From NCBI RefSeq assembly GCF_016908715.1, contig NZ_JAFBEK010000002.1:124001-188000 (forward strand): a stretch of 64,000 bases of DNA, in the 5' to 3' direction. Both the position numbers and the translations under genes were made by a program. This DNA comes from Leuconostoc rapi. GTDB taxonomy: Bacteria; Bacillota; Bacilli; Lactobacillales; Lactobacillaceae. The notes under the pieces were generated by a model, which was given only the letters and a program-made list of their open reading frames with translations, did not search any database and was not told the origin of the DNA. Of this stretch, positions 1 to 64,000 are shown piece after piece. The first letter of the stretch is position 1; every line of letters starts with the position of its first letter.

Positions 1-639
1 GATAATATTGTGGGTTTTTTACAAGATTTTGCAGATGTTAACGTTGTAGATAACGGCCTGGATGGCGAGTTTGAAGGTCAGGAGTCGCCATATGATCTCA
101 TTATTTCCGATTTAATGTTGCCTGGTGAAAATGGATTTGAAGTCATTAAGTATTTGCGTAAAAATGATATTGAAACGCCTGTGCTCATCTTAACGGCTAA
201 AAGCTCACTTGATGATAAAATTGAGGGCTTTAACGTTGGGGCAGATGATTATTTAACGAAGCCTTTTTATCGTGAAGAATTATTGGTACGCGTCAAGGCG
301 TTACTCAGACGTGCGGGTGTCTATTCTGAAGATAATATGATTGCCGTAGGCGATGTCATGATTAATTTAGAAAATCGAGGTGTGCAAGTACATGGGCAAC
401 AAGTTAAACTAGTGGGGAAAGAGTTTGATATTTTGACCTATTTGGCTCAAAATAAAAACATCATTGTGACACGCGATCAGATTTTTGACCGTGTTTGGGG
501 AATTGATTCTGATACAACGATTAATGTTGTGAATATTTACTTGAATAATTTACGACGAAAATTAGAGGCAGTTGGGCAAAACGATTTGATTAAAACATTA
601 CGGAATATTGGGTTCATTTTAGAGGTTAATGATGCCTAA
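1..639 (+). CDS. OmpR-family response regulator (5' truncated by window edge)
   Basis: Transcription factor of a two-component system, cytoplasmic and DNA-binding. The frame is open from base 1, so the first residues of the receiver domain, including the acidic pocket, lie outside the window. The phospho-acceptor Asp is encoded at 109-111 in the motif ISDLMLPGENG, and the conserved Lys follows in LTKPF. A C-terminal winged helix (TRDQIFDRVWG, then INVVNIYLNNLRRKL) marks the OmpR/PhoB class. The gene overlaps the start of the histidine kinase, so the two are translationally coupled. The HtrA-like protease just downstream recalls the CiaRH arrangement of streptococci, but the family member cannot be named from this sequence alone. 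Confidence 0.93.
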   Translation, partial: DNIVGFLQDFADVNVVDNGLDGEFEGQESPYDLIISDLMLPGENGFEVIKYLRKNDIETPVLILTAKSSLDDKIEGFNVGADDYLTKPFYREELLVRVKALLRRAGVYSEDNMIAVGDVMINLENRGVQVHGQQVKLVGKEFDILTYLAQNKNIIVTRDQIFDRVWGIDSDTTINVVNIYLNNLRRKLEAVGQNDLIKTLRNIGFILEVNDA

Positions 640-1915
640 AGTGATTAACAAACAACAGCAAATCCGAGGGTTCCTTTTGTTGATTGCGAGTTTTTTTGTG
701 ATATTTACTGTTCTTGGTGGTGTTATCTACTGGTCATATACGCGCACAATTTTTCGAAATTCTGATACAGCGCTGACACAGCAAATTAAACAGTTTGATT
801 TGGCTGGTGCGTTACAAAATTCTTCAGATTCTAACCGAAAAGCGCCCCTTTTATTGCAATCAAATATGTTAGCTGATGTTTGGGTTTACGATAAGGATAA
901 AAAGTTAGTACTTGACGACCGTATACCCGAATCCATGCAATCGCTTTATAAGAAACAATTTAAATATACCCAACAATTTGTGTCATATAGACCAAAAACC
1001 ATCGCAATTGGTAATAATTATTATCGCGGCATGCGCGTTGCCTTTGTGGATGGCACACGAAATAACGATGGCAAACCGGTTAAATACGGTATCATTACAG
1101 TTAATGTCACAGATACAATGTTTAACTTAAATCAGTTTAAAAAAGTGTTACTGTGGTCATTTGGTACATTTGGGTTACTTGCTTTAATGGTTTCTTATTG
1201 GATTAGTTTGAAAAATATGAAACCAATCATTAAAGCATGGCAACAACAACAAGATTTTGTCAACAACGCAGCACATGAACTGCGCACACCAATGGCTGTT
1301 ATCCAAGGAAAATTAGAGAATATGTTAACGCGTCCCGAATCAACAGTCCGTGAGCAATCAGATGCGATTATCTTGTCACTATCTGAAGTGCGCCGATTAA
1401 CTTCTCTAACAGATAATATGTTAACGTTAGCAAAATCCGGTTCTAATATGACTCGAGTTGAGAAAGAACCAACCAATATTGCTGATTTTCTAGCAACGAT
1501 TGTAGCGCCATATCAAGAAATGGCTGAATTTGAGGGGAAAAAGGTACTCTTATCAACACGAGTGACACAACCGGTGATGATTGATCAAAAAAGAATTCAT
1601 CAATTACTGGTTTTATTAGTTGATAACGCGATGAAATATTCAGATGCGGGTGCTACCGTATCTATTTCGGCGACAATAGAAAAACGAAAATTTATATTAA
1701 GTGTTGCGGATACAGGTCGCGGAATTAGTGATGCCGCCAAAAAGCATGTATTTGATCGCTTTTACCGCGAAGATAAAACAGGTAGTCGTGAGACTGGTGG
1801 TACTGGTTTGGGCTTGTCTATTGCAGAATGGATCGTACAAGCGCATGGTGGGAAAATTATTATTTTGGATAATCATCCCCAAGGGACGATTTTTAAAACA
1901 ACATTACCGCTTTAA
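632..1915 (+). CDS. Sensor histidine kinase
   Basis: Membrane sensor kinase partner of the preceding regulator. In the 428-residue form, TM1 spans about residues 14-36 and TM2 about 173-193, enclosing an extracytoplasmic sensor of about 135 residues. The HisKA box has the phospho-acceptor His at about 216 (NNAAHELRTPMAV). The ATPase domain has the N box (LLVDNAMKYS), G1 (DTGRGIS), F box (FDRFYRED) and G2 (GGTGLGLSIAEW). No clear HAMP domain separates TM2 from HisKA; the linker is only about 20 residues. Two in-frame ATGs lie at 629 and 632. The second has better spacing from the GAGG at 622-625, so I chose it. The sensed signal is unknown. Confidence 0.95.
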   Translation: MPKVINKQQQIRGFLLLIASFFVIFTVLGGVIYWSYTRTIFRNSDTALTQQIKQFDLAGALQNSSDSNRKAPLLLQSNMLADVWVYDKDKKLVLDDRIPESMQSLYKKQFKYTQQFVSYRPKTIAIGNNYYRGMRVAFVDGTRNNDGKPVKYGIITVNVTDTMFNLNQFKKVLLWSFGTFGLLALMVSYWISLKNMKPIIKAWQQQQDFVNNAAHELRTPMAVIQGKLENMLTRPESTVREQSDAIILSLSEVRRLTSLTDNMLTLAKSGSNMTRVEKEPTNIADFLATIVAPYQEMAEFEGKKVLLSTRVTQPVMIDQKRIHQLLVLLVDNAMKYSDAGATVSISATIEKRKFILSVADTGRGISDAAKKHVFDRFYREDKTGSRETGGTGLGLSIAEWIVQAHGGKIIILDNHPQGTIFKTTLPL

Positions 1916-1949
1916 ATTGAAATCGCATTGATTAGGAGGTATAGGTCAT

Positions 1950-2813
1950 ATGAAACATTCTTTGGTAACTGTTGCTGTTGTTGCGGCAATTGTAGGTGGC
2001 GGTGTTGTTTATTCTGGCGCACAGCCAAATTCGTGGTTCCAACAACAACCTGTTTCGAAAAAAGTAGCCAACATTACGGGTCGCGCAAATATTGCCAACG
2101 TTGCTTATGTTAGTGATGATCAGGCAACGACGGCCTACAATAAGGTGAAAAACACTGTTGTGACTGTTCAAAACTTGCAAAAAGATCATAGTCAGGCAAG
2201 TGGTGATTTTTCAGCGTTGTTTGGGCGAGCACCACAGGAAGAAGGCAAAACCACAACTGAACAAACAGCATCCGAAGGTTCAGGTGTTATTTACAAAGTT
2301 CAAAATGGTGAGATCTACATGATTACTAATAATCATGTTGTTGCGGACTCTGATGCCTTACAAATCATCACTGCCACTGGTGATAAAGTGAAGGCGACAA
2401 TTGTTGGGACAAATGCTGAGAAAGATATTGCGGTCATTAAAGCAAAAACAAATACGATAAAGACAGCAGCAACTTTTGGTAAAGTGTCTAACCTACAATC
2501 TGGTCAACAGGTATTAGCTATCGGATCACCATTGGGATCCGATTATGCGACATCTGTGACGAGTGGGATTATTTCGGCATCACGTCGTCATTTGACACTG
2601 CAGGAAAACGGGACCGCAGCGACAGTTATCCAAACTGATGCAGCGATTAATCCAGGTAATTCAGGTGGCCCTTTAATTAATTTGTCAGGCCAAATTATTG
2701 GCATTAATTCATCAAAAATTGCTTCATCGGATGATGGAACAAGTGTTGAAGGCATGGGATTTGCTATTCCTTCAGATGTGGTCCAAGATTTTATTCAGAC
2801 GACTGAAAAATAG
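1950..2813 (+). CDS. htrA: HtrA/DegP-type serine protease lacking a PDZ domain
   Basis: Trypsin-fold surface protease expected to degrade misfolded exported proteins. A hydrophobic N-terminus (about residues 4-22) acts as signal or membrane anchor. The catalytic triad is visible: His129 (TNNHVV), Asp159 (EKDIAVI) and Ser238 (NPGNSGGPL). The protein stops at residue 287, right after the GMGFAIPSD segment, where HtrA proteins normally continue into one or two PDZ domains. No downstream PDZ fragment is present, because a terminator follows at once. A strong AGGAGG at 1935-1940 sets the ATG at 1950. The gene is only 34 bp behind the two-component pair, so it is probably part of that operon and a target of the regulator. 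Confidence 0.9.
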   Translation: MKHSLVTVAVVAAIVGGGVVYSGAQPNSWFQQQPVSKKVANITGRANIANVAYVSDDQATTAYNKVKNTVVTVQNLQKDHSQASGDFSALFGRAPQEEGKTTTEQTASEGSGVIYKVQNGEIYMITNNHVVADSDALQIITATGDKVKATIVGTNAEKDIAVIKAKTNTIKTAATFGKVSNLQSGQQVLAIGSPLGSDYATSVTSGIISASRRHLTLQENGTAATVIQTDAAINPGNSGGPLINLSGQIIGINSSKIASSDDGTSVEGMGFAIPSDVVQDFIQTTEK

Positions 2814-2818
2814 TGCCG

Positions 2819-2870
2819 GCCATCATAAAACAGCGCGTACTCACTTGAGTACGCGCTGTTTTATGATGGC
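2819..2870. terminator. Bidirectional terminator, perfect 25-bp stem
   Basis: Bases 2819-2843 and 2846-2870 are perfect inverted repeats around a 2-nt loop, with A and T runs within the outer stem. It lies between the convergent htrA-like and thioredoxin-like genes and can serve both. Confidence 0.85.
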
Positions 2871-2876
2871 TTAACA

Positions 2877-3203
2877 TTAGATTGTTGCTTGATACCAATC
2901 AAGCACTTGATTTGGTGTCAAACGCTCACCATGACCAATGCGAGAAAGTTCTTCACCATCTTGAAATAGAACAAATGACGGGATACCACGCATATTATGA
3001 TTGGTAGCTACTGCAATGTTCTCATCCCGATCAGCATCAATCCAGCTGGCTGTTTTAGTGACAGTGTCTTTAATGTTTTGAACAAATGGTTTAATAGCAC
3101 GACAATCACCACACCAGTCAGCTGACAAGAATAAGATATGACGGCCTTTTGATTGTATGTGCGCTTCGATAGTCACGTCGGTATTATGAGTTGGTTGATA
3201 CAT
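2877..3203 (-). CDS. Thioredoxin-family protein
   Basis: Small cytoplasmic thiol-disulfide oxidoreductase of 108 residues, the usual thioredoxin length. The redox motif is WCGDC (Cys31, Cys34) after the beta strand HILFLSAD, and the cis-Pro loop is seen as RGIPSFVLF. The GD dipeptide between the cysteines differs from the GP of classical TrxA, so this is a thioredoxin-like protein rather than the housekeeping TrxA. An AAAGAGGTG ribosome site precedes the start. It is monocistronic, convergent with the protease gene. It could act in repair of oxidised proteins; substrate not known. Confidence 0.88.
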   Translation of the reverse strand: MYQPTHNTDVTIEAHIQSKGRHILFLSADWCGDCRAIKPFVQNIKDTVTKTASWIDADRDENIAVATNHNMRGIPSFVLFQDGEELSRIGHGERLTPNQVLDWYQATI

Positions 3204-3447
3204 GATTGCACCTCTTTAAATTAATGATTGAATTATAGCACACTATTTTATCAGTTACTGTTTTTATGCTCTCGTAAGTTATAAAAAAGCTAAATAGTCA
3301 TTTGTTCTAGATTATTATCACCTAAAGTAAGTATGAAATTTACTGCAATTTAAAATAATAACCTATTTTTTGCAGCCAGTGAGCACAATTTTGTTTGTAT
3401 TTTGTTTTCTAATATGAGAATTGTGACAAAAAAATTTGGAAATGTTG

Positions 3448-3476
3448 TTGACAATGAGTGGATTAGCAGTTATAGT
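3448..3476 (+). promoter_or_regulatory. Promoter of the methionine operon
   Basis: A TTGACA -35 box (3448-3453) and TATAGT -10 box (3471-3476) are separated by 17 bp. Transcription would begin near 3483, at the 5' end of the T-box leader. Confidence 0.8.
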
Positions 3477-3482
3477 AAATAC

Positions 3483-3812
3483 AACATAAACATTGAAGAG
3501 ATAAGTACAACTAGAGTCTTAGCAAGAGAGCTCGTGATTGGTGAAATCGAGTAAGATATTGAGTTGGAAAATGGTCTTGGAGTTTCATAGATACGAGCAA
3601 GCGAGTACTCATATGTACGGCGCAGTAAGTTGAAGTCGGTGGTGCTCGTTAACGCACAACGTATAACCTCGAGGTTTTCACAGATGTTCTCGACGATTTC
3701 TGACAGGCGTACGTTAAGGTGTGGGCGCGAGAGCCCTGCATGAACACCGGGTGGTAACACGTTATTGGAACGTCCCGTAGTCTATATTAAAGACTACGGG
3801 ACGTTTTTTGTT
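3483..3812 (+). ncRNA. T-box riboswitch, methionine (AUG) specifier
   Basis: Leader RNA that senses uncharged tRNA-Met and lets RNA polymerase read into metA. Stem I features are the AGAGAGC region at about 3524-3530, followed by TTGGTGAAA. The specifier loop shows ATG at 3571-3573 followed by a purine, ahead of the conserved TCTTGGAGT segment. The T-box core GGGTGGTAACACG lies at 3749-3761. Its TGGT (3752-3755) can pair with an ACCA tRNA end, matching an A discriminator base. The intrinsic terminator is a 15-bp stem, 3769-3783 with 3791-3805, followed by a U run. The antiterminator would use the T-box core and the left terminator arm. This element fills most of the long gene-free stretch 3204-3856; nothing else is visible in it except the promoter. 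Confidence 0.93.
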
Positions 3813-3856
3813 TTCATAAAATATTGAACGATAAGATTAAGGAGGGTAAGGGAAAA

Positions 3857-4762
3857 ATGAGCGTCATATTACAAAACGGCCTATTAAAACGTGAACAATT
3901 GACATTGGGCGATTTTAAATTATTACAACCAACCCTCAATGTTTTGGTGGTTAATCTCATGCCTAACCGCTTACAGACAGAAAGACAATTTGCACAATTA
4001 CTCACAAAATTATCGGTCAATGTACGTGTGACGTTTGTTATTCCAGCGACCCACCATATCAAAAATGATGCTGAGATCATTAAAGAAAATTACGATACGT
4101 TTGATGATATTTGGCAAAAATCATATGATGGGCTCATTGTTACAGGTGCACCAGTTGATCGTGTGAAATTTGAAGAAATTGATTATTGGCAAGAATTTCA
4201 ACAATTATTGACATGGCGAAAGACACACGTCAAAGAAAATTTGTTTACTTGCTGGGCAGCTTATGGTGCTGGATATATTGAACGTAACTTTCCTGTGAGG
4301 CGCAGTGTCAAAAAAATATATGGTGTTTACCATGTGGATCACATTTTAAACCAACGTAGTCAATTAACCGCAGATTTAACACAAATCACCATGCCACATT
4401 CACGTTACTTTACTATCCCAAATGAGGGCGTTGCGCGTCGTTTAAAGGTAGCAGGAAATGATACAGTTGGTGCATTCATTTTACGTGATGAGCGCAACCA
4501 ATCAACTTATATTACAGGGCATTTGGAATATGATACCACGACATTAGAGGATGAATATCAACGTGATATCAAAAAGGATGCTCATACACAACGGCCAGAA
4601 AACTACTATGTTGATGGTCAACCAAATAATTCTTGGCGACAAAGTGCTGAAAAAATATTTCTTAATTGGGGAAAATTATTGATAGCTGGGACGCAACGAA
4701 CTGAAGTTGTTGATTTATTACCAGCATTAAATCATATTTATGAAGGAGAAAAAACAGTATGA
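3857..4762 (+). CDS. metA: Homoserine O-acyltransferase, MetA/HTS family
   Basis: Acylates homoserine, the first committed step of methionine synthesis. The start is ATG 3857, behind AAGGAGGG at 3839-3846; an upstream ATG at 3824 lies before the ribosome site and is rejected. The protein has 301 residues. Catalytic residues are visible: Cys132 (FTCWAAYGA), and His222 and Glu224 (TGHLEYD). At the position that separates acetyl-CoA users (Glu) from succinyl-CoA users (Gly), this protein has Asp101 (TGAPVDRVKF). An acidic residue favours acetyl-CoA, so O-acetylhomoserine is the likely product. That fits the MetY and MetI enzymes downstream. The gene overlaps the next by 4 bp. Confidence 0.93.
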   Translation: MSVILQNGLLKREQLTLGDFKLLQPTLNVLVVNLMPNRLQTERQFAQLLTKLSVNVRVTFVIPATHHIKNDAEIIKENYDTFDDIWQKSYDGLIVTGAPVDRVKFEEIDYWQEFQQLLTWRKTHVKENLFTCWAAYGAGYIERNFPVRRSVKKIYGVYHVDHILNQRSQLTADLTQITMPHSRYFTIPNEGVARRLKVAGNDTVGAFILRDERNQSTYITGHLEYDTTTLEDEYQRDIKKDAHTQRPENYYVDGQPNNSWRQSAEKIFLNWGKLLIAGTQRTEVVDLLPALNHIYEGEKTV

Positions 4763-5868
4763 CTAACAAAATAGACACGATTCTAGCGCAAGGTGGTAAT
4801 GGAACGGATGATACAAAAACGGGCGCCGTTGTTAGCCCACTATACTTTTCAACGGCTTATCGTCATCCAGGATTAGGGGAATCGACGGGCTTTGATTATG
4901 CACGTTTGAATACGCCCACGCGACAGATTTTAGAAGAACAGTTAGCGGTTCTAGAGCATGGCGTGCAGGCCTTTGCAACCAGCTCAGGCATGTCTGCCAT
5001 TGATTTAGTTTTCTCCACAGTACTCGAAACAGGAGACCATTTTCTAACAAGTGATGATCTTTATGGTGGCACCTATCGTTATTTTGACGGACTTGTGACA
5101 CAAAGAGGTGTCAGTTACGATGCCTGTAGTAATTTAGATGATTTCTTAGAGAAAATCCAACCAAAAACAAAATTGGTTTGGTTAGAGACGCCTTCAAATC
5201 CTATGATGAAACTATTTGATATTCAACAAATAAGTGAGGTGCTAAAGGCAAAAAGTCCAAATATTATTATCGCTGTTGATAACACGTTTTTGACACCCAT
5301 TTTTCAACAACCATTGAAATTAGGTGCAGATATTGTCGTACATTCGGCAACCAAGTACCTTGGCGGCCATAATGATATTTTAGCTGGCACAGCGATTGCA
5401 GGAGATGATGAATTAGCAGCACGATTAGAAAAAGCCTTAGTAACAAGTGGTCAAGTATTAGATTCGTTTAGTTCATGGCTACTACTACGCAGCTTAAAAA
5501 CCTTGCATCTACGTATGACACGTCATAATGAAAATGGTCATTATTTAGCAGAAAAATTAGGGGATGTTAGCGGTGTATCACATCTTAACTATGCGGGTGT
5601 TGGGGGCATGATTAGCTTTTATTTAGAAGATGATTATGATGTTGATGCTTTCTTGAAAGGCCTACATATTGCATCATTTGCGGAGAGTTTGGGTGGACCA
5701 GAAACACTGATAACTATCCCCGCAGTACAAACACACCATGACATGAGTCAAGAGCAACGCCTTGCTTTGGGCATTACAGATCAATTAATTCGTGTCAGCG
5801 CTGGTTTAGAAGATAAAGAAGACTTGTTACATGATTTGACACAAGCTATAGGGGGAGCTAAAAAATGA
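4759..5868 (+). CDS. metI: Cystathionine gamma-synthase-like PLP enzyme
   Basis: Cys/Met-metabolism PLP enzyme (AAT fold I), 369 residues, cytoplasmic. It probably joins O-acetylhomoserine and cysteine to cystathionine. The Schiff-base lysine is Lys199 (HSATKYLGGH). The substrate and phosphate loops FDYARLNTPTR and SSGMSAIDL, and the Asp of VDNTFLTP that contacts the PLP nitrogen, are present. ATG overlaps the metA stop by 4 bp, and its own stop overlaps the next gene by 4 bp. The assignment as synthase rather than lyase rests on its order before a second paralogue, as in the Bacillus metI-metC pair. A swap of the two roles cannot be excluded. Confidence 0.85.
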   Translation: MTNKIDTILAQGGNGTDDTKTGAVVSPLYFSTAYRHPGLGESTGFDYARLNTPTRQILEEQLAVLEHGVQAFATSSGMSAIDLVFSTVLETGDHFLTSDDLYGGTYRYFDGLVTQRGVSYDACSNLDDFLEKIQPKTKLVWLETPSNPMMKLFDIQQISEVLKAKSPNIIIAVDNTFLTPIFQQPLKLGADIVVHSATKYLGGHNDILAGTAIAGDDELAARLEKALVTSGQVLDSFSSWLLLRSLKTLHLRMTRHNENGHYLAEKLGDVSGVSHLNYAGVGGMISFYLEDDYDVDAFLKGLHIASFAESLGGPETLITIPAVQTHHDMSQEQRLALGITDQLIRVSAGLEDKEDLLHDLTQAIGGAKK

Positions 5869-7004
5869 GCGATTGGACAGATATAATTCAAGCAGCGACA
5901 ACTCATGATCCCTTGTCTGGTGCGGTCAATACACCAATTCAGTTAAGTTCAACGTTTAATCAACCTGATTTTGATAATTTTGGTCACTTCGACTACGCAC
6001 GTTCTGGTAATCCGACTCGAGAGTCAGGTGAACAGGCTGTTGCAAAGTTAGAGCATGGTCAACATGGCTACTTATTTAGTACGGGGATGGCTGCAATCAG
6101 TAGTGTCTTATTTACATTATCTGCTGGAGATCATATTGTGGTTAGCAAACATGTATATGGTGGCACTTTTCGGATATTATCTGACGTATTACCACGATGG
6201 GGAATTACACACGACCTCGTTGATTTTAGCAATCCAGATGCCATTCAAGCGGCGATTAAACCAGAGACAAAAGCACTTTACATTGAAACGCCCTCTAATC
6301 CAGTATTAAAAATAACCGATATTCGAGCAGTTGTTGCGCTGGCAAAGGCAAATCATTTAATTACAATTGCAGATAACACATTTATGTCACCATTTTTACA
6401 AAAACCATTGGACCTAGGTGTTGATATTGTTGTTCACTCAGCTACAAAATTTTTGTCAGGACATTCTGATATTTTAGCGGGTGTTGCTGTAACTAATAAT
6501 GCTAATTTGGCTGAAAAAATTTATTTTATGCAAAATGCAGTTGGTGCAACGCTAGGCGTGTTTGATACGTGGCTGTTGTTACGAGGTATTAAGACATTGG
6601 GTGTACGCATGACGCAATCCAGCCAATCAGCACAAAAGATAGCCAATTACCTGTCAACACATGATAAAGTAGAACGTGTGTTATATCCAGGATTAGCTAG
6701 TCACCCAGGGCATGATATTCATGCCAGCCAGTCAAAGTCAGGTGGGGCAGTTTTGAGCTTTGATGTCGGCTCAGAAGACAAGGCTAAAGCAGTAGTCGAG
6801 GCGTTAAAAATACCTATTTTCTCAGTGAGTTTAGGCGCAGTAGAAACCATTATTAGTTATCCACCCAAAATGAGCCATGCAGAATTAAATGCAGATGAAT
6901 TGCATGATACTGGTATTACGCCAGGGTTACTAAGATTTTCCGTTGGTTTAGAAGATGCAGACGACCTCATTGCTGATTTAACACAAGCGTTGGCTTTAAT
7001 TTAA
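5865..7004 (+). CDS. metC: Cystathionine beta-lyase-like PLP enzyme
   Basis: Second Cys/Met PLP enzyme of the operon (379 residues). Expected to cleave cystathionine to homocysteine, pyruvate and ammonia. PLP lysine is Lys195 (HSATKFLSGH), with the conserved loops FDYARSGNPTR and FSTGMAAIS and the cofactor Asp in IADNTFMSP. It shares the fold with its neighbour but the sequence is clearly distinct, so the pair is old rather than a recent duplication. Start ATG 5865 overlaps the preceding stop; the ribosome site GGGGGAGC lies inside the upstream gene. These lyases often also act on methionine or cystine and release volatile thiols. Confidence 0.87.
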   Translation: MSDWTDIIQAATTHDPLSGAVNTPIQLSSTFNQPDFDNFGHFDYARSGNPTRESGEQAVAKLEHGQHGYLFSTGMAAISSVLFTLSAGDHIVVSKHVYGGTFRILSDVLPRWGITHDLVDFSNPDAIQAAIKPETKALYIETPSNPVLKITDIRAVVALAKANHLITIADNTFMSPFLQKPLDLGVDIVVHSATKFLSGHSDILAGVAVTNNANLAEKIYFMQNAVGATLGVFDTWLLLRGIKTLGVRMTQSSQSAQKIANYLSTHDKVERVLYPGLASHPGHDIHASQSKSGGAVLSFDVGSEDKAKAVVEALKIPIFSVSLGAVETIISYPPKMSHAELNADELHDTGITPGLLRFSVGLEDADDLIADLTQALALI

Positions 7005-7035
7005 GAATATACTGTAAGAGGGAAAGGAGAAATGT

Positions 7036-7068
7036 ATGCTGAATCAGATGATCAAGCATACAAAATAA
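7036..7068 (+). CDS. Possible 10-residue leader peptide before the MetE-like gene
   Basis: Reads MLNQMIKHTK then TAA. It has the best-placed ribosome site of the region (AAAGGAG at 7023-7029, six bases before its ATG). It ends two bases before the ATG at 7071, which has no Shine-Dalgarno sequence of its own. Two of ten codons are Met. It may couple translation of the next gene, or it may be chance. No protein evidence. Confidence 0.35.
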   Translation: MLNQMIKHTK

Positions 7069-7070
7069 TC

Positions 7071-8198
7071 ATGACAGAAACCATTCAGACAAAGTTACAT
7101 TACCATTTTGATCACGTTGGATCATATTTACGTCCGGAACGTTTAAAATTAGCACGCGAGGCATTCTCAAAAGGAAATATAGATCACGATGCTTTACTAG
7201 AAGTGCAACATAGCGAGATTAAAAAAGTTGTTGATGAACAAGTCAAAGCCGGGCTACTTGCGGTGACAGATGGTGAATTCAATCGTTCATGGTGGCATTT
7301 AGATTTTCTAGGTCAACTTGGTGGCTTTGAATTTTATGAACAAGAGGATTCGTATCATTTCCAAGGTGCTAAGACACGAACAACAAATGTGCGTTTAAAT
7401 GGTACCGTACATGCTAATTTGAAACATCCGTTCTTTGATGACTTTACGTACCTGAAGTCAATTGTACCCGACGGTATCGAAGTTAAACAAACCATACCAT
7501 CACCGTCTTTGATCATTAACCGTGATCATCGTTCTGATTTGTGGTCAAAGTATTATGAACAATGGTCTGACTTTTTAGATGATTTAGCACAAGCCTATCA
7601 TGAAACGTTACAACATTTTTATGATTTAGGTGCGCGATATATTCAACTAGACGACACGACTTGGGCTTACTTAATTGCACAATTAAATAAAAACAAGGAT
7701 AATCCAGTTGCGTATGCTGAATATGAAAAAACTGCGGCAGATGATGTTTACGTCATTAATAAAGCATTGGCTGGTTTACCAGATGATTTAAAAATTTCAA
7801 CTCATATTTGCCGTGGCAATTTTAAATCAACGTATTTGTTTGAGGGTAGCTACGAGCCAGTTGCCAAATATCTGGGACAATTGAATTATGACGGTTTTTT
7901 CCTAGAGTATGACGATGCGCGCTCTGGTGATTTTCAACCTTTAGCAGCTATTTGGAATAATCGTCAGAATGTCGAAATTGTACTTGGTTTACTCACATCA
8001 AAGTCGGCTGATTTGGAAGATGAAACTGATGTAGCCAATCGTATACATGATGCGGAGCAATACGTGCCAGTCCAAAATTTGGCATTATCAACGCAGTGTG
8101 GTTTTTCTTCAACAGAAGAGGGGAATGTATTGACGATACCAGACCAGTGGCAAAAGCTAAGGTTGGTTAAAAAAATTGCTGATAAGTACTTGGCTTAA
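7071..8198 (+). CDS. Core MetE-like methionine synthase (C-terminal catalytic domain only), copy 1
   Basis: Cobalamin-independent methionine synthase-type barrel of 375 residues, half the length of MetE and lacking its N-terminal domain, as in Bacillus YxjG/YxjH. Zinc ligands are all present: His and Cys in STHICRGNF, Glu in FFLEYDDA, and Cys in LSTQCGFSS. The homocysteine-side motifs DHVGSYLRP and TDGEFNRS are intact. It probably transfers a methyl group to homocysteine; the donor is uncertain, because short MetE proteins lack part of the folate site. Start choice: ATG 7032 lies only two bases after GGAG and adds 13 residues absent from the paralogue at 10491, so I prefer ATG 7071, possibly coupled to the tiny upstream frame. 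Confidence 0.85.
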
Positions 8199-8254
8199 AG
8201 CACAGCAGGACCAAAAATAGTAAGAATTTAGTGATTAAAAAAAGGAGAAAAATC

Positions 8255-8731
8255 ATGACAGAAACAGTTGTTGAAAGTTTTACATTAGACCATACAAAAG
8301 TTAAGGCACCTTATGTGCGTGTGATTGAATCTCAAAATGGGCCTCAAGGTGGCAATATTACGAATTACGATTTGCGTTTGACACAACCCAATGAAACAGC
8401 AATTGAAACAGGTGGTTTACACACTTTGGAACACTTATTTGCAGGCTTGGTTCGTGATGAAATTGACGGTATTATTGATATTTCACCATTTGGATGTCGT
8501 ACAGGTTTCCATGTCATTTCATGGGTGAATTACGATGCCGAAACATTGGCCAAGGTATTTAAAAAAGTACTAGAAAAGATCGTGAGTGATGAGGTAACCG
8601 AAGTACCTGCTGCTGAGATTGAAAGTTGTGGGAACTTTAAAGATCACAGTCTACATTCTGCTAAAGAATGGGCCAAGATCATTCTAGCCCAAGGTATTTC
8701 TAGCGATGCTTTTGAAAGAAAAGTTGTCTAA
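8255..8731 (+). CDS. luxS: S-ribosylhomocysteine lyase LuxS
   Basis: Cleaves S-ribosylhomocysteine to homocysteine and DPD, the AI-2 precursor. The protein has 158 residues, standard length. The metal site is complete: His56 and His60 in GLHTLEH, and Cys125 in [10 protein letters not shown]; catalytic Glu59 and Cys81 (PFGCRTGFH) are also seen. ATG 8255 follows AAAGGAG (8241-8247) with good spacing, and the earlier GTG at 8231 precedes that site. It is last in the T-box operon, where it feeds homocysteine back to the MetE-like enzyme. A GC hairpin at 8760-8779 follows, without a U run. Confidence 0.96.
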
Positions 8732-8810
8732 AAAATAATCAAGTGATCATATTGAACAGGGCGCAGATGTTTTTGCGCCGTACATAATTTTAAAGAAGGA
8801 GAACGTTACG

Positions 8811-8915
8811 ATGCAAAAAATAACCCCACAACGTTTTTTTGACATTACACGAGCACTCAGTACGCTTTTAGGTGCAGGGTTAGTTTGGTGTCGAATGTGT
8901 TTGTATCCCTTGTAG
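8811..8915 (+). CDS. Small open reading frame, 34 residues, unknown
   Basis: Starts MQKITPQRFF behind a good ribosome site (GAAGGAGA at 8795-8802). It has a mildly hydrophobic middle (STLLGAGLVW) and one Cys pair near the end. I do not recognise it. It may be a real small protein, a leader for metY, or the stump of a decayed gene. Confidence 0.3.
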   Translation: MQKITPQRFFDITRALSTLLGAGLVWCRMCLYPL

Positions 8916-8959
8916 CCGTGTATTTTAGGAAAAGTAACGCATAGAAAATAGGTTAGAAT

Positions 8960-10249
8960 ATGACAAAATTAAATAAACAATACGCTTTTGAAACACGCCA
9001 ACTGCATGCAGGGCAAGAAGAGCCAGATTCTGCTACTGGTGCACGTGTGACACCAATCTATCAAACAGCTGCTTATGTTTTTTCAGATACCAAACAAGCA
9101 GCGGGACGTTTTGCATTAACAGATGCTGGTAACATCTACGGTCGCTTGACCAATCCAACAAATACTGTTTTTGAAACACGTATTGTTGCACTAGAGGGTG
9201 GTGCAGCAGCTATTTCTTTGGCATCTGGCGCTGCAGCAGTTACCGCTGCAATTTTAAATGTTGCTGGTAGTGGTGACCATATTGTTGCTGCTTCAACTTT
9301 GTATGGTGGGACAGTAGAACTTTTTTCAGAGACACTGAAAAAATTAGGTATTGAAACCACATTTGTTGACCCAGATGAACCAAAAAACTTTGAAGATGCG
9401 ATTCAAGAAAATACAAAGGTGATTTTCTTTGAAAGTCTAGGCAATCCTAAAATCAATATTATTGATTTTGAAGCTGTGGCTGCGATTGCCAAAAAGCACG
9501 GTATTATTTCGATTGTTGATTCAACTTTTGCAACACCATTTCTGACGCAACCATTGGCACACGGTATTGATGTGGTTGTACATTCTGCAACGAAGTTCAT
9601 TGGTGGGCACGGTACAACATTAGGTGGTGTTGTGATTGAAAAAGGTGACTTCGATTACGTCGCATCTGGTCGTTATCCTGACTTTGTTAACCCAACAGCA
9701 TCGTATAATGGTTTGGTATGGTCTGATCTTGGTCCTGGTGCGTTTGTAACAAAAATACGAGCAGAGTATTTGCGGGATACTGGTGCAACACTATCACCAC
9801 AGTCAGCATTCTATCTTTTGCAAGGCTTGGAAACATTATCATTACGTATTGAGAGACACGTTGAAAATGCCCGTAAAATTGTAGCCTTTCTCAATAATCA
9901 TGAGAAAGTAGCCTGGGTCAGTTATCCAGAATTATCAGATTCACCTTACAAAGTACTGGCTGATAAGTATTTTGAAAAAGGGGTCGGTTCTATTTTCACA
10001 TTCGGTCTCAAACAAGGTGAAGAAGGTGCCAAGACACTGATTAATCATTTGGATATTTTCTCGTTACTTGCTAATGTTGGGGATGCTAAATCATTGATCA
10101 TTCATCCAAAATCAACAACCCATGCGCAGCTTAGTGAAGAACAACTTTCTGCTGCGGGTATCTCATCAGATCTTATTCGTGTCTCAATTGGTATTGAGAA
10201 TGTTGACGATTTGATTGAAGCACTATCATCAGCGCTAGATAAAGTGTAA
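8960..10249 (+). CDS. metY: O-acetylhomoserine sulfhydrylase
   Basis: PLP enzyme that makes homocysteine directly from O-acetylhomoserine and sulfide, bypassing cystathionine. The length of 429 residues and the extra insert around 225-265 (with [15 protein letters not shown]) separate MetY from the shorter MetI/MetC family. PLP lysine is Lys212 ([11 protein letters not shown]), cofactor Asp is in [10 protein letters not shown], and ETRQLHAGQ at the N-terminus is typical. The ribosome site is weak (ATAGG near 8947). There is a 228-bp gap from luxS with no clear terminator, so it could be an extension of the T-box operon or have its own promoter; a TAGAAT lies close to the start. Confidence 0.93.
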
Positions 10250-10295
10250 CTAACTGTGATTTTGTGTTATTTTTTAAACCGTGAGAGGAAAAGCG

Positions 10296-10394
10296 ATGAT
10301 TGTTAATTGTCAAAATGTTTATTATTTACATGCTGATAAACTTGTTACCGCTGTTTTTTTAAAGAGTAGTGGTGCTGTGGATGAAGTTGGTTAA
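10296..10394 (+). CDS. Small open reading frame, 32 residues, unknown
   Basis: Starts MIVNCQNVYY behind GAGAGGAAA (10282-10290). No family recognised and no membrane segment. Together with the 8811 frame it leaves one short, well-initiated frame on each side of metY. It could be a remnant or a leader. Confidence 0.25.
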   Translation: MIVNCQNVYYLHADKLVTAVFLKSSGAVDEVG

Positions 10395-10490
10395 CCATGG
10401 TTTGGTGCTTTGAAAGCCAGAAATTGTTATTGTAAATGATATATTGCATTTGAAAAAATAGTAATAAGTTAAAAAATTAGGAGAACACGC

Positions 10491-11615
10491 ATGACAACAA
10501 CACTTAAAAAAATAGGATTCCAACACGTTGGTTCATTCTTGCGTCCAGCTGAATTAAAGCAAGCACGTGCAAATTTTGAATCAGGAAAAATAACACATGA
10601 TGCACTAGAAGAAGTTGAAAATCAAACCATTTCGCGGCTTGTAGATCAGCAAGTTGCTGCTGGATTAGATGTTGTGACTGATGGTGAATTTCGCCGTTCG
10701 TATTGGCATTTAGATAATTTTTGGGGATTTGATGGTGTAGAACAATTCAATTATGGTGAAGGATACCAATTTGCCCATGAAGAAACACGTGATGATTCTG
10801 CACGATTAAATGGCCGTTTGGGATTTAATGCATCAACACACCCATTTATCAAACATTTTAAGTTTTTGAAGGCTGTGGCCGATGAAAAAGGTGTCGAAGC
10901 CAAAATTACGATTCCGTCACCCTCACAATTTTATGCTGAATTATTCCGAGGTGTGAATGCTGAGAGCATTTCTCGTTTCTATGATTCAGTCGATGATTTA
11001 TATCAGGACATCAAGCGCGTTTATCACGAAGAAATTTTGGCATTATATGAAGCTGGTGCGCGTATTGTGCAATTAGATGATTGTACTTGGGGGATGTTAG
11101 TAGATCCTAACTTCTGGGAAACGATGGCTGGTGCAGGATTTGACGTTAACGAACTTAAAAAGATATATGTTGATTTAAATAACGGGGCGATAGAAAATTT
11201 GCCAGAAGACTTAACTATCAATACACACGTTTGCCGTGGTAATTATCATTCAGACTGGGCTGCTGCCGGTGGTTATGATAAAGTTGCTGACGAATTATTT
11301 GGACAAGAAAATGTATCAACTTATTTCTTGGAATATGATTCAGAACGTGCTGGTGGTTTTGAGCCATTGGTCAAGGTGTCTGGAGACAAACGCGTTGTAC
11401 TTGGGTTGATCACTACAAAATCAGGTGTTTTAGAAGATAAACAAGTCATTATTGACCGTATCCACGAAGCTGCCAAGTACTTACCACTTGACCGTTTATG
11501 GTTGTCAACGCAGTGTGGTTTTGCTTCGACAGAAGAAGGAAATGTGATCACGGAAGCACAGCAATGGGAGAAGTTAGCCTTGGTTCGTGATATTCAAAAG
11601 ACAGTATGGGGATAG
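10491..11615 (+). CDS. Core MetE-like methionine synthase, copy 2
   Basis: Second short MetE-type protein, 374 residues, cytoplasmic, paralogous to the one at 7071. The zinc site is complete: NTHVCRGNY (His, Cys), YFLEYDSERA (Glu) and LSTQCGFAS (Cys). HVGSFLRP and TDGEFRRSYWH match copy 1, but the sequences between motifs diverge strongly, which suggests different methyl donors or thiol acceptors. ATG 10491 has a clear AGGAGA (10480-10485), unlike copy 1. No metF is present in the window, so folate-dependent methyl supply is not shown here. It may act with MetY, its immediate upstream neighbour. Confidence 0.88.
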   Translation: MTTTLKKIGFQHVGSFLRPAELKQARANFESGKITHDALEEVENQTISRLVDQQVAAGLDVVTDGEFRRSYWHLDNFWGFDGVEQFNYGEGYQFAHEETRDDSARLNGRLGFNASTHPFIKHFKFLKAVADEKGVEAKITIPSPSQFYAELFRGVNAESISRFYDSVDDLYQDIKRVYHEEILALYEAGARIVQLDDCTWGMLVDPNFWETMAGAGFDVNELKKIYVDLNNGAIENLPEDLTINTHVCRGNYHSDWAAAGGYDKVADELFGQENVSTYFLEYDSERAGGFEPLVKVSGDKRVVLGLITTKSGVLEDKQVIIDRIHEAAKYLPLDRLWLSTQCGFASTEEGNVITEAQQWEKLALVRDIQKTVWG

Positions 11616-11841
11616 TAATAGCTTGATTGGTGATCGGTAACCGAGTAATTAACCACCGTTAACAAGTCAGTAACATAAAATTTGTAGATTATAAGTATGT
11701 ATAATTAATTTGATGTTTGTTCGGGTGATTTGAATCGCTGAGTTGATACGAGTTAGTTACGCAGTGCCACACATCTGATTTGATGTGTGGGCTTTATAAT
11801 TACAGTAAGCGTAAATAACTTAAACGAGGGGTTCAAAAAAT
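11616..11841 (+). promoter_or_regulatory. Leader region with hairpin before the peptide-binding protein
   Basis: No gene. A 9-bp stem with 6-nt loop at 11767-11775/11782-11790 is followed by GCTTTA, too short a T run for a confident terminator. It sits about 50 bases before the next start codon. It could be a weak attenuator; I see no known riboswitch core. Confidence 0.3.
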
Positions 11842-13443
11842 ATGAATAAAAAATTAACTATTGGGGCGATTTTAGCAGTTGTTGTACTAGTCGGTGGCTT
11901 TAGTATATTAAATAATAAGCCAAAAAATGCTACAGGTAAAACACTAAATGTGACAGTCCAGAACACAATCACAACCTTAGATCCTAATTTCGCAGATGAT
12001 GTCGGTTCTAATTGGGCCGAGACACAGACACTGCAAGGACTTTATACGATGGACGAAAAGGGTGGTATTGTTGCAGGTGCTGCAGATAAAATTGTCAAGC
12101 CAACAAAAAATAATACGGTTTATCGTATCAAATTAAAGGCTAACCAAAAATGGTCTGATGGGACTAAAGTAACGGCTAACGATTTTGTAGCTTCTGCAAA
12201 ACGACAGGTTGATCCAGCTTCTAAATCAACACGTTCGAATCATTTTAAGGATTTGGCAGGTTATGATGCTATTCGAAAGCAAGGCGCCAATATTAATACG
12301 CTAGGCATTAAAGCACCAGATGCTAAAACAGTTGAAATCACGTTGTCACATCCAGTACCATACTTCAACTTCATATTAGCTAATCAGTTGTATCCAATTA
12401 ACACAGATAAAGTCAAAGAATATGGCAAAAAATATGGGCAAACGGCAGCAACAACTGTTTCCAATGGTGCTTATCAAATTAAGAAATGGAATCAATCTGC
12501 AACGACTTGGCAGTTTGAGAAAAACCCCCATTATGCTGATGCGAAAAACGTACACTACCAAACTATCAAAACAACTGTTGTGACAGATGCAACATTGGCA
12601 AGTAAACAGTATTTGTCTGGTAAAGTGGATGAAGCGGAAATATCTGGTAGCGTTCTGACTGATCTGAAAAAGACGAATGCAGCTGATATCCAATCTAAAC
12701 AAAAGGGGCGTGTTGTCTTTATCGTTTGGAATTCTACGGACAAAATAGCTAGTAACACTAACTTTAAGCGGGCTATTAGCTATGCAATTGATCGTGATGT
12801 GCTGGCAAAACAAACCTTGTCAGATGGCTCAACAGCTGCTAAATCTATTATTCCAAGTGGTGAAGTCACGGTAGCGGGTAAAGATCTGAATCATGGATTA
12901 GATCTGCCTTTTGATAAGAAAAAAGCACAAGATTATTTGAAACAAGCACAAAGTGAAATTGGCGAAAAGAAGCTTAAATTAACTTTGAATATGGCTGATA
13001 CAGATGCCTACAAATCACTTGGTGTTTATTTGAAACAACGGATTGAGACAGTCCTACCAGATGTGACAATTGAATTAAATAGAATGCCTTTAAATGCTGA
13101 AATATCTGCATTTAATAATCGTAATTTCCAAGCAGGGACGTTGAGCTGGTCAACAGATTATAACGATCCCATCGACTTTTTAGATACAGCCTACTCAGGT
13201 GGTGCAATTAACTTTACAAAGTGGCAGAATAAGGCGTATGATAGTTTAATTGATCAAATTAATAATCAAGGTGAAGCAAACGATAAACGCTATAGCCTAG
13301 AGAAAAAAGCAGCTGAATTAAATAACGATCTTAACGGTGTCACACCGCTATATCAAGTTTCAAATGTTCACTTGTTAAATAAAAAAGTACGCCATCTTAA
13401 CTATCCAGTTGTTGGTTATCAAAATTATAAATACGCCGAGTAA
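11842..13443 (+). CDS. OppA-family peptide-binding protein, no lipobox
   Basis: Extracellular solute-binding protein family 5 (533 residues), expected to capture oligopeptides for an ABC importer. The mature part has typical family features: TLDPNFADD near the start, LKANQKWSDGTKVTANDF, and a C-terminal PLYQVSNVHLLNKKVRHL. The N-terminus is a hydrophobic helix (residues 5-24) without the Cys of a lipobox, so it is either membrane-anchored by an uncleaved helix or released. No permease or ATPase genes are adjacent, so it must share a transporter encoded elsewhere or act as a sensor. Position directly after the sulfur genes suggests peptide-borne methionine or cysteine as cargo, which is inference. 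Confidence 0.88.
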   Translation: MNKKLTIGAILAVVVLVGGFSILNNKPKNATGKTLNVTVQNTITTLDPNFADDVGSNWAETQTLQGLYTMDEKGGIVAGAADKIVKPTKNNTVYRIKLKANQKWSDGTKVTANDFVASAKRQVDPASKSTRSNHFKDLAGYDAIRKQGANINTLGIKAPDAKTVEITLSHPVPYFNFILANQLYPINTDKVKEYGKKYGQTAATTVSNGAYQIKKWNQSATTWQFEKNPHYADAKNVHYQTIKTTVVTDATLASKQYLSGKVDEAEISGSVLTDLKKTNAADIQSKQKGRVVFIVWNSTDKIASNTNFKRAISYAIDRDVLAKQTLSDGSTAAKSIIPSGEVTVAGKDLNHGLDLPFDKKKAQDYLKQAQSEIGEKKLKLTLNMADTDAYKSLGVYLKQRIETVLPDVTIELNRMPLNAEISAFNNRNFQAGTLSWSTDYNDPIDFLDTAYSGGAINFTKWQNKAYDSLIDQINNQGEANDKRYSLEKKAAELNNDLNGVTPLYQVSNVHLLNKKVRHLNYPVVGYQNYKYAE

Positions 13444-13467
13444 ATAGTAAGATTCAAGGAGTTGACG

Positions 13468-14181
13468 ATGAAAAAAATTGGTGTCGCTGGTAACCATGCC
13501 GTACATGCTAATCCTAAGTTTGGTACGAACTATGTTAATTATATTCAAAAAAACTATATTACTGGTATTACGGAAGCAGGCGCCTTACCTATTATTTTAC
13601 CAATCAGCCAACCAGAATTAGCAGTAGACTATGTAGCGACCATTGATGCTTTAGTATTAGCAGGTGGCCAAGATGTGTCACCGGATTATTATGGTGAAGA
13701 ACCTATTCCAGAAATTGGTGAAATTGATCGGCACCGTGATGCGTTTGAATTGGCTTTGGTGAAAGAGATGATTCGCGTCGGCAAGCCAATTTTTGGCATC
13801 TGCCGTGGCGCACAAGTGATCAATGTCGCCTTGGGTGGCACGTTATATCAAGATTTAGCTAGCCAGTATCAAGGCTTAGCGGTTAAGCATAATCAGTATC
13901 CAACAAAATGGTCAACACCAACGCATCAATTACGTTGGCAACGTCGTAATTGGTTGAGTGATGTCATATCGCCAAAGTCACTCGTGAATACGTTTCATCA
14001 TCAAGCGATCAAAGATTTTGCGTCTGGATTGGTTTTAGATGCAGTGAGTTCCGATGGTGTGATTGAGGCTTTTTCAGACGACAAACGCCAAATTTATGGT
14101 GTTCAGTGGCACCCAGAAATGCTTCTAATGGCGGAACCAGAATCACAAAAGATATTTGACCGATTTGTTGCATTAGTTTGA
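13468..14181 (+). CDS. Class I glutamine amidotransferase-like hydrolase (PuuD type)
   Basis: Peptidase C26 family protein, 237 residues. The nucleophile is Cys112 in the elbow GICRGAQVINV, and the His-Glu pair is in VQWHPEML near 217. Such proteins hydrolyse gamma-glutamyl amides, for example gamma-glutamyl-GABA or gamma-glutamyl peptides. ATG 13468 follows AAGGAG (13456-13461); an earlier TTG at 13462 abuts the site and is unlikely. It starts 24 bp after the peptide-binding protein gene, so the two are probably co-transcribed, which hints at use of gamma-glutamyl peptides. Substrate not proven. Confidence 0.85.
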   Translation: MKKIGVAGNHAVHANPKFGTNYVNYIQKNYITGITEAGALPIILPISQPELAVDYVATIDALVLAGGQDVSPDYYGEEPIPEIGEIDRHRDAFELALVKEMIRVGKPIFGICRGAQVINVALGGTLYQDLASQYQGLAVKHNQYPTKWSTPTHQLRWQRRNWLSDVISPKSLVNTFHHQAIKDFASGLVLDAVSSDGVIEAFSDDKRQIYGVQWHPEMLLMAEPESQKIFDRFVALV

Positions 14182-14197
14182 ACATGATATTTGTCAC

Positions 14198-14226
14198 AAA
14201 GTCGTTATATTGACGGCTTTTTTTAC
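14198..14226 (+). terminator. Weak intrinsic terminator
   Basis: A short stem (14200-14205 with 14213-14218, one mismatch) is followed by a T7-type run after the amidotransferase gene. Confidence 0.5.
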
Positions 14227-14357
14227 TGATTAAAGTAGCGTACAATGTGATGAGTAATATAGAATATGTTTTTAGAAATGTATGCGAGCACACTTAAAAT
14301 TGAATGATGTATCAGGTAATTTTAAAAATTAAGCGCTTAATTACTTTGGAGAATAAA

Positions 14358-16202
14358 ATGTTTCAATACATTAAGAAAATATTAATTGGCAAACCACTCA
14401 AAACACTAGATGAGGGTGGCCAATCATTGACTAAGACAAAAGCTTTGGCGTTACTATCTTCCGATGCGCTATCATCTGTTGCATATGGAACAGAATCAAT
14501 TACCACCGCGCTACTAGCTGCGGGCGCTGTCGCATTATGGTTACAGCTGCCAATTGCAATTTTAGTTTTGGTTTTATTAGCTGCCATTGTTTTGAGTTAT
14601 CGACAAATTATTCATGCCTATCCATCAGGTGGTGGCGCGTATGCCGTAGCAAGTGAAAATTGGGGTTCTAAAGCCGGCCTTGTGGCTGGCGGCTCGTTAT
14701 TGGTTGACTATATGTTAACGGTTGCGGTATCAGCTTCAGCGGCATCTGATGCGATTACAGCTGCTGCACCGATGCTACAACGATTTGTTGTCCCACTATC
14801 CATTATTATTGTCATTTTGTTAACTGGCATGAACTTACGTGGGTTGCGTGAAAGTGCTAATTTTTTGATGTTTCCGGTTTATTTCTTTGTTGTTGTACTA
14901 GCAGTTATGATTTTGTGGGGTGTTTTCCAAGCGTTAACGGGTCAATTACCTTATCATGCTGCGGCTAGAGTCGGCACAAGCTTTTCTGGGCTATCTTTTG
15001 TCCTATTCATGCGTGCCTTTTCAAGTGGTTCATCGTCACTGACAGGTGTTGAAGCAATTTCTAATGCGGTGCCAAATTTCAAGGTACCCAAAGAAACACA
15101 TGCAGCTGCAACCTTATCAACAATGGCCATTATTTTGGCGACATTTTTTGGTGGAATTACTTTTTTGAGCTATTGGTACGGTATCACGCCAAATAGTCAT
15201 TCAACAGTCTTATCCCAAATTGCGGCGATTACTTTTGGCGGTCACGGTGTTGGCTTTTATACAATCCAGCTTGCTACGGCACTTATTTTAGCGGTCGCTG
15301 CTAATACTGGTTTCTCTGCTTTTCCAATGCTAGCTTTGAATTTAGCACGGGATAAATATTTACCACATTTATATATGGATAAAGGCGACCGTTTAGGTTA
15401 TTCTAATGGTATTTTATCATTAGCTTTTGGTGCGATTGTCTTATTACTCATTTTTCATGGGTCAACAGATGCCCTCATTCCTTTGTATGCTGTGGGTGTT
15501 TTTGTGCCTTTTACATTATCGCAATCAGGCATGATTATTCATTGGTGGCGCAAGAAGCCTAAGCGATGGTTCGTGAAGGCAGTGATTAATTTTGTGGGTG
15601 CTTTTATTTCGGCGGTGTTAGTGATAACTTTATTTGCTACAAGAATTGAGCACGTTTGGCCCTACTTATTAATTATGCCAGTTGTGATGTACATGTTCTT
15701 AAAGATTAAGCGCCATTATACAAGCATTGCCCGTCAATTGCGTTTAGCATATGCTAAGAATGATCATGCGGTTCGTCATCATTATGAGGGATCAACCGTC
15801 ATTGTTTTGGTGTCTAATGTGACAAAAGTTACCACGGAAGCGGTGGATTATGCGTTATCGATAGGCGACTACGTGGTCGCAATGCATGTCAGTTTCGATG
15901 TTAATCCTAAAAAAGAGTTGGAAACATCAACCCAATTTAAAATCGATTTTCCAGATGTTAGATATGTCGATATTCATTCATCTTATCGTTCCATTGTAAA
16001 ACCCGCTCTGAGCTTTGTTGATGCTGTTGTTAAACAAGCTGAGAAACGTAACCATTCGGTTACCGTACTTGTGCCACAGTTTGTACCGAAAAAGCCATGG
16101 CAAAATATTTTGCATAACCAAAATTCGTTACGTCTACGTACGGCTTTTGCGGCACGTAAAGATATATCTGTTTCAACGTACTATTATCATTTGTCAGAGT
16201 AA
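14358..16202 (+). CDS. KimA-like APC-family permease (potassium or amino acid)
   Basis: Polytopic membrane protein of 614 residues. The N-terminal motif LSSDALSSVAYGTE, the length and the soluble C-terminal domain of about 150 residues resemble the Bacillus KimA (YdaO) high-affinity potassium importer rather than a plain amino acid permease. About 12 hydrophobic segments lie between residues 45 and 450. The cytosolic tail (TVIVLVSNVTK onward) is where KimA-type proteins are controlled by c-di-AMP. ATG 14358 follows TTGGAGAA; an ATG at 14304 has no ribosome site. I see no c-di-AMP riboswitch upstream, so control would be at protein level. An amino acid substrate remains possible. Confidence 0.8.
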   Translation: MFQYIKKILIGKPLKTLDEGGQSLTKTKALALLSSDALSSVAYGTESITTALLAAGAVALWLQLPIAILVLVLLAAIVLSYRQIIHAYPSGGGAYAVASENWGSKAGLVAGGSLLVDYMLTVAVSASAASDAITAAAPMLQRFVVPLSIIIVILLTGMNLRGLRESANFLMFPVYFFVVVLAVMILWGVFQALTGQLPYHAAARVGTSFSGLSFVLFMRAFSSGSSSLTGVEAISNAVPNFKVPKETHAAATLSTMAIILATFFGGITFLSYWYGITPNSHSTVLSQIAAITFGGHGVGFYTIQLATALILAVAANTGFSAFPMLALNLARDKYLPHLYMDKGDRLGYSNGILSLAFGAIVLLLIFHGSTDALIPLYAVGVFVPFTLSQSGMIIHWWRKKPKRWFVKAVINFVGAFISAVLVITLFATRIEHVWPYLLIMPVVMYMFLKIKRHYTSIARQLRLAYAKNDHAVRHHYEGSTVIVLVSNVTKVTTEAVDYALSIGDYVVAMHVSFDVNPKKELETSTQFKIDFPDVRYVDIHSSYRSIVKPALSFVDAVVKQAEKRNHSVTVLVPQFVPKKPWQNILHNQNSLRLRTAFAARKDISVSTYYYHLSE

Positions 16203-16279
16203 AATCTGTGAGAACAGTACGACAATTAATGTAAAGGAGAAAGCGTTGTGTTTGGTCAATCAGCATATGCGTGTTTAAA

Positions 16280-16447
16280 ATGATGTCACAAGATACAAAA
16301 TTAATGTTATTCTTCATTTGGGTCGTGATTGCCATGCTGATTTCAACAATTGGTCTAGTTGTTATTATCCGTTGGTATCATCGCGAGGTAAATAAAGTTA
16401 AACAAGCCAAGCGGAATGAGCAACTAGAAAATCAAAAAAGCAAATAA
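16280..16447 (+). CDS. Small single-pass membrane protein, 55 residues
   Basis: Starts MMSQDTKLML, has one transmembrane helix (about residues 8-29, rich in I, V, L) and a charged tail ending in ENQKSK. No family recognised. It has no ribosome site directly before its ATG. A good AAAGGAG (16233-16239) instead precedes tiny frames that start at TTG 16246 or GTG 16248. The first stops one base before this ATG; the second stops with a TGA overlapping it. Translation may therefore be coupled. Being 77 bp after the KimA-like gene and before a terminator, it may be a small partner of that transporter. Confidence 0.5.
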   Translation: MMSQDTKLMLFFIWVVIAMLISTIGLVVIIRWYHREVNKVKQAKRNEQLENQKSK

Positions 16448-16485
16448 CTATTTTTGCATTTAGACTAGTTAAAATGCACTTTTCT

Positions 16486-16530
16486 AACAAAATGCCCCAA
16501 AAGTTAAAACAACTTTTGGGGCATTTTGTT
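16486..16530. terminator. Bidirectional terminator, 20-bp stem
   Basis: Arms 16486-16505 and 16511-16530 are perfect inverted repeats with a 5-nt loop and A/T-rich outer ends. It lies between convergent genes. Confidence 0.85.
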
Positions 16531-16606
16531 TATGTGGAATATATTGATGCCAAGCTTGGCTTATTATAAACCCGGCAACTAGGTAACTGAATTGGGTATT
16601 GGTAAA

Positions 16607-17620
16607 TTATTCATTTTGTTTATTTCTTGTTGCAACACTGCCGCCTTTTTTCGTACAAATCGGCGTATAGGAACTGGTAATATTTGCTTGCCGTATTAAT
16701 TGTTCGGTACCTTTAACACCCATTTCATAAAAGGATTGTTGAATACTTGTTAACTGGGGATAAATAATGTCACAGAGTGCTGTGCCATCAATGCCAATAA
16801 TTGATAAATCGGAAGGAATATGATGATGCAGTTGTCGTGCACGATTAATTACGCCGGCAGCAACTAAATCACTTCCAGCTACGACGGCAGTTAAATGAGG
16901 TAGTTTTTCGAGCATATTCATTGCCTGAATACCATCTTCATAAAGCCAATTACCAGGTATGACATAGTCGGCACGGTAGGCAATCTGGTGATCTTTTAAA
17001 GCTTGCCGATAGCCGTCAAGTCTTAATTGGCCGACACATGATGGGATATCTGCACCAACAAATGCAATTTCTCTATGACCGTGCATAATTAGATAATTCG
17101 TTGCCTGATAGCCAATATCAAAATCATTTGATGCAATGAAAGGTAGATCTGGTTCAGGTTGGGCAACAGATAAAAAAATATAGGGAATATCTGAGGCACG
17201 CAAAAATTGCGCATTAGTTGCACTTAGTGTGATGCCCAATAAAAGTATACCTCTGACACTTCTTTCAGATATTGTTTTGAGTGCTTGCATTTGTAAAAGT
17301 TCGCTATCTTCACCAGCATAGGCGATAATAACATCTATGTCATGTAAGGAAGCAACTTTTTGAATGCCAGCAATAATTTCTTGTGCGAAATTAGTTGGGC
17401 TGGCAGGTAAGATAATACCTAATACTTGGCTTGTTTTGGTGACCAATTCAATTGCTGAACGATTTTTTCGATAATTGAGATCTTTAGCAATTTGATTAAT
17501 TTTAGAAATTGTTTCAGGCGCATAGCCACTAGATAGTGTTTTCTTATTGGATAAAATACGTGAAACTGTCGATGGAGAAACGCCTGCAATGCGGGCAATA
17601 TCTTTTATTGTCGTAGCCAT
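16607..17620 (-). CDS. LacI-family transcriptional regulator of the glucosidase operon
   Basis: Sugar-responsive repressor of 337 residues. The helix-turn-helix is at residues 3-22 (TIKDIARIAGVSPSTVSRIL), followed by the hinge helix and a periplasmic-binding-protein-like effector domain from about residue 60 (VLGIILPAS). Divergent from the MFS and GH13 genes, with two palindromic operators in the 215-bp gap, so it very probably controls them and itself. Isomaltose or related alpha-glucosides are the likely inducers. The operators closely resemble cre sites, so CcpA may also bind. Confidence 0.9.
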   Translation of the reverse strand: MATTIKDIARIAGVSPSTVSRILSNKKTLSSGYAPETISKINQIAKDLNYRKNRSAIELVTKTSQVLGIILPASPTNFAQEIIAGIQKVASLHDIDVIIAYAGEDSELLQMQALKTISERSVRGILLLGITLSATNAQFLRASDIPYIFLSVAQPEPDLPFIASNDFDIGYQATNYLIMHGHREIAFVGADIPSCVGQLRLDGYRQALKDHQIAYRADYVIPGNWLYEDGIQAMNMLEKLPHLTAVVAGSDLVAAGVINRARQLHHHIPSDLSIIGIDGTALCDIIYPQLTSIQQSFYEMGVKGTEQLIRQANITSSYTPICTKKGGSVATRNKQNE

Positions 17621-17702
17621 AGGTTTACCTGGATTATTTTAGATTCGTTACTTCAACTATAGAGTAAATCTACAAAATAGTAAAACAAAAAAATATCGAG
17701 TA

Positions 17703-17732
17703 TTGCAAACGTTTGCATAAAGATGTTATAGT
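17703..17732 (+). promoter_or_regulatory. Promoter of the MFS-glucosidase operon
   Basis: TTGCAA (17703-17708) and TATAGT (17727-17732) are 18 bp apart. The -35 box lies within the first operator, and the second operator follows the -10 box. Confidence 0.55.
17704..17717. promoter_or_regulatory. LacI/CcpA-type operator 1
   Basis: Perfect 14-bp palindrome TGCAAACGTTTGCA with the CG centre typical of LacI-family sites. It overlaps the -35 box. Confidence 0.75.
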
Positions 17733-17738
17733 ATTTTA

Positions 17739-17752
17739 TGTAAACGTTTACA
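17739..17752. promoter_or_regulatory. LacI/CcpA-type operator 2
   Basis: Perfect 14-bp palindrome TGTAAACGTTTACA, 35 bp centre-to-centre from operator 1. It fits the cre consensus and is identical to the site at 30952 upstream of ptsH. Confidence 0.75.
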
Positions 17753-17835
17753 CCAATTGATATGAGAACATGTTCGCTGGTTAAGTAACATTAAATAAGG
17801 ATTTACCGAATTATACGTTGAGAAAGGTAAAGATC

Positions 17836-19002
17836 ATGAAAAAAGCATTACCCGCAATGCATACAAGCATGATGCGTTATGCGGTGTTATCAATATCTCT
17901 AATTATTACAACTGGTCCAGCAGTGTCAGCAGCCTTACCATTAATGGCCAAGAATTTTCCAAATATTTCATTGGCAATGATTGATATGATTGCTACGGTT
18001 CAACAATTCACGATCATGTTATTTTTGTTGATTTCGGGTAGCATTGCTAAGAAAATCGGAATTAAACCGACTATTTCTATTGGTCTAATCATTACAGGTG
18101 TAGCAGGTATATTCCCTGTATTTAGTCAAAGTTTCGTAGCAATATTTGTATCCAGATTATTATTAGGGGTTGGTATTGGACTATTTAACTCATTAGCAAT
18201 TACTGTGATTGATCTATTATTTACCGGCAATGACAAGGCACAAATGTTGGGTAATCGTTCTGCAATGGAGCAACTTGGCGTATGTATTTTAAACTTAGTG
18301 GTTGGTTTGCTACTATTGATTAATTGGCATATGGCATTTTTGATTTATGCTTTGGCGTTTCCAATTATGATATTTTTTTGGCAATATGTACCAGAACCTA
18401 AAGTTGATAAAGAAAGCAAAGAGACACATCAAAAGATTAATAGGTCAGTAATCTTGTTAGCCTTGTTGTTATTCTTCTTGGTCATGTGTTCAACGGCGAT
18501 TATTGTACAAATACCAAATATTATCGTTCGTGGCGCCTTAGGCTCAGCGACCGCGGCTAGCTTGATTATTTCTTTGAATACATTAGCTGGAATGGCAATG
18601 GGATTCCTATTTGGACGCATATATAAATTAGCGAGTGAGATGACTTTACCTATTGGCACGTTTCTGATGGCGATAGGTGCCATACTCATTAGTATGGGTG
18701 GTAACTTGTATATTGTATCGTTAGGGACAATATTATGTGGCTTTTCTTATCCATTAGCCGGAACTTATGCATTCAATTTGTTGTCTAAAATAGCACCGCC
18801 GGGTTCGGAAACGTTAGGTAATTCGGTTTTGCTAATTGGGTGTAATTTAGGATCGTTTATTAGTCCAATTGGGGTTCGTATACTAGCTAAAATCAGTGGT
18901 AATGCTTTTATCGGTATGTTTATTGTGTTATTGGTTGTGACTGGCGGTATTTTAGCTTTTCAATCGGCTAGTAAGCATGTTTCCAAAATGAAGAAAGTGT
19001 AG
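17836..19002 (+). CDS. MFS transporter, probably for alpha-glucosides
   Basis: Major facilitator of 388 residues with about 12 transmembrane helices and a central loop rich in K and E (about residues 192-204). The SRLLLGVGIGL segment after TM4 is the usual MFS gate region. ATG 17836 follows GAGAAAGG with normal spacing; a TTG at 17818 precedes that site. It lies 10 bp before the glucosidase gene and behind the LacI-type operators. Import of the intact oligosaccharide by this carrier followed by cytoplasmic hydrolysis is the natural reading. The exact substrate is not shown by sequence. Confidence 0.85.
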   Translation: MKKALPAMHTSMMRYAVLSISLIITTGPAVSAALPLMAKNFPNISLAMIDMIATVQQFTIMLFLLISGSIAKKIGIKPTISIGLIITGVAGIFPVFSQSFVAIFVSRLLLGVGIGLFNSLAITVIDLLFTGNDKAQMLGNRSAMEQLGVCILNLVVGLLLLINWHMAFLIYALAFPIMIFFWQYVPEPKVDKESKETHQKINRSVILLALLLFFLVMCSTAIIVQIPNIIVRGALGSATAASLIISLNTLAGMAMGFLFGRIYKLASEMTLPIGTFLMAIGAILISMGGNLYIVSLGTILCGFSYPLAGTYAFNLLSKIAPPGSETLGNSVLLIGCNLGSFISPIGVRILAKISGNAFIGMFIVLLVVTGGILAFQSASKHVSKMKKV

Positions 19003-19012
19003 GCATTAAATA

Positions 19013-20686
19013 ATGACAAAGAAAAATTGGTGGCAAGAAGCGGTTGTTTATCAAGTATATCCGATGAGTTTTCAGGATAGTGACGGTGATGGTATTGGTG
19101 ACATTGGTGGTCTGACGCAGCGACTGCCCTATATTAAACAATTGGGTGCAGATGTTATTTGGTTAAATCCAATTTATTGTTCACCTAACAAAGACAATGG
19201 TTATGATATAAGTGATTGTCAAAATATCCAACCAACCTACGGCACCATGGCACAATATGATGAGATGCTAGAAACCGCGCATAAGCTGGGATTAAAAATC
19301 ATGATGGATCTTGTTGTTAACCATACATCTGATCAGCATCAATGGTTCATTGAAAGTAAAAAATCAAAAGATAACCCATATCGTGATTATTATATTTGGC
19401 ATGATCCCGTTGATGGACATGAACCTAATAATTGGGGGTCCTTCTTTAGTGGTTCAGCTTGGAAATTTGACGAAGCTACCGGACAATACTTCTTGCATCT
19501 TTTTGCCGATGTTCAACCAGATTTAAATTGGGAAAATCCAGTTGTCCGTAATGAGGTATGGGATTTAATGACGTTTTGGCTAGATAAAGGTATTGATGGG
19601 TTCCGAATGGATGTGATTAACTTGATATCCAAGACAGCTGGATTACCGGATATACCAAAGCCAGATAATGCTATTTATTCAGACGCGACAGCGGTTGCTA
19701 ATGGTCCACGTCTGAACGAATTTTTGCAAGAAATGAACAGCAAAGTTTTGTCTCATTATGATGTGATGACTGTGGGCGAAATGCCAGGTGCGACACCTGA
19801 AAAGGCACAGGAATATACTAATTTGAAGGGCGATGAACTGAACATGGTGTTCCAGTTTGAACACATTGCCTTAACACCCAATCCAGATGAAAGATTAACA
19901 AAATGGAACGATGCAAAGGTTAAACTGACTGATCTGAAGGCATCACTATCTAAATGGCAAATTGGTCTAGATGGCAAGGGATGGAATAGCTTGTACTGGA
20001 ATAATCATGATCAGCCACGTGCTGTATCACGATTTGCAACAGATGATCCTAAATATCGTGTAAAAGCAGCCAAAATGTTAGGTACGACGCTACATATGTT
20101 ACAAGGCACACCATATATTTATCAAGGTGAAGAAATTGGTATGACGAATGTCAAACTTGATGATATTTCTCAATATGAAGATATTGAAACGCTAAATGCC
20201 TATCAACAATTTGTTGTCGAAGAAAAAATTGTCGATAAAGAGACGATGATGCGTTATTTTGCTACCATGTCGCGCGATCATGCACGCACACCGATGCAAT
20301 GGGCAAGTGCAGAAAACGCTGGTTTTACAACTGGAAAACCTTGGTTTAATCTCAATCCAAATTATACCGATATCAATGTCGAGGCGGCTTTGGCAGATGA
20401 CGATTCTGTATTTTATTATTATCAAAAACTCATTCAACTACGTCATGAGCATGAATTGATTGTTTATGGTAATTATGAAGCAATTGACTCTGAAGATAAT
20501 GATGTATTTGCTTATCGGCGACATTATAATGGTCAAACTTTGTTAGTATTGAGTAATTTTACGAACCAAACTGTTATGCGTGATTATGGTCAAAATGATG
20601 CGAATCAGGTATTGATTAGTAATTATACTGATAATAAAAACAATGTGCTCAGACCATACGAAACGCAAGTATATTTATTCGAATAA
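19013..20686 (+). CDS. GH13 oligo-1,6-glucosidase
   Basis: Cytoplasmic alpha-glucosidase of 557 residues, usual for the oligo-1,6-glucosidase subfamily. Visible parts are the calcium-type loop DSDGDGIGD (22-30), region I VVNHTS, nucleophile Asp200 (GFRMDVINL), acid/base Glu256 (VGEMPG), and Asp333 (NNHDQPR). The residue after the nucleophile is Val201. In this family Val there goes with alpha-1,6 bonds, while Thr or Ala goes with alpha-1,4. The likely substrates are isomaltose, isomaltooligosaccharides or panose. No signal peptide, so the substrate must be imported, presumably by the upstream MFS carrier. Trehalose-6-phosphate hydrolase is a less likely alternative. Confidence 0.9.
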   Translation: MTKKNWWQEAVVYQVYPMSFQDSDGDGIGDIGGLTQRLPYIKQLGADVIWLNPIYCSPNKDNGYDISDCQNIQPTYGTMAQYDEMLETAHKLGLKIMMDLVVNHTSDQHQWFIESKKSKDNPYRDYYIWHDPVDGHEPNNWGSFFSGSAWKFDEATGQYFLHLFADVQPDLNWENPVVRNEVWDLMTFWLDKGIDGFRMDVINLISKTAGLPDIPKPDNAIYSDATAVANGPRLNEFLQEMNSKVLSHYDVMTVGEMPGATPEKAQEYTNLKGDELNMVFQFEHIALTPNPDERLTKWNDAKVKLTDLKASLSKWQIGLDGKGWNSLYWNNHDQPRAVSRFATDDPKYRVKAAKMLGTTLHMLQGTPYIYQGEEIGMTNVKLDDISQYEDIETLNAYQQFVVEEKIVDKETMMRYFATMSRDHARTPMQWASAENAGFTTGKPWFNLNPNYTDINVEAALADDDSVFYYYQKLIQLRHEHELIVYGNYEAIDSEDNDVFAYRRHYNGQTLLVLSNFTNQTVMRDYGQNDANQVLISNYTDNKNNVLRPYETQVYLFE

Positions 20687-20750
20687 TGATTTGAGCAATG
20701 AATAGATTAACGCCTTAGAAATGTAGTATTTAGGACATATACTGCTATAA

Positions 20751-20786
20751 AAATAACCCTTAAGATAGAAACCTTAAGGGTTATTT
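20751..20786 (+). terminator. Intrinsic terminator after the glucosidase gene
   Basis: Arms 20751-20764 and 20773-20786 form a perfect 14-bp stem with an 8-nt loop. The right arm ends in T-rich sequence. Confidence 0.8.
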
Positions 20787-20878
20787 TATGTACGAAAATG
20801 CCAAATTTTTATTAAGTTTATCTGATCAATACAAAATATAATTTAAATGGTCTAAAAACTGGTCATTGACGGTTTAAA

Positions 20879-21610
20879 CTAGAATGTTTCTGTTTCAATG
20901 TGTGTTAACTTTTCATGCCAATCCACGTCAGGATATTTGCGAGATAGTGCAGTTGCTAACACGCGTTTTGCTAGATTACCATTTCGCGTGAAAATGGGAC
21001 CATGGAAATATGAACCATAAACATTTCGATAAATAACGCCTTCAGTATTATCCATACCGTTGTTGCCGTTGCCAGAAATGACAGTCCCCAAAGCCCGCTC
21101 ACCTTGACCTAAGAATGTGCGACCTTGATGGTTTTCAAAACCATGGTAGGTTTCGCCAGTGTCATTATTTTTGATCACGATATTACCCGTGAGGCGTTTC
21201 CCTTTTAGCACTGTTAAGTCATCTTGATACATGTTCGTGGTGTAATGATCCATCACACCAATGCCATTGACTTTCGTGCCATCAGCCATAATCATATAGT
21301 GTCCAAGCAACTGAAAACCGCCACAAATGGCAAGTAAAGGACCACCATTTTCAATATACCGTCGCAATTGTTCAGTTTTTGTGACTAAATCTTGTGCAAC
21401 AATCGTTTCTTCATAATCTTGACCACCGCCTAGTAAGGCAAAATCAACTGTATCATCAACAAAAGTGTCTCCGAGAGAAACAAGGTGATAATTGACGTTG
21501 ACGTCAATTTGTTTCGCATAATAGGTCAGCGCAATAATATTGCCATAGTCACCATAGGTATTCATGAGATCACCATAAAGGTGGGCTACAGAAATGTTGT
21601 AATCTGCCAT
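20879..21610 (-). CDS. gatD: Lipid II isoglutaminyl synthase, glutaminase subunit GatD
   Basis: CobB/CobQ-type class I amidotransferase of 243 residues that releases ammonia from glutamine for MurT. The nucleophile is Cys96 (LAICGGFQLLGHY) and the catalytic His is about 203 (SYFHGPIF). The N-terminal HLYGDLMNTYGDYGN motif is diagnostic of GatD. It overlaps the murT stop by one base, so the two subunits are made together. The complex amidates D-Glu of lipid II at the membrane, which in Gram-positive cocci is required for efficient cross-linking. Confidence 0.95.
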   Translation of the reverse strand: MADYNISVAHLYGDLMNTYGDYGNIIALTYYAKQIDVNVNYHLVSLGDTFVDDTVDFALLGGGQDYEETIVAQDLVTKTEQLRRYIENGGPLLAICGGFQLLGHYMIMADGTKVNGIGVMDHYTTNMYQDDLTVLKGKRLTGNIVIKNNDTGETYHGFENHQGRTFLGQGERALGTVISGNGNNGMDNTEGVIYRNVYGSYFHGPIFTRNGNLAKRVLATALSRKYPDVDWHEKLTHIETETF

Positions 21611-22968
21611 TAGAATCCTCCTTTAATATAGCCAGCTGAACCTAACTGCTCACGGAGCTGTAACATTGCTGTATAAGTGGCCGCAATATATACTTTATCC
21701 GTTGGAAATGATTTGATTGCCTTTATGACTTGCGTTAAATCTTCGTAAATCGCTTGATCTGAGAACCCTGCCATTTTTAAGCGAACACGAAGGTCTTGAT
21801 AACGCTCACCACCCGTGGCAATAGCTTTGATGTTTGTGTCATGCAGCTTTTCAAACTCAGCATCCCAAATCCAACTTGTATCGATACCATCAGCATAGTT
21901 AGCATTTAATAAAGTTAATAGTGAAAAATCCTTTTTTTCAGTTAACATCATGTCAATGACAGAATTTGTGCCAACAGGATTTTTAATTAAAACAATCGTC
22001 ACATCTTTGCCGTCAACGTTGATTGTTTCTTGGCGACCAAAAATTTGTGCGTTTGATTCAAAAGCCTTTTTAATTTGTTCTGGGGCAACATTAAATTCAC
22101 GACCTACAGCAAAAGCTGTGAGCGCATTGTATATATTGTACAGACCGCCAATTTCAATTCTAAAAGGGGTGTTATCGATACTGAAAACTGAGTATTTTGG
22201 TGTTAGCTCATCCACACTGGTGACTTGATAGCGCAAAGCCGGGCGGGCAAATGAATCTGTTGTGCTGAAATATTTACCTAGATTACCGTATGTCATAAAA
22301 TCATAGTTAAGCACTGAGTGATCGGTAGGTGACAAAATGCCATCCGTGTTAATTGGTGCGGCACTAGGTGAATAATCCTCTGGTGAGATATGATTAAACC
22401 CGAAAAACTGGCGTTCGTTGCTAAAGTCGCCACGTGTGAAGATAGGTGAATCACCGTTGGCTAAAACAGTTGCTTGAGGTGCATGTTTGATACCAGCGAT
22501 AATTTTTTCATAAGTGGTGTAAATTTCGCCATAACGATCAAGCTGATCACGGAAAATGTTAGTTAATACAAACATTTTTGGTGCAATTGAGGCAGTAATT
22601 TTTTCAACGTTTGCCTCATCGACTTCAAGCACTGCAATTGGTTTTTTACCATTAGGCGACGGCTTGATTTTTGTGGTAACGAGAGTGCCAGTGATGCCTT
22701 GTATCATGTTTGAACCGGAGGGGTTTGTAATAACAGTATAGCCGCCGGCTTCCAATACGCGTGTAATTAGAGCGGTTGTTAATGTTTTTCCGTTTGTACC
22801 AGTTACAATAACAAGGTCAAAATTTTTCTGGATGCTTTGCAAAATATTTGGATCAATTGCGACTGCGATTTTACCAGGTAGACTTGTGCCACCACGATGT
22901 AACACATCATGTAAAAACCAATAAGTGCTTTTGGCCGTGATGCGTGCAAATGTACTTTTAAGTGTCAT
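21610..22968 (-). CDS. murT: Lipid II isoglutaminyl synthase, Mur ligase subunit MurT
   Basis: ATP-dependent amide-forming subunit, 452 residues. The Mur-ligase P-loop is VTGTNGKTLTT (55-65), the central ligase domain has LEVDEANVE, and the C-terminal DUF1727 domain contains the DTSWIWDAEFE segment that contacts GatD. In characterised MurT proteins a Cys4 zinc ribbon is inserted near residues 205-240. Here the loop is kept (NTDGILSP, YGNLGKY) but all four cysteines are replaced, by Ser213, Asp216, Ser235 and Asp238. The ribbon therefore cannot bind zinc in the usual way. A TATAAT-like box lies just upstream (22987-22992 on the plus strand). Confidence 0.94.
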   Translation of the reverse strand: MTLKSTFARITAKSTYWFLHDVLHRGGTSLPGKIAVAIDPNILQSIQKNFDLVIVTGTNGKTLTTALITRVLEAGGYTVITNPSGSNMIQGITGTLVTTKIKPSPNGKKPIAVLEVDEANVEKITASIAPKMFVLTNIFRDQLDRYGEIYTTYEKIIAGIKHAPQATVLANGDSPIFTRGDFSNERQFFGFNHISPEDYSPSAAPINTDGILSPTDHSVLNYDFMTYGNLGKYFSTTDSFARPALRYQVTSVDELTPKYSVFSIDNTPFRIEIGGLYNIYNALTAFAVGREFNVAPEQIKKAFESNAQIFGRQETINVDGKDVTIVLIKNPVGTNSVIDMMLTEKKDFSLLTLLNANYADGIDTSWIWDAEFEKLHDTNIKAIATGGERYQDLRVRLKMAGFSDQAIYEDLTQVIKAIKSFPTDKVYIAATYTAMLQLREQLGSAGYIKGGF

Positions 22969-23093
22969 AATGTCCCCACTTTCATGATTATAATTTTACC
23001 ACGAGCGAGCCGATGGTGGTATCATTTGGTTAAATATTAAGTTGTTTATGACGAAATCGCTGTTAATATTAAAGTGATTTAGATTAAAAAAGT

Positions 23094-23122
23094 TTGACAA
23101 AAAACTAATTTTTTGTTTTAAT
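23094..23122 (+). promoter_or_regulatory. Promoter of the T-box-controlled ABC transporter
   Basis: TTGACA (23094-23099), 17 bp, TTTAAT (23117-23122). It starts the second T-box leader. Confidence 0.65.
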
Positions 23123-23127
23123 AGTCA

Positions 23128-23456
23128 CAACGAAGAAAAGATAAGTAATACTAGGCGTGATTTAAGAGAGTTTGTGTCGGGTGAGAACAAGCAACACAAA
23201 GGTATGAAAATGGTCTTGGAGTTACTGTTCTACGAGCAATTATCAATAATGCATGAGCGTTTTGGTAGTTTGCAAGTATTGCACGGGAAAGCCCGTTATA
23301 GCGACACGAATTCCTTTAATGATGCTTAGCTTTTCAAAAGTGATCATTAAGACGATTGGTATTGAGATATGAGCTTTTTGATTTGGTTCATGAAAACCGG
23401 GTGGTAACACGACTTGTCGTCCCGCAGTCTATGTATTTAGATTGCGGGATTTTTAT
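23128..23456 (+). ncRNA. T-box riboswitch, methionine (AUG) specifier, copy 2
   Basis: Same architecture as the leader at 3483. Specifier ATG at 23210-23212 is followed by a purine and the shared segment GTCTTGGAGT. The T-box core GGGTGGTAACACG is at 23399-23411, with TGGT complementary to an ACCA acceptor end. The terminator stem is 23420-23430 with 23439-23449 (one G-U pair), then a U run. The two leaders share the specifier and core regions almost base for base but differ elsewhere, which suggests an old duplication. It and the promoter fill most of the gene-free stretch 22969-23593; the remaining 130 bp hold no clear site. Confidence 0.92.
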
Positions 23457-23593
23457 TGTCAACGGACTTTCAGCCAAGATTAAGTAAACAGGTGAGGTGG
23501 ATTGGTCTAATAATTGTGCGGAGATTATAACATAATCAGTACGCGTTTGAACAAAATACGTCAAAAATAAACAGAGGAACAAGGTAAAGAAAC

Positions 23594-24412
23594 ATGTCAA
23601 AATTAAGAACGTATGGTATTACTGGAATGATTGTTATCCTCGTCGCTGTTGGTGGTTATGCGGCGACGGCCCATCATAATAAAGCAGCCGCCGATACACA
23701 AGTTAAATTGGTTAAACCAAAGACGTTGACCATTGGATTGGAAGGCACATATGCGCCTTTCTCATACCGACAAGATGGTCAACTCAAAGGATTTGAAGTT
23801 GATTTAGGGAAAAAAATTTCTAAAGAACTAGGACTGAAAGCACACTTTGTACCAACTGCCTGGGATGGCTTGATTGCCGGTGTGGGCGCTAAAAAATTTG
23901 ATATTGTACTAAATGACGTTGCAGTGACACCAGAACGTCAGGTAAAATATCGATTTTCAACACCTTACCTTTATTCATCTGAAGTGCTAGTTGTTAAGAA
24001 AACCAATACAGATATTAAAAGTTATCAAGACGTTAGAGGCAGAGTCTTAGCGGAGTCTGTAGGGTCAAATAATGAAGTGATTGCTAAAAAATTTGGTGCT
24101 AAAACGATATCTTCCAGTGAATTCACCAATTCTGTAGCTTTAATTAAACAAGGACGCGCTGAAGGTGCCTTTAATGATTCAGGTGCCTTTGCAACTTATA
24201 TTAAAGATAATCCAAGAGATGCGCAAGTTGTAAAAGCGATTAAAGTGCCAACATCAGCAAGCCCTGCTTCTAAAATAGCACCACTAATTAACAAAAATAA
24301 TGCGGGTCTTCAAAAGAAAGTAGACGGCGCCATTTCGAATTTGAAAAAAGACGGCACAGTCAAAACACTCGCTGTTAAGTATTTCGGTACTGATTTAACT
24401 AAAAAACCATAA
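23594..24412 (+). CDS. Amino acid ABC transporter, substrate-binding protein
   Basis: Family 3 extracellular solute-binding protein, 272 residues, with the typical entry GLEGTYAPFSYRQDG and ligand-binding FEVDLGKKI. An N-terminal hydrophobic helix (about 8-25) has no lipobox Cys, so the protein is probably held by an uncleaved helix, or cleaved in the Ala-rich segment. First gene behind a Met-specific T-box, so methionine or a sulfur amino acid such as cystine is the probable ligand. By family, polar amino acids (cystine, His, Glu/Gln) are common; the known MetNIQ importers belong to a different binding-protein family. Confidence 0.9.
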   Translation: MSKLRTYGITGMIVILVAVGGYAATAHHNKAAADTQVKLVKPKTLTIGLEGTYAPFSYRQDGQLKGFEVDLGKKISKELGLKAHFVPTAWDGLIAGVGAKKFDIVLNDVAVTPERQVKYRFSTPYLYSSEVLVVKKTNTDIKSYQDVRGRVLAESVGSNNEVIAKKFGAKTISSSEFTNSVALIKQGRAEGAFNDSGAFATYIKDNPRDAQVVKAIKVPTSASPASKIAPLINKNNAGLQKKVDGAISNLKKDGTVKTLAVKYFGTDLTKKP

Positions 24413-24424
24413 GGGGCGCGACAG

Positions 24425-25135
24425 ATGTGGAAAATAATTATTGATTCTTTGCCGGAAATTGTCAAAGCTGGCTTACAGTATACGGTTACTTTATCGATAC
24501 TATCCTTTGCTTTGGGCTTAGTTATTGCTATTATTGTAGCATTGATTTGCCGTGAAGAACCCCAAGGTAATCCAGTAATCAAAGAGATTTGGCGTGTTGT
24601 TTATGTTTTCTTGAGATTTTATGTTTGGCTATTTAGGGCAACACCAATGCTGGTACAACTATTCATTATTTTCTATGGCTTGCCAAGTGCAGGGATCGAA
24701 ATTCCTGCCTTTCCAGCAGCAGTTATTGCCTTTAGTTTGAATGTTGGTGCGTATGCTTCTGAAACAGTCAGAGCCGCGCTAAATGCAGTGCCAAAAAGTC
24801 AATGGGAAACAGCGCAAACAATTGGGTTATCGACTAGACAAACATTATTTGAGATCATCTTTCCACAAGCTGCTCGAATTGCTTTGCCACCACTATCAAA
24901 TGAATTCATTGGTTTGGTAAAAGATACTTCTTTAGCATCAACCATTACAATTGTAGAGATGTTTGCAATTACGCAACAAATTACAGCTAAAAATTATGAA
25001 CCATTATTAATGTACACGCTAGTAGCTGCTGTATATGCAGTTTTTTCTACATTATTAACATTGCTGCAGAAGTTTTTGGAGAAACGTGCTAATCGTTATC
25101 TTAATCAAACAAATCAATTGGAGACACAAAAATGA
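24425..25135 (+). CDS. Amino acid ABC transporter, permease
   Basis: Membrane subunit of a polar amino acid ABC importer (HisM/GlnP class), 236 residues, with about five transmembrane helices. The EAA-type loop that docks the ATPase is seen as ETAQTIGLSTRQTLFEIIFPQA. The motif FRATPMLVQLFI is typical of the class. Starts 12 bp after the binding protein and overlaps the ATPase gene by 4 bp. As the only permease gene it probably forms a homodimer. Confidence 0.94.
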   Translation: MWKIIIDSLPEIVKAGLQYTVTLSILSFALGLVIAIIVALICREEPQGNPVIKEIWRVVYVFLRFYVWLFRATPMLVQLFIIFYGLPSAGIEIPAFPAAVIAFSLNVGAYASETVRAALNAVPKSQWETAQTIGLSTRQTLFEIIFPQAARIALPPLSNEFIGLVKDTSLASTITIVEMFAITQQITAKNYEPLLMYTLVAAVYAVFSTLLTLLQKFLEKRANRYLNQTNQLETQK

Positions 25136-25872
25136 TCCAAATAGAAAATCTAAACAAGTCTTTCAATGGTAAAAACATATTAAATGACATTAATTTAACG
25201 TTTGACGATCACAAAACGACTGTCATTTTAGGGACATCAGGGGCTGGAAAGTCCACACTATTGCGGACGCTCAATGTATTGGAGAAATCAGATCACGGGG
25301 CAATTACAATTGATGATGCTTATGTCGATTTTGATAAAAATTATTCAAGTGAACAAATACGAACTTTTCGCTCAAAAACATCGATGGTCTTTCAAACTTG
25401 GAATTTATTTCCCCATCTGTCCGTTATTCAAAATATCACTAAGGGACCTGTATCGGTGTTAAAACAAGATAAAAACGTGGCAATAGCAACAGCTGAAACG
25501 TTGTTAACGCATGTTGGTCTCGCTGATTATGCCACCTATTACCCAGCACAGCTATCTGGTGGTCAGCAACAACGCGTCGCTATTGCGCGATCTCTTGCTA
25601 TGAAACCAAGCTTTATACTATTAGACGAACCAACTTCGGCACTAGATCCTGAATCAGAAGCTAACGTTTTACAAGTATTGCAAATGTTATCCAAACAAGG
25701 GCAGTCTTTAGTTATTGTGACACACAACATGATTTTTGCACGTCAGATCGCTGATCGTGTTGTTTTTTTAGACGGCGGTAAAATTACCTATAATGGCGAC
25801 AGTGAGGGATTTTTTGATAGTACAGACGATCGTATTCAAAGATTTTTAAATAAACGTGTCGTGACAGATTAA
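25132..25872 (+). CDS. Amino acid ABC transporter, ATP-binding protein
   Basis: Cytoplasmic ATPase of 246 residues. Walker A GTSGAGKST (about 34-42), Q loop VFQTWNLFPHL, signature LSGGQQQRVAIARS, Walker B FILLDEPTSALDPE and the switch His in VTHN are all intact. It belongs to the GlnQ/HisP group. Last gene of the T-box transcript. It has no C-terminal regulatory ACT-like domain of the kind found in MetN, which again sets this importer apart from the standard methionine transporter. Confidence 0.95.
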   Translation: MIQIENLNKSFNGKNILNDINLTFDDHKTTVILGTSGAGKSTLLRTLNVLEKSDHGAITIDDAYVDFDKNYSSEQIRTFRSKTSMVFQTWNLFPHLSVIQNITKGPVSVLKQDKNVAIATAETLLTHVGLADYATYYPAQLSGGQQQRVAIARSLAMKPSFILLDEPTSALDPESEANVLQVLQMLSKQGQSLVIVTHNMIFARQIADRVVFLDGGKITYNGDSEGFFDSTDDRIQRFLNKRVVTD

Positions 25873-25964
25873 TAGTCATTGGTCACGTTCAAACATCATT
25901 TAGTGTTGATATAGGGCCATTGTGATATGCTATGAGTAGCGAACATATTTGGAGAAAAAAATAA

Positions 25965-26831
25965 ATGTCATCTCACAAAAAAAGCAGGCGATTAAGAAAA
26001 AAACACCGTAGGTGGCTGGTAATTCCGATTATTGGTAGCTTAGCCGGTATATTAGTCATGACGCATACCCGTCAATTATCGCAATTTATTGAACCAATTC
26101 AGGCAATGACCATTACGCCCTCACAAACACTTGTCACAACCACTGGGCAAAAAGCCACGTTAAAGACGATATTCATGAAACGCTACTTAATTGCTAACAC
26201 AACGCAAAAAAAGTTAGTAGGATTTCAAACAATTGGTACAAAGACTTATTATTTTGCGCCCAAGACAGGTGAAATGGTTTATGGATTACAAAAAATTGCT
26301 GGTAATAGTTACTATTTCGATAAAAATGGTGTGAGTGATACAAGATTAGCCTACGAAAAAACGGCTTCATCTGTGATAAGCAATCATAAGGTTGTCGAGA
26401 AGGCAATTGCAGGAGGCATGACACTTGTCGGGAAAAGCCCCTACGTTTACGGTGGTGGGCGAACGCCAAAATCGATTGCCAATAATGAATTCGATTGTTC
26501 ATCTTTTATCGCGTGGTTTTATCGTCAAGCAGGACAACCTTTGGTTGTTCAATCAGCGGCGTCAACGACGTTATTGAATCAAATTGGCACTACTGTCGCA
26601 TGGTCTGATATGCAACGTGGCGATGTACTAGTGACACCAGATACTTACTCAGAAGAGCGATTACATGCTGCGATCTATTTAGGCAATGGTTTCATATTGC
26701 ATGATTCTGCGCCGACTAACGGGGTCGCTATTAGCCGCTTAAATGATTTGGTAAATCCTAAAACATCGCAAACATTGACATGGTCAGGATTATTTAAACC
26801 AGGAACAGTCCGTCAAGTTGTTGATGATTAA
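25965..26831 (+). CDS. NlpC/P60 cell wall hydrolase with choline/glucan-binding-like repeats
   Basis: Exported peptidoglycan peptidase of 288 residues. A very basic N-terminus precedes one membrane segment (about 17-33). Residues 80-125 hold two short aromatic repeats (GFQTIGTKTYYF, GLQKIAGNSYYFDKNG) like glucan- or choline-binding modules. The NlpC/P60 domain follows: Cys178 (NEFDCSSFIAW), His234 (RLHAAIYLG) and His246 (FILHDS). It probably cuts the D-Glu to diamino acid bond in stem peptides. ATG follows TTTGGAGAAA. Monocistronic, with a terminator behind it. Confidence 0.9.
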   Translation: MSSHKKSRRLRKKHRRWLVIPIIGSLAGILVMTHTRQLSQFIEPIQAMTITPSQTLVTTTGQKATLKTIFMKRYLIANTTQKKLVGFQTIGTKTYYFAPKTGEMVYGLQKIAGNSYYFDKNGVSDTRLAYEKTASSVISNHKVVEKAIAGGMTLVGKSPYVYGGGRTPKSIANNEFDCSSFIAWFYRQAGQPLVVQSAASTTLLNQIGTTVAWSDMQRGDVLVTPDTYSEERLHAAIYLGNGFILHDSAPTNGVAISRLNDLVNPKTSQTLTWSGLFKPGTVRQVVDD

Positions 26832-26853
26832 GTTACTGGTCTCATAAAATAGG

Positions 26854-26908
26854 CATGTTTTTAACGAGGGTACCGCCTGCAAGGCTAATCATTAAAAACG
26901 TGTTATTT
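26854..26908 (+). terminator. Terminator with a nested inner hairpin
   Basis: An 11-bp outer stem (26854-26864 with 26892-26902, one G-U) encloses a loop that itself holds a small GCC/GGC hairpin, and ends in a T-rich run. Confidence 0.6.
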
Positions 26909-27006
26909 TTTGTTGTGAATAGTTATAGTTTTTTGTTGTGTTGAAAATTGCTATAATAGTTAGTAGCAGTTTCATTTTTATAGTTAACATAAAGGAGGGC
27001 AGGTGT

Positions 27007-27069
27007 TTGCGAAATAAAGTAGTCATAACAAAAGCTTCTTCTGACTTAAAAGTTATGATGACTTATTAA
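27007..27069 (+). CDS. Possible 20-residue upstream frame before tdk
   Basis: A TTG start with a strong AAAGGAGGG (26991-26999) at normal spacing reads MRNKVVITKA and stops 18 bases before the tdk ATG, which has no ribosome site. A TATAAT box lies at 26952-26957. It could couple or regulate tdk translation, or be chance. Confidence 0.3.
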   Translation: MRNKVVITKASSDLKVMMTY

Positions 27070-27087
27070 TGTAAATACTTTAAACAT

Positions 27088-27693
27088 ATGGCACAATTAT
27101 TTTTTGAGTATGGCGCAATGAGTTCGGGAAAATCAATCGAAATTTTGAAAGTGGCGCATAATTATGAATCGCAAGGTAGGCAAGTGCTATTGATGACGCC
27201 GATTACCGATACACGGGCAGGTGTAGGCATTGTGTCAAGTAGAATTGGTTTGTCACGCGAGGCTTTAGCTGTCAAACCAGAAGATGATTTGTTTGCGTTG
27301 ATTAAAGGGATGAAGGCTGCCGACCTAGCTGTTGTCTTAGTTGATGAGGCACAATTTTTATCACCCAAACAAGTTGATGAATTAGCCTATGTCGTGGATC
27401 ACTTGCATATTCCAGTGATGACTTTTGGTTTGAAGCAAGATGCTTTTAATCATTTATTTGATGGCTCAAAACGTCTGATTGAGTTAGCAGATAAATTAGA
27501 AGAGATGAAAACAATTTGTTCGTTTTGTGGTAAAAAGGCCACGACACAGTTGCGCATTGTGGATGGTCAACCACAGCGTACGGGGGCACAAGTGTTTATT
27601 GGTGGCGATGAGGCTTATATTCCAACATGCCGCCGTCATTGGTATGAACCAGATTTAGATAAAATTACTGCAATGTTTCCAGTCAAAAAGTAA
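27088..27693 (+). CDS. tdk: Thymidine kinase
   Basis: Salvage enzyme that phosphorylates thymidine to dTMP. Type II thymidine kinase, 201 residues. The P-loop is GAMSSGKS (9-16), the Walker B-like motif is VVLVDEAQFLS, and the lasso and zinc site are seen as CSFCGKKATT and CRRH. ATG 27088 has no Shine-Dalgarno sequence within reach, while a strong one lies about 90 bases upstream in front of a short frame. A hairpin without U run follows at 27702-27730, and prfA begins 121 bp downstream, as in many Lactobacillales. Confidence 0.95.
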   Translation: MAQLFFEYGAMSSGKSIEILKVAHNYESQGRQVLLMTPITDTRAGVGIVSSRIGLSREALAVKPEDDLFALIKGMKAADLAVVLVDEAQFLSPKQVDELAYVVDHLHIPVMTFGLKQDAFNHLFDGSKRLIELADKLEEMKTICSFCGKKATTQLRIVDGQPQRTGAQVFIGGDEAYIPTCRRHWYEPDLDKITAMFPVKK

Positions 27694-27814
27694 TAAGGAA
27701 CCTCATCTGCAGGTAACACTGAGATGAGGTAATCAGTTGTCTGGTTATTTCGTACATAACAATAGCACGTAAATTATCAGAAACAGTGATCATTTGCAAC
27801 TTGGAGAATAAAAC

Positions 27815-28888
27815 ATGGACCCAATATTTCAATCTTTACAAACAGTAGTTGATCGTTATGATGAGCTCAACGAACAATTGGCCGACCCAGCAGTAGCTGG
27901 TGATGGTCAAAAGTATATGGCTTTGTTAAAAGAAGCAGGTGAGATGCGTGAAACAGTCGAATCGTATACACGTTACAAGCAGGTTATTCAAGGTATTGAA
28001 GATGCTGAAGACATGTTAGATGATGCTGAAATGGCGCCACTTGCAAAGGAAGATCTTAGCGCATTAAAACCTGAAAAATCTGATTTAGAGGCGCAACTTA
28101 AAATTTTGATGCTACCAAAAGATCCTAACGATGATAAAAATATTATTATGGAAATTCGTGGTGCAGCAGGCGGAGACGAATCCTCCTTGTTTGCAGCAGA
28201 TTTACTTGATATGTATCGCCGTTATGCAGAAAAGCAACGCTGGGCATTAAGTATTATTGATGAAACAACCACAGAAGTTGGTGGGTACAAAGAAGTCGCT
28301 ATTATGATTACAGGCGATAATGTCTACTCTAAATTAAAATTTGAATCTGGTGCACATCGTGTACAACGTGTGCCTTCAACAGAAACTCAGGGCCGGGTGC
28401 ACACTTCAACAGCAACGGTTGGTGTGATGCCAGAATTTGAAGAAATTGACTTTGAGTTGGCTGAATCTGATTTGGAAGAAGAATTTTTCCGTTCAGGTGG
28501 TGCTGGTGGTCAAAACGTCAATAAGGTTTCCACGGCAGTCCGTTTGGTGCATAAGCCAACTGGAATCATGGTTAAAATGCAGGAAGAACGTACGCAAATT
28601 AAAAACCGTGATAAGGCACGTAAATTACTTGCAAGTCGGGTGTATGACTTTTATGCGCAACAAAATGAAGCAGAATATGCGGAAAAACGAAAATCTGCCG
28701 TTGGCACTGGTGACCGTTCTGAACGTATTCGAACATATAATTATCCTCAAAACCGTGTGACAGATCATCGAATTGGTTTGACACTGAATAAGTTAGATCG
28801 CATTATGAATGGTGATTTGGGCGAAATTGTTGATGCGCTTGTGATTGCAGATCAAACTGCTAAATTGGCTGAACTGAACAAAGCTTAA
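27815..28888 (+). CDS. prfA: Peptide chain release factor 1
   Basis: Terminates translation at UAA and UAG. 357 residues, standard length. The GGQ loop that triggers hydrolysis is in [12 protein letters not shown], and the codon-reading tripeptide of RF1 is PST in [14 protein letters not shown] (RF2 would have SPF). ATG follows TTGGAGAA. It is followed after 2 bp by prmC, the methyltransferase that modifies the GGQ glutamine, so enzyme and substrate are co-expressed. Confidence 0.97.
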
Positions 28889-28890
28889 AA

Positions 28891-29886
28891 ATGACTGAAA
28901 AACACTTTGAAACACCAAAACAATTTAAACGCGTTGACTCAAATCGTAGCGTGACACCAGATAAATTAACGGCGCCTAAATGGTACGATTGGGATGATAT
29001 TAAAAAGCCAACGAAACCAAGTCACGTTAAAATATCTTTACTTGAGGGCCGAAAATGGGCAATTGATGAGCTGACAGGTGTTGGCATGCCAACAACCGAT
29101 GCTCAAGATAATGTTGACTTTTTATTAAGTGGCGCATTAAACATGAATTATGCTTACCTACGTGCTAACATAACACGAATAATGCCTGCAGAACTAGCCA
29201 CAGTTTGGCCAAAGTGGATTGCCAAATTAATGGCTAATGAACCCGTGCAATACATTTTAGGGCATGCGCCATTCTATGGCCGTGAGTTCATGGTTGATAA
29301 GCGTGTTTTAATTCCGCGCCCTGAGACAGAACAGCTCGTTGAATGGATTTTAAAAGATATTGGGGCACAAACTGGTCAACCTGTTTCAGTGCTAGATATT
29401 GGGACTGGTTCAGGAGCTATTATTGAAACATTAATGATAGAAAACGCACGCGTTCGTGGATTTGCAGCAGATATTTCAACCGATGCCTTAGCAGTTGCTG
29501 AAATGAATGCACAACGTCTTGGTTTACCCTATCTTCATTTGGTTGAAAGCGATGTGTATAGTGCTGTGGCAGGCCTTAAATTTGATATTATCGTTAGTAA
29601 TCCGCCGTATATTGCAACAACGGACGAGGATGAAATGGATACCAGTGTATTGAATTTTGAACCACATACAGCACTATTTGCAGAACATGAGGGATTGGCG
29701 ATTTACGAGTCATTAGCCGAGAAATTGGATGCGCATTTGGCCGAACATGGGCGTGCTTATTTTGAAATTGGTTATAAACAAGGGCCCAAAGTGGTTGAGA
29801 TGATGCAACAGGCGTTACCTCACGCTAAAATAACATTACGCCAAGACTTTTCAGGTCTAGATCGTATGATTCGAGTAGAAAAATGA
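28891..29886 (+). CDS. prmC: Release factor glutamine methyltransferase with N-terminal extension
   Basis: SAM-dependent enzyme that methylates the Gln of the GGQ motif in release factors. The catalytic NPPY is in IIVSNPPYIA, the SAM site is LDIGTGSGAI, and the family motif IPRPETEQLVEW is present. The protein has 331 residues against about 280 in most relatives. The surplus is an N-terminal, charged, Pro-rich stretch of about 45 residues (TPKQFKRVDSNR, KWYDWDDIKKP) before the usual helical domain. No better internal start with a ribosome site is evident. Overlaps the Sua5 gene by 4 bp. Confidence 0.93.
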   Translation: MTEKHFETPKQFKRVDSNRSVTPDKLTAPKWYDWDDIKKPTKPSHVKISLLEGRKWAIDELTGVGMPTTDAQDNVDFLLSGALNMNYAYLRANITRIMPAELATVWPKWIAKLMANEPVQYILGHAPFYGREFMVDKRVLIPRPETEQLVEWILKDIGAQTGQPVSVLDIGTGSGAIIETLMIENARVRGFAADISTDALAVAEMNAQRLGLPYLHLVESDVYSAVAGLKFDIIVSNPPYIATTDEDEMDTSVLNFEPHTALFAEHEGLAIYESLAEKLDAHLAEHGRAYFEIGYKQGPKVVEMMQQALPHAKITLRQDFSGLDRMIRVEK

Positions 29887-30896
29887 AGACAACAATATTT
29901 AAAACAGATCAACAAGATTTGGTAAAGGCTAGTACCTTATTAAAAGCAGGTGAAGTCGTCGCCTTTCCAACGGAAACAGTTTACGGACTTGGTGCGGATG
30001 CGACGAATGATACGGCTGTTAAAAAAGTCTTTACTGCTAAAGGGCGTCCTGCAGATAATCCGTTGATTATGACGGTGGCAGATGTTTCGCAATTAGAGGC
30101 GTATGTCACAATATCAGAAGCTGCTAAAAAATTGATGACACAATTTTGGCCTGGCTCACTGACTATTATCTTACCTATTATTGCTGGACGTGTATCAATG
30201 CTTGTGACAGGCGGTTTGCAAACCGTTGCCTTTCGTTTGCCAGCTAATGAGGCAACGCGTCAATTAATACGCACAGCTGGTGTACCAATTGTTGGACCGA
30301 GTGCCAACTTATCAGGAAAGCCATCGCCAACAACAGCTCAGCATGTTTGGCATGATATGCAAGGCAAAATTTCAGGCATCGTTGATGATGGGCCAACGAT
30401 GGTTGGTGTTGAGTCAACTGTGGTTGATATGTCTGCTGCTGTGCCGACAATTTTACGCCCAGGGGCTGTCACGCAAAATCAATTGCAAGAGGCACTTGGT
30501 GTAGCTGTGATTGATGCAACAAGCACGACATCAGTTGCCAGTGACGTGACACCTAAAGCACCAGGAATGAAATATCGACACTATGCGCCAGACAAAAATG
30601 TCGTCATGTTTGACCGACTAGATGCGTTAGATCTTAGATTGGCATTACAAAAAAATGATGTTGTGATGGCACAAGATACAACAATAGCAGTGATGAAGAT
30701 CCCCTTGTCGCAAACTTGGTCACTCGGTGAAACGCTTGAAAATGCGACTGAACAGCTATTCGCTGGTTTGCGTTTTTATGATGATGACAATGAAGCTGCA
30801 ACAATTTATGTTGAAAAGATGCCACCGATAGGTATTGGTAAGGCATTTAATAATCGATTGGCAAAAGCAGCGGGAAATCAAGAATTTAATGGGTAA
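29883..30896 (+). CDS. Threonylcarbamoyl-AMP synthase, Sua5 type
   Basis: Makes threonylcarbamoyl-AMP for the t6A37 modification of ANN-decoding tRNAs. The YrdC domain fills residues 1-205 (PTETVYGLGADA, KGRPADNPL, GPSANLSGKPSPT), and a Sua5 C-terminal domain begins with SPGMKYRHY-like KAPGMKYRHYAP. At 337 residues it is the long Sua5 form, not the short TsaC. The partner genes tsaB and tsaD lie 4-6 kb downstream. The gene is coupled to prmC by overlap. Confidence 0.94.
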   Translation: MKTTIFKTDQQDLVKASTLLKAGEVVAFPTETVYGLGADATNDTAVKKVFTAKGRPADNPLIMTVADVSQLEAYVTISEAAKKLMTQFWPGSLTIILPIIAGRVSMLVTGGLQTVAFRLPANEATRQLIRTAGVPIVGPSANLSGKPSPTTAQHVWHDMQGKISGIVDDGPTMVGVESTVVDMSAAVPTILRPGAVTQNQLQEALGVAVIDATSTTSVASDVTPKAPGMKYRHYAPDKNVVMFDRLDALDLRLALQKNDVVMAQDTTIAVMKIPLSQTWSLGETLENATEQLFAGLRFYDDDNEAATIYVEKMPPIGIGKAFNNRLAKAAGNQEFNG

Positions 30897-30902
30897 CACA
30901 TG

Positions 30903-30922
30903 CGGTCAGTGATGACCGTTTT
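30903..30922 (+). terminator. Short terminator after the Sua5 gene
   Basis: A 6-bp GC stem (30903-30908 with 30913-30918) with a 4-nt loop is followed by TTTTC and more T-rich sequence. Confidence 0.55.
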
Positions 30923-30951
30923 CATTTGCAGAAAACAACCTGCATTTTATA

Positions 30952-30965
30952 TGTAAACGTTTACA
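30952..30965. promoter_or_regulatory. cre site upstream of ptsH
   Basis: Perfect palindrome TGTAAACGTTTACA, matching the CcpA consensus, 85 bp before the ptsH -35 box. Identical to the operator at 17739. Confidence 0.75.
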
Positions 30966-31036
30966 TTTAAAATGCCGTCAGATAGGCGTTCCTAGCGTTA
31001 TTGCTTGATATAGCAAGGATTTGTGTAATGTTTTAC

Positions 31037-31065
31037 TTGATATTTTGTAAGCGCTTTGATAAACT
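31037..31065 (+). promoter_or_regulatory. ptsHI promoter with cre in the spacer
   Basis: TTGATA (31037-31042), 17 bp, TAAACT (31060-31065). A near-consensus cre (TGTAAGCGCTTTGA, 31046-31059, one mismatch) occupies the spacer, so CcpA binding there would block polymerase. Confidence 0.65.
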
Positions 31066-31107
31066 ATATTCAGAAGCTGATTAACAGCTAAAAAGGAGAA
31101 ATTAATT

Positions 31108-31377
31108 ATGGCACAGTCAAAAGAATTTCATATCATAGCAGAAACAGGCATTCATGCGCGTCCAGCAACATTGTTGGTGCAAGCTGCATCAAAGTTTACT
31201 TCAGATGTTACTTTGTCATACCAAGGTAAGGATGTTAACTTGAAGTCAATCATGGGTGTCATGTCACTTGGTGTTGGTCAAGGTGCTGATGTTACAATCA
31301 AGGCAGAAGGTGAAGATGAAGCAGCAGCGATTGCAGCGATTGTTGAAGCCATGGAAACAGAAGGACTTGCAGAATAA
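31108..31377 (+). CDS. ptsH: Phosphocarrier protein HPr
   Basis: General PTS phosphocarrier of 89 residues. The phospho-accepting His is residue 16 counting Met (TGIHARPAT), His15 in usual numbering. The HPr kinase site is Ser47, usual Ser46 ([12 protein letters not shown]). Phospho-Ser HPr is the co-activator of CcpA, so the cre sites upstream would form a feedback loop. AAGGAG precedes ATG. Only 2 bp separate it from ptsI. Confidence 0.98.
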
Positions 31378-31379
31378 AA

Positions 31380-33095
31380 ATGTCTAATAACTTCAAAGGA
31401 ATCGCGGCAAGTAATGGTATAGCAATCGCTAAAGCCTACTTGTTAGTCGATCCAGATTTGTCTTTTAGTAAGACAACAATTAAAGATGTGACGGCTGAAC
31501 AAGCACGTGTCGACGATGCTTTGAAGGCTGCTAGTGCTGATGTTGAAATCATTAAATCTCGAGCAGAAAAAAACTTAGGTGCGGATGAAGCACAAGTTTT
31601 TGAAGCGCACTTAATGGTTTTGTCAGACCCAGAAATGTCAGGTGCCTTCAAACAGAAGATTGCTGATGACCAAGTGAACGCAGAACAGGCAGTCAAAGAA
31701 GTGACAGACATGTATATTGGCATGTTTGAAGCTATGACTGACAACGCTTATATGCAAGAGCGTGCGGCAGATATTCGTGACGTCACGAAGCGGATTTTGT
31801 CTCACCTCTTAAACGTGGCATTACCTAATCCAGCTTTGATTGATGAAGAAGTTGTCTTAGTATCAAAAGACTTAACACCTTCTGATACGTCACAACTTGA
31901 TCGTCAATTTGTTAAGGGTATTTTAACTGACTTGGGTGGTCGTACAGCACATGCTTCAATTATGGCACGTACACTCGAAATTCCTGCAGTAGTGGGTTCT
32001 GAAGTGGCAACACAAGAAGTTGCTGCAGGTGTAACAGTCATTGTGGACGGCTTAACTGGTGATGTGATTGTAGATCCAGATGCTGACACATTAGCTGTTT
32101 ATCAACAAAAAGCAGCGGACTACTTAGCGCAACGTGCAGAATGGGCTTTGTTAAAAGACCAACAGACTGTGAGTGCAGACGGTAAAAACTTTGTGTTAGG
32201 CGCTAATATTGGCTCACCTAAGGATATGGATGCTGTCCTAGAGAATGGTTCAGAAGGTGTTGGATTATATCGTACTGAATTCTTATACATGGAATCAGAT
32301 CATTTACCAACAGAAGATGAGCAATTTGAAGCGTATAAAGCTGTTGTTGAAAAAATGGCTGGTAAGCCGGTAACTGTTCGTACAATGGACATTGGTGGCG
32401 ATAAAAATTTGAGCTACTGGAAATTACCTGAAGAAGAAAATCCATTCTTGGGTTATCGTGCGATTCGTATTTCTTTGGATCAAACCGACATTTTCAGAAC
32501 ACAATTACGTGCGTTATTACGTGCATCTGCTTATGGTAATTTATGGATTATGTTCCCAATGATCGCAACGTTGGCTGAATTTCGTAGTGCTAAAAAGGTC
32601 TACTCAGAAGAGCGCGCTAAGCTTGAAAAAGCTGGCGTAGCCATGGGTGACATTAAACTAGGTATTATGATTGAAATTCCAGCAGCAGCGGTCTTAGCGG
32701 ATAAGTTTGCTAAGGAAGTTGACTTTTTCTCAATTGGAACTAACGATTTGATTGGTTATACGATGGCCGCAGACCGTGGTAATGATAAAGTTGCTTATTT
32801 GTACCAACCATATAATCCTTCAATTTTACGTTTGATTAATAACGTTATTGCTGCTGCACATAACGAAGGTAAGTTCGTTGCAATGTGTGGCGAAATGGCT
32901 GGTGATTCAATTGCTGTACCAATTTTAATGGGTATGGGATTAGATGAGTTTTCAATGAGCGCACCATCTGTTCTACAGACGCGATCATTGATGAAAAAGC
33001 TAAATACAGCTGACATGAAATTGTTAGCTGCAAAAGCTTTGGATGCTGAAACCAACGATGATGTGATTGCTTTGGTTAAGGCAGCAATAAAGTAA
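31380..33095 (+). CDS. ptsI: PTS enzyme I
   Basis: PEP-protein phosphotransferase, 571 residues, cytoplasmic dimer that phosphorylates HPr. The phospho-His is in [12 protein letters not shown] (about residue 190). The PEP-binding barrel has GIMIEIPAA, and the catalytic Cys lies in AMCGEMAGD (about 500). It supplies phosphate to the mannose PTS encoded at 50393-53115. Co-transcribed with ptsH. Confidence 0.98.
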
Positions 33096-33130
33096 AGTAT
33101 TACAATTTTAAAAATAAATTAATATGATTT

Positions 33131-33181
33131 AAAAAGCTGTAAAAATGACTCAAGCAATGAGGTCATGTTTGCAGCTTTTTA
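33131..33181 (+). terminator. Terminator after ptsI
   Basis: A 19-bp imperfect stem (two non-Watson-Crick positions) begins AAAAAGCTG and ends CAGCTTTTT, around a loop of about 12 nt. Confidence 0.7.
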
Positions 33182-33188
33182 TGTGTTT

Positions 33189-33214
33189 TGTAACCATTTA
33201 CTATTCTGTTCGTT
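33189..33214 (+). promoter_or_regulatory. ECF-type promoter of the sigma factor operon
   Basis: TGTAAC (33189-33194), 16 bp, CGTT (33211-33214) matches the AAC and CGT pattern recognised by SigX/SigW-type ECF factors. It lies 23 bp before the sigma gene, which suggests autoregulation. Confidence 0.6.
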
Positions 33215-33236
33215 ATATCTATGAAAGGAGGGAGAC

Positions 33237-33719
33237 ATGGAAATAAATCGCTATGAAAAAATATTAGTCGATATTGCAAACGAAATTATTGGTTTCTTAA
33301 TTAACCATGGGGCGAAAAAAATGGATGCACAAGATATTATGCAGGATGTCTTTGTGAAATTACTTCAAGCAGATATTATATTGACACCAGATAAATTACG
33401 ACCATGGTTGTATCGTGTTGCACTATCACGGTTTTATGATATTTATCGTCGTCGAAAGCGTTATCGTGATATTCTATTAGAAACATATGCGCAATATTCA
33501 GAAGTTGAACCGGTACTGACAGATTACAGCAGTTTACAACGCGCATTGGAACAATTAAATGACTACCAACGCGCGTTGATCATTTTGCACTATGATGATC
33601 GAAAACGAATTAATGACATTGCGGTGATTTATAACGTCAGTGAATCAAAAATAAAAGTAGATTTGTATCGAACAAGAAAGCAGTTAAAAGACATGATGGT
33701 GGGGTATGAAAATGAGTGA
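33237..33719 (+). CDS. ECF-type RNA polymerase sigma factor
   Basis: Extracytoplasmic-function sigma factor of 160 residues with only regions 2 and 4. Region 2 is seen in DAQDIMQDVFVKLL and RPWLYRVALSRFYDIYRRRK, and region 4 in LNDYQRALIILHY and IAVIYNVSESKIKVDLYRTR. A strong AAAGGAGGGAG precedes ATG 33237. It overlaps the next gene, which encodes a membrane protein of the sigma-regulator class, so activity is probably held at the membrane until an envelope stress. The stimulus and regulon are unknown. Confidence 0.93.
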   Translation: MEINRYEKILVDIANEIIGFLINHGAKKMDAQDIMQDVFVKLLQADIILTPDKLRPWLYRVALSRFYDIYRRRKRYRDILLETYAQYSEVEPVLTDYSSLQRALEQLNDYQRALIILHYDDRKRINDIAVIYNVSESKIKVDLYRTRKQLKDMMVGYENE

Positions 33720-34731
33720 TAATATTAATTTCGAAAAAATTGTTAAGATAGAAAAACGTAAAAAATTATTAAAAACAGTCGCAATTTCCTGTGTTGCCAC
33801 ATTAGTAGTAGGCAGTGGCGGTTTGTATGCTACTCATAAGTTTGTGGGGCACAAAATGCAAAAGGAAGCTGAAAAACAACAGCGTCAATTTAATATTGAG
33901 GATCTTATATATTCACCTAATATGATATCGACATCACAATATTTTTCAGTGACCAGGGCCACGCAAAGCACATTGAAAAGTGATCGTGAAAAAAATATTG
34001 ATGGGTATCGTGTGTCTTATCCAGAAAAGAGTATCTCATTTAATATGCATGGCATTGAAAGTGCTTCTTCACAAACACCAAATGTTGTTTCTAAAAATGG
34101 TTCATCTAAAGAAGTGATTGCCACTAACCGACAATCACAACAAAAGGAACCGCTATTTTTCAATGTGAAATATGAATACGCCTACCAAGCTGCTAAAAAT
34201 AAAAACGCAATGTTAACACCAAGCAAGGCAACACATGAAGCCCAAACTTTAGATCATTTATCAAATAATTTAAGTGAAGTGGCAATCACATTCGATAAAC
34301 GTTACAGCTATGATGACATTCGTCAAATGATACCTGATAATGTCATGATCAATTATTATTGGCTGGGCATTAAGAGTGATAAACTAGATGCAACGCATGC
34401 TCCTTATATTGGTCTGAATGCTAGTGATGATGGTACAGGAAAATTGACTGAAGGGACTGAAATTAAAGCAGGTCAAAATGAATTTTTCGGTTATCAAGGA
34501 CTCAAACAAGCATTAAAAGATCAGTCTGGGCGACAGGTTATCGATAATATAGACATTGCAAAGGATGGTCAAAAACTGATTGCAAAAAATCTCAAATCAG
34601 CAACATTCGCTGGTGTAATCGTTACTGGGCGAACACAAAATTTAGCTAAACTAGATAATCAGCATTATACGTTTGCGACAAATGTGGGTGTCACAACACC
34701 GATTATGCCATACCAAGAACCAATCAAATAA
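33712..34731 (+). CDS. Membrane-bound anti-sigma factor (sigma factor regulator family)
   Basis: Probable partner that sequesters the ECF sigma factor. A short cytoplasmic N-terminus (about 22 residues) and one transmembrane helix (about 23-43) are followed by a large extracellular domain with NVKYEYAYQAAKNK and YYWLGIKSDK, typical of the Sigma_reg N- and C-terminal domain family. ATG 33712 or 33706 can serve; both overlap the sigma gene, and GGTGGGG at 33697-33703 fits the second ATG better. No zinc-binding HxxxCxxC motif is seen, so it is not of the ZAS class. Confidence 0.85.
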   Translation: MSDNINFEKIVKIEKRKKLLKTVAISCVATLVVGSGGLYATHKFVGHKMQKEAEKQQRQFNIEDLIYSPNMISTSQYFSVTRATQSTLKSDREKNIDGYRVSYPEKSISFNMHGIESASSQTPNVVSKNGSSKEVIATNRQSQQKEPLFFNVKYEYAYQAAKNKNAMLTPSKATHEAQTLDHLSNNLSEVAITFDKRYSYDDIRQMIPDNVMINYYWLGIKSDKLDATHAPYIGLNASDDGTGKLTEGTEIKAGQNEFFGYQGLKQALKDQSGRQVIDNIDIAKDGQKLIAKNLKSATFAGVIVTGRTQNLAKLDNQHYTFATNVGVTTPIMPYQEPIK

Positions 34732-34740
34732 CTTCTATCT

Positions 34741-34765
34741 CAACCACCGTTTGGTGGTTGTTTTT
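34741..34765 (+). terminator. Terminator after the anti-sigma gene
   Basis: Stem CAACCACC with GGTGGTTG, loop GTTT, then TTTTTG. Confidence 0.75.
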
Positions 34766-34782
34766 GTGTTAAAATATAAACT

Positions 34783-35493
34783 ATGAAGATTCTAGCATTT
34801 GACACAAGTAACCAGCCACTGACAGTGAGTTTGGCGGAAGATAATAACGTTCTACGGGTTTTCTCGACTAACGAGGCACGTAATCATTCGATTCAATTGT
34901 TGCCAGCCATTCAAGCCACATTGGCAGCACAACAATGGACATTATCCGATATTGATCGTATCGTCGTAGCACAAGGGCCAGGCTCATTTACTGGGTTAAG
35001 AATCGGCGTGACGGTGGCTAAGATGCTAGCTGACACGTTAAATATAGCCTTGGTTGGCGTTTCTAGTTTGGCCATTTTAGCGCAAAATGTGTCGAATGAA
35101 GGATTAGTTGTGCCGTTATTTAATGCGCGTAATGATAATGTTTTTTCAGGTGTTTATCAGAACGGTGAAAACATTCTTCCTGATGCGCATCAACCCATCA
35201 TTAATTTGTTTGCTTGGCTAGCTGAACGTGACGAAACCGTGACGTTTTTGGGTGATACCGATATTTTTGCAGAAAAAATTGCAGAAAAATTTGGCACACA
35301 GGCTCATATATTAACGCCAAGTGAAAGTTTACCTGATGGACGAGGTATTGTATTTCTGGGTTCACAGGCTAGTCCAGTTGTGAATATTGCTGATTTTAAT
35401 CCACAATACTTGCGAAAGACACAAGCGGAGTTGAACTGGATTGCAGCACATCCGGGTGAGGATAACCCTGAAAATTATGTTTTTGAAGTTTAA
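34783..35493 (+). CDS. tsaB: tRNA threonylcarbamoyladenosine protein TsaB
   Basis: ASKHA-fold partner of TsaD in t6A37 formation, 236 residues. MKILAFDTSNQPLTVSL and the dimer helix RNHSIQLLPAI are diagnostic, as is QGPGSFTGLRIGV. There is no ribosome site: TAAAAT (34768-34773) and TATAAA boxes lie right before the ATG, so the message may be leaderless or nearly so. Followed by two acetyltransferase genes and tsaD in one operon. Confidence 0.93.
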   Translation: MKILAFDTSNQPLTVSLAEDNNVLRVFSTNEARNHSIQLLPAIQATLAAQQWTLSDIDRIVVAQGPGSFTGLRIGVTVAKMLADTLNIALVGVSSLAILAQNVSNEGLVVPLFNARNDNVFSGVYQNGENILPDAHQPIINLFAWLAERDETVTFLGDTDIFAEKIAEKFGTQAHILTPSESLPDGRGIVFLGSQASPVVNIADFNPQYLRKTQAELNWIAAHPGEDNPENYVFEV

Positions 35494-36034
35494 TCGATAT
35501 CATAAATTACCCGCGACATTACCAAAATTTGAACAGAAAATAATTGACTCTAGAGGTTATTCGTTTATATTAAGACGGGCAACTATTGAAGATATTGATA
35601 GTTTAGTACATATTGAAGAAGCTGTGTATGCAGGTACAGCGCCTTGGCTATTGCGCGATTTCTTGAGTGAACTATCTAGGCCGCATTTGCGCCTGTATTT
35701 AGTGATTCAACGAAACAATCAGGTTATTGGTTTTGTAGGCGCAGCTTATAATCGTGATAAACAGGATATACATGTAACTAATATTGCGATTGTGCCCATT
35801 TGGCAAAAAAATGGGCTGGGTACGCTGATGATTGAGGAACTTGTAACTTTTTCAAAGACCGTTGGTGTGACAACAATGAGTTTAGAGGCACGCGCTTCAA
35901 ATCATGGTGCAATTGCCTTGTACCAGCGATTAGGTTTTTTAAAAACAGATGTAAAAAAAGGCTACTACCTTGGTGATCATGAAGATGCAATTTCAATGGT
36001 AAATCATTTTGAACATAAAATTAGCGACAATTGA
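35477..36034 (+). CDS. GNAT acetyltransferase, RimI-like
   Basis: N-acetyltransferase of 185 residues with the GNAT acetyl-CoA loop in WQKNGLGTLMIEEL and the C-terminal HGAIALYQRLGF typical of RimI proteins. RimI acetylates the N-terminus of ribosomal protein S18. An N-terminal extension of about 30 residues precedes the domain. The start is uncertain: ATG 35477 lies about 15 bases behind GAGG (35458-35461), which is in the loop of a small GGGT/ACCC hairpin; a TTG at 35441 would lie before it. Confidence 0.83.
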   Translation: MFLKFNRYHKLPATLPKFEQKIIDSRGYSFILRRATIEDIDSLVHIEEAVYAGTAPWLLRDFLSELSRPHLRLYLVIQRNNQVIGFVGAAYNRDKQDIHVTNIAIVPIWQKNGLGTLMIEELVTFSKTVGVTTMSLEARASNHGAIALYQRLGFLKTDVKKGYYLGDHEDAISMVNHFEHKISDN

Positions 36035-36419
36035 AGATAGTCAACAGATATTTGATATTGCCGAAGCTGCTTTTTCACCGTCGCCTTGGCCAAAATCACT
36101 ATTTGAGCATGAGTTAACAAGCCCAAGAAGTCAATATTTTATTTCCGATGGTGGTTTTGTAGGGGTGACACAAATATTAGATGAGGTCGAAGTGGGGAGC
36201 GTTGCGGTTCACCCAAATAATCAACGCCAAGGATTGGCTTATCAACTTTTAACAATGGTTTTGACGTTACCCAATGTGAAACGTTTTTTATTGGAAGTAG
36301 ACGAATCAAATTTGGCGGCCATCCAATTGTATGAAAAATTGGGATTTAGTGCGTATTATCGCCGAGAAAAATACTATAAAAATGGACATGCGGCCATAAT
36401 GATGGAAAGGAAAGTGTGA
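36009..36419 (+). CDS. rimI: Ribosomal protein S18 alanine N-acetyltransferase
   Basis: Second GNAT protein in tandem, 136 residues, close to the usual RimI length. The acetyl-CoA loop is NQRQGLAYQLL and the RimI ending is AAIQLYEKLGFSAYYRREKYY. It starts at TTG 36009, overlapping the preceding gene by 26 bp with no good ribosome site, so it depends on coupling. Of the two neighbours this shorter one better matches canonical RimI, and the upstream one may have another acceptor. Confidence 0.85.
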   Translation: MNIKLATIEDSQQIFDIAEAAFSPSPWPKSLFEHELTSPRSQYFISDGGFVGVTQILDEVEVGSVAVHPNNQRQGLAYQLLTMVLTLPNVKRFLLEVDESNLAAIQLYEKLGFSAYYRREKYYKNGHAAIMMERKV

Positions 36420-36455
36420 ACGTCGAGGGAAATCCTTTGTTCGCATCATGATATC

Positions 36456-37472
36456 ATGACTAAAATTATATCTTTTGAATCAAGTGCAGACGAAACAAGT
36501 GTGGCCATTGTTGAAGATGGCCATATTATTTTAAGTAACGCTGTGGCAACACAAATTAACTCACACCAAAGATTTGGCGGTATTGTACCAGAGGTTGCTA
36601 GCCGACATCATATTGAATGGATCACGCGTGTATTAGATGATGCCTTGCAAACAGCCGATGTGAAACCAACAGAGTTAGATGCCGTAGCCGTGACATATGG
36701 TCCAGGGCTGGTTGGTTCGTTACTTGTAGGTTTAATGGGTGCTAAAACCTTTGCTTTGGCGCATAATTTACCAATTATACCGGTTAATCATTTGGCGGGG
36801 CACATTGCTGCAGCTAATTTTAATCAACCGATTATCTACCCTGCACTAGCATTAATGGTGTCTGGTGGGCATACAGAATTGGTGTTAATGCATGAGGAGA
36901 ATAGCTTTGCAGTACTTGGTGAAACGCGTGATGATGCAGCAGGTGAAAGTTTTGATAAGGTTGGACGATTACTGAAGTTGCCATACCCAGCGGGTAAAAC
37001 AATTGATGAAATGGCACATCGCGGGCAAGCAACAATCAAGTTCCCAACTGCCATGGCACATGAAGATAACTATGATTTTAGTTTTTCTGGCTTAAAAAGT
37101 GCTGTGATTAATTATGTTCATCATGCAGAGCAAAAAGGTGAGATCATTAATCATGATGATTTAGCCACAAGTTTTCAAAATGCAGTTGTTGATGCACTCA
37201 TAGGTCGTACACGACGTGCATTAAAAGATTTTCCAGTAAAAAGCTTTATTTTAGCAGGTGGCGTGGCAGCTAACACCCAACTGCGTCAAGAATTGGCGAC
37301 GTTATTGGAAACAATACCAGAGACACAATTTATACCAGTACCACACCAATATACAGGTGATAATGCTGCCATGATTGGTGCAGCGGGATATTGGCATTAT
37401 AAACAAAAAAAGTTTGCAGGGCTGGATCTCAATACTGATCCTGGATTAGACTTTGACTTATTAAAGGGTTGA
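36456..37472 (+). CDS. tsaD: tRNA N6-threonylcarbamoyltransferase TsaD
   Basis: Catalytic subunit that transfers threonylcarbamoyl to A37, 338 residues. Metal-binding His residues are in NSHQRFGG-region and [11 protein letters not shown]; the ATP site is seen in VSGGHTEL and [17 protein letters not shown] 36456 has only a distant GAGGGA (36425-36430), and a three-codon frame (ATG 36448) overlaps it as ATGA. With tsaB and the Sua5 gene, most of the t6A pathway is in this window; TsaE is not seen. Confidence 0.95.
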
Positions 37473-37498
37473 TAAGATTGTGAATGTATCACTATCTT

Positions 37499-37528
37499 TT
37501 GCGAATGAGCTTGTGTTTGTGGTATAAT
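37499..37528 (+). promoter_or_regulatory. rex promoter
   Basis: TTGCGA (37499-37504), 18 bp, TATAAT (37523-37528). Confidence 0.65.
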
Positions 37529-37530
37529 AG

Positions 37531-37548
37531 TTATGCAAAAGTTCACAA
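37531..37548. promoter_or_regulatory. Rex operator in the rex promoter
   Basis: TTATGCAAAAGTTCACAA matches the Rex consensus TTGTGAANNNNTTCACAA at 12 of 14 defined positions and lies just behind the -10 box. It suggests negative autoregulation by NADH/NAD state. Confidence 0.6.
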
Positions 37549-37636
37549 ACTGAACAGAAACAAATATCTTAATAATATATGTATAATGCCGTCAACATGT
37601 GTTGATAGGTTTTATCATCACAAACTGGAGAAACTT

Positions 37637-38287
37637 ATGACACAACAACCTAAAATTCCACGCGCTACAGCAAAGCGTTTACCTATTTACTATCGTTACC
37701 TCACATTTTTGAATGATGCAGGGACAGATCGTATTTCATCTGCAGAATTAAGTGATGCGATTAAATTTGATGCTGCAACAATTAGACGAGATTTTTCTTA
37801 TTTTGGCGCTTTGGGTAAGCGTGGCTATGGTTATGATGTTAAAGCATTGCTTGATTTCTTTGCCAATGTTTTGGACCAAGGTAGTCTCATCAACGTGGCG
37901 CTAATCGGTGCAGGTAACTTGGGACAGGCTCTGATGAACTTTAACTTTCATCAATCTTCAAATATGCGTATTTCAGCGGCTTTTGATGTTGACGAAGCAC
38001 GTGCTGGAACAATCATGGCTGGCGTACCTATTTACGCCATGACAGAGCTAAAAGAACAAATGACAGCACAACGTATCAACATTGCTATTTTAACAGTACC
38101 GCAAAATGTTGCACAAGATATTACAGACCAATTGGTTGATGCTGGTGTAAAGGGTATTTTGAATTTCACACCATTACGTGTGACAGTGCCAAGTGGTGTG
38201 CGTGTGCAAAACGTTGATTTGACAAATGAATTACAAACATTAGTTTATTTTATTGATAACTATGGTTCAATTACGACAGGATTATAA
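37637..38287 (+). CDS. rex: Redox-sensing transcriptional repressor Rex
   Basis: Dimeric repressor that leaves DNA when NADH is high, 216 residues. The winged helix occupies residues 10-75 ([34 protein letters not shown]), and the Rossmann fold has [15 protein letters not shown] 37637 follows TGGAGAAAC; the frame extends upstream to 37484 but that part crosses the promoter and operator. Rex usually controls fermentative dehydrogenases; here the nearest predicted site is its own. A FemX-type gene follows by 5 bp. Confidence 0.95.
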
Positions 38288-38292
38288 AAAGT

Positions 38293-39333
38293 ATGGCCAT
38301 TTTAGATTTAAATGATGCAAAAAAAGTTGCTGCCTATCAAAAATTTGTGCGTGAAGACCCACGAGGTCAGGTAACACAGGATCCTTTGTGGGGCGAATTA
38401 AAGGCTAATTGGGGACATGTCTACGTTTACCATGAAACAACAGCTGGCAAAATTGATGCGGTGCTAACTGTACTAACAGTTGAAGCTGTTCCTGGTAAAC
38501 TATTAGGCTATGCCGGGCGTGGGCCTATTGGGGATGTGACCAACATACCGTTAATACAGTCAATGATTCGTGAAGCGTTAGCTGCCTTACCAGACAATGT
38601 TTTCTTGATTCGCTTAGATCCGGAAGTGGCTTACAATGACGCACTTAATACTGCGTACCAAGAAGCAGGATTCACGACACGCAATCGATCTGTTAAAAAT
38701 ATGCATGGTAATATTCAGCCACGTAAAAATGTTGTTTTGTACTATGATGGTCGTGGAGATGGTGCAAGCCCCATTACAACTGAAGCTGAACTCATGACGC
38801 ATTTTAAACGGGACTATCGTAATCAGATTCGCCGTGCCGCCAAAGATGGTGTAACGGTGACGAATGGTGATACCCAAGCAGATATTGAAGCATTCTTTGA
38901 TACTTATGTCATGATGGCTGCGGCACAAGGTATTACCCATCGACCTATAAGTTATTTCCTGAGAATGCAAGAATTATGGCAAGGTACTGGTTTATTTAAA
39001 GTATTTTTGGCGCATTACGAAGGACAGGTCATTGCCAGTGGTATTGGTTTTAGTTACGGAGATGAAATTTGGTATATGTACGCTGGGTCAGACAGAAAGT
39101 ATGCTAAACATTATGGCCCTTATGCTGTCCAGTGGGAAATGCTGAAATGGGGATTGTCTCTAGGTAAAGTTGAATACGACTTCGGTGGTGTTGGTGATTT
39201 TGTACCTGAAGATGGGCTGTATAAATTTAAACATGGTTTTGCTTATCATGATCCACATGCTGAGTACATTGGTGAATTAGATTGGGTTGTTGATGAATCT
39301 GGTTATCAAGTATATCTCCAGCAGTTTAATTAA
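38293..39333 (+). CDS. FemX/MurM-type peptidoglycan bridge aminoacyltransferase
   Basis: Adds the first residue of an interpeptide bridge to lipid II using aminoacyl-tRNA, at the inner face of the membrane. 346 residues made of two GNAT-like lobes: RLDPEVAYND and KNVVLYYDG in the first, FKRDYRNQIRRAAKDGV and YGPYAVQWEMLKWG in the second. The closing segment YDFGGVGDF plus GLYKFKHGF is strongly conserved in FemABX. No long coiled-coil arm is present, as in FemX. Whether it adds Ala, Ser or Gly cannot be told. A terminator follows. Confidence 0.92.
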   Translation: MAILDLNDAKKVAAYQKFVREDPRGQVTQDPLWGELKANWGHVYVYHETTAGKIDAVLTVLTVEAVPGKLLGYAGRGPIGDVTNIPLIQSMIREALAALPDNVFLIRLDPEVAYNDALNTAYQEAGFTTRNRSVKNMHGNIQPRKNVVLYYDGRGDGASPITTEAELMTHFKRDYRNQIRRAAKDGVTVTNGDTQADIEAFFDTYVMMAAAQGITHRPISYFLRMQELWQGTGLFKVFLAHYEGQVIASGIGFSYGDEIWYMYAGSDRKYAKHYGPYAVQWEMLKWGLSLGKVEYDFGGVGDFVPEDGLYKFKHGFAYHDPHAEYIGELDWVVDESGYQVYLQQFN

Positions 39334-39335
39334 GT

Positions 39336-39357
39336 ATGCCGCCGAGTGGCGGCATTT
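39336..39357 (+). terminator. Terminator after the FemX-type gene
   Basis: ATGCCGCC and GGCGGCAT around GAGT, followed by TTTTTC. Eight-bp GC-rich stem. Confidence 0.85.
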
Positions 39358-39401
39358 TTCAGTTGATTATGATATAATTAATAGATTAAATTGGAGTGAT
39401 T

Positions 39402-39821
39402 ATGTTGAAGTTTAAAACCCTATTTACCAAATACCAAGCGATTTTATTGTATGCTATTTTCGGTGTATTAACGACAATTGTGAATATTATTGTCTTCTTT
39501 TTATTTTATAATCAGTTACACACAGGTCATAATATTGCCTATATTGTTGCGTGGTTTTGGGCGGTATTATTTGCTTATTTGACCAATCGTGTCTGGGTAT
39601 TTCATTCAAAAAACAGCACACCAGCCGCAATTACGAGAGAAATTTGGCAATTTTATTTAGCACGAATTTTAACAGGTATTATTGGATATTTTATCTTGAT
39701 TGTGGGGGTAGATTTTCTGAAACAAGATGCTAACATTTGGAATATTATACAAAACGTATTTGTCATTGTTTCGAATTTTGTACTCAGTAAATTAATTATT
39801 TTTAAGAGGAGCACTGAATAA
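39402..39821 (+). CDS. GtrA-family membrane protein
   Basis: Four-helix membrane protein of 139 residues. GtrA proteins are thought to flip lipid-linked sugars or serve teichoic acid and wall glycosylation. Typical parts are YAIFGVLTTIVNIIVF in TM1, FAYLTNRVWVF in TM2, and VLSKLIIFKRS at the end. ATG 39402 follows TTGGAG; a TATAAT at 39373-39378 lies just upstream. Its stop overlaps the HAD gene start (TAATG). A second GtrA domain occurs fused to a glycosyltransferase at 43389. Confidence 0.88.
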   Translation: MLKFKTLFTKYQAILLYAIFGVLTTIVNIIVFFLFYNQLHTGHNIAYIVAWFWAVLFAYLTNRVWVFHSKNSTPAAITREIWQFYLARILTGIIGYFILIVGVDFLKQDANIWNIIQNVFVIVSNFVLSKLIIFKRSTE

Positions 39822-40639
39822 TGACAATTAAAATGATTGCATCTGATATGGATGGTACATTTTTAACAGCTAATGATATTTATAGTCAAGGGAGATTCGA
39901 ACGCATTTTGGATCATCTGTCAGCTCGCGATATGCATTTTATTGCGGCTTCAGGACGTCAAGTGAAAAACTTGCAAGAACTTTTCGAACCAACAATTTCA
40001 AAGGGGTATGAAATTGATTTTGTGGGTTCAAATGGGGCAATGGTTGCAACATCACAAGAGCAACTCTATTCTGTTCATTTATCTGCTGAACAGTTGCATA
40101 AAGTGATTGATTGGAATGCGAGAAACCCCGAGTCAGCTGAAAACATTATTATTATGACAGGAGATCAAGCAACATATGTCTCAAACCATGCAACTGGCCC
40201 TGTGGCACAAATGGTATTTCAGTTTTATCCAAACGTCAAACAAGTTGAAAAATTAATGGCTGTTGATGATCATATTTTAGAGATCACTTTTGTGTGGCCA
40301 AACAATGAAGTACAGCAGCATGTCTCAGAATTACGGGAAATATTTGGGGATGAGTTACATGCAACAGGATCTGGATTTGGTTCAGTCGATGTGCTGGGTA
40401 AAGGTGTAGATAAGGCTGCCGGTCTACAGGTTTTGCAAGATTATTATGATGTCTTAGATAGTGAAGTAATGACCTTTGGTGATAATGGTAATGATTTAGA
40501 AATGTTACAAAAATATGAACATGGATATGTCATGCCAAATGCTGATAATTTTATGTTAGAAGCAATACAAAAACGTGCGTTAAACACAAACGTTAATGAT
40601 GGTGTGTTACAGACGATTGAAAATTATTTAGGTATTTAA
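39821..40639 (+). CDS. Cof-type HAD sugar-phosphate phosphatase
   Basis: HAD superfamily IIB hydrolase of 272 residues. Motif I is ASDMDGTFLT (nucleophile and acid Asp residues), motif II is AASGRQ, motif III Lys is in KGVDKAAGL, and motif IV is FGDNGNDLEML. Such enzymes dephosphorylate sugar phosphates, FMN or pyridoxal phosphate, with loose specificity. Coupled to the GtrA gene by the overlapping start. The last codons lie inside the terminator stem. Confidence 0.92.
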   Translation: MTIKMIASDMDGTFLTANDIYSQGRFERILDHLSARDMHFIAASGRQVKNLQELFEPTISKGYEIDFVGSNGAMVATSQEQLYSVHLSAEQLHKVIDWNARNPESAENIIIMTGDQATYVSNHATGPVAQMVFQFYPNVKQVEKLMAVDDHILEITFVWPNNEVQQHVSELREIFGDELHATGSGFGSVDVLGKGVDKAAGLQVLQDYYDVLDSEVMTFGDNGNDLEMLQKYEHGYVMPNADNFMLEAIQKRALNTNVNDGVLQTIENYLGI

Positions 40640-40673
40640 AAAAGATCGCAATAAGCGATCTTTTTTAAATACC
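40631..40673. terminator. Bidirectional terminator overlapping both gene ends
   Basis: Perfect 19-bp inverted repeat, 40631-40649 and 40655-40673, loop of 5 nt. It includes the stop codon of the HAD gene and reaches the stop of the FUSC-like gene on the other strand. Confidence 0.85.
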
Positions 40674-41155
40674 TAATTTTGTGGATCAGGTGAAGCAAAC
40701 CGATTCACAGCAATGGCCATAATAACACCAATAAACGTGTCTATAATACGGTCAATAACATATAACACCGTTGCACCAGCCGGGATGCTGAGAGAAATCA
40801 TTAGTAACGCAGCTAATGCGCCAATGACACCACTATTGAAATTAAAACCATCCAAAAAAACAATAGCAATAATAACGAGGAATGGCAAGAAAAACATAGA
40901 GACCCATGTTGCATTATGGGTATAAGCGTGTACTAAAAAATAAATTAAAGCTAATATACCACCGACTAGGTTTGACATGAGGCGTATTTTTGCAAAGCTA
41001 AGTGTTTTATCCCAACTTTCACGTAACGCAAATACTGATGCAAGAGCCGCAACGAATGGTGGCCTTTTAAAGAAATAAAAAATGATAATGATGAGCATAA
41101 CGGCCATCGCCGTTTTCATAGTACGTAACCCAATACGGAACCGACCAAACTGCAT
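40673..41155 (-). CDS. FUSC/aromatic acid exporter-like membrane protein
   Basis: Small polytopic protein of 160 residues with about four to five helices, starting RIGLRTMKTAMAVML, which is typical of the YgaE-type N-terminal domain of the aromatic acid exporter and FUSC families. RPPFVAALASVFALRESWDKTL is the conserved cytoplasmic turn. It lacks the large C-terminal domain of full exporters, as is common in this small Firmicute group. Substrate unknown. Divergent from the nitroreductase gene. Confidence 0.8.
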   Translation of the reverse strand: MQFGRFRIGLRTMKTAMAVMLIIIIFYFFKRPPFVAALASVFALRESWDKTLSFAKIRLMSNLVGGILALIYFLVHAYTHNATWVSMFFLPFLVIIAIVFLDGFNFNSGVIGALAALLMISLSIPAGATVLYVIDRIIDTFIGVIMAIAVNRFASPDPQN

Positions 41156-41220
41156 AACGACCTCCAGTAATATTCTTATTATTTTATCATAAAAAAATGG
41201 TAAAATCTATGTAATAACAC

Positions 41221-41270
41221 AAGGAGATATTGCGCAGAAAAAATGAATTAGTCAATAACTATCTGCGCAA
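41221..41270 (+). promoter_or_regulatory. Structured ribosome binding site before the nitroreductase
   Basis: AAGGAG (41221-41226) is about 45 bases before ATG 41271. The gap holds a perfect 8-bp inverted repeat (TTGCGCAG 41230-41237, CTGCGCAA 41263-41270). If folded, it places the Shine-Dalgarno three bases before the start codon. Alternatively a TTG-started 14-codon frame ends at the start codon. Confidence 0.45.
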
Positions 41271-42020
41271 ATGATAGTCATGTCAAATACAACAATAGAA
41301 CTACTCAATAACCATAAGTCAATTCGCGCCTTTACAGATCAAAAAGTGTCAGATGAGATTGTTGCTACTATTCTAACTGCTGCTAATGCTGGTCCTAATA
41401 TTAATAATTTTCAACCAGTAACATTTATTGAGATTACGGATCAAAAGCTGAAGGCCGAGATTACCAAACAAGTTGGGATGACCTATATTGAAACTGCATC
41501 TCGTTACTTTGTTGTGACAGTTGATTTTAACAAGGATTTAATCGGGTTGACACCAGAACAACGACAAGTAGCCGAAGAAAAGTTATCAGCTTATAGCATG
41601 CTGGAAGGTGGCATCATCTCAGCTGGCGTTGCACTAGGTCGTGCTCAAGTCGCTGCGGAATCGCTCGGATTAGGAAGCGTTACCATGGCAGGCGCGTTAC
41701 GATCATTTGAACTATACGAAGAACATTTAAATTTGCCTAAATTGGTCAAAGCAGTTATGGGTTTTTCGATTGGATACCCAGCACAAGAACCAGGAATTAA
41801 GCCTAAATTACCTTTATCAGGTATTTTGATGACTGATCACTATAGTCAAACGCAAATGACACGCGCTGTCACAACCTATGACAGCACTATGACAGACTAT
41901 TACGCAAAACGGCATGCGGATAATTCTTGGATCAAAAATAATATCACTTTAATTACGCGTCGTTTTGATACGACATCGCTAGATGAGTATCCAAAAACAA
42001 AAGGTTTTAGATTATCATAG
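41271..42020 (+). CDS. Nitroreductase-family NADPH:FMN oxidoreductase
   Basis: FMN-dependent reductase of the NfsA/FRP type, 249 residues, cytoplasmic dimer. The N-terminal HKSIRAFTDQKV, the FMN contact NAGPNINNFQPV, and the central LGLGSVTMAGALR are visible, as is the flexible C-terminal tail. It reduces quinones, nitro compounds or free flavin with NADPH. Start ATG 41271 or 41280; neither has a ribosome site at normal distance (see the structured spacer). Confidence 0.88.
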   Translation: MIVMSNTTIELLNNHKSIRAFTDQKVSDEIVATILTAANAGPNINNFQPVTFIEITDQKLKAEITKQVGMTYIETASRYFVVTVDFNKDLIGLTPEQRQVAEEKLSAYSMLEGGIISAGVALGRAQVAAESLGLGSVTMAGALRSFELYEEHLNLPKLVKAVMGFSIGYPAQEPGIKPKLPLSGILMTDHYSQTQMTRAVTTYDSTMTDYYAKRHADNSWIKNNITLITRRFDTTSLDEYPKTKGFRLS

Positions 42021-42045
42021 ACGAGATATGATAATTATACAGTTA

Positions 42046-42141
42046 AAAAGCAGCATAACCTGTTGATGTTGAACAATTGCCTAAATCATACGATGATATT
42101 TTCAAGGTCTACGTTCAGTATTAACATTTATGCTGCTTTTT
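42046..42141. repeat. 13-bp inverted repeat with a 70-nt loop
   Basis: AAAAAGCAGCATA (42046-42058) and TATGCTGCTTTTT (42129-42141) are exact complements. With U-rich right ends on both strands it could be a two-way terminator for the convergent genes, but the loop is unusually long. Confidence 0.5.
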
Positions 42142-42554
42142 TATGTTGTTTTTAAAGTTTTCTCTACTAAATGTGTCAATCGGCTTAAACCAAAAGTTTC
42201 TATAAATTGAAATCGTCGATCCCAATGATCCTTTTTAGACTGCTCCTCAGAAAAGTAGTAGTCAGCTAAAAGTTTAATACCATATAAATTTGCCTGGTGT
42301 TCAGCAGACCCTTTGGAAAGTTGACTATGATTGTAGGTCAATTTTGGGGCATCAGATAGCAGATGAGCTAATTCGTGTGCCATGCGAAAATGATAACTAA
42401 AACTTGTACGATAATTAAGATTCATAATAATCACTTTTTTCTTGACGCTGACAACATCTGGCCCATACTGGTCACCAGTTATTTGAATGAGTGTGATGTT
42501 ATTGGCTTTAATAATATTTTCTAAATAAGTATCAACGTCAGGTTGTATTAACAT
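42141..42554 (-). CDS. ImmA/IrrE-family metallopeptidase
   Basis: Zinc protease of 137 residues with the HExxH motif in FRMAHELAHLLSD and a matching tail NLYGIKLLADYYF. ImmA-type proteases cleave a cognate Xre repressor to release phage or ICE genes. The gene directly follows an Xre repressor gene (13 bp gap), the standard ImmR-ImmA order. It lies outside any recognisable phage here: no integrase, terminase or structural gene is nearby. Confidence 0.88.
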   Translation of the reverse strand: MLIQPDVDTYLENIIKANNITLIQITGDQYGPDVVSVKKKVIIMNLNYRTSFSYHFRMAHELAHLLSDAPKLTYNHSQLSKGSAEHQANLYGIKLLADYYFSEEQSKKDHWDRRFQFIETFGLSRLTHLVEKTLKTT

Positions 42555-42567
42555 GAGTCACCGTCCG

Positions 42568-42948
42568 TTAAGTTTCTTCGTTAGCATCTGGCAAAGTTTT
42601 TAAAATTGATAAAATTGCATGCCTGTATTCAGGTGAGAGTTCTTTACCTTCGAATGATAATAGTAAATCAGCATCTTCAAGTTGTTTTCCCAAATCGATT
42701 AGCTGGTCTTTTTGACCGACTTTTAATGTTGTGATACCTGCCATACCTAGAATGTCGCTTTCTGTGATGCGTAGCCCTTTGGCTATACGATATAAAGTGT
42801 CAACTTTAGGAATATTTTTATTGCCATTTTCTATTTGTGACAGATAAGCAGGAGATAGACTACCTTGTAATGCTGTTTGTCGGACGGTAAAGTGTTTATC
42901 TTCCCAGATTTTTTTAATTGCTATACCAAATTGTTCTTTAGTCACCAT
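42568..42948 (-). CDS. Xre-family repressor, ImmR-like
   Basis: Helix-turn-helix regulator of 126 residues. The HTH is near the N-terminus (VRQTALQGSLSPAYLSQIEN), followed by NKNIPKVDTLYRIAKGL, and the C-terminal half is a short helical segment where ImmA would cut. Start chosen at ATG 42948, nine bases after TTGGAG; ATG 42963 overlaps that site. Divergent from a small Xre gene, with repeated operator-like sequences between them, so this is probably a bistable switch. Confidence 0.87.
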   Translation of the reverse strand: MVTKEQFGIAIKKIWEDKHFTVRQTALQGSLSPAYLSQIENGNKNIPKVDTLYRIAKGLRITESDILGMAGITTLKVGQKDQLIDLGKQLEDADLLLSFEGKELSPEYRHAILSILKTLPDANEET

Positions 42949-42990
42949 ATACATCGTCTCCAATAATCGAAATGTTTCACTATATACAAA

Positions 42991-43029
42991 TATAAAACAA
43001 ACATATAACGAATGTAAAACAAATATACA
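42991..43029. repeat. Two phased 17-bp operator repeats
   Basis: Copies at 42991-43007 and 43013-43029 follow the pattern TRTAAAACAAAYATAYA, identical at 14 of 17 positions, 22 bp apart (two helical turns). They lie between the divergent Xre genes and probably bind one or both regulators. Confidence 0.6.
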
Positions 43030-43038
43030 AAAATGTGT

Positions 43039-43067
43039 TTGACGATGTGATACATAAAATGTATAAT
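43039..43067 (+). promoter_or_regulatory. Strong promoter with palindromic operator
   Basis: TTGACG (43039-43044), 17 bp, TATAAT (43062-43067). ATACATAAAATGTAT (43050-43064), a perfect 6-bp inverted repeat around AAA, overlaps the -10 box. It drives the small Xre gene and perhaps the polysaccharide genes beyond. Confidence 0.7.
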
Positions 43068-43099
43068 AACATCATAATAATATAAAAAGGAAATTGACT

Positions 43100-43312
43100 A
43101 TGGCATTAACATTAAAATTTCGTAATTCTGACAAAGTAAAAGAAGACATTGCCATGCATGGAGAAAGTATTGCCGGTTTTTCACGACGTATTGAAGTAAA
43201 TTATTCATTGATGATTGAATATCTTAATGGCAAGAAATTTCCATCGCCACCAACAGCAAAAAAAATAGCCGATGGTCTTGACGTCAAAATAGTTGATATT
43301 TTTTTTGCGTGA
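43100..43312 (+). CDS. Small Xre/Cro-like DNA-binding protein
   Basis: 70-residue protein that is little more than a helix-turn-helix (IAGFSRRIEVNYSLMIEYLNGKKF, then AKKIADGLDVKIVDIF). ATG 43100 is nine bases after AAAAGG. By position it is the Cro counterpart to the ImmR-like repressor. No terminator is visible in the 76 bp before the glycosyltransferase gene at 43389, so both may share a transcript. Its target is inferred, not shown. Confidence 0.75.
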   Translation: MALTLKFRNSDKVKEDIAMHGESIAGFSRRIEVNYSLMIEYLNGKKFPSPPTAKKIADGLDVKIVDIFFA

Positions 43313-43388
43313 TTGTTTGCTAAAGTGATACTAGTGCTGCGGATGACTATAAGTTCAATGAATATTGGGCAGACTATAAGAGGTGAAA

Positions 43389-44435
43389 ATGACTTGCATA
43401 CCGATTGTTATTCCATCATTAAATCCTGATGAAGAATTAATAGCGTTAATCAATCGTTTGATGATACATACAGGTAAAATAGAGCAACCAATTATTCTTG
43501 TAAATGATGGGAGTGCAAAAAAATATGATTCAATTTTCTCAAAAATTCAAACACGCTATCAAGTGACTATCTTGCAACACGATGTGAATTTGGGTAAGGG
43601 ACGAGCAATAAAAACGGCAATTAACTATATCATAAAACATATACCTACGGCAGCAGGCATGATTACAATCGATTCTGATGGTCAGCATACCGTTGATGAC
43701 ATGATGACCTGTACTGATAATTTTTTGAAAAAACCAAAGAATTTGATTTTAGGGACACGCATATTTGATAACAATGTCCCTTTTCGCAGTAAATTTGGCA
43801 ACATATTAACAGCAAAATGTACACAAATGACAATAGGCGTAAAAGTATCTGATACTCAGACAGGGTTACGAGTCATACCTAAACAATATTTCGATATTTT
43901 ATTAGGTATGACTGGCGAGCGATTTGAGTTTGAAATGAATATGATCTTGGAGGCGCCCACATATGGTATTGAAATCACCGAAGTACCGATCAAAACAATT
44001 TATATCGCCGATAATCAGTCATCGCATTTTAGAATCATACACGATTCGATAAGTATTTATGCGTTATTTATTAAATATATTTTTGGTGCAATCAGTTCCT
44101 TTTTGATAGACATATTTGTTTTTGCAATGATGGTGGCTTTCTTATCAAATATCTCAGCACGGGCAGTTTTCATTGCTGCAATCTTATCAAGATTGGTGTC
44201 ATCAACTGCAAATTATTATATCAATAAAAGTATTGTTTTTAAAAATAATAATCATTTGAGCTTCTTAAGTTATTTTTTACTTGTTCTCATGCAACTGATT
44301 GTATCAACGTTACTTGTGATTACTTTACAGCATGAAACGGGTATTAATGTTGTCATGATTAAAGTTGTCGTAGACAGCTTACTATTTATTGTTAGCTATC
44401 AAATTCAGAAGCATGTTGTCTTTAAAAGAGGTTAA
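43389..44435 (+). CDS. GT2 polyprenyl-phosphate glycosyltransferase fused to GtrA domain
   Basis: Dolichol-phosphate-mannose-synthase-like enzyme (348 residues) that loads a sugar on undecaprenyl phosphate. The GT2 part (1-215) shows VIPSLNPDEEL, VNDGSAKK, the DxD-like TIDSDGQHT and RFEFEMNMILEA. A GtrA-type domain with about four helices follows (about 225-348, ending QIQKHVVFKRG) and may flip the product. ATG 43389 follows AAGAGG. First gene of the polysaccharide cluster. The lipid-linked sugar would be a donor for an extracellular GT-C-type transferase, plausibly the broken gene at 46344. Confidence 0.88.
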   Translation: MTCIPIVIPSLNPDEELIALINRLMIHTGKIEQPIILVNDGSAKKYDSIFSKIQTRYQVTILQHDVNLGKGRAIKTAINYIIKHIPTAAGMITIDSDGQHTVDDMMTCTDNFLKKPKNLILGTRIFDNNVPFRSKFGNILTAKCTQMTIGVKVSDTQTGLRVIPKQYFDILLGMTGERFEFEMNMILEAPTYGIEITEVPIKTIYIADNQSSHFRIIHDSISIYALFIKYIFGAISSFLIDIFVFAMMVAFLSNISARAVFIAAILSRLVSSTANYYINKSIVFKNNNHLSFLSYFLLVLMQLIVSTLLVITLQHETGINVVMIKVVVDSLLFIVSYQIQKHVVFKRG

Positions 44436-44437
44436 CC

Positions 44438-46354
44438 ATGGGTATGATTAAAAAAATTTGCTACGCCGGGGCGATTATTTGTTCAATAATTTACATTATG
44501 TGGCGTGGTTTGTTCACATTACCTTTGGCGCAATCAGTCCCTGAAGTGATATATGGATTGTTTTTGTGGTTAAGTGAAATTTTGTCAATAACAACAGCTT
44601 TTGTGTTAATTTGGAACAAAAAAACGTTTAAAGAACCCCTTAAACCTAATATAATTTCAACAGATATATTTCCGGATGTGGATATTTTGATTGCTACACA
44701 CAATGAAAGTGTTTCGCTACTGTACAAAACGATTAATGCGTGTACTTTTTTAAAATATCCGGACAAGCATAAAGTACATATTTATTTGTGTGATGATAAA
44801 AATCGCCCTGAAATGAAAATGTTAGCAGAAAAATTCAAGATTGACTATATTAGTTTAGCAGCAAATAGGCATGCTAAAGCCGGTAATTTTAATCATGCGT
44901 TACAGCATAGCAAGTCCCCTTTAATCGCTACATTTGATGCCGATATGATACCTTACTCTGATTTTTTGATGACAACTGTTCCTTACTTTTTTAAGCGTTA
45001 TGCGGCATTGGCACGAAAAAAAGTTGGTTTTGTACAAACGCCACAAAGTTTTTATAATGAAGATATTTTTCAACACAATTTATATGCCGATCATGTGATT
45101 CCCAATGAACAAGATTTTTTTTCTAGAGAAGTCAATGTTTTAAACTCACGTCATAATAGTGCCGTGTATACAGGTTCCAACACGTTATTTTTAAGAACTG
45201 CTATTGAAGAAGCTGGTGGCTTTCCTACAAATACGCTAACGGAAGATTTTCAACTTGGTGCACAGATTAATAGTTGTGGTTACGATAGCATTTCTACTAC
45301 TGAGCCAATGGCAAGTGGTTTGACACCCACTGATGCTGAAAATATATTTAAACAGCGTACGAGATGGGCGCGTGGCATGATTCAAAGTATGAAAAATCTA
45401 CACTTGTTATCTAATAAAGGTTTATCTTGGCCACAAAAAATAATTTATTTGAATGGTTATTTATATTGGTGGTCATTTCTTGGACGACTACTATTTATTT
45501 TTGCGCCTATTTTATTTGCTTTGTTTGATTTTAGAGTTGTTAATACGAACTTTTGGTTGTTATTAATATTTTGGATACCAGGTTATGGTTTACTAACATT
45601 TGTTAAGCATGATTTGTCAGGGAACATTACCAATCAACGTTGGGGAGAGATACAAGAACTATTTTTCGCGCCCTATCTTATTTTGCCAGTCATATTGGAA
45701 ACTATTGGTATTAAAAACAATCAATTCAAAGTAACAAAAAAGAATGGTACTTCTAACAAAAAAGATGTGTTATATGCTATACCGCACATTATTATTTTGT
45801 TGCTAACACTCGTGAGCTTGATTAGATTTAATTATGGGAAATTTGGCTCAGAAATACTCTATGGTAGTGTGATTACATTTTGGTTATTAAATAATTTGAT
45901 TAATGCTTTTTTTGCGGTGTTACTACTTATTGGAAAGCCCAGGCAAACAGCACAAACCTTTTATGTTTCAGGCGTTGTTAAAATTAGTGGCACCGAATTC
46001 TATAATGAAACAGAAATCTGTTATCTAACTGAATCAAAAATACGTGTTAAGGTTCCATCTGAAGTCGTTCTGGTACCTGAAGAATGCTATCAGATAGTTA
46101 TTATGACATCTCGTTACACAGCACATGTTCGTGCGCACTTAGATAAGCAGTATGAGACGAATGACTTGTTAATGGACATTGAGGCAATTGATGAAAAAAA
46201 TAATCGGCAGTTGTTGCAGATACTGCATGATGGATTTAATAAACAATTACCGTTAGAAAGAAATCAGTGGTTAACAACGTTTGATTTGCTATTTGATAAT
46301 ATAAATCGTCGCTTGCGCATTCTTAATAGAATAGGAAAGGGTCGTGGAAAATAA
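44438..46354 (+). CDS. BcsA-like processive membrane glycosyltransferase
   Basis: Cellulose-synthase-like GT2 of 638 residues. Two N-terminal helices (about 5-55) precede the catalytic domain with LCDDKNRPEM, the DAD of ATFDADMIP, the TED of NTLTEDFQLG, and KQRTRWARG (QxxRW). Several helices follow (about 345-500). A C-terminal beta-rich domain from about 510 sits where BcsA has PilZ, but the RxxxR and DxSxxG c-di-GMP motifs are not seen. It should polymerise and extrude a beta-linked polysaccharide. The N-terminal region is very AT-rich. Stop overlaps the next start by 11 bp. Confidence 0.88.
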   Translation: MGMIKKICYAGAIICSIIYIMWRGLFTLPLAQSVPEVIYGLFLWLSEILSITTAFVLIWNKKTFKEPLKPNIISTDIFPDVDILIATHNESVSLLYKTINACTFLKYPDKHKVHIYLCDDKNRPEMKMLAEKFKIDYISLAANRHAKAGNFNHALQHSKSPLIATFDADMIPYSDFLMTTVPYFFKRYAALARKKVGFVQTPQSFYNEDIFQHNLYADHVIPNEQDFFSREVNVLNSRHNSAVYTGSNTLFLRTAIEEAGGFPTNTLTEDFQLGAQINSCGYDSISTTEPMASGLTPTDAENIFKQRTRWARGMIQSMKNLHLLSNKGLSWPQKIIYLNGYLYWWSFLGRLLFIFAPILFALFDFRVVNTNFWLLLIFWIPGYGLLTFVKHDLSGNITNQRWGEIQELFFAPYLILPVILETIGIKNNQFKVTKKNGTSNKKDVLYAIPHIIILLLTLVSLIRFNYGKFGSEILYGSVITFWLLNNLINAFFAVLLLIGKPRQTAQTFYVSGVVKISGTEFYNETEICYLTESKIRVKVPSEVVLVPEECYQIVIMTSRYTAHVRAHLDKQYETNDLLMDIEAIDEKNNRQLLQILHDGFNKQLPLERNQWLTTFDLLFDNINRRLRILNRIGKGRGK

Positions 46355-48217
46355 AATGGCAATCATGAGTATAAAATTGATGTTACTCTTTTTTTCTAAC
46401 TACGGATATGTTTGCCTTTTAAGAAATAAACTAAAATGTCACCGTTATTTGGCTTGGGTGTTAGAAGCAGCAGCGATTATATTACTTCTGTATATTGCGA
46501 GTTTGCTACATGCGTTATCTTTTTTTGGACTTATTTTACCAAGAATAGGGCTTGTTTTAGGCATTTATTTCACAATAGATAATTGGCGAAAAAAGAGATT
46601 TGTGTTCAAGAAACTGAGTTTGGTGGCATCGTCTTTCATCGGTTATTTTATTTTATTAGCAGGGACACTATATCATAGCCGGCTGTTACACTATGATAAT
46701 TTTTCACATTGGGCTTTGATTGTCAAATATTTATTAACACAACAGGCGCTTCCAGATGTGCATAGTCATATCATTGGGTTTTCATCTTATCCAATTGGTA
46801 CATCATTGTGGTGTTATTATTTCGTTAATTTTATAGGCTTTAATGAAGGTGTCATGCTCATGGCGCAATTTTGTTTAATTATGTCCTGTTTATATGCTAT
46901 GTTCGCTGTGATTAAAGATAAAAGTAATCTCTTGACAGTTTCTGTTATGTTTCTTGTCATCGTCATATTCAATTACTTCAACATTGCTATCCGTATGAAT
47001 AATTTACTAGTTGATTTTGTTTTACCACTTCTTGCATTAGCAGCATTAGCAAGTATAGCGAATTATCGGAACAATGTGAATATGATGTCAGTGACGACGA
47101 TAATCCTAACAAGTGTCTTGGGTATTGTTAAAAATAATGGGACTTTTTCGTAGTTATTGTGTTGTGCTACTATGTGTTGATGGTCATTAAGAATCAAAGT
47201 AGTCACTTATCAGCCGTCAAAAAGAGTTTGTTCGTAATTGGCACAATCGTACTGACTATGACACCTTACATTTTGTGGTTATGGCATATTAAATCGACCT
47301 TTGGACAACAATTATCAAAGCACGAAGTAAGTGTTACTGCTTATCAAAACATATATGAAGCAAAGACGCCAGAAGTAATTAATCGTATTATTCAAGCGTT
47401 TGTATCACATGTACTTTCCCCAATAACAGTTCCGACGCAAGGCATTGTGATGATCAATATAATGTTTATTATAACCATTATAATGATAAACGTCATATTA
47501 CATCAAAAAAATCGATTGATCAGTGGGTTAATAATAACAAATGTTATTATTATAGGCTATTACGTAGGTATATTAATGATGTTTCTTTATTCTATGCCTA
47601 ATGAAGAAGCTCTAGCGTTGGCTGGTTTTGATCGCTATGCAGGCAGCATTGTTATATTGGGGCTGGGGTTTTATGGCTTTTTTGCTGTAAATGCGATCGA
47701 TCGTGCCTTTTATGAACAAAAATTCAATTTAAGGGATTATCGGTCATTTAAAAGTATACGGACAAAATATATATATCAATATGCGAGCATTGCAATGATG
47801 TTTGTCAGTACATTACTTGTTTTGTCAGAAAATAATGGCATGCAGTATAATTTACGGCAATATCAAAATAGTGTGCCATATAAAGTCGAACACATTGTAG
47901 GCAATCAAATGACACTTAATCATCGAAACTATTTGATTATCAGCGCAGATAAGACACAGGTAGACAATTATTTTACACAATATGTTGGAAAATATTATTT
48001 GTACTCTGATCATGTTGATGCGCGAGAAGATATTAGTCAATTAAGTCGCGCTCAATTTATTGATCTCATCGAAAAATACGATGCAGTTGTTGTGATTGAC
48101 AAGCATTATACGTTTCGAGTGATGGGACGTCAGTATTTGAATAGAAATCTTAAGCAAGGGATATATTCGTCAAAATATTTGTTAAAAGATATTGTACCAG
48201 ACCATGAGGCGAAATAA
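46344..48217 (+). pseudogene. Polytopic membrane protein, probable GT-C type, broken by a frameshift
   Basis: Two adjacent frames, 46344-47153 and about 47159-48217, are pieces of one membrane protein of about 620 residues with roughly 13 hydrophobic segments. The first frame stops after KNNGTFS. Adding one T to the T5 run at 47144-47148 restores GTFFVVIVLCYYVLM and joins both halves. The N-terminal half has a periplasmic-side HYDNFSHWALIVKYLL, whose acidic residue resembles the catalytic site of GT-C glycosyltransferases; the second half ends in a soluble domain. GTG 46344 is likely the start, coupled to the synthase gene. It may be a true pseudogene, a phase-variable tract, or a sequencing error. 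Confidence 0.85.
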
Positions 48218-48218
48218 G

Positions 48219-48953
48219 ATGAAGCAGTATTTGGGAAAAAATACATTTCGAGGAATAGTAATTATAGCTTGTTTTGTTATGGTTATTTACACGGCTTTTC
48301 AAGCTAAAAGTCAGGATTCAAATACGTCTGAAGAAACAGCGATGACTAACACCAACATAAAGCAGAGAAGCAAAAATAATGATAGCAACCGTAGTATTGA
48401 TAATAAAAAATACATTCAGCAAGTTTATCGTTATTTACACGAAAATTATGGCTTATCGGCTACCAGTATAGCAGGTATTTTAGGGAATTGGACGCAAGAA
48501 TCCGGAATTGATCCAATAGCGGTACAAGGGGATTGGTCCTACCGATCTTTAAAAAATTCAAAAAATAGTACACACGATATTCATAAAGATATTGGTTTTG
48601 CACAATGGTCTTCTCAAAGACGCCAAGAGTTGATTTTATTTTCTGACCAAAAATATCATGGTGAATGGTGGCTGGCTATGACGCAGTTAGAATTTATGAC
48701 ACAACATGATGGTAGTTTTGTAGCAGTTTTAAAAAACTATGCGCTAAACGATCATGGTGATGTTGTTAAAAATGCCGTCGATTTTAATGATCATTGGGAA
48801 GTTTCGCCTGATGAAAAAAGCACTGTTGAAAAAACCAGAGGTGCAGAAGCACAACGTGTCTATGCGTATATGAAAAAAAACAATATGACAGGTGAGGCAG
48901 ACAGATCAAAAATACAACAATTAAGGTATATTGGTGAATCATTACCATATTAA
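48219..48953 (+). CDS. Membrane-anchored phage-tail-type lysozyme
   Basis: Exported wall hydrolase of 244 residues. A signal anchor (about 8-27) is followed by an Asn/Ser-rich linker (about 30-65) and a lysozyme-like domain related to phage tail lysozymes: YLHENYGLSATSIAGILGNWTQESGIDP with the probable catalytic Glu, then DIGFAQWSSQRRQEL. ATG 48219 lies one base after the preceding stop. Last gene of the polysaccharide cluster, just before a strong terminator. It could open the wall for the polymer or for the synthase complex; role inferred from position. Confidence 0.83.
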   Translation: MKQYLGKNTFRGIVIIACFVMVIYTAFQAKSQDSNTSEETAMTNTNIKQRSKNNDSNRSIDNKKYIQQVYRYLHENYGLSATSIAGILGNWTQESGIDPIAVQGDWSYRSLKNSKNSTHDIHKDIGFAQWSSQRRQELILFSDQKYHGEWWLAMTQLEFMTQHDGSFVAVLKNYALNDHGDVVKNAVDFNDHWEVSPDEKSTVEKTRGAEAQRVYAYMKKNNMTGEADRSKIQQLRYIGESLPY

Positions 48954-48957
48954 TAGG

Positions 48958-48993
48958 AAATATCGATAGAAAGTGCACTTTCTATCGATATTT
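48958..48993. terminator. Terminator, perfect 36-bp palindrome
   Basis: Each 18-base half is the exact complement of the other; T run continues after it. It closes the polysaccharide cluster. Confidence 0.85.
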
Positions 48994-49113
48994 TTTTGCT
49001 AAAAAAGTCATATTTCTATTATTGGTATATATGTTGTTAGGATGTTATTGATGATAATCAAGGTTATCCTGTCATTAGTTCAACTATGCCTTTTTGTTTG
49101 TAATGTGGTAAAA

Positions 49114-49127
49114 TGAAAGCGCATACA
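49114..49127. promoter_or_regulatory. cre-like site before manA
   Basis: TGAAAGCGCATACA has one mismatch to the cre consensus and overlaps a TAAAAT -10-like box (49109-49114). Confidence 0.45.
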
Positions 49128-49206
49128 AATCGTTTCAGTAAAACGTTTTAAATACCGATGCATAATAAGAATTTAATAATATGATTGTATGTAAGGAGAA
49201 ACAGAA

Positions 49207-50187
49207 ATGACAGTTTTAGTTTTACAACCAGAACTCCATGATAAAATATGGGGTGGCACGCGTCTGAGTCAATTTAACTATGATTTGACTTCTGATCATG
49301 TTGGCGAGGCGTGGGTTGTTGCAGCACATAAAAATGGTGTTTCAACAATTACAAATGGTCGATATCAGGGCCAAACGCTAACGCAACTGTGGCATGACAA
49401 ACCAGCATTGTTCGGTGGACACGACGTAGAACAATCGTTTCCATTATTAGTTAAAATTCTTGATGCACATGAAAATCTATCAATTCAAGTCCATCCAAAT
49501 GATAAACAGTCATCTGAAAACTTTGGTAAGACGGAGAGTTGGTATATTTTAGAAGCAACACCAGATGCTAAGTTATACTACGGCCATCATGCACAGACAA
49601 AGGCAGAATTAGTACAACAGGTCGAAAAAAAAGCATGGTCTGATTTATTGCGAACAATTCCTGTTAAAAAAGGCGATTTTTTCTATGTTCCTGCGGGGAC
49701 ATTTCATGCGCTGGGTGCGGGCGTCTTGGCTTTAGAAATTCAACAAAGTTCAGATACGACGTATCGTTTTTATGATTTTGATCGGCGTGATGCGATAACA
49801 AACAAAAAACGGCCATTACAGATTGAAGAAGCTTTAGCAGTAACGAAAGTGCCACATGTTGACCCCATTTTAAATCAACGGACACGCATTCAAGGTCTGA
49901 CAATAATTACACGGCTTCTAACATCACCTAAATTTACGATTGATAAGTTATCGGTGCGTGGGCAAAGCCGATTCAATCAACATCACCCCTATGAACTCTT
50001 TAATGTTATCTCTGGTAACCTCACATTGACAGATGATCAATCAGTTTATCATCTGAAAAAAGGCGACAATCTAATTATGTTAAAAGATGAAGGCAATTAT
50101 ACATTAGACGGTCAAGGAGAGGTAATGGTGAGCTTTGTTACACCAGAAAGTTATAGCCAGCAGGAGCTTGCTTACCTCGACAATTAA
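49207..50187 (+). CDS. manA: Mannose-6-phosphate isomerase, class I
   Basis: Zinc enzyme that interconverts mannose-6-phosphate and fructose-6-phosphate, 326 residues, the usual short Firmicute form. Metal-binding residues are seen in LSIQVHPNDKQS (Gln, His) and in PAGTFHALGAG (His), and the conserved EIQQSSDTTYRFYDF is present. AAGGAGAAA precedes ATG. Placed directly before the mannose PTS, whose product it converts, and behind a cre-like box. Confidence 0.96.
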   Translation: MTVLVLQPELHDKIWGGTRLSQFNYDLTSDHVGEAWVVAAHKNGVSTITNGRYQGQTLTQLWHDKPALFGGHDVEQSFPLLVKILDAHENLSIQVHPNDKQSSENFGKTESWYILEATPDAKLYYGHHAQTKAELVQQVEKKAWSDLLRTIPVKKGDFFYVPAGTFHALGAGVLALEIQQSSDTTYRFYDFDRRDAITNKKRPLQIEEALAVTKVPHVDPILNQRTRIQGLTIITRLLTSPKFTIDKLSVRGQSRFNQHHPYELFNVISGNLTLTDDQSVYHLKKGDNLIMLKDEGNYTLDGQGEVMVSFVTPESYSQQELAYLDN

Positions 50188-50249
50188 GAGAGATGTAAGT
50201 TTTCAGAAAGGACGTTGTAATTTTTTCGATAATATTGTGAAAATCTAAA

Positions 50250-50263
50250 TGAAAGCGTTTACT
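50250..50263. promoter_or_regulatory. cre site 1 before the mannose PTS
   Basis: TGAAAGCGTTTACT, full match to the consensus TGWAARCGYTWNCW. Confidence 0.75.
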
Positions 50264-50319
50264 TAAATGATAAAGTAGCGTATACTACTAAATGAAGACG
50301 AGGATAGATAATATTGTCG

Positions 50320-50333
50320 TGAAAGCGTTTACA
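50320..50333. promoter_or_regulatory. cre site 2 before the mannose PTS
   Basis: TGAAAGCGTTTACA, consensus match, exactly 70 bp after site 1 and overlapping the -35 box. Confidence 0.8.
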
Positions 50334-50356
50334 TATCGAAGATAGTTCGCTATAAT
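50328..50356 (+). promoter_or_regulatory. Promoter of the mannose PTS operon
   Basis: TTTACA (50328-50333), 17 bp, TATAAT (50351-50356). Confidence 0.75.
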
Positions 50357-50392
50357 CAGTAAGTAAACAATTTATCTAAAAGGAGATTATCA

Positions 50393-51343
50393 ATGGTTAA
50401 TCTTATTGTTGCTAGTCATGGTGACTTTGCAAAAGGCATTTTAATGTCAGGTTCGATGATTTTTGGAGAGCAGGAAAATGTTGAAGTTGTTACTTTTCAA
50501 CCAACCGAGGGTCCAGATGATTTAGACAAACATTATCAAGAAGCGTTAGCTAAGTTTGATAATGATGATGACACGCTGTTTTTGGTCGATTTGTGGGGAG
50601 GTTCACCGTTTAACCGTGCGAGCTTACTACAAAAACAAGACCCTGAACACAAGGCCATTGTCGCAGGATTGAACTTACCAATGCTAATTGAGGCATATGG
50701 TGGTCGGTTGGGGAAGGACAAGGCAGCTGATTTGGCTCAGTACTTAGTACCAGTAGCTAAAGATGGTGTGAAATCCGTACCAGAAACAGAAGAAGCAGCA
50801 CCTGCGCAGGTAGAAAAGAAGGCAGCACCTGCTAATTTTAAGGCTGGGCACATCAATATTAAATTGGCGCGTTTGGATACACGTTTGCTGCATGGACAAG
50901 TTGCCACAGCTTGGACACCGGACTCAAAAGCTAATCGTATTATTGTTGTTTCCGATGCAGTTGCTAGGGATGAATTACGTAAGAGCTTAATTAAACAAGC
51001 TGCCCCTAATAATGTTCGCGCCAACATTGTCCCAATTAGTAAAATGGTGGAAGTTGCCAATGATGATCGTTTTGGTGGTGTTGAGGCCTTTCTACTATTT
51101 GAGACAGTTGAAGACGTCTTACGCGCAGTAGAGGGCGGTGTGCCAATTAAGTCTTTGAATGTCGGTTCTATGGCACACTCAGAAGGCAAGACAATGGTCA
51201 ATAAAGTGTTGTCAATGGATAAAACTGATGTTGCAGCATTTGAAAAGCTACGTGACTTAGGTGTTAAGTTTGATGTCCGAAAAGTACCAAGTGATAGTAG
51301 TGCAAATTTGTTTGATTTAATTAAAAAAGCTAACGTTAAATAA
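50393..51343 (+). CDS. manL: Mannose-family PTS, fused EIIAB component
   Basis: Cytoplasmic phosphotransfer subunit, 316 residues. EIIA (1-125) has phospho-His9 (VASHGDFAKG). An Ala/Pro/Glu linker (about 130-150) leads to EIIB with phospho-His167 (DTRLLHGQVATAW). It passes phosphate from HPr to the sugar in the EIIC-EIID channel. AAAGGAG precedes ATG. Substrates of this family include mannose, glucose, glucosamine and N-acetylglucosamine. Controlled by two cre sites. In Lactobacillales the membrane part is also a common receptor for class IIa bacteriocins. Confidence 0.96.
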   Translation: MVNLIVASHGDFAKGILMSGSMIFGEQENVEVVTFQPTEGPDDLDKHYQEALAKFDNDDDTLFLVDLWGGSPFNRASLLQKQDPEHKAIVAGLNLPMLIEAYGGRLGKDKAADLAQYLVPVAKDGVKSVPETEEAAPAQVEKKAAPANFKAGHINIKLARLDTRLLHGQVATAWTPDSKANRIIVVSDAVARDELRKSLIKQAAPNNVRANIVPISKMVEVANDDRFGGVEAFLLFETVEDVLRAVEGGVPIKSLNVGSMAHSEGKTMVNKVLSMDKTDVAAFEKLRDLGVKFDVRKVPSDSSANLFDLIKKANVK

Positions 51344-51379
51344 TTTTAAAAACGTTTATTTAGGAAAGGTGTTTAAACT

Positions 51380-52189
51380 ATGTCTATTATATCAATAGTT
51401 TTAGTCGTAATTATTGCCTTCTTTGCAGGTATGGAAGGGATTTTGGATGAATTCCAAATTCACCAACCACTTGTTTCGGCAACGTTAATTGGACTAGTTA
51501 CTGGTCATCTAACAGCAGGAATTATGTTAGGTGGTTCATTACAAATGATCGCATTAGGTTGGGCGAACATTGGCGCTGCCGTGGCACCAGATATTGCTTT
51601 GGCATCTGTTGCCTCATCAATTATCATGGTTAAGGGTAATAACTTTACGCCTGCTGGTATTTCAGTTGCCGTGGCATCAGCTATCCCGCTGGCAGTTGCT
51701 GGCTTGTTCTTAACAATGATTGTTCGTACCGTGGCTGTTGGATTGACCCACGGTGCTGATGCGGCCGCCAAAGAAGGTAATTATCGTGCTGTTGAACGGT
51801 TGCATTTAGTTGGTATCTTACTACAAGGTCTACGTATTGCGATTCCAACTGTATTATTAATTGCGATTCCTGCTTCAGCAGTGCAAAGCGCCTTAGCTTC
51901 TATGCCTGACTGGTTAACTGGCGGTATGACCATTGGTGGTGGTATGGTCGTGGCTGTCGGATATGCCATGGTGATTAACATGATGGCAACACGTGAAGTT
52001 TGGCCTTTCTTCGCCATTGGTTTCGCATTAGCTGCTGTAAGTCAGTTGACGTTAATTGCGCTTGGTGCAATTGGTGTCGCATTGGCTTTGATTTACCTTA
52101 ACCTATCAAAGATGGGTGGTAACAGTGGCGGTGGTTCAAATGGTGGCGGCTCGGGAGACCCAGTCGGCGAAATTTTGGACCAATACTAG
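51380..52189 (+). CDS. manM: Mannose-family PTS, EIIC component
   Basis: Membrane channel subunit of 269 residues with many Ala/Ile/Val helices. FAGMEGILDEFQIHQPL near the N-terminus and GHLTAGIMLGGSLQM are family signatures. It ends in a Gly/Ser-rich tail (SGGGSNGGGSG) before the last residues. A GGAAAGG site precedes ATG. It forms the sugar pathway together with EIID, which follows 11 bp later. Confidence 0.96.
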   Translation: MSIISIVLVVIIAFFAGMEGILDEFQIHQPLVSATLIGLVTGHLTAGIMLGGSLQMIALGWANIGAAVAPDIALASVASSIIMVKGNNFTPAGISVAVASAIPLAVAGLFLTMIVRTVAVGLTHGADAAAKEGNYRAVERLHLVGILLQGLRIAIPTVLLIAIPASAVQSALASMPDWLTGGMTIGGGMVVAVGYAMVINMMATREVWPFFAIGFALAAVSQLTLIALGAIGVALALIYLNLSKMGGNSGGGSNGGGSGDPVGEILDQY

Positions 52190-52200
52190 GAAGGAGCAAC

Positions 52201-53115
52201 ATGATGGCTGAAAAAATTGAATTAACTCGTAATGATCGTTTGTCTGTTGCATGGCGCTCGCAATTTTTACAAGGTTCATGGAACTATGAACGTATGCAAA
52301 ACGTTGGTTGGGCGTATGCGCTAATCCCAGCGATTAAAAAACTCTATAAGACCAAAGAAGATCGTTCAGCAGCACTGAAACGACACTTGGAATTCTTCAA
52401 TACCCATCCTTATGTTGCTTCACCAATTATTGGTGTAACATTGGCTTTGGAAGAAGAACGTGCCAATGGTGCGCCGATTGATGACACAGCTATTCAAGGT
52501 GTTAAAATCGGTATGATGGGTCCTTTGGCTGGTATTGGTGACCCAGTGTTCTGGTTCACTGTCCGTCCAATACTGGGTGCCCTAGGTGCCTCATTGGCAG
52601 CTTCTGGTAACATACTTGGTCCTATCTTGTTCTTCGTGTTATGGAACGTTATTCGTATGTCGTTTATCTGGTATACACAAGAATTTGGTTACAAGGCTGG
52701 TTCTGCGATTACACAAGATTTGTCAGGTGGCTTGTTGAAAGACATTACAAAGGGTGCTTCAATCCTTGGTATGTTTATACTAGCTGTTTTGGTGGAGCGT
52801 TGGGTATCAATTAAATTCGCGGTTGAATTACCAGCAAAGCAATTAGCTAAGGGTGCTTATATTAATTTCCCTAATGGTAATGTGACAGGTGGTAAGTTAC
52901 AACAAATTTTAGGTGATCAAGCATCTGGTTTGTCACTAACAAAAATGGCGCCTAACACGTTACAAGCTAACTTGGATAGTTTGATCCCAGGTTTGATGGG
53001 TCTACTGCTAACATTCTTTGCAATGTGGTTGCTCAAGAAGAAGGTTTCACCAATTGTTATGATTGTCGGTATCTTCATTTTCGGTATCTTGATGCGTGTA
53101 TTGCATATTATGTAA
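52201..53115 (+). CDS. manN: Mannose-family PTS, EIID component
   Basis: Second membrane subunit, 304 residues. Typical EIID parts are RSQFLQGSWNYERMQNVGWA at the N-terminus, FFNTHPYVASPIIGVTLALE and MGPLAGIGDPVFWFT. Double ATG at 52201/52204; AAGGAGC (52191-52197) allows either. It completes the operon manLMN; the regulator-like manO follows after a hairpin. Confidence 0.96.
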   Translation: MMAEKIELTRNDRLSVAWRSQFLQGSWNYERMQNVGWAYALIPAIKKLYKTKEDRSAALKRHLEFFNTHPYVASPIIGVTLALEEERANGAPIDDTAIQGVKIGMMGPLAGIGDPVFWFTVRPILGALGASLAASGNILGPILFFVLWNVIRMSFIWYTQEFGYKAGSAITQDLSGGLLKDITKGASILGMFILAVLVERWVSIKFAVELPAKQLAKGAYINFPNGNVTGGKLQQILGDQASGLSLTKMAPNTLQANLDSLIPGLMGLLLTFFAMWLLKKKVSPIVMIVGIFIFGILMRVLHIM

Positions 53116-53136
53116 TCAACTTATAATCGAACGACT

Positions 53137-53168
53137 AAAGGTGCTCGTCAAATTTGGCGAGCACCTTT
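53137..53168 (+). terminator. Hairpin after manN
   Basis: Perfect 11-bp stem 53137-53147/53158-53168 with little U run behind it, so some read-through to manO is likely. Confidence 0.6.
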
Positions 53169-53233
53169 GTACATAAATACTGTATAGTTAATAATAGTAA
53201 TAAAACTGAAAAAATACGGGGAGAAATAAGCGT

Positions 53234-53611
53234 ATGGTACAATCACTTAATAGCAGCGTGACGTTGACAACACAAGGCATATCTTTTTTAGGCATTGGTG
53301 CACAGTACGGTAAATTTTTACTTGGCGATAAAGCTTTTGAATTTTTCAATGATAACAACGTTGACGACTTTATTCAAATTCCTTGGCAAAATGTAACTGC
53401 AGTTTACGCTGATGTGTCTGCTAAAAAAATTGGTCGCCGATTTCGTATTGAAACTGACAAAGGCAGTTTTAATTTTTCATCTTTAGAAACTGGTCGTCTG
53501 CTAAAAGTAACGCGTGAACATATTGGTGATGATAAAGTATTAAAAAATCCAACACTACTCAAACGTATTAAAAGTATTTTTAAAAAGAAAGATAAGAAAG
53601 GCGTTCAATGA
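53234..53611 (+). CDS. manO: DUF956 family protein (ManO-like)
   Basis: Cytoplasmic protein of 125 residues with a PH-like, mostly beta fold (VTLTTQGISFLGIGAQYGKF, IQIPWQNVTAVYADV) and a basic tail (LLKRIKSIFKKKDKKG). This family is found almost only next to mannose PTS genes in Lactobacillales, and ManO-type proteins are linked to control of that operon. Overlaps the following gene by 4 bp. Biochemical role unknown. Confidence 0.85.
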   Translation: MVQSLNSSVTLTTQGISFLGIGAQYGKFLLGDKAFEFFNDNNVDDFIQIPWQNVTAVYADVSAKKIGRRFRIETDKGSFNFSSLETGRLLKVTREHIGDDKVLKNPTLLKRIKSIFKKKDKKGVQ

Positions 53612-54441
53612 AATTATTAAAGAAATTTCAATTTTTACGTTATGTAACGATTGTGATTGCCTTAGAAATAGTCGCTATTAGCATCAATTTTTTCTATGCA
53701 CCCGCTAAAGTTGCTGCAGGTGGTGCCACTGGTTTTGCAATTTTGATGAATGAATTGGTTGGTGTTGACAGAGCAATAACAGTTTTAGTTATTAATTTAT
53801 TAATGATTATTCTTGCAGCTGTGTTTCTAGATCGTGGGACAACTGCTCGCATTACTTTTGGTAGTTTAATATTACCAATATTGTTAAAAATCACCCCTAG
53901 TTTTCAGGTGTTATCAGATCGCACGTTTGCGGTTTTAGTCGGTGGGACTATTTTTGCTATTGGCGTTGCTATGTTGTACCGAGTTGATGCATCCAGTGGC
54001 GGTACGGCTGTACCACCAATGATTCTTAAAAAGTATTTTCGTATTGCGCCAGCGCTATCGTTATTTGTTATTGATACCGTTGTGTCCATTGGTAACATAA
54101 TGATAGACGGTCTTGAAGCACTTATTCTAGCCTTATTTTCACTAATGATTACAGCCGCTGTGATGAATTTTATTGAAACAGGTTTGGATCGTCGAAAGAT
54201 GGTTTACATTACAAGCAATGAACATATTACGGATGTTAAGCAATATCTAACCAAAAATAATACCAGTTTCACTGCCATGGATGTGCGTGGTGGCTATACA
54301 GGTGACAATCGGGAAATGCTGATGGTTATATTAGATAATCAAGATTATAATCGCTTAATTCGTGGTGTGCATGTCGTTGATCCTCAAGCCTTTGTCATTG
54401 CATATGATATTAGCGAAGCGCATGGTGGCACTTTTATATAG
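53608..54441 (+). CDS. YitT-family membrane protein
   Basis: Membrane protein of 277 residues with five or six helices (about 10-200) and a soluble DUF2179 domain at the end (KMVYITSNEHITDVKQYL, RGGYTGDNREMLMVIL). The family signature GGATGFAILMNEL is present. Function unknown; members are common in Firmicutes. Coupled to manO by a 4-bp overlap, which is unusual company and may only reflect read-through. Confidence 0.88.
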   Translation: MKLLKKFQFLRYVTIVIALEIVAISINFFYAPAKVAAGGATGFAILMNELVGVDRAITVLVINLLMIILAAVFLDRGTTARITFGSLILPILLKITPSFQVLSDRTFAVLVGGTIFAIGVAMLYRVDASSGGTAVPPMILKKYFRIAPALSLFVIDTVVSIGNIMIDGLEALILALFSLMITAAVMNFIETGLDRRKMVYITSNEHITDVKQYLTKNNTSFTAMDVRGGYTGDNREMLMVILDNQDYNRLIRGVHVVDPQAFVIAYDISEAHGGTFI

Positions 54442-54456
54442 CGACTTAGTGACCTT

Positions 54457-54482
54457 AAAAAGTACATGAGAATGTACTTTTT
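54457..54482 (+). terminator. Terminator before groES
   Basis: Perfect 11-bp stem 54457-54467/54472-54482 with a 4-nt loop and a T run. Confidence 0.8.
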
Positions 54483-54485
54483 TTA

Positions 54486-54513
54486 TTGACAATAGTTGGT
54501 AAAGTGATATACT
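54486..54513 (+). promoter_or_regulatory. groESL promoter
   Basis: TTGACA (54486-54491), 16 bp, TATACT (54508-54513), just before CIRCE. Confidence 0.8.
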
Positions 54514-54524
54514 TAAAGTTGTAA

Positions 54525-54551
54525 TTAGCACTCGCACAAAAAGAGTGCTAA
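54525..54551. promoter_or_regulatory. CIRCE operator
   Basis: TTAGCACTC, 9 bp, GAGTGCTAA: perfect match to the HrcA-binding CIRCE consensus. HrcA itself is not in the window. Confidence 0.97.
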
Positions 54552-54577
54552 AACAAAAAAATCGGAGGTATTATCTC

Positions 54578-54862
54578 ATGTTGAAGCCATTAGGTGATCG
54601 CGTGATTATTGAAGTAACAGAAGCTGCAGAACAAACAGTTGGTGGCATTGTGTTGGCAAATAATGCTAAGGATAAGCCAGTCACTGGAACAATCGTTGCT
54701 GCCGGTACAGGTTATGTTTTGAACGACGGCGAGATTCGTGACTTGACAGTTAAAGTCGGCGATGAAGTCTTGTTTGATAAGTATGCCGGTCAAGAAGTAT
54801 CATTTGAGGGTAATGACTATCTTGCCCTTCATGAAAAAGATATTGTTGCAGTTGTCGAATAA
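54578..54862 (+). CDS. groES: Co-chaperonin GroES
   Basis: Ten-kDa lid of the GroEL chamber, 94 residues. [12 protein letters not shown] and the mobile-loop region ([14 protein letters not shown]) are clear, as is the C-terminal [15 protein letters not shown] 54578 follows CGGAGGT; an earlier in-frame start at 54545 lies inside CIRCE and is excluded. Heat-inducible through HrcA. Confidence 0.98.
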
Positions 54863-54934
54863 TTATATGATCTGGCGTTAATTAAATGACGTTGAAATCG
54901 ATATTAAATCAAAAAATTCTAAAGAGGTATTTAA

Positions 54935-56557
<1,623 letters not shown>

Positions 56558-56567
56558 TAATACATCT

Positions 56568-56597
56568 AAAAGCAACCCATAATTGGGTTGCTTTTTT
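56568..56597 (+). terminator. Terminator after groEL
   Basis: 12-bp stem AAAAGCAACCCA/TGGGTTGCTTTT and a T run. Confidence 0.85.
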
Positions 56598-56613
56598 GTT
56601 TACTAAATTACGC

Positions 56614-56642
56614 TTGACAATTGTATCTAATAGATATAACAT
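56614..56642 (+). promoter_or_regulatory. Promoter of the PadR-exporter operon
   Basis: TTGACA (56614-56619), 17 bp, TAACAT (56637-56642). The palindromic operator covers spacer and -10. Confidence 0.6.
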
Positions 56643-56662
56643 AAATATATCTATTAGATACA
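56622..56662. promoter_or_regulatory. PadR operator, perfect 17-bp inverted repeat
   Basis: Arms 56622-56638 and 56646-56662 are exact complements with a 7-bp spacer (ACATAAA). It sits between the -35 box and the padR start. Confidence 0.8.
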
Positions 56663-56674
56663 AGAGGACGTTTT

Positions 56675-57196
56675 ATGTATGAACTATATATTTTAGGTCA
56701 ATTGCTATTCACGGACCGGTCAGCGTATAAGTTACGTTTTGTCTTGGAAAATATTTTGGGGGCACATCGCAAAGTGAGTTTTGGTGTTTTGTATCCCTTA
56801 TTGGAAAAAATGAAAGTTGCTGGGACAATTGTGATGACAGATGATCTTGATTGGCGAGGCAAGAAAAAAATACATGTAACGCCAGCTGGAAGAGTTCGTT
56901 TTGATGAATTAATGAGAGAACCAGTTCAGCAAAATGCGCACCTAGATGATGTTTATCTATTTAAATTATCTGGATTAAAGTTGGTTGATACGCAGTTAGC
57001 ACACCAAATCATTGATGATTTTCGCTCGGAAAAATTAGCCCAGCGTGATGGTTATAAGCAACATTTGACGGACTTAGAAGTACGTCATGCAGAAGCCTCT
57101 TTTTTACCATCTGCGCGAAGATTAAATCAGTTACAAATTGATTTGGCAAACACCTATTTAGATTATGTCGATAGGATTGAAAGTGAGTTAAAATAA
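56675..57196 (+). CDS. PadR-family repressor
   Basis: Winged-helix regulator of 173 residues. The N-terminal wHTH (MYELYILGQLLF, SFGVLYPLLEKMKVAGTI) is followed by a C-terminal helical dimerisation domain (Vir-C type, EVRHAEASFL-like). PadR proteins respond to phenolic acids or toxic compounds. Own promoter carries a long palindromic operator, and the next gene, overlapping by one base, encodes a multidrug exporter, so this is probably a drug- or phenolic-inducible efflux unit. Confidence 0.9.
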   Translation: MYELYILGQLLFTDRSAYKLRFVLENILGAHRKVSFGVLYPLLEKMKVAGTIVMTDDLDWRGKKKIHVTPAGRVRFDELMREPVQQNAHLDDVYLFKLSGLKLVDTQLAHQIIDDFRSEKLAQRDGYKQHLTDLEVRHAEASFLPSARRLNQLQIDLANTYLDYVDRIESELK

Positions 57197-58761
57197 TGAC
57201 AATAAAACAAGAATTAGATTCAAAACGTTGGTTAGCGTTAATCGCGGTTTCTTTAGGCGTTTTTATGGCTTTAATTGATACAACGGTTGTTAATGTCGCT
57301 CTACCTAGCATTCAAACAAGTTTAAATGCGTCTTATTCAGATTTACAGTGGGTTATTTCAGCCTATACGATTGTTTTTTCAGTCTTACTATTGATATGGG
57401 CAAAATTAGGTGACCTATACGGTCGTAAATTGATGTTTATTATTGGTCTGATTATATTTACAATTGGTTCTGGTTTGGATGCTGTATCAACGTCTATTTG
57501 GATGTTACATATTTTTCGAGCTGTTCAAGCTATTGGTGGTTCTGCTATGATGTCGTTATCCTTTGCCATTATTGGCACGACATTCAATGGCAAAGAGCGT
57601 GGCATTGCCTTGGGCATATTAAGCTCAATTATAGGACTTTCTACTGCTTCAGGACCATTACTCGGTGGTTGGCTAGTCGACACGTTCGCGTGGCAATCAA
57701 TATTTACAATTAACTTACCGATTGGCTTAATAACGGTTATTTTGGCTTGGCTCTTCATTTCAAAAGAACAGACACATCATGAGTCCGGAGGTGTTGATTA
57801 TATTGGCATGTTACTGTCAACTGGGACAATCTTTTCTTTAGTATTTGGTTTAGTGCAAAAAGAAATGCATGCGAGTTGGCACTGGAGTCAACCAGAAGTT
57901 GCAGGCTATTTAATTGCTGCAGTTATTTTATTTGTTTTATTTATTTGGCGACAAAAAACGGCAAAAAATCCAATGATGGACTTAAGCATGTTCAAGTCTT
58001 CTAGTTTTACAGGTGCTGTGTTGGTGGCATTTTTCTTAGGTGCCGGTTTATATGGTTTCTTTGCCTACTTATCAACATTTATGCAAAACTATGTTGGTTA
58101 TTCTGCTTGGGATACTGGTTTGAGACAAGCGACAATTTCAGGATTTTCTTTGGTGTTAGGGCCAATTGCTGGTATGCTCACTAATCGGTTGCGCCATGGT
58201 TACATGTTAGCGGTATCGGCGATGTTTATTGGCGCTGGGTTATTTACTTTAAGTGCATTAACAACTGATACGGCAACGTTTGCTAATTTTTGGCCAGCTT
58301 TTATTTTGATTGGTATTGGTAATGGATCTATTAATCCGCCGATGACAACAGCTGCGATGTCATCTGTTGAACCGCGGCAAATGGGAATGGCGTCTGGTAT
58401 GATTTCCACATTTATGCAAGTGGGTGTTAGTTTTGGTGTTGTTTTCCAAGGATTACGTTTAGCGGATGGTTATCAAACTGGATTAACACAACAATTGCCC
58501 AATGTTATCGGCGCCCCAAAGGCTATGATTTCAGCGTTACATCAAGCATTGGTTGCGGCTGGGCCTTTTTCTGGTCATACCATTGTGACAAGCAAACGCG
58601 TTATGGCAACGCCATTTGCGAAGGATTTGGAAATGGCAGTTCGTCGGGCATTTGATAGTGGCTTTAAGGATATCATGCATTTAGATGGTATATTGTTAAT
58701 TATTGGTGGTATTGTAGCGCTTATTTTGGTTAAAACAGGTGTTCAAGGTCAACAAAAATAA
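57196..58761 (+). CDS. DHA2-family MFS multidrug exporter (EmrB/QacA type)
   Basis: Proton-driven exporter with about 14 membrane helices, 521 residues. Motif A is AKLGDLYGRKLMF, and motif C of antiporters is in GLSTASGPLLGGWL. The Asp in helix 1 (MALIDTTVVNVALPSIQ) is the DHA2 signature. An unusual loop of about 60 residues lies before the last helix (about 440-500). Starts on the last base of the padR stop. Confidence 0.93.
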   Translation: MTIKQELDSKRWLALIAVSLGVFMALIDTTVVNVALPSIQTSLNASYSDLQWVISAYTIVFSVLLLIWAKLGDLYGRKLMFIIGLIIFTIGSGLDAVSTSIWMLHIFRAVQAIGGSAMMSLSFAIIGTTFNGKERGIALGILSSIIGLSTASGPLLGGWLVDTFAWQSIFTINLPIGLITVILAWLFISKEQTHHESGGVDYIGMLLSTGTIFSLVFGLVQKEMHASWHWSQPEVAGYLIAAVILFVLFIWRQKTAKNPMMDLSMFKSSSFTGAVLVAFFLGAGLYGFFAYLSTFMQNYVGYSAWDTGLRQATISGFSLVLGPIAGMLTNRLRHGYMLAVSAMFIGAGLFTLSALTTDTATFANFWPAFILIGIGNGSINPPMTTAAMSSVEPRQMGMASGMISTFMQVGVSFGVVFQGLRLADGYQTGLTQQLPNVIGAPKAMISALHQALVAAGPFSGHTIVTSKRVMATPFAKDLEMAVRRAFDSGFKDIMHLDGILLIIGGIVALILVKTGVQGQQK

Positions 58762-58794
58762 AACACCGGCGACTTAACAAGTCGCTGGTGTTTT
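58760..58794. terminator. Bidirectional terminator
   Basis: 16-bp stem 58760-58775/58779-58794 with one G-U pair and T run, between the exporter and the convergent pepC. Confidence 0.8.
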
Positions 58795-58809
58795 ATTTTT
58801 GTTATGATT

Positions 58810-60147
58810 TTATGCTAAAGCGCCCATTGGATCCCATGGTGCTAAAAGTTTAGGTGTTGCATTGTCATAAATATCGATTAATTCGTCACTCAAATATGAT
58901 TTATTAACAACGATTTGATAAGCATATTCGCTCATCCAGTCATCAGACATTGTGAAATAGCCTTTTTTACCCGCTTTTTCACCCCATGAATTTTCAACTT
59001 GCCATTTCGTTGGTTGACCAGCCTCATCCAAATCAACGCCGGTTAAAACCATTGCATGTGTCATTAGGCTCTCTCCGTAGTCTAGACGTTGCGCCTTTGT
59101 CATTGTCGTGTCCACTTGAAATAGCTCGTCAGTGGCAAATATACCGGTAGCCATGATGCCATTTGTGCGATCAACTTGTGGTCCCATGTCCACACCGAAC
59201 CAAACTGACTTGCCATCTTTTAGTTGTGCAATTGCCAGTGCTTTCATTTTCTCAATTGTGACATTTAAATGTTTGACCTCCCGGCCACCGACAACGTTTC
59301 CTAACATATCAACGTTGTAAGTGGCATTGAAAGGTTTATCAGCAGTTGGGGCATTGATAATAGACACATAATCTGACAATTGCCAACCAACAAATTTGTC
59401 AAAGTAACTTTGTGGCGTTAATCCGCGATCAATTTTAAATTGATTATCCGTGTCGCGATATTCAAAGTCAAAATTAACAGGCGGTTCACCAAACGTAATG
59501 GATAGGACACGATAAACATGAGCTAACATCTCTTCACGTCTAGCATTGATTATTTCTTCAGTGGCGTGTTGGGCGACTAATTCTCGTAAACTGACAGCAT
59601 CATGACGTAATAGCGTATTAAATGTTGTGTTAAATTCACGTGAGGCTGATGAAGCAGTTGATTCAGGATAAACTGATTGTGGTACGACCCCATATTTTTC
59701 GATGAGAGCAACAATCATATCCCATTGACCACCGTCTTGCTGTGGTGTTGTCATCAGAAAAGAGACTTTGCGTGAATCGAGTGGTTCTACAGCAGTATCT
59801 AAAACATTTTGATAAAAATAATTTGCTTTTTCAAATTTGTCCCAAAAAAAAGTATAGCTTTGTGAGAGTTGAAACTCGTCACTAAGATGAAAGAGGGAAG
59901 TGATATCATGTCGCATGGTGTTGAGTGCGGCAAACATCCAGCAACGACCTGATTGCTTTTGGTTGGCTACTTTACCAGTGTTGAGGTCAATTGCAAAAAT
60001 TGGTGTGTTGTTATTGGCGACTGCCTGATTAAAACTGGCATCGTGTATGCCGTTTTTCATCGTAGCACGACGTGCAATATCAGTTAGTGGGGATTGTGAA
60101 GATTTTTTAAATGCGGCTATTTGTTGTTGTGTAATTTCTAAAGACAT
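58810..60147 (-). CDS. pepC: Aminopeptidase C (bleomycin hydrolase family)
   Basis: Cytoplasmic cysteine aminopeptidase, 445 residues, papain fold, hexameric in the family. The catalytic Cys is residue 69 (SGRCWMFAALN), the His is in LMTHAMVLTGV, and the Asn in QVENSWGEK. It trims peptides imported during growth on protein, a typical lactic acid bacterial enzyme. AAAAGGAGC precedes the start on the minus strand. Monocistronic, divergent from the DUF3290 gene. Confidence 0.97.
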   Translation of the reverse strand: MSLEITQQQIAAFKKSSQSPLTDIARRATMKNGIHDASFNQAVANNNTPIFAIDLNTGKVANQKQSGRCWMFAALNTMRHDITSLFHLSDEFQLSQSYTFFWDKFEKANYFYQNVLDTAVEPLDSRKVSFLMTTPQQDGGQWDMIVALIEKYGVVPQSVYPESTASSASREFNTTFNTLLRHDAVSLRELVAQHATEEIINARREEMLAHVYRVLSITFGEPPVNFDFEYRDTDNQFKIDRGLTPQSYFDKFVGWQLSDYVSIINAPTADKPFNATYNVDMLGNVVGGREVKHLNVTIEKMKALAIAQLKDGKSVWFGVDMGPQVDRTNGIMATGIFATDELFQVDTTMTKAQRLDYGESLMTHAMVLTGVDLDEAGQPTKWQVENSWGEKAGKKGYFTMSDDWMSEYAYQIVVNKSYLSDELIDIYDNATPKLLAPWDPMGALA

Positions 60148-60233
60148 TATATGCTCCTTTTGACATAATTATAATATAACGCTATTGGTTATAAAGGACA
60201 AGAATATGATAAAATGAATCACAGGAGTAACGT

Positions 60234-60677
60234 ATGACATTCTATAGTGTGGATTATTTAACTAAACATAATGACTTAGGTGATACTATTGGCATATACT
60301 TAATGGTAATCGCTTTTATGTTGATGGCGGCGGGCGCTTTTGCAGCTATCCGTAATCGGATGCAAACAAAATATCGTGATTTGAGTATGATTGCGCTACT
60401 TTTGTTTTTATTCTTAGCTGGCGCACGATATACTGATTATGAGCAGGCAAGAACAAATGATTCGCAAATTACGCAGATGGCTTCGTTTGCGAAACAAGTG
60501 GCTAAAACACAGCATGTCAAAACAACGGCATTGTATTTTAATCAAAAAACAGTGAGTGATGGCATGCTGGTGCGATTTAATAAACGATTTTATCGCATGA
60601 CAATTAGTTTGGACCAACAGTCATACACGCTAGACAGAGCTTATCTTATCAATACGAAAGTTAACTATATCAAATGA
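60234..60677 (+). CDS. DUF3290 family membrane protein
   Basis: 147 residues with two N-terminal helices (about 21-42 and 55-70) and a small extracellular or cytosolic domain. DUF3290 genes in Lactobacillales almost always precede a DUF421 gene, as here with a 4-bp overlap, so the two probably form one complex. Function unknown. CAGGAG precedes ATG; TAAAAT at 60210-60215 could be the -10 box. Confidence 0.82.
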   Translation: MTFYSVDYLTKHNDLGDTIGIYLMVIAFMLMAAGAFAAIRNRMQTKYRDLSMIALLLFLFLAGARYTDYEQARTNDSQITQMASFAKQVAKTQHVKTTALYFNQKTVSDGMLVRFNKRFYRMTISLDQQSYTLDRAYLINTKVNYIK

Positions 60678-61312
60678 CAATTTATTTACCAATTTTAATT
60701 AAATTAGCTATCGGTTTGTTGGCCTTGATTGTTCAAATTAACCTGATGGGCAAGGGTAATTTGGCACCCACATCAGCATTAGATCAAGTTCAGAATTATG
60801 TCCTAGGTGGTATTATCGGTGCCGTGATTTATTCTGACACAATCACTATTTTTCAATTTACGATCGTGTTAATTATATGGACCATGCTGGTGATGTCTTT
60901 AAAATTCGCTAAACAGCACAACAATTTTGTTAAAAATTTAATTGATGGACAACCGCGTGTTGTTGTTGAACGTGGACAAGTTAAGGTTGAAAACGTATTA
61001 AAAGCTGGATTATCAGCGGATGATTTGATGTTCAAACTACGTTCACAAGGTATTTATGTGCTGGGTGACGTTAAACGTGCTGTGCTTGAGCAAAATGGTC
61101 AATTATCAGTCATTGAATATGGCGATGAAAGTATCAAGTATCCCATTATTTATGATGGTCAAATCAATTACGACGTTTTGGAACTTATTGATAAAAATGA
61201 CGAGTGGTTGCTAGAAACAGTGAAATCACGTGGATTTGACCATATTAATCAGATATTTGTTGGTGAATATATTGATGGGGAAGTGAAAGTAGTGCCTTAC
61301 CCGAGACGTTAG
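60674..61312 (+). CDS. DUF421 (YetF-like) membrane protein
   Basis: 212 residues with three N-terminal helices and a soluble domain containing GQPRVVVERGQVKVENV, the YetF signature, and GIYVLGDVKRAVLEQNGQLSVI. In Bacillus such proteins act in the envelope of spores; in lactic acid bacteria their role is unknown. Coupled to the DUF3290 gene. No Cys or obvious catalytic residues. Confidence 0.87.
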   Translation: MTIYLPILIKLAIGLLALIVQINLMGKGNLAPTSALDQVQNYVLGGIIGAVIYSDTITIFQFTIVLIIWTMLVMSLKFAKQHNNFVKNLIDGQPRVVVERGQVKVENVLKAGLSADDLMFKLRSQGIYVLGDVKRAVLEQNGQLSVIEYGDESIKYPIIYDGQINYDVLELIDKNDEWLLETVKSRGFDHINQIFVGEYIDGEVKVVPYPRR

Positions 61313-61366
61313 TGACCCCCTTTGTGTCTGCTTTTCTGGTAAAATAGATGATTAGAGGTTTAAAAA

Positions 61367-62254
61367 ATGACACCAAAACAATTTTTAGATTTAGTTGAAA
61401 TTCGTGTTGTGATTCCAAGTGTGGCGCCATTAATGTTTGGTCTGGCTTATAGCCAATGGCAATACGCGCGGTTAAATTGGTTGAATGCTGTGTTGTTGAT
61501 TATTGCTACAGTGAGTGTTCATTTGGCAGTGAATACCTTCAATCGTTATGAGGATGCCAAACGCCAAAAAGTTAACGAATTTTTACGAGAAAAGGCACAA
61601 GGCGAAGTTGTTACCAATAAACAGGTCTTGCATGTTGCTGAAATGTTAGCTGGCATCGCCGTCTTAGCCGGTGTACTTGTTGCATGGCGTACAGACTATG
61701 TGACATGGATTATTGGTATTGTCAGTTTTCTAATTGGTTATCTATACTCAGCGGGTCCCAAACCAATTACAAACACACCTTTTGGTGAAGCTGTTTCTGG
61801 TATAACAATGGGGTATTTTATATTTGTTGCGCAAGTCTATGTTAATACACGCATGGTTCCTGTACCAAGTGTCTTATTCCAATGGTTTATTGTTAGTCTA
61901 CCGCTGACTATATTTATTGCTGAAATCATGTTTGCTAATAACATTGCTGATCATGAAGAAGATGAAGAGAATCAGCGGCATACGCTTGTACATTATATTG
62001 GTTTGGCATCGGCTAAGAAATTGTACATCTTTTGGGCAGTAGCTGCATTTATTGAAATTGGTGTTGTAACATTTGTTGGTTGGTTACCGGTTACAAGCTA
62101 TGCAATGATTGTGCTGCTTGTGGTTGTGCTTCGCAATGCACGGGAATTTGTGAACCGACCAATCAAGCAAGAAACCTTTGTATTGGCTATCAAAAATCTT
62201 GTGATTGTGATGCTGGGGATGACATTAGTTGTGTTAGCCGGAATATTATTATAA
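61367..62254 (+). CDS. menA: UbiA-family prenyltransferase, MenA-like
   Basis: Membrane enzyme of 295 residues with about eight helices, probably 1,4-dihydroxy-2-naphthoate prenyltransferase of menaquinone synthesis. The second Asp-rich motif is clear (IADHEEDEENQRHTL). The first, normally NDxxD or NNYxD, reads NRYED here (VNTFNRYEDAKRQ), keeping only the last Asp plus Glu. LYSAGPKPI is the conserved helix-5 motif. Without other men genes in the window the quinone made is not certain. Confidence 0.83.
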   Translation: MTPKQFLDLVEIRVVIPSVAPLMFGLAYSQWQYARLNWLNAVLLIIATVSVHLAVNTFNRYEDAKRQKVNEFLREKAQGEVVTNKQVLHVAEMLAGIAVLAGVLVAWRTDYVTWIIGIVSFLIGYLYSAGPKPITNTPFGEAVSGITMGYFIFVAQVYVNTRMVPVPSVLFQWFIVSLPLTIFIAEIMFANNIADHEEDEENQRHTLVHYIGLASAKKLYIFWAVAAFIEIGVVTFVGWLPVTSYAMIVLLVVVLRNAREFVNRPIKQETFVLAIKNLVIVMLGMTLVVLAGILL

Positions 62255-62255
62255 A

Positions 62256-62287
62256 AAAAGATCTGACTCTTTTGAGTCAGATCTTTT
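62256..62287. terminator. Bidirectional terminator
   Basis: Perfect 14-bp stem 62256-62269/62274-62287, loop TTTT. The right arm includes the stop of the CBS gene on the minus strand. Confidence 0.8.
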
Positions 62288-62930
62288 AGCTAAACCGTTT
62301 TAAATCTTCAATACTTGTCACTGTAAAGTGCCTTTTTTCTAAATGTGTCACGAGTTTTTGCAATTGCACACTATCAAAAACGAGGGGTAGTGTAAACATT
62401 AATGTAAGTGTGTCGTTTTTGGGTTGTAGGCTCAACACGGATTCGATATTTGAGTAGCGGGCAATGATTTTTGAAATTATCTTTAGGTCGCCCTGCGTGT
62501 TATGTGAAGCGACAGAAAGTGCTACGCCACCGGTACCGACAGACCAACTCTGAGATAACAAATCCATGAGTGAATCGTGTGTAAAAATACCAGTAAAATG
62601 ATGATTTTCATCTAGTACGGCAATAAATGGGAGGTCACGAATAGCGAAGAAGACTTCATAAAACTGACTAGTTGTATAAATAAATTTTGTTGAATTGCGC
62701 ATGATAGCTGTTACAGGTAAGTTCATATCACCATTTTTAGCAATATGTTCGTAAACGTGCTGTTTATACACATTGCCACGGAAAAGACTGCCAGATTCAT
62801 CTAGAATTGGCATTGTACGTGTATGCGCTTCTTTTTCAGAATTAAATAATGTATTAACTTGCGCAATTGTTGTATTTTCAGTAACTGTTGTGAGTTCTGA
62901 TTTTGGAGTAATCATTGATTTATGAAGCAT
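62286..62930 (-). CDS. CBS-domain protein, CbpB-like with C-terminal ACT-like domain
   Basis: 214 residues. Two CBS motifs (about 7-65 and 70-135) form a nucleotide-binding Bateman module; CbpB of Listeria and relatives binds c-di-AMP or AMP this way. A further C-terminal domain of about 75 residues (TQGDLKIISKIIARYSNIESVLSL) looks like an ACT fold, absent from the shortest CbpB proteins. ATG 62930 has better spacing from AGGAT than ATG 62936. It may sense c-di-AMP and so relate to the KimA-like permease; this link is inference. Confidence 0.78.
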   Translation of the reverse strand: MLHKSMITPKSELTTVTENTTIAQVNTLFNSEKEAHTRTMPILDESGSLFRGNVYKQHVYEHIAKNGDMNLPVTAIMRNSTKFIYTTSQFYEVFFAIRDLPFIAVLDENHHFTGIFTHDSLMDLLSQSWSVGTGGVALSVASHNTQGDLKIISKIIARYSNIESVLSLQPKNDTLTLMFTLPLVFDSVQLQKLVTHLEKRHFTVTSIEDLKRFS

Positions 62931-63048
62931 TTGCATATCCTAAAATTAATTTTTTATCATGAAATAGCCATATATCATGATAACACAGAATTCTGTTATA
63001 CTGGTAATTAAGATTAAGAATTTTGGTAAGGAAGCGCGTATAATTAAC

Positions 63049-63618
63049 ATGAAATATATTATTGGATTAGGTAACATTGGCAAGCAGTATGATCAGACAC
63101 GCCATAACATAGGATTTATGGCTGTTGATGCATTTGCAGTAGCTCATCAAGTATCATTTACACCGAGTAAACAATTTGCTTTGACGGCTAAGGTAGTGGT
63201 TGATGGGGAACAGGTGATGTTAGTTAAGCCGACAACCTATATGAACGATTCTGGTAAGGCTGTACGCGCAATTTTGGATTATTATGGTGGCGATATCAAT
63301 CAAGATGTCATGATTTTGGTGGATGATATGGATTTACCTTTTGGTAAATTGAGATTTCGTGCTAAAGGTTCTGCTGGTGGTCATAACGGTTTGAAATCAA
63401 TCATAGCATATACCAACTCGCAAACTTTTTTACGGCTAAAATTTGGTTTAGGTCACCCAGATCATGATAAGCAAGTTGTGATTAATTATGTTTTAGGACA
63501 ATTTACAGCCACTGAATCACAAGATGTGGCACATATGTTAGACAACAGTACAAAAGCAATTACAGCTTGGATTCAAGGTGCAACTATGGCACAATTGAGT
63601 AACCAATACAATGGCTAG
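63049..63618 (+). CDS. pth: Peptidyl-tRNA hydrolase
   Basis: Recycles peptidyl-tRNA, 189 residues. The catalytic His is in TRHNIGFMAVDA, and the Asn and Asp residues are in YMNDSGKAV and VDDMDLPFG. The opening motif is GLGNIGKQY, with Ile where most Pth have Pro (GLGNPG). ATG 63049 begins at the conserved MKYIIGLGN; an earlier frame start at 62977 would add 24 unmatched residues. AAGGAAG is about 15 bases upstream. Followed by mfd, the common Firmicute order. Confidence 0.95.
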   Translation: MKYIIGLGNIGKQYDQTRHNIGFMAVDAFAVAHQVSFTPSKQFALTAKVVVDGEQVMLVKPTTYMNDSGKAVRAILDYYGGDINQDVMILVDDMDLPFGKLRFRAKGSAGGHNGLKSIIAYTNSQTFLRLKFGLGHPDHDKQVVINYVLGQFTATESQDVAHMLDNSTKAITAWIQGATMAQLSNQYNG

Positions 63619-63673
63619 TCAAAAAATCGATGAAATCATGATCGATTAATAAATAGGGGAATTGATTGGAAGT

Positions 63674-64000
63674 ATGCTAACTGATTTTTTAGCACAAACA
63701 GAAACAATGACACAGCTTAATGACCAAGCAACTGAGCACTCTGCTCAGTTGCTTTTAGGCGTCAACGGGAGTGCGCGTGCAGCTAGTATTGCTTCCCTAT
63801 ATGCAGGTATGCCACGACAAATGCTTGTCATGACAGATACGCAGGCGCATGCAGATCAGTTGTTCTCGGATTTATCAGGCCTGATGGACGATGTATTGAA
63901 TTTTCCAGCAGAAGAGTCCTTGGCAACAGAGATGGCAATTAGTTCACCAGATTTACGTTTGCAACGTATTGAAACGTTATTGGCGCTCAGACGTGGCGAG
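63674..64000 (+). CDS. mfd: Transcription-repair coupling factor Mfd (3' truncated by window edge)
   Basis: First 109 codons only; the frame is open to the end. Mfd removes stalled RNA polymerase and recruits UvrA. The sequence shows the UvrB-like N-terminal domain: LLLGVNGSARAASIASLY, VMTDTQAHADQLFSDLSG and LNFPAEESLATE, matching the usual start of Firmicute Mfd. ATG 63674 follows TTGGAAG. Located 55 bp after pth, which supports the call. Confidence 0.9.
   Translation, partial: MLTDFLAQTETMTQLNDQATEHSAQLLLGVNGSARAASIASLYAGMPRQMLVMTDTQAHADQLFSDLSGLMDDVLNFPAEESLATEMAISSPDLRLQRIETLLALRRGE

Follow-up and report, generated by a model that had tools for sequence, protein, structure and literature searches.

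Two bacterial enzymes stand closest to the case described here, the MurT/GatD complexes of Streptococcus pneumoniae (6fqb) and S. pyogenes (9sq9, 9sqj). Both are the same two-subunit enzyme, a proposed antibacterial target, with the same ribbon insertion and the same framework, and their MurT chains are 45-48 % identical to the Leuconostoc MurT over 396-410 alignment columns; they carry a cysteine tetrad in the ribbon, whereas the Leuconostoc protein carries two Ser/Asp pairs. The S. aureus enzyme (6gs2, 6h5e, 7q8e), with about 30 % identity, differs in the same respect, as its MurT has a Cys4 ribbon in which zinc was seen (PMC6113224). In crystals of the pneumococcal MurT the tetrad showed disulfides and no metal, and a hydrophobic patch of the insertion was seen to sit at the GatD interface; replacement of all four cysteines by serine left 23 +/- 10 % of the activity, weakened the association with GatD, gave a protein that was degraded on storage, and was not tolerated in vivo (Morlot et al., 2018; PMC6085368). 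What the zinc ribbon does is called unclear in the S. aureus paper (PMC6113224), and the authors of the pneumococcal study see a need for more work (PMC6085368).

Morlot et al. (2018; PMC6085368) have noted Ser/Asp pairs in the MurT of Oenococcus, Weissella and Leuconostoc. The exchange of cysteine for Ser/Asp in Leuconostoc is therefore already published, and the MurT analysed in this work, from the genus Leuconostoc and with Ser/Asp pairs, is a member of that set. The points that are new refine a published remark and are not a discovery: one origin of the exchange, the S-x-T-D symmetry of the two knuckles, the decay of the set in one genus (g29), and an arginine at position 179. In a literature search made up mostly of papers free of subscription, MurT together with Leuconostoc returned, beyond Morlot et al., only the expression of MurT in Weissella cibaria, and 'cysteine tetrad' for MurT returned, from 2018 on, Morlot et al. 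alone; neither a metal analysis nor an activity of a natural cysteine-less MurT turned up there, and later subscription work may exist. A zinc-binding protein that likewise still functions once its zinc site is gone has been described, and there the zinc form is replaced by a second copy (PMC5912738), in contrast to Leuconostoc, where the one MurT above the cut-off in the source genome has changed in place. The pneumococcus does not tolerate the change from cysteine to serine in the ribbon, yet an entire lineage manages with Ser/Asp, and this Leuconostoc-group lineage makes it easy to compare ribbons of the zinc type with Ser/Asp and decayed ones.

The murT-gatD locus and its four ribbon positions

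The window, by which we mean the whole stretch of 64,000 nucleotides analysed, contains murT followed by gatD, the two open reading frames overlapping by one base at 21610. The features referred to in this work are listed below; the limits of the ribbon insertion were taken from the pneumococcal MurT paper (PMC6085368).

21610..22968, minus strand: murT, 452 aa, start ATG (list of open reading frames, Pfam, PDB relatives)
20879..21610, minus strand: gatD, glutaminase subunit, with Cys96 and His203 present (list of open reading frames, Pfam, motifs)
22237..22395, minus strand: ribbon insertion, about residues 192-244 of MurT, aligned to pneumococcal MurT residues 187-236
22321..22332, minus strand: first knuckle, S213-P-T-D216, at a CxxC position (alignment, clade comparison)
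22255..22266, minus strand: second knuckle, S235-T-T-D238, at a CxxC position (alignment, clade comparison)
22432..22434, minus strand: Arg179 of MurT (column comparison of the clade with the others)
22783..22800, minus strand: P-loop GTNGKT, ATP-binding, MurT residues 57-62 (column comparison)
21880..21882, minus strand: Asp363 of MurT, aligned to S. aureus D349 and pneumococcal D355

Pfam and the PDB relatives identify the MurT product as the Mur-ligase-like subunit of lipid II isoglutaminyl synthase, with matches to PF08353 (MurT_C; E 1.4e-35, 122 bits, cut-off 25) and to PF08245 (Mur_ligase_M; E 4e-12, 47 bits, cut-off 24). The adjoining GatD matches PF07685 (GATase_3; E 8.6e-39, 133.6 bits), and its Cys96 and His203 lie within an ICGG and an HGP motif, respectively. 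The GTNGKT P-loop is in place, and Asp363, the counterpart of the S. aureus residue D349 which is the third residue of the shared catalytic triad (PMC6113224), is invariant in 67 of 67 aligned MurTs. A preliminary description of this DNA, made from the sequence alone, had taken GatD and the rest of MurT to be intact, and these matches and motifs bear it out. By its sequence the locus is an ordinary MurT/GatD that would amidate D-iGlu in lipid II as usual; only one MurT scored above the cut-off in the source genome.

The four ribbon positions read Ser213 (codon TCA), Asp216 (GAT), Ser235 (AGC) and Asp238 (GAT). In the pneumococcal chain 6fqb_A their aligned counterparts are the CPDC and CEGC pairs (phmmer against the PDB, E 5.5e-124), and the same search matched them to the cysteine pairs of the S. 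aureus chains 6gs2_B and 7q8e_A and of 9sq9_A. The replacement of the four ribbon cysteines by two Ser/Asp pairs, which was the central claim of the preliminary description, is confirmed by this alignment and by the read-out of the residues, and the flanking NTDG and YGNLGKY motifs are present as described. In place of the two CxxC knuckles of a Cys4 zinc ribbon the protein has SPTD and STTD, and as there is no cysteine anywhere in its 452 residues, no substitute cysteine is to be found within MurT. Activity of MurT without zinc, which the preliminary description took to be probable, is plausible. Both SxxD pairs were present in 19 of 19 Leuconostoc genomes, a sample which includes the source genome and takes in L. 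inhae, L. gelidum, L. citreum, L. carnosum and others; the MurT frame of one Leuconostoc draft (G004) is interrupted outside the ribbon positions, and it was left as is.

Distribution and origin of the cysteine loss

The survey comprised 131 MurT loci of the Lactobacillales, of which 105 came from the window's family (all 40 genera that the search of the family returned) and 26 from eight other families. Nine of the 40 genera sampled in the window's family lack the tetrad cysteines (65 loci) and 31 have CCCC (40 loci). Outside the Leuconostoc group CCCC was found at 63 of 66 loci, the three others being CCCG (L126), CCSC (L133) and CCCD (L127, a distant relative); L133 has an internal stop in the gene, and its third site depends on the alignment (CC-C or CCSC). 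Not one of the 65 loci of the group has a tetrad cysteine. SDSD is found at 55 of them, including one in g29, and the minor states are SDSQ at two loci (both in g39, a genus which includes 'Lactobacillaceae bacterium L1_55_11') and SDST, SNSD and SDSS (g18) at one each, while the six g29 loci read ADTK (two), ADTG, ANTA, ANTG and SDSD (one each).

Trees were built without the ribbon columns, using FastTree and a 'quick' IQ-TREE run under a single-matrix model. In both, the 65 cysteine-less tips form one clade among the 131 Lactobacillales MurTs (support 1.0 in FastTree and 100 by SH-aLRT in IQ-TREE), the sister of which is g26, with CCCC. One change of state explains the loss of cysteine on the tree, and the fewest changes of residue over the 131 tips are two, three, three and nine at sites 213, 216, 235 and 238, respectively. 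The clade includes Leuconostoc, Convivina (g7), Fructobacillus (g2), Weissella (g18, including W. kandleri) and g29, which is probably Oenococcus and which joins g10 at a node with support of 0.936 (FastTree) and 74 (IQ-TREE); we take the clade to be what used to be called Leuconostocaceae. Since the cysteine-less tips fall together on trees that make no use of the ribbon, the loss most likely occurred once, in the common ancestor of the Leuconostoc-Weissella-Oenococcus lineage. The alignment across Lactobacillales that had been proposed as a check thus places the loss in a single clade (65 of 131 tips), as a trait both shared and old.

The 131 tips exclude the locus of draft G004 (L020/L021, broken frame), a split MurT (L136), twelve order or family loci that are all CCCC (L104, L106-L108, L110, L111, L113-L115 and L118-L120), second copies of included genomes (L001, L097, L098 and L208), and the named loci L141-L202, many of which lie on contigs already sampled. 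A wider tally that took in dropped rows and duplicates (193 rows) gave 101 CCCC, 81 SDSD and three SDSQ, one each of ADTK, CCCG, CCCD, CC-C and VVEV, and three rows without an aligned ribbon (L136, L197 and L201). The search of the order gave a MurT match in 113 of 148 genomes (E 1e-20), a selection of which was read; outside Lactobacillales the coverage consists of distant matches only, so that the probable single origin refers to Lactobacillales and further independent losses may exist elsewhere.

The other 35 of the 148 order genomes gave no MurT match at E 1e-20, and those listed belong to families f2, f7 and f8. In other families of the Lactobacillales, L126 (G316), L133 (G336) and L136 (G385) either have lost a single tetrad cysteine or have a MurT that is split in two or interrupted by a stop, oddities which may be draft errors or gene decay. 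Two loci of Candidatus Daviesbacteria (L194, L197) are MurT-like and have no alignable cysteine ribbon. In one g29 genome (G200, a draft that is 68 % complete) there was no convincing MurT match, the best having an E of 7e-4, and the gap is probably due to incompleteness.

Conservation and predicted fold of the ribbon

Outside g29 the Ser/Asp set is a strongly conserved replacement, and in g29 it is partly decayed. Among the 59 clade members outside g29, Ser213 and Ser235 are present in all, Asp216 in 58 and Asp238 in 55, with the full set at all four sites in 54; positions 217, 232, 236, 239 and 244 are variable in the same sequences. Thr215 (59 of 65 clade members) and Thr237 (53 of 65) are both new with the exchange, and both knuckles of the clade mostly read S-x-T-D, which makes a paired motif. 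It must be borne in mind that the 59 sequences share 139 invariant columns out of 452, so that invariance of Ser213 and Ser235 is not in itself rare. The two serines use both TCN and AGY codons, with at least one change of codon family at 213 and at least three at 235; this switching is not exceptional, because seven other conserved serines show zero to five such changes. Five of the six g29 members (L047, L203-L206) have A-D/N together with T-K/G/A, and in these the ribbon framework is retained. They are no longer Ser/Asp pairs of the kind reported by Morlot et al. (PMC6085368), and if g29 is Oenococcus the published remark needs a small correction.

The AlphaFold2 model of the window's MurT, made with an alignment of 67 MurTs, had a mean pLDDT of 89.9, with 86, 89 and 93 for the blocks over residues 211-240 and 73 for the block 201-210 at the start of the insertion; ribbon strands are predicted at 221-225 and 231-234, from alignments that include cysteine-bearing relatives and are biased towards their fold. 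For L205, which has the most decayed form (ANTA), AlphaFold2 placed strands at 222-226 and 232-235, with block pLDDT values of 80-92 over 211-240. Structure comparison with Foldseek and VIA-align, carried out with the window model, gave the S. pyogenes and S. pneumoniae MurTs as best solved matches: 395 of 398 residues were aligned with 9sqj_AAA (Z 44.2, rmsd 2.8) and 380 of 383 with 6fqb_A (Z 42.5, rmsd 2.8). With nearly all resolved residues of these two chains aligned, there is no room for an unmatched ribbon. Over the whole chain the rmsd to S. aureus MurT was 7.5-8.1, which is taken to reflect another domain angle. Structure prediction, the second check that had been proposed, thus has the ribbon fold kept and inserted in the middle domain, and in the models the ribbon persists without its cysteines.

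It is the zinc clasp that is gone, and the ribbon stayed; that the ribbon is dispensable does not follow. The preliminary description had held that the loss has a bearing on whether the ribbon is essential; a direct bearing of this kind is not supported, because the framework is kept, the fold is predicted and the clasp alone has been exchanged, and the pneumococcal change from cysteine to serine is not tolerated in vivo.

Explanations for the exchange

The reading that we consider probable is that two S-x-T-D knuckles took the place of the Cys4 zinc clasp in a single event in the ancestor of the clade. The knuckles would be closed without metal, the side chains of Ser and Asp forming hydrogen bonds to the turns and to each other, and the metal-free ribbon would keep offering its hydrophobic patch (Ile211, Leu212 and Val219 by alignment) to GatD; the enzyme would then be active and amidate D-iGlu in the normal way, with even the Ser/Asp set having partly decayed in the Oenococcus-like g29. 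Going by the predicted fold, the ribbon is most likely held by side-chain hydrogen bonds and still part of the GatD interface. In the five g29 sequences that are without most of the Ser/Asp set, the proposed hydrogen bonds are not strictly needed.

Neutral decay, in which the sites would have been unconstrained once the cysteines were lost and the ribbon would have been drifting since, accounts for the g29 states ADTK, ADTG, ANTA and ANTG and for the minimum of nine changes at site 238, but it is unlikely as an account of the clade, in which Ser213 and Ser235 are fixed in 59 of 59 sequences outside g29 while the neighbouring positions 217, 232, 236 and 239 vary widely. We are more doubtful still of a lineage-wide saving of zinc of which MurT would be one case. 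The sole L32 match in the source genome (L224) is without cysteine and looks like a zinc-free form, whereas Cys-pair zinc motifs are retained in its ClpX, topoisomerase I and RecR, so that the change in MurT does not belong to a complete loss of zinc sites; it should be noted that this comparison is based on four families in one genome, which are too few to decide.

A metal swap, in which two Asp and two Ser/Thr would act as hard ligands and bind Mg, Mn or Ca instead of zinc, would be in keeping with the occurrence of all four residues in 54 of the 59 members outside g29 and with the same S-x-T-D shape in both knuckles. It is nevertheless very improbable, since a required metal site should stay intact and this one frays: Asp238 is lost in SDSQ (two loci), SDST and SDSS and Asp216 in SNSD, together five of 59, and the replacement of the set in five of six g29 members with the framework kept argues further against a replacement metal site. 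We hold out equally little hope for a natural series leading from a zinc clasp (CCCC) through a clasp for another metal such as Mn, Mg or Ca (SDSD) to no clasp (ADTK/ANTG), fixed once and lost stepwise in g29. Lastly, an assembly or sequencing artefact, which the preliminary description had named as one of two findings that would overturn it, is ruled out for practical purposes, as nothing was found in its support and the exact SDSD state recurs at 55 of 65 clade loci and the SxxD pairs in every Leuconostoc genome sampled.

Comparison of the clade with the other MurTs revealed no obvious new metal ligand: among the 22 most divergent columns, none within residues 192-244 has a new Cys, His or Glu as the main residue of the clade. 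Those inside the insertion are 213, 215, 216, 218, 235, 236, 237 and 238, and 46 of the 65 clade MurT frames have no cysteine at all. Outside the insertion the divergent columns include Leu96, Val395, Met399, His376 (58 of 65) and, at position 24, an inserted residue which is His in 47 of 65 sequences, the two histidines being biased to the clade and distant from the ribbon in sequence. Arg179, which lies 34 residues ahead of the first knuckle, is present in all 65 cysteine-less MurTs, and the same position is Ser in 57 of the 66 others. In GatD, which was found at 115 of the 131 loci (65 of the clade and 50 others), a corresponding search for compensation gave 11 columns above the cut, none of them tied to the ribbon, for example Tyr22, Leu59 and Trp231.
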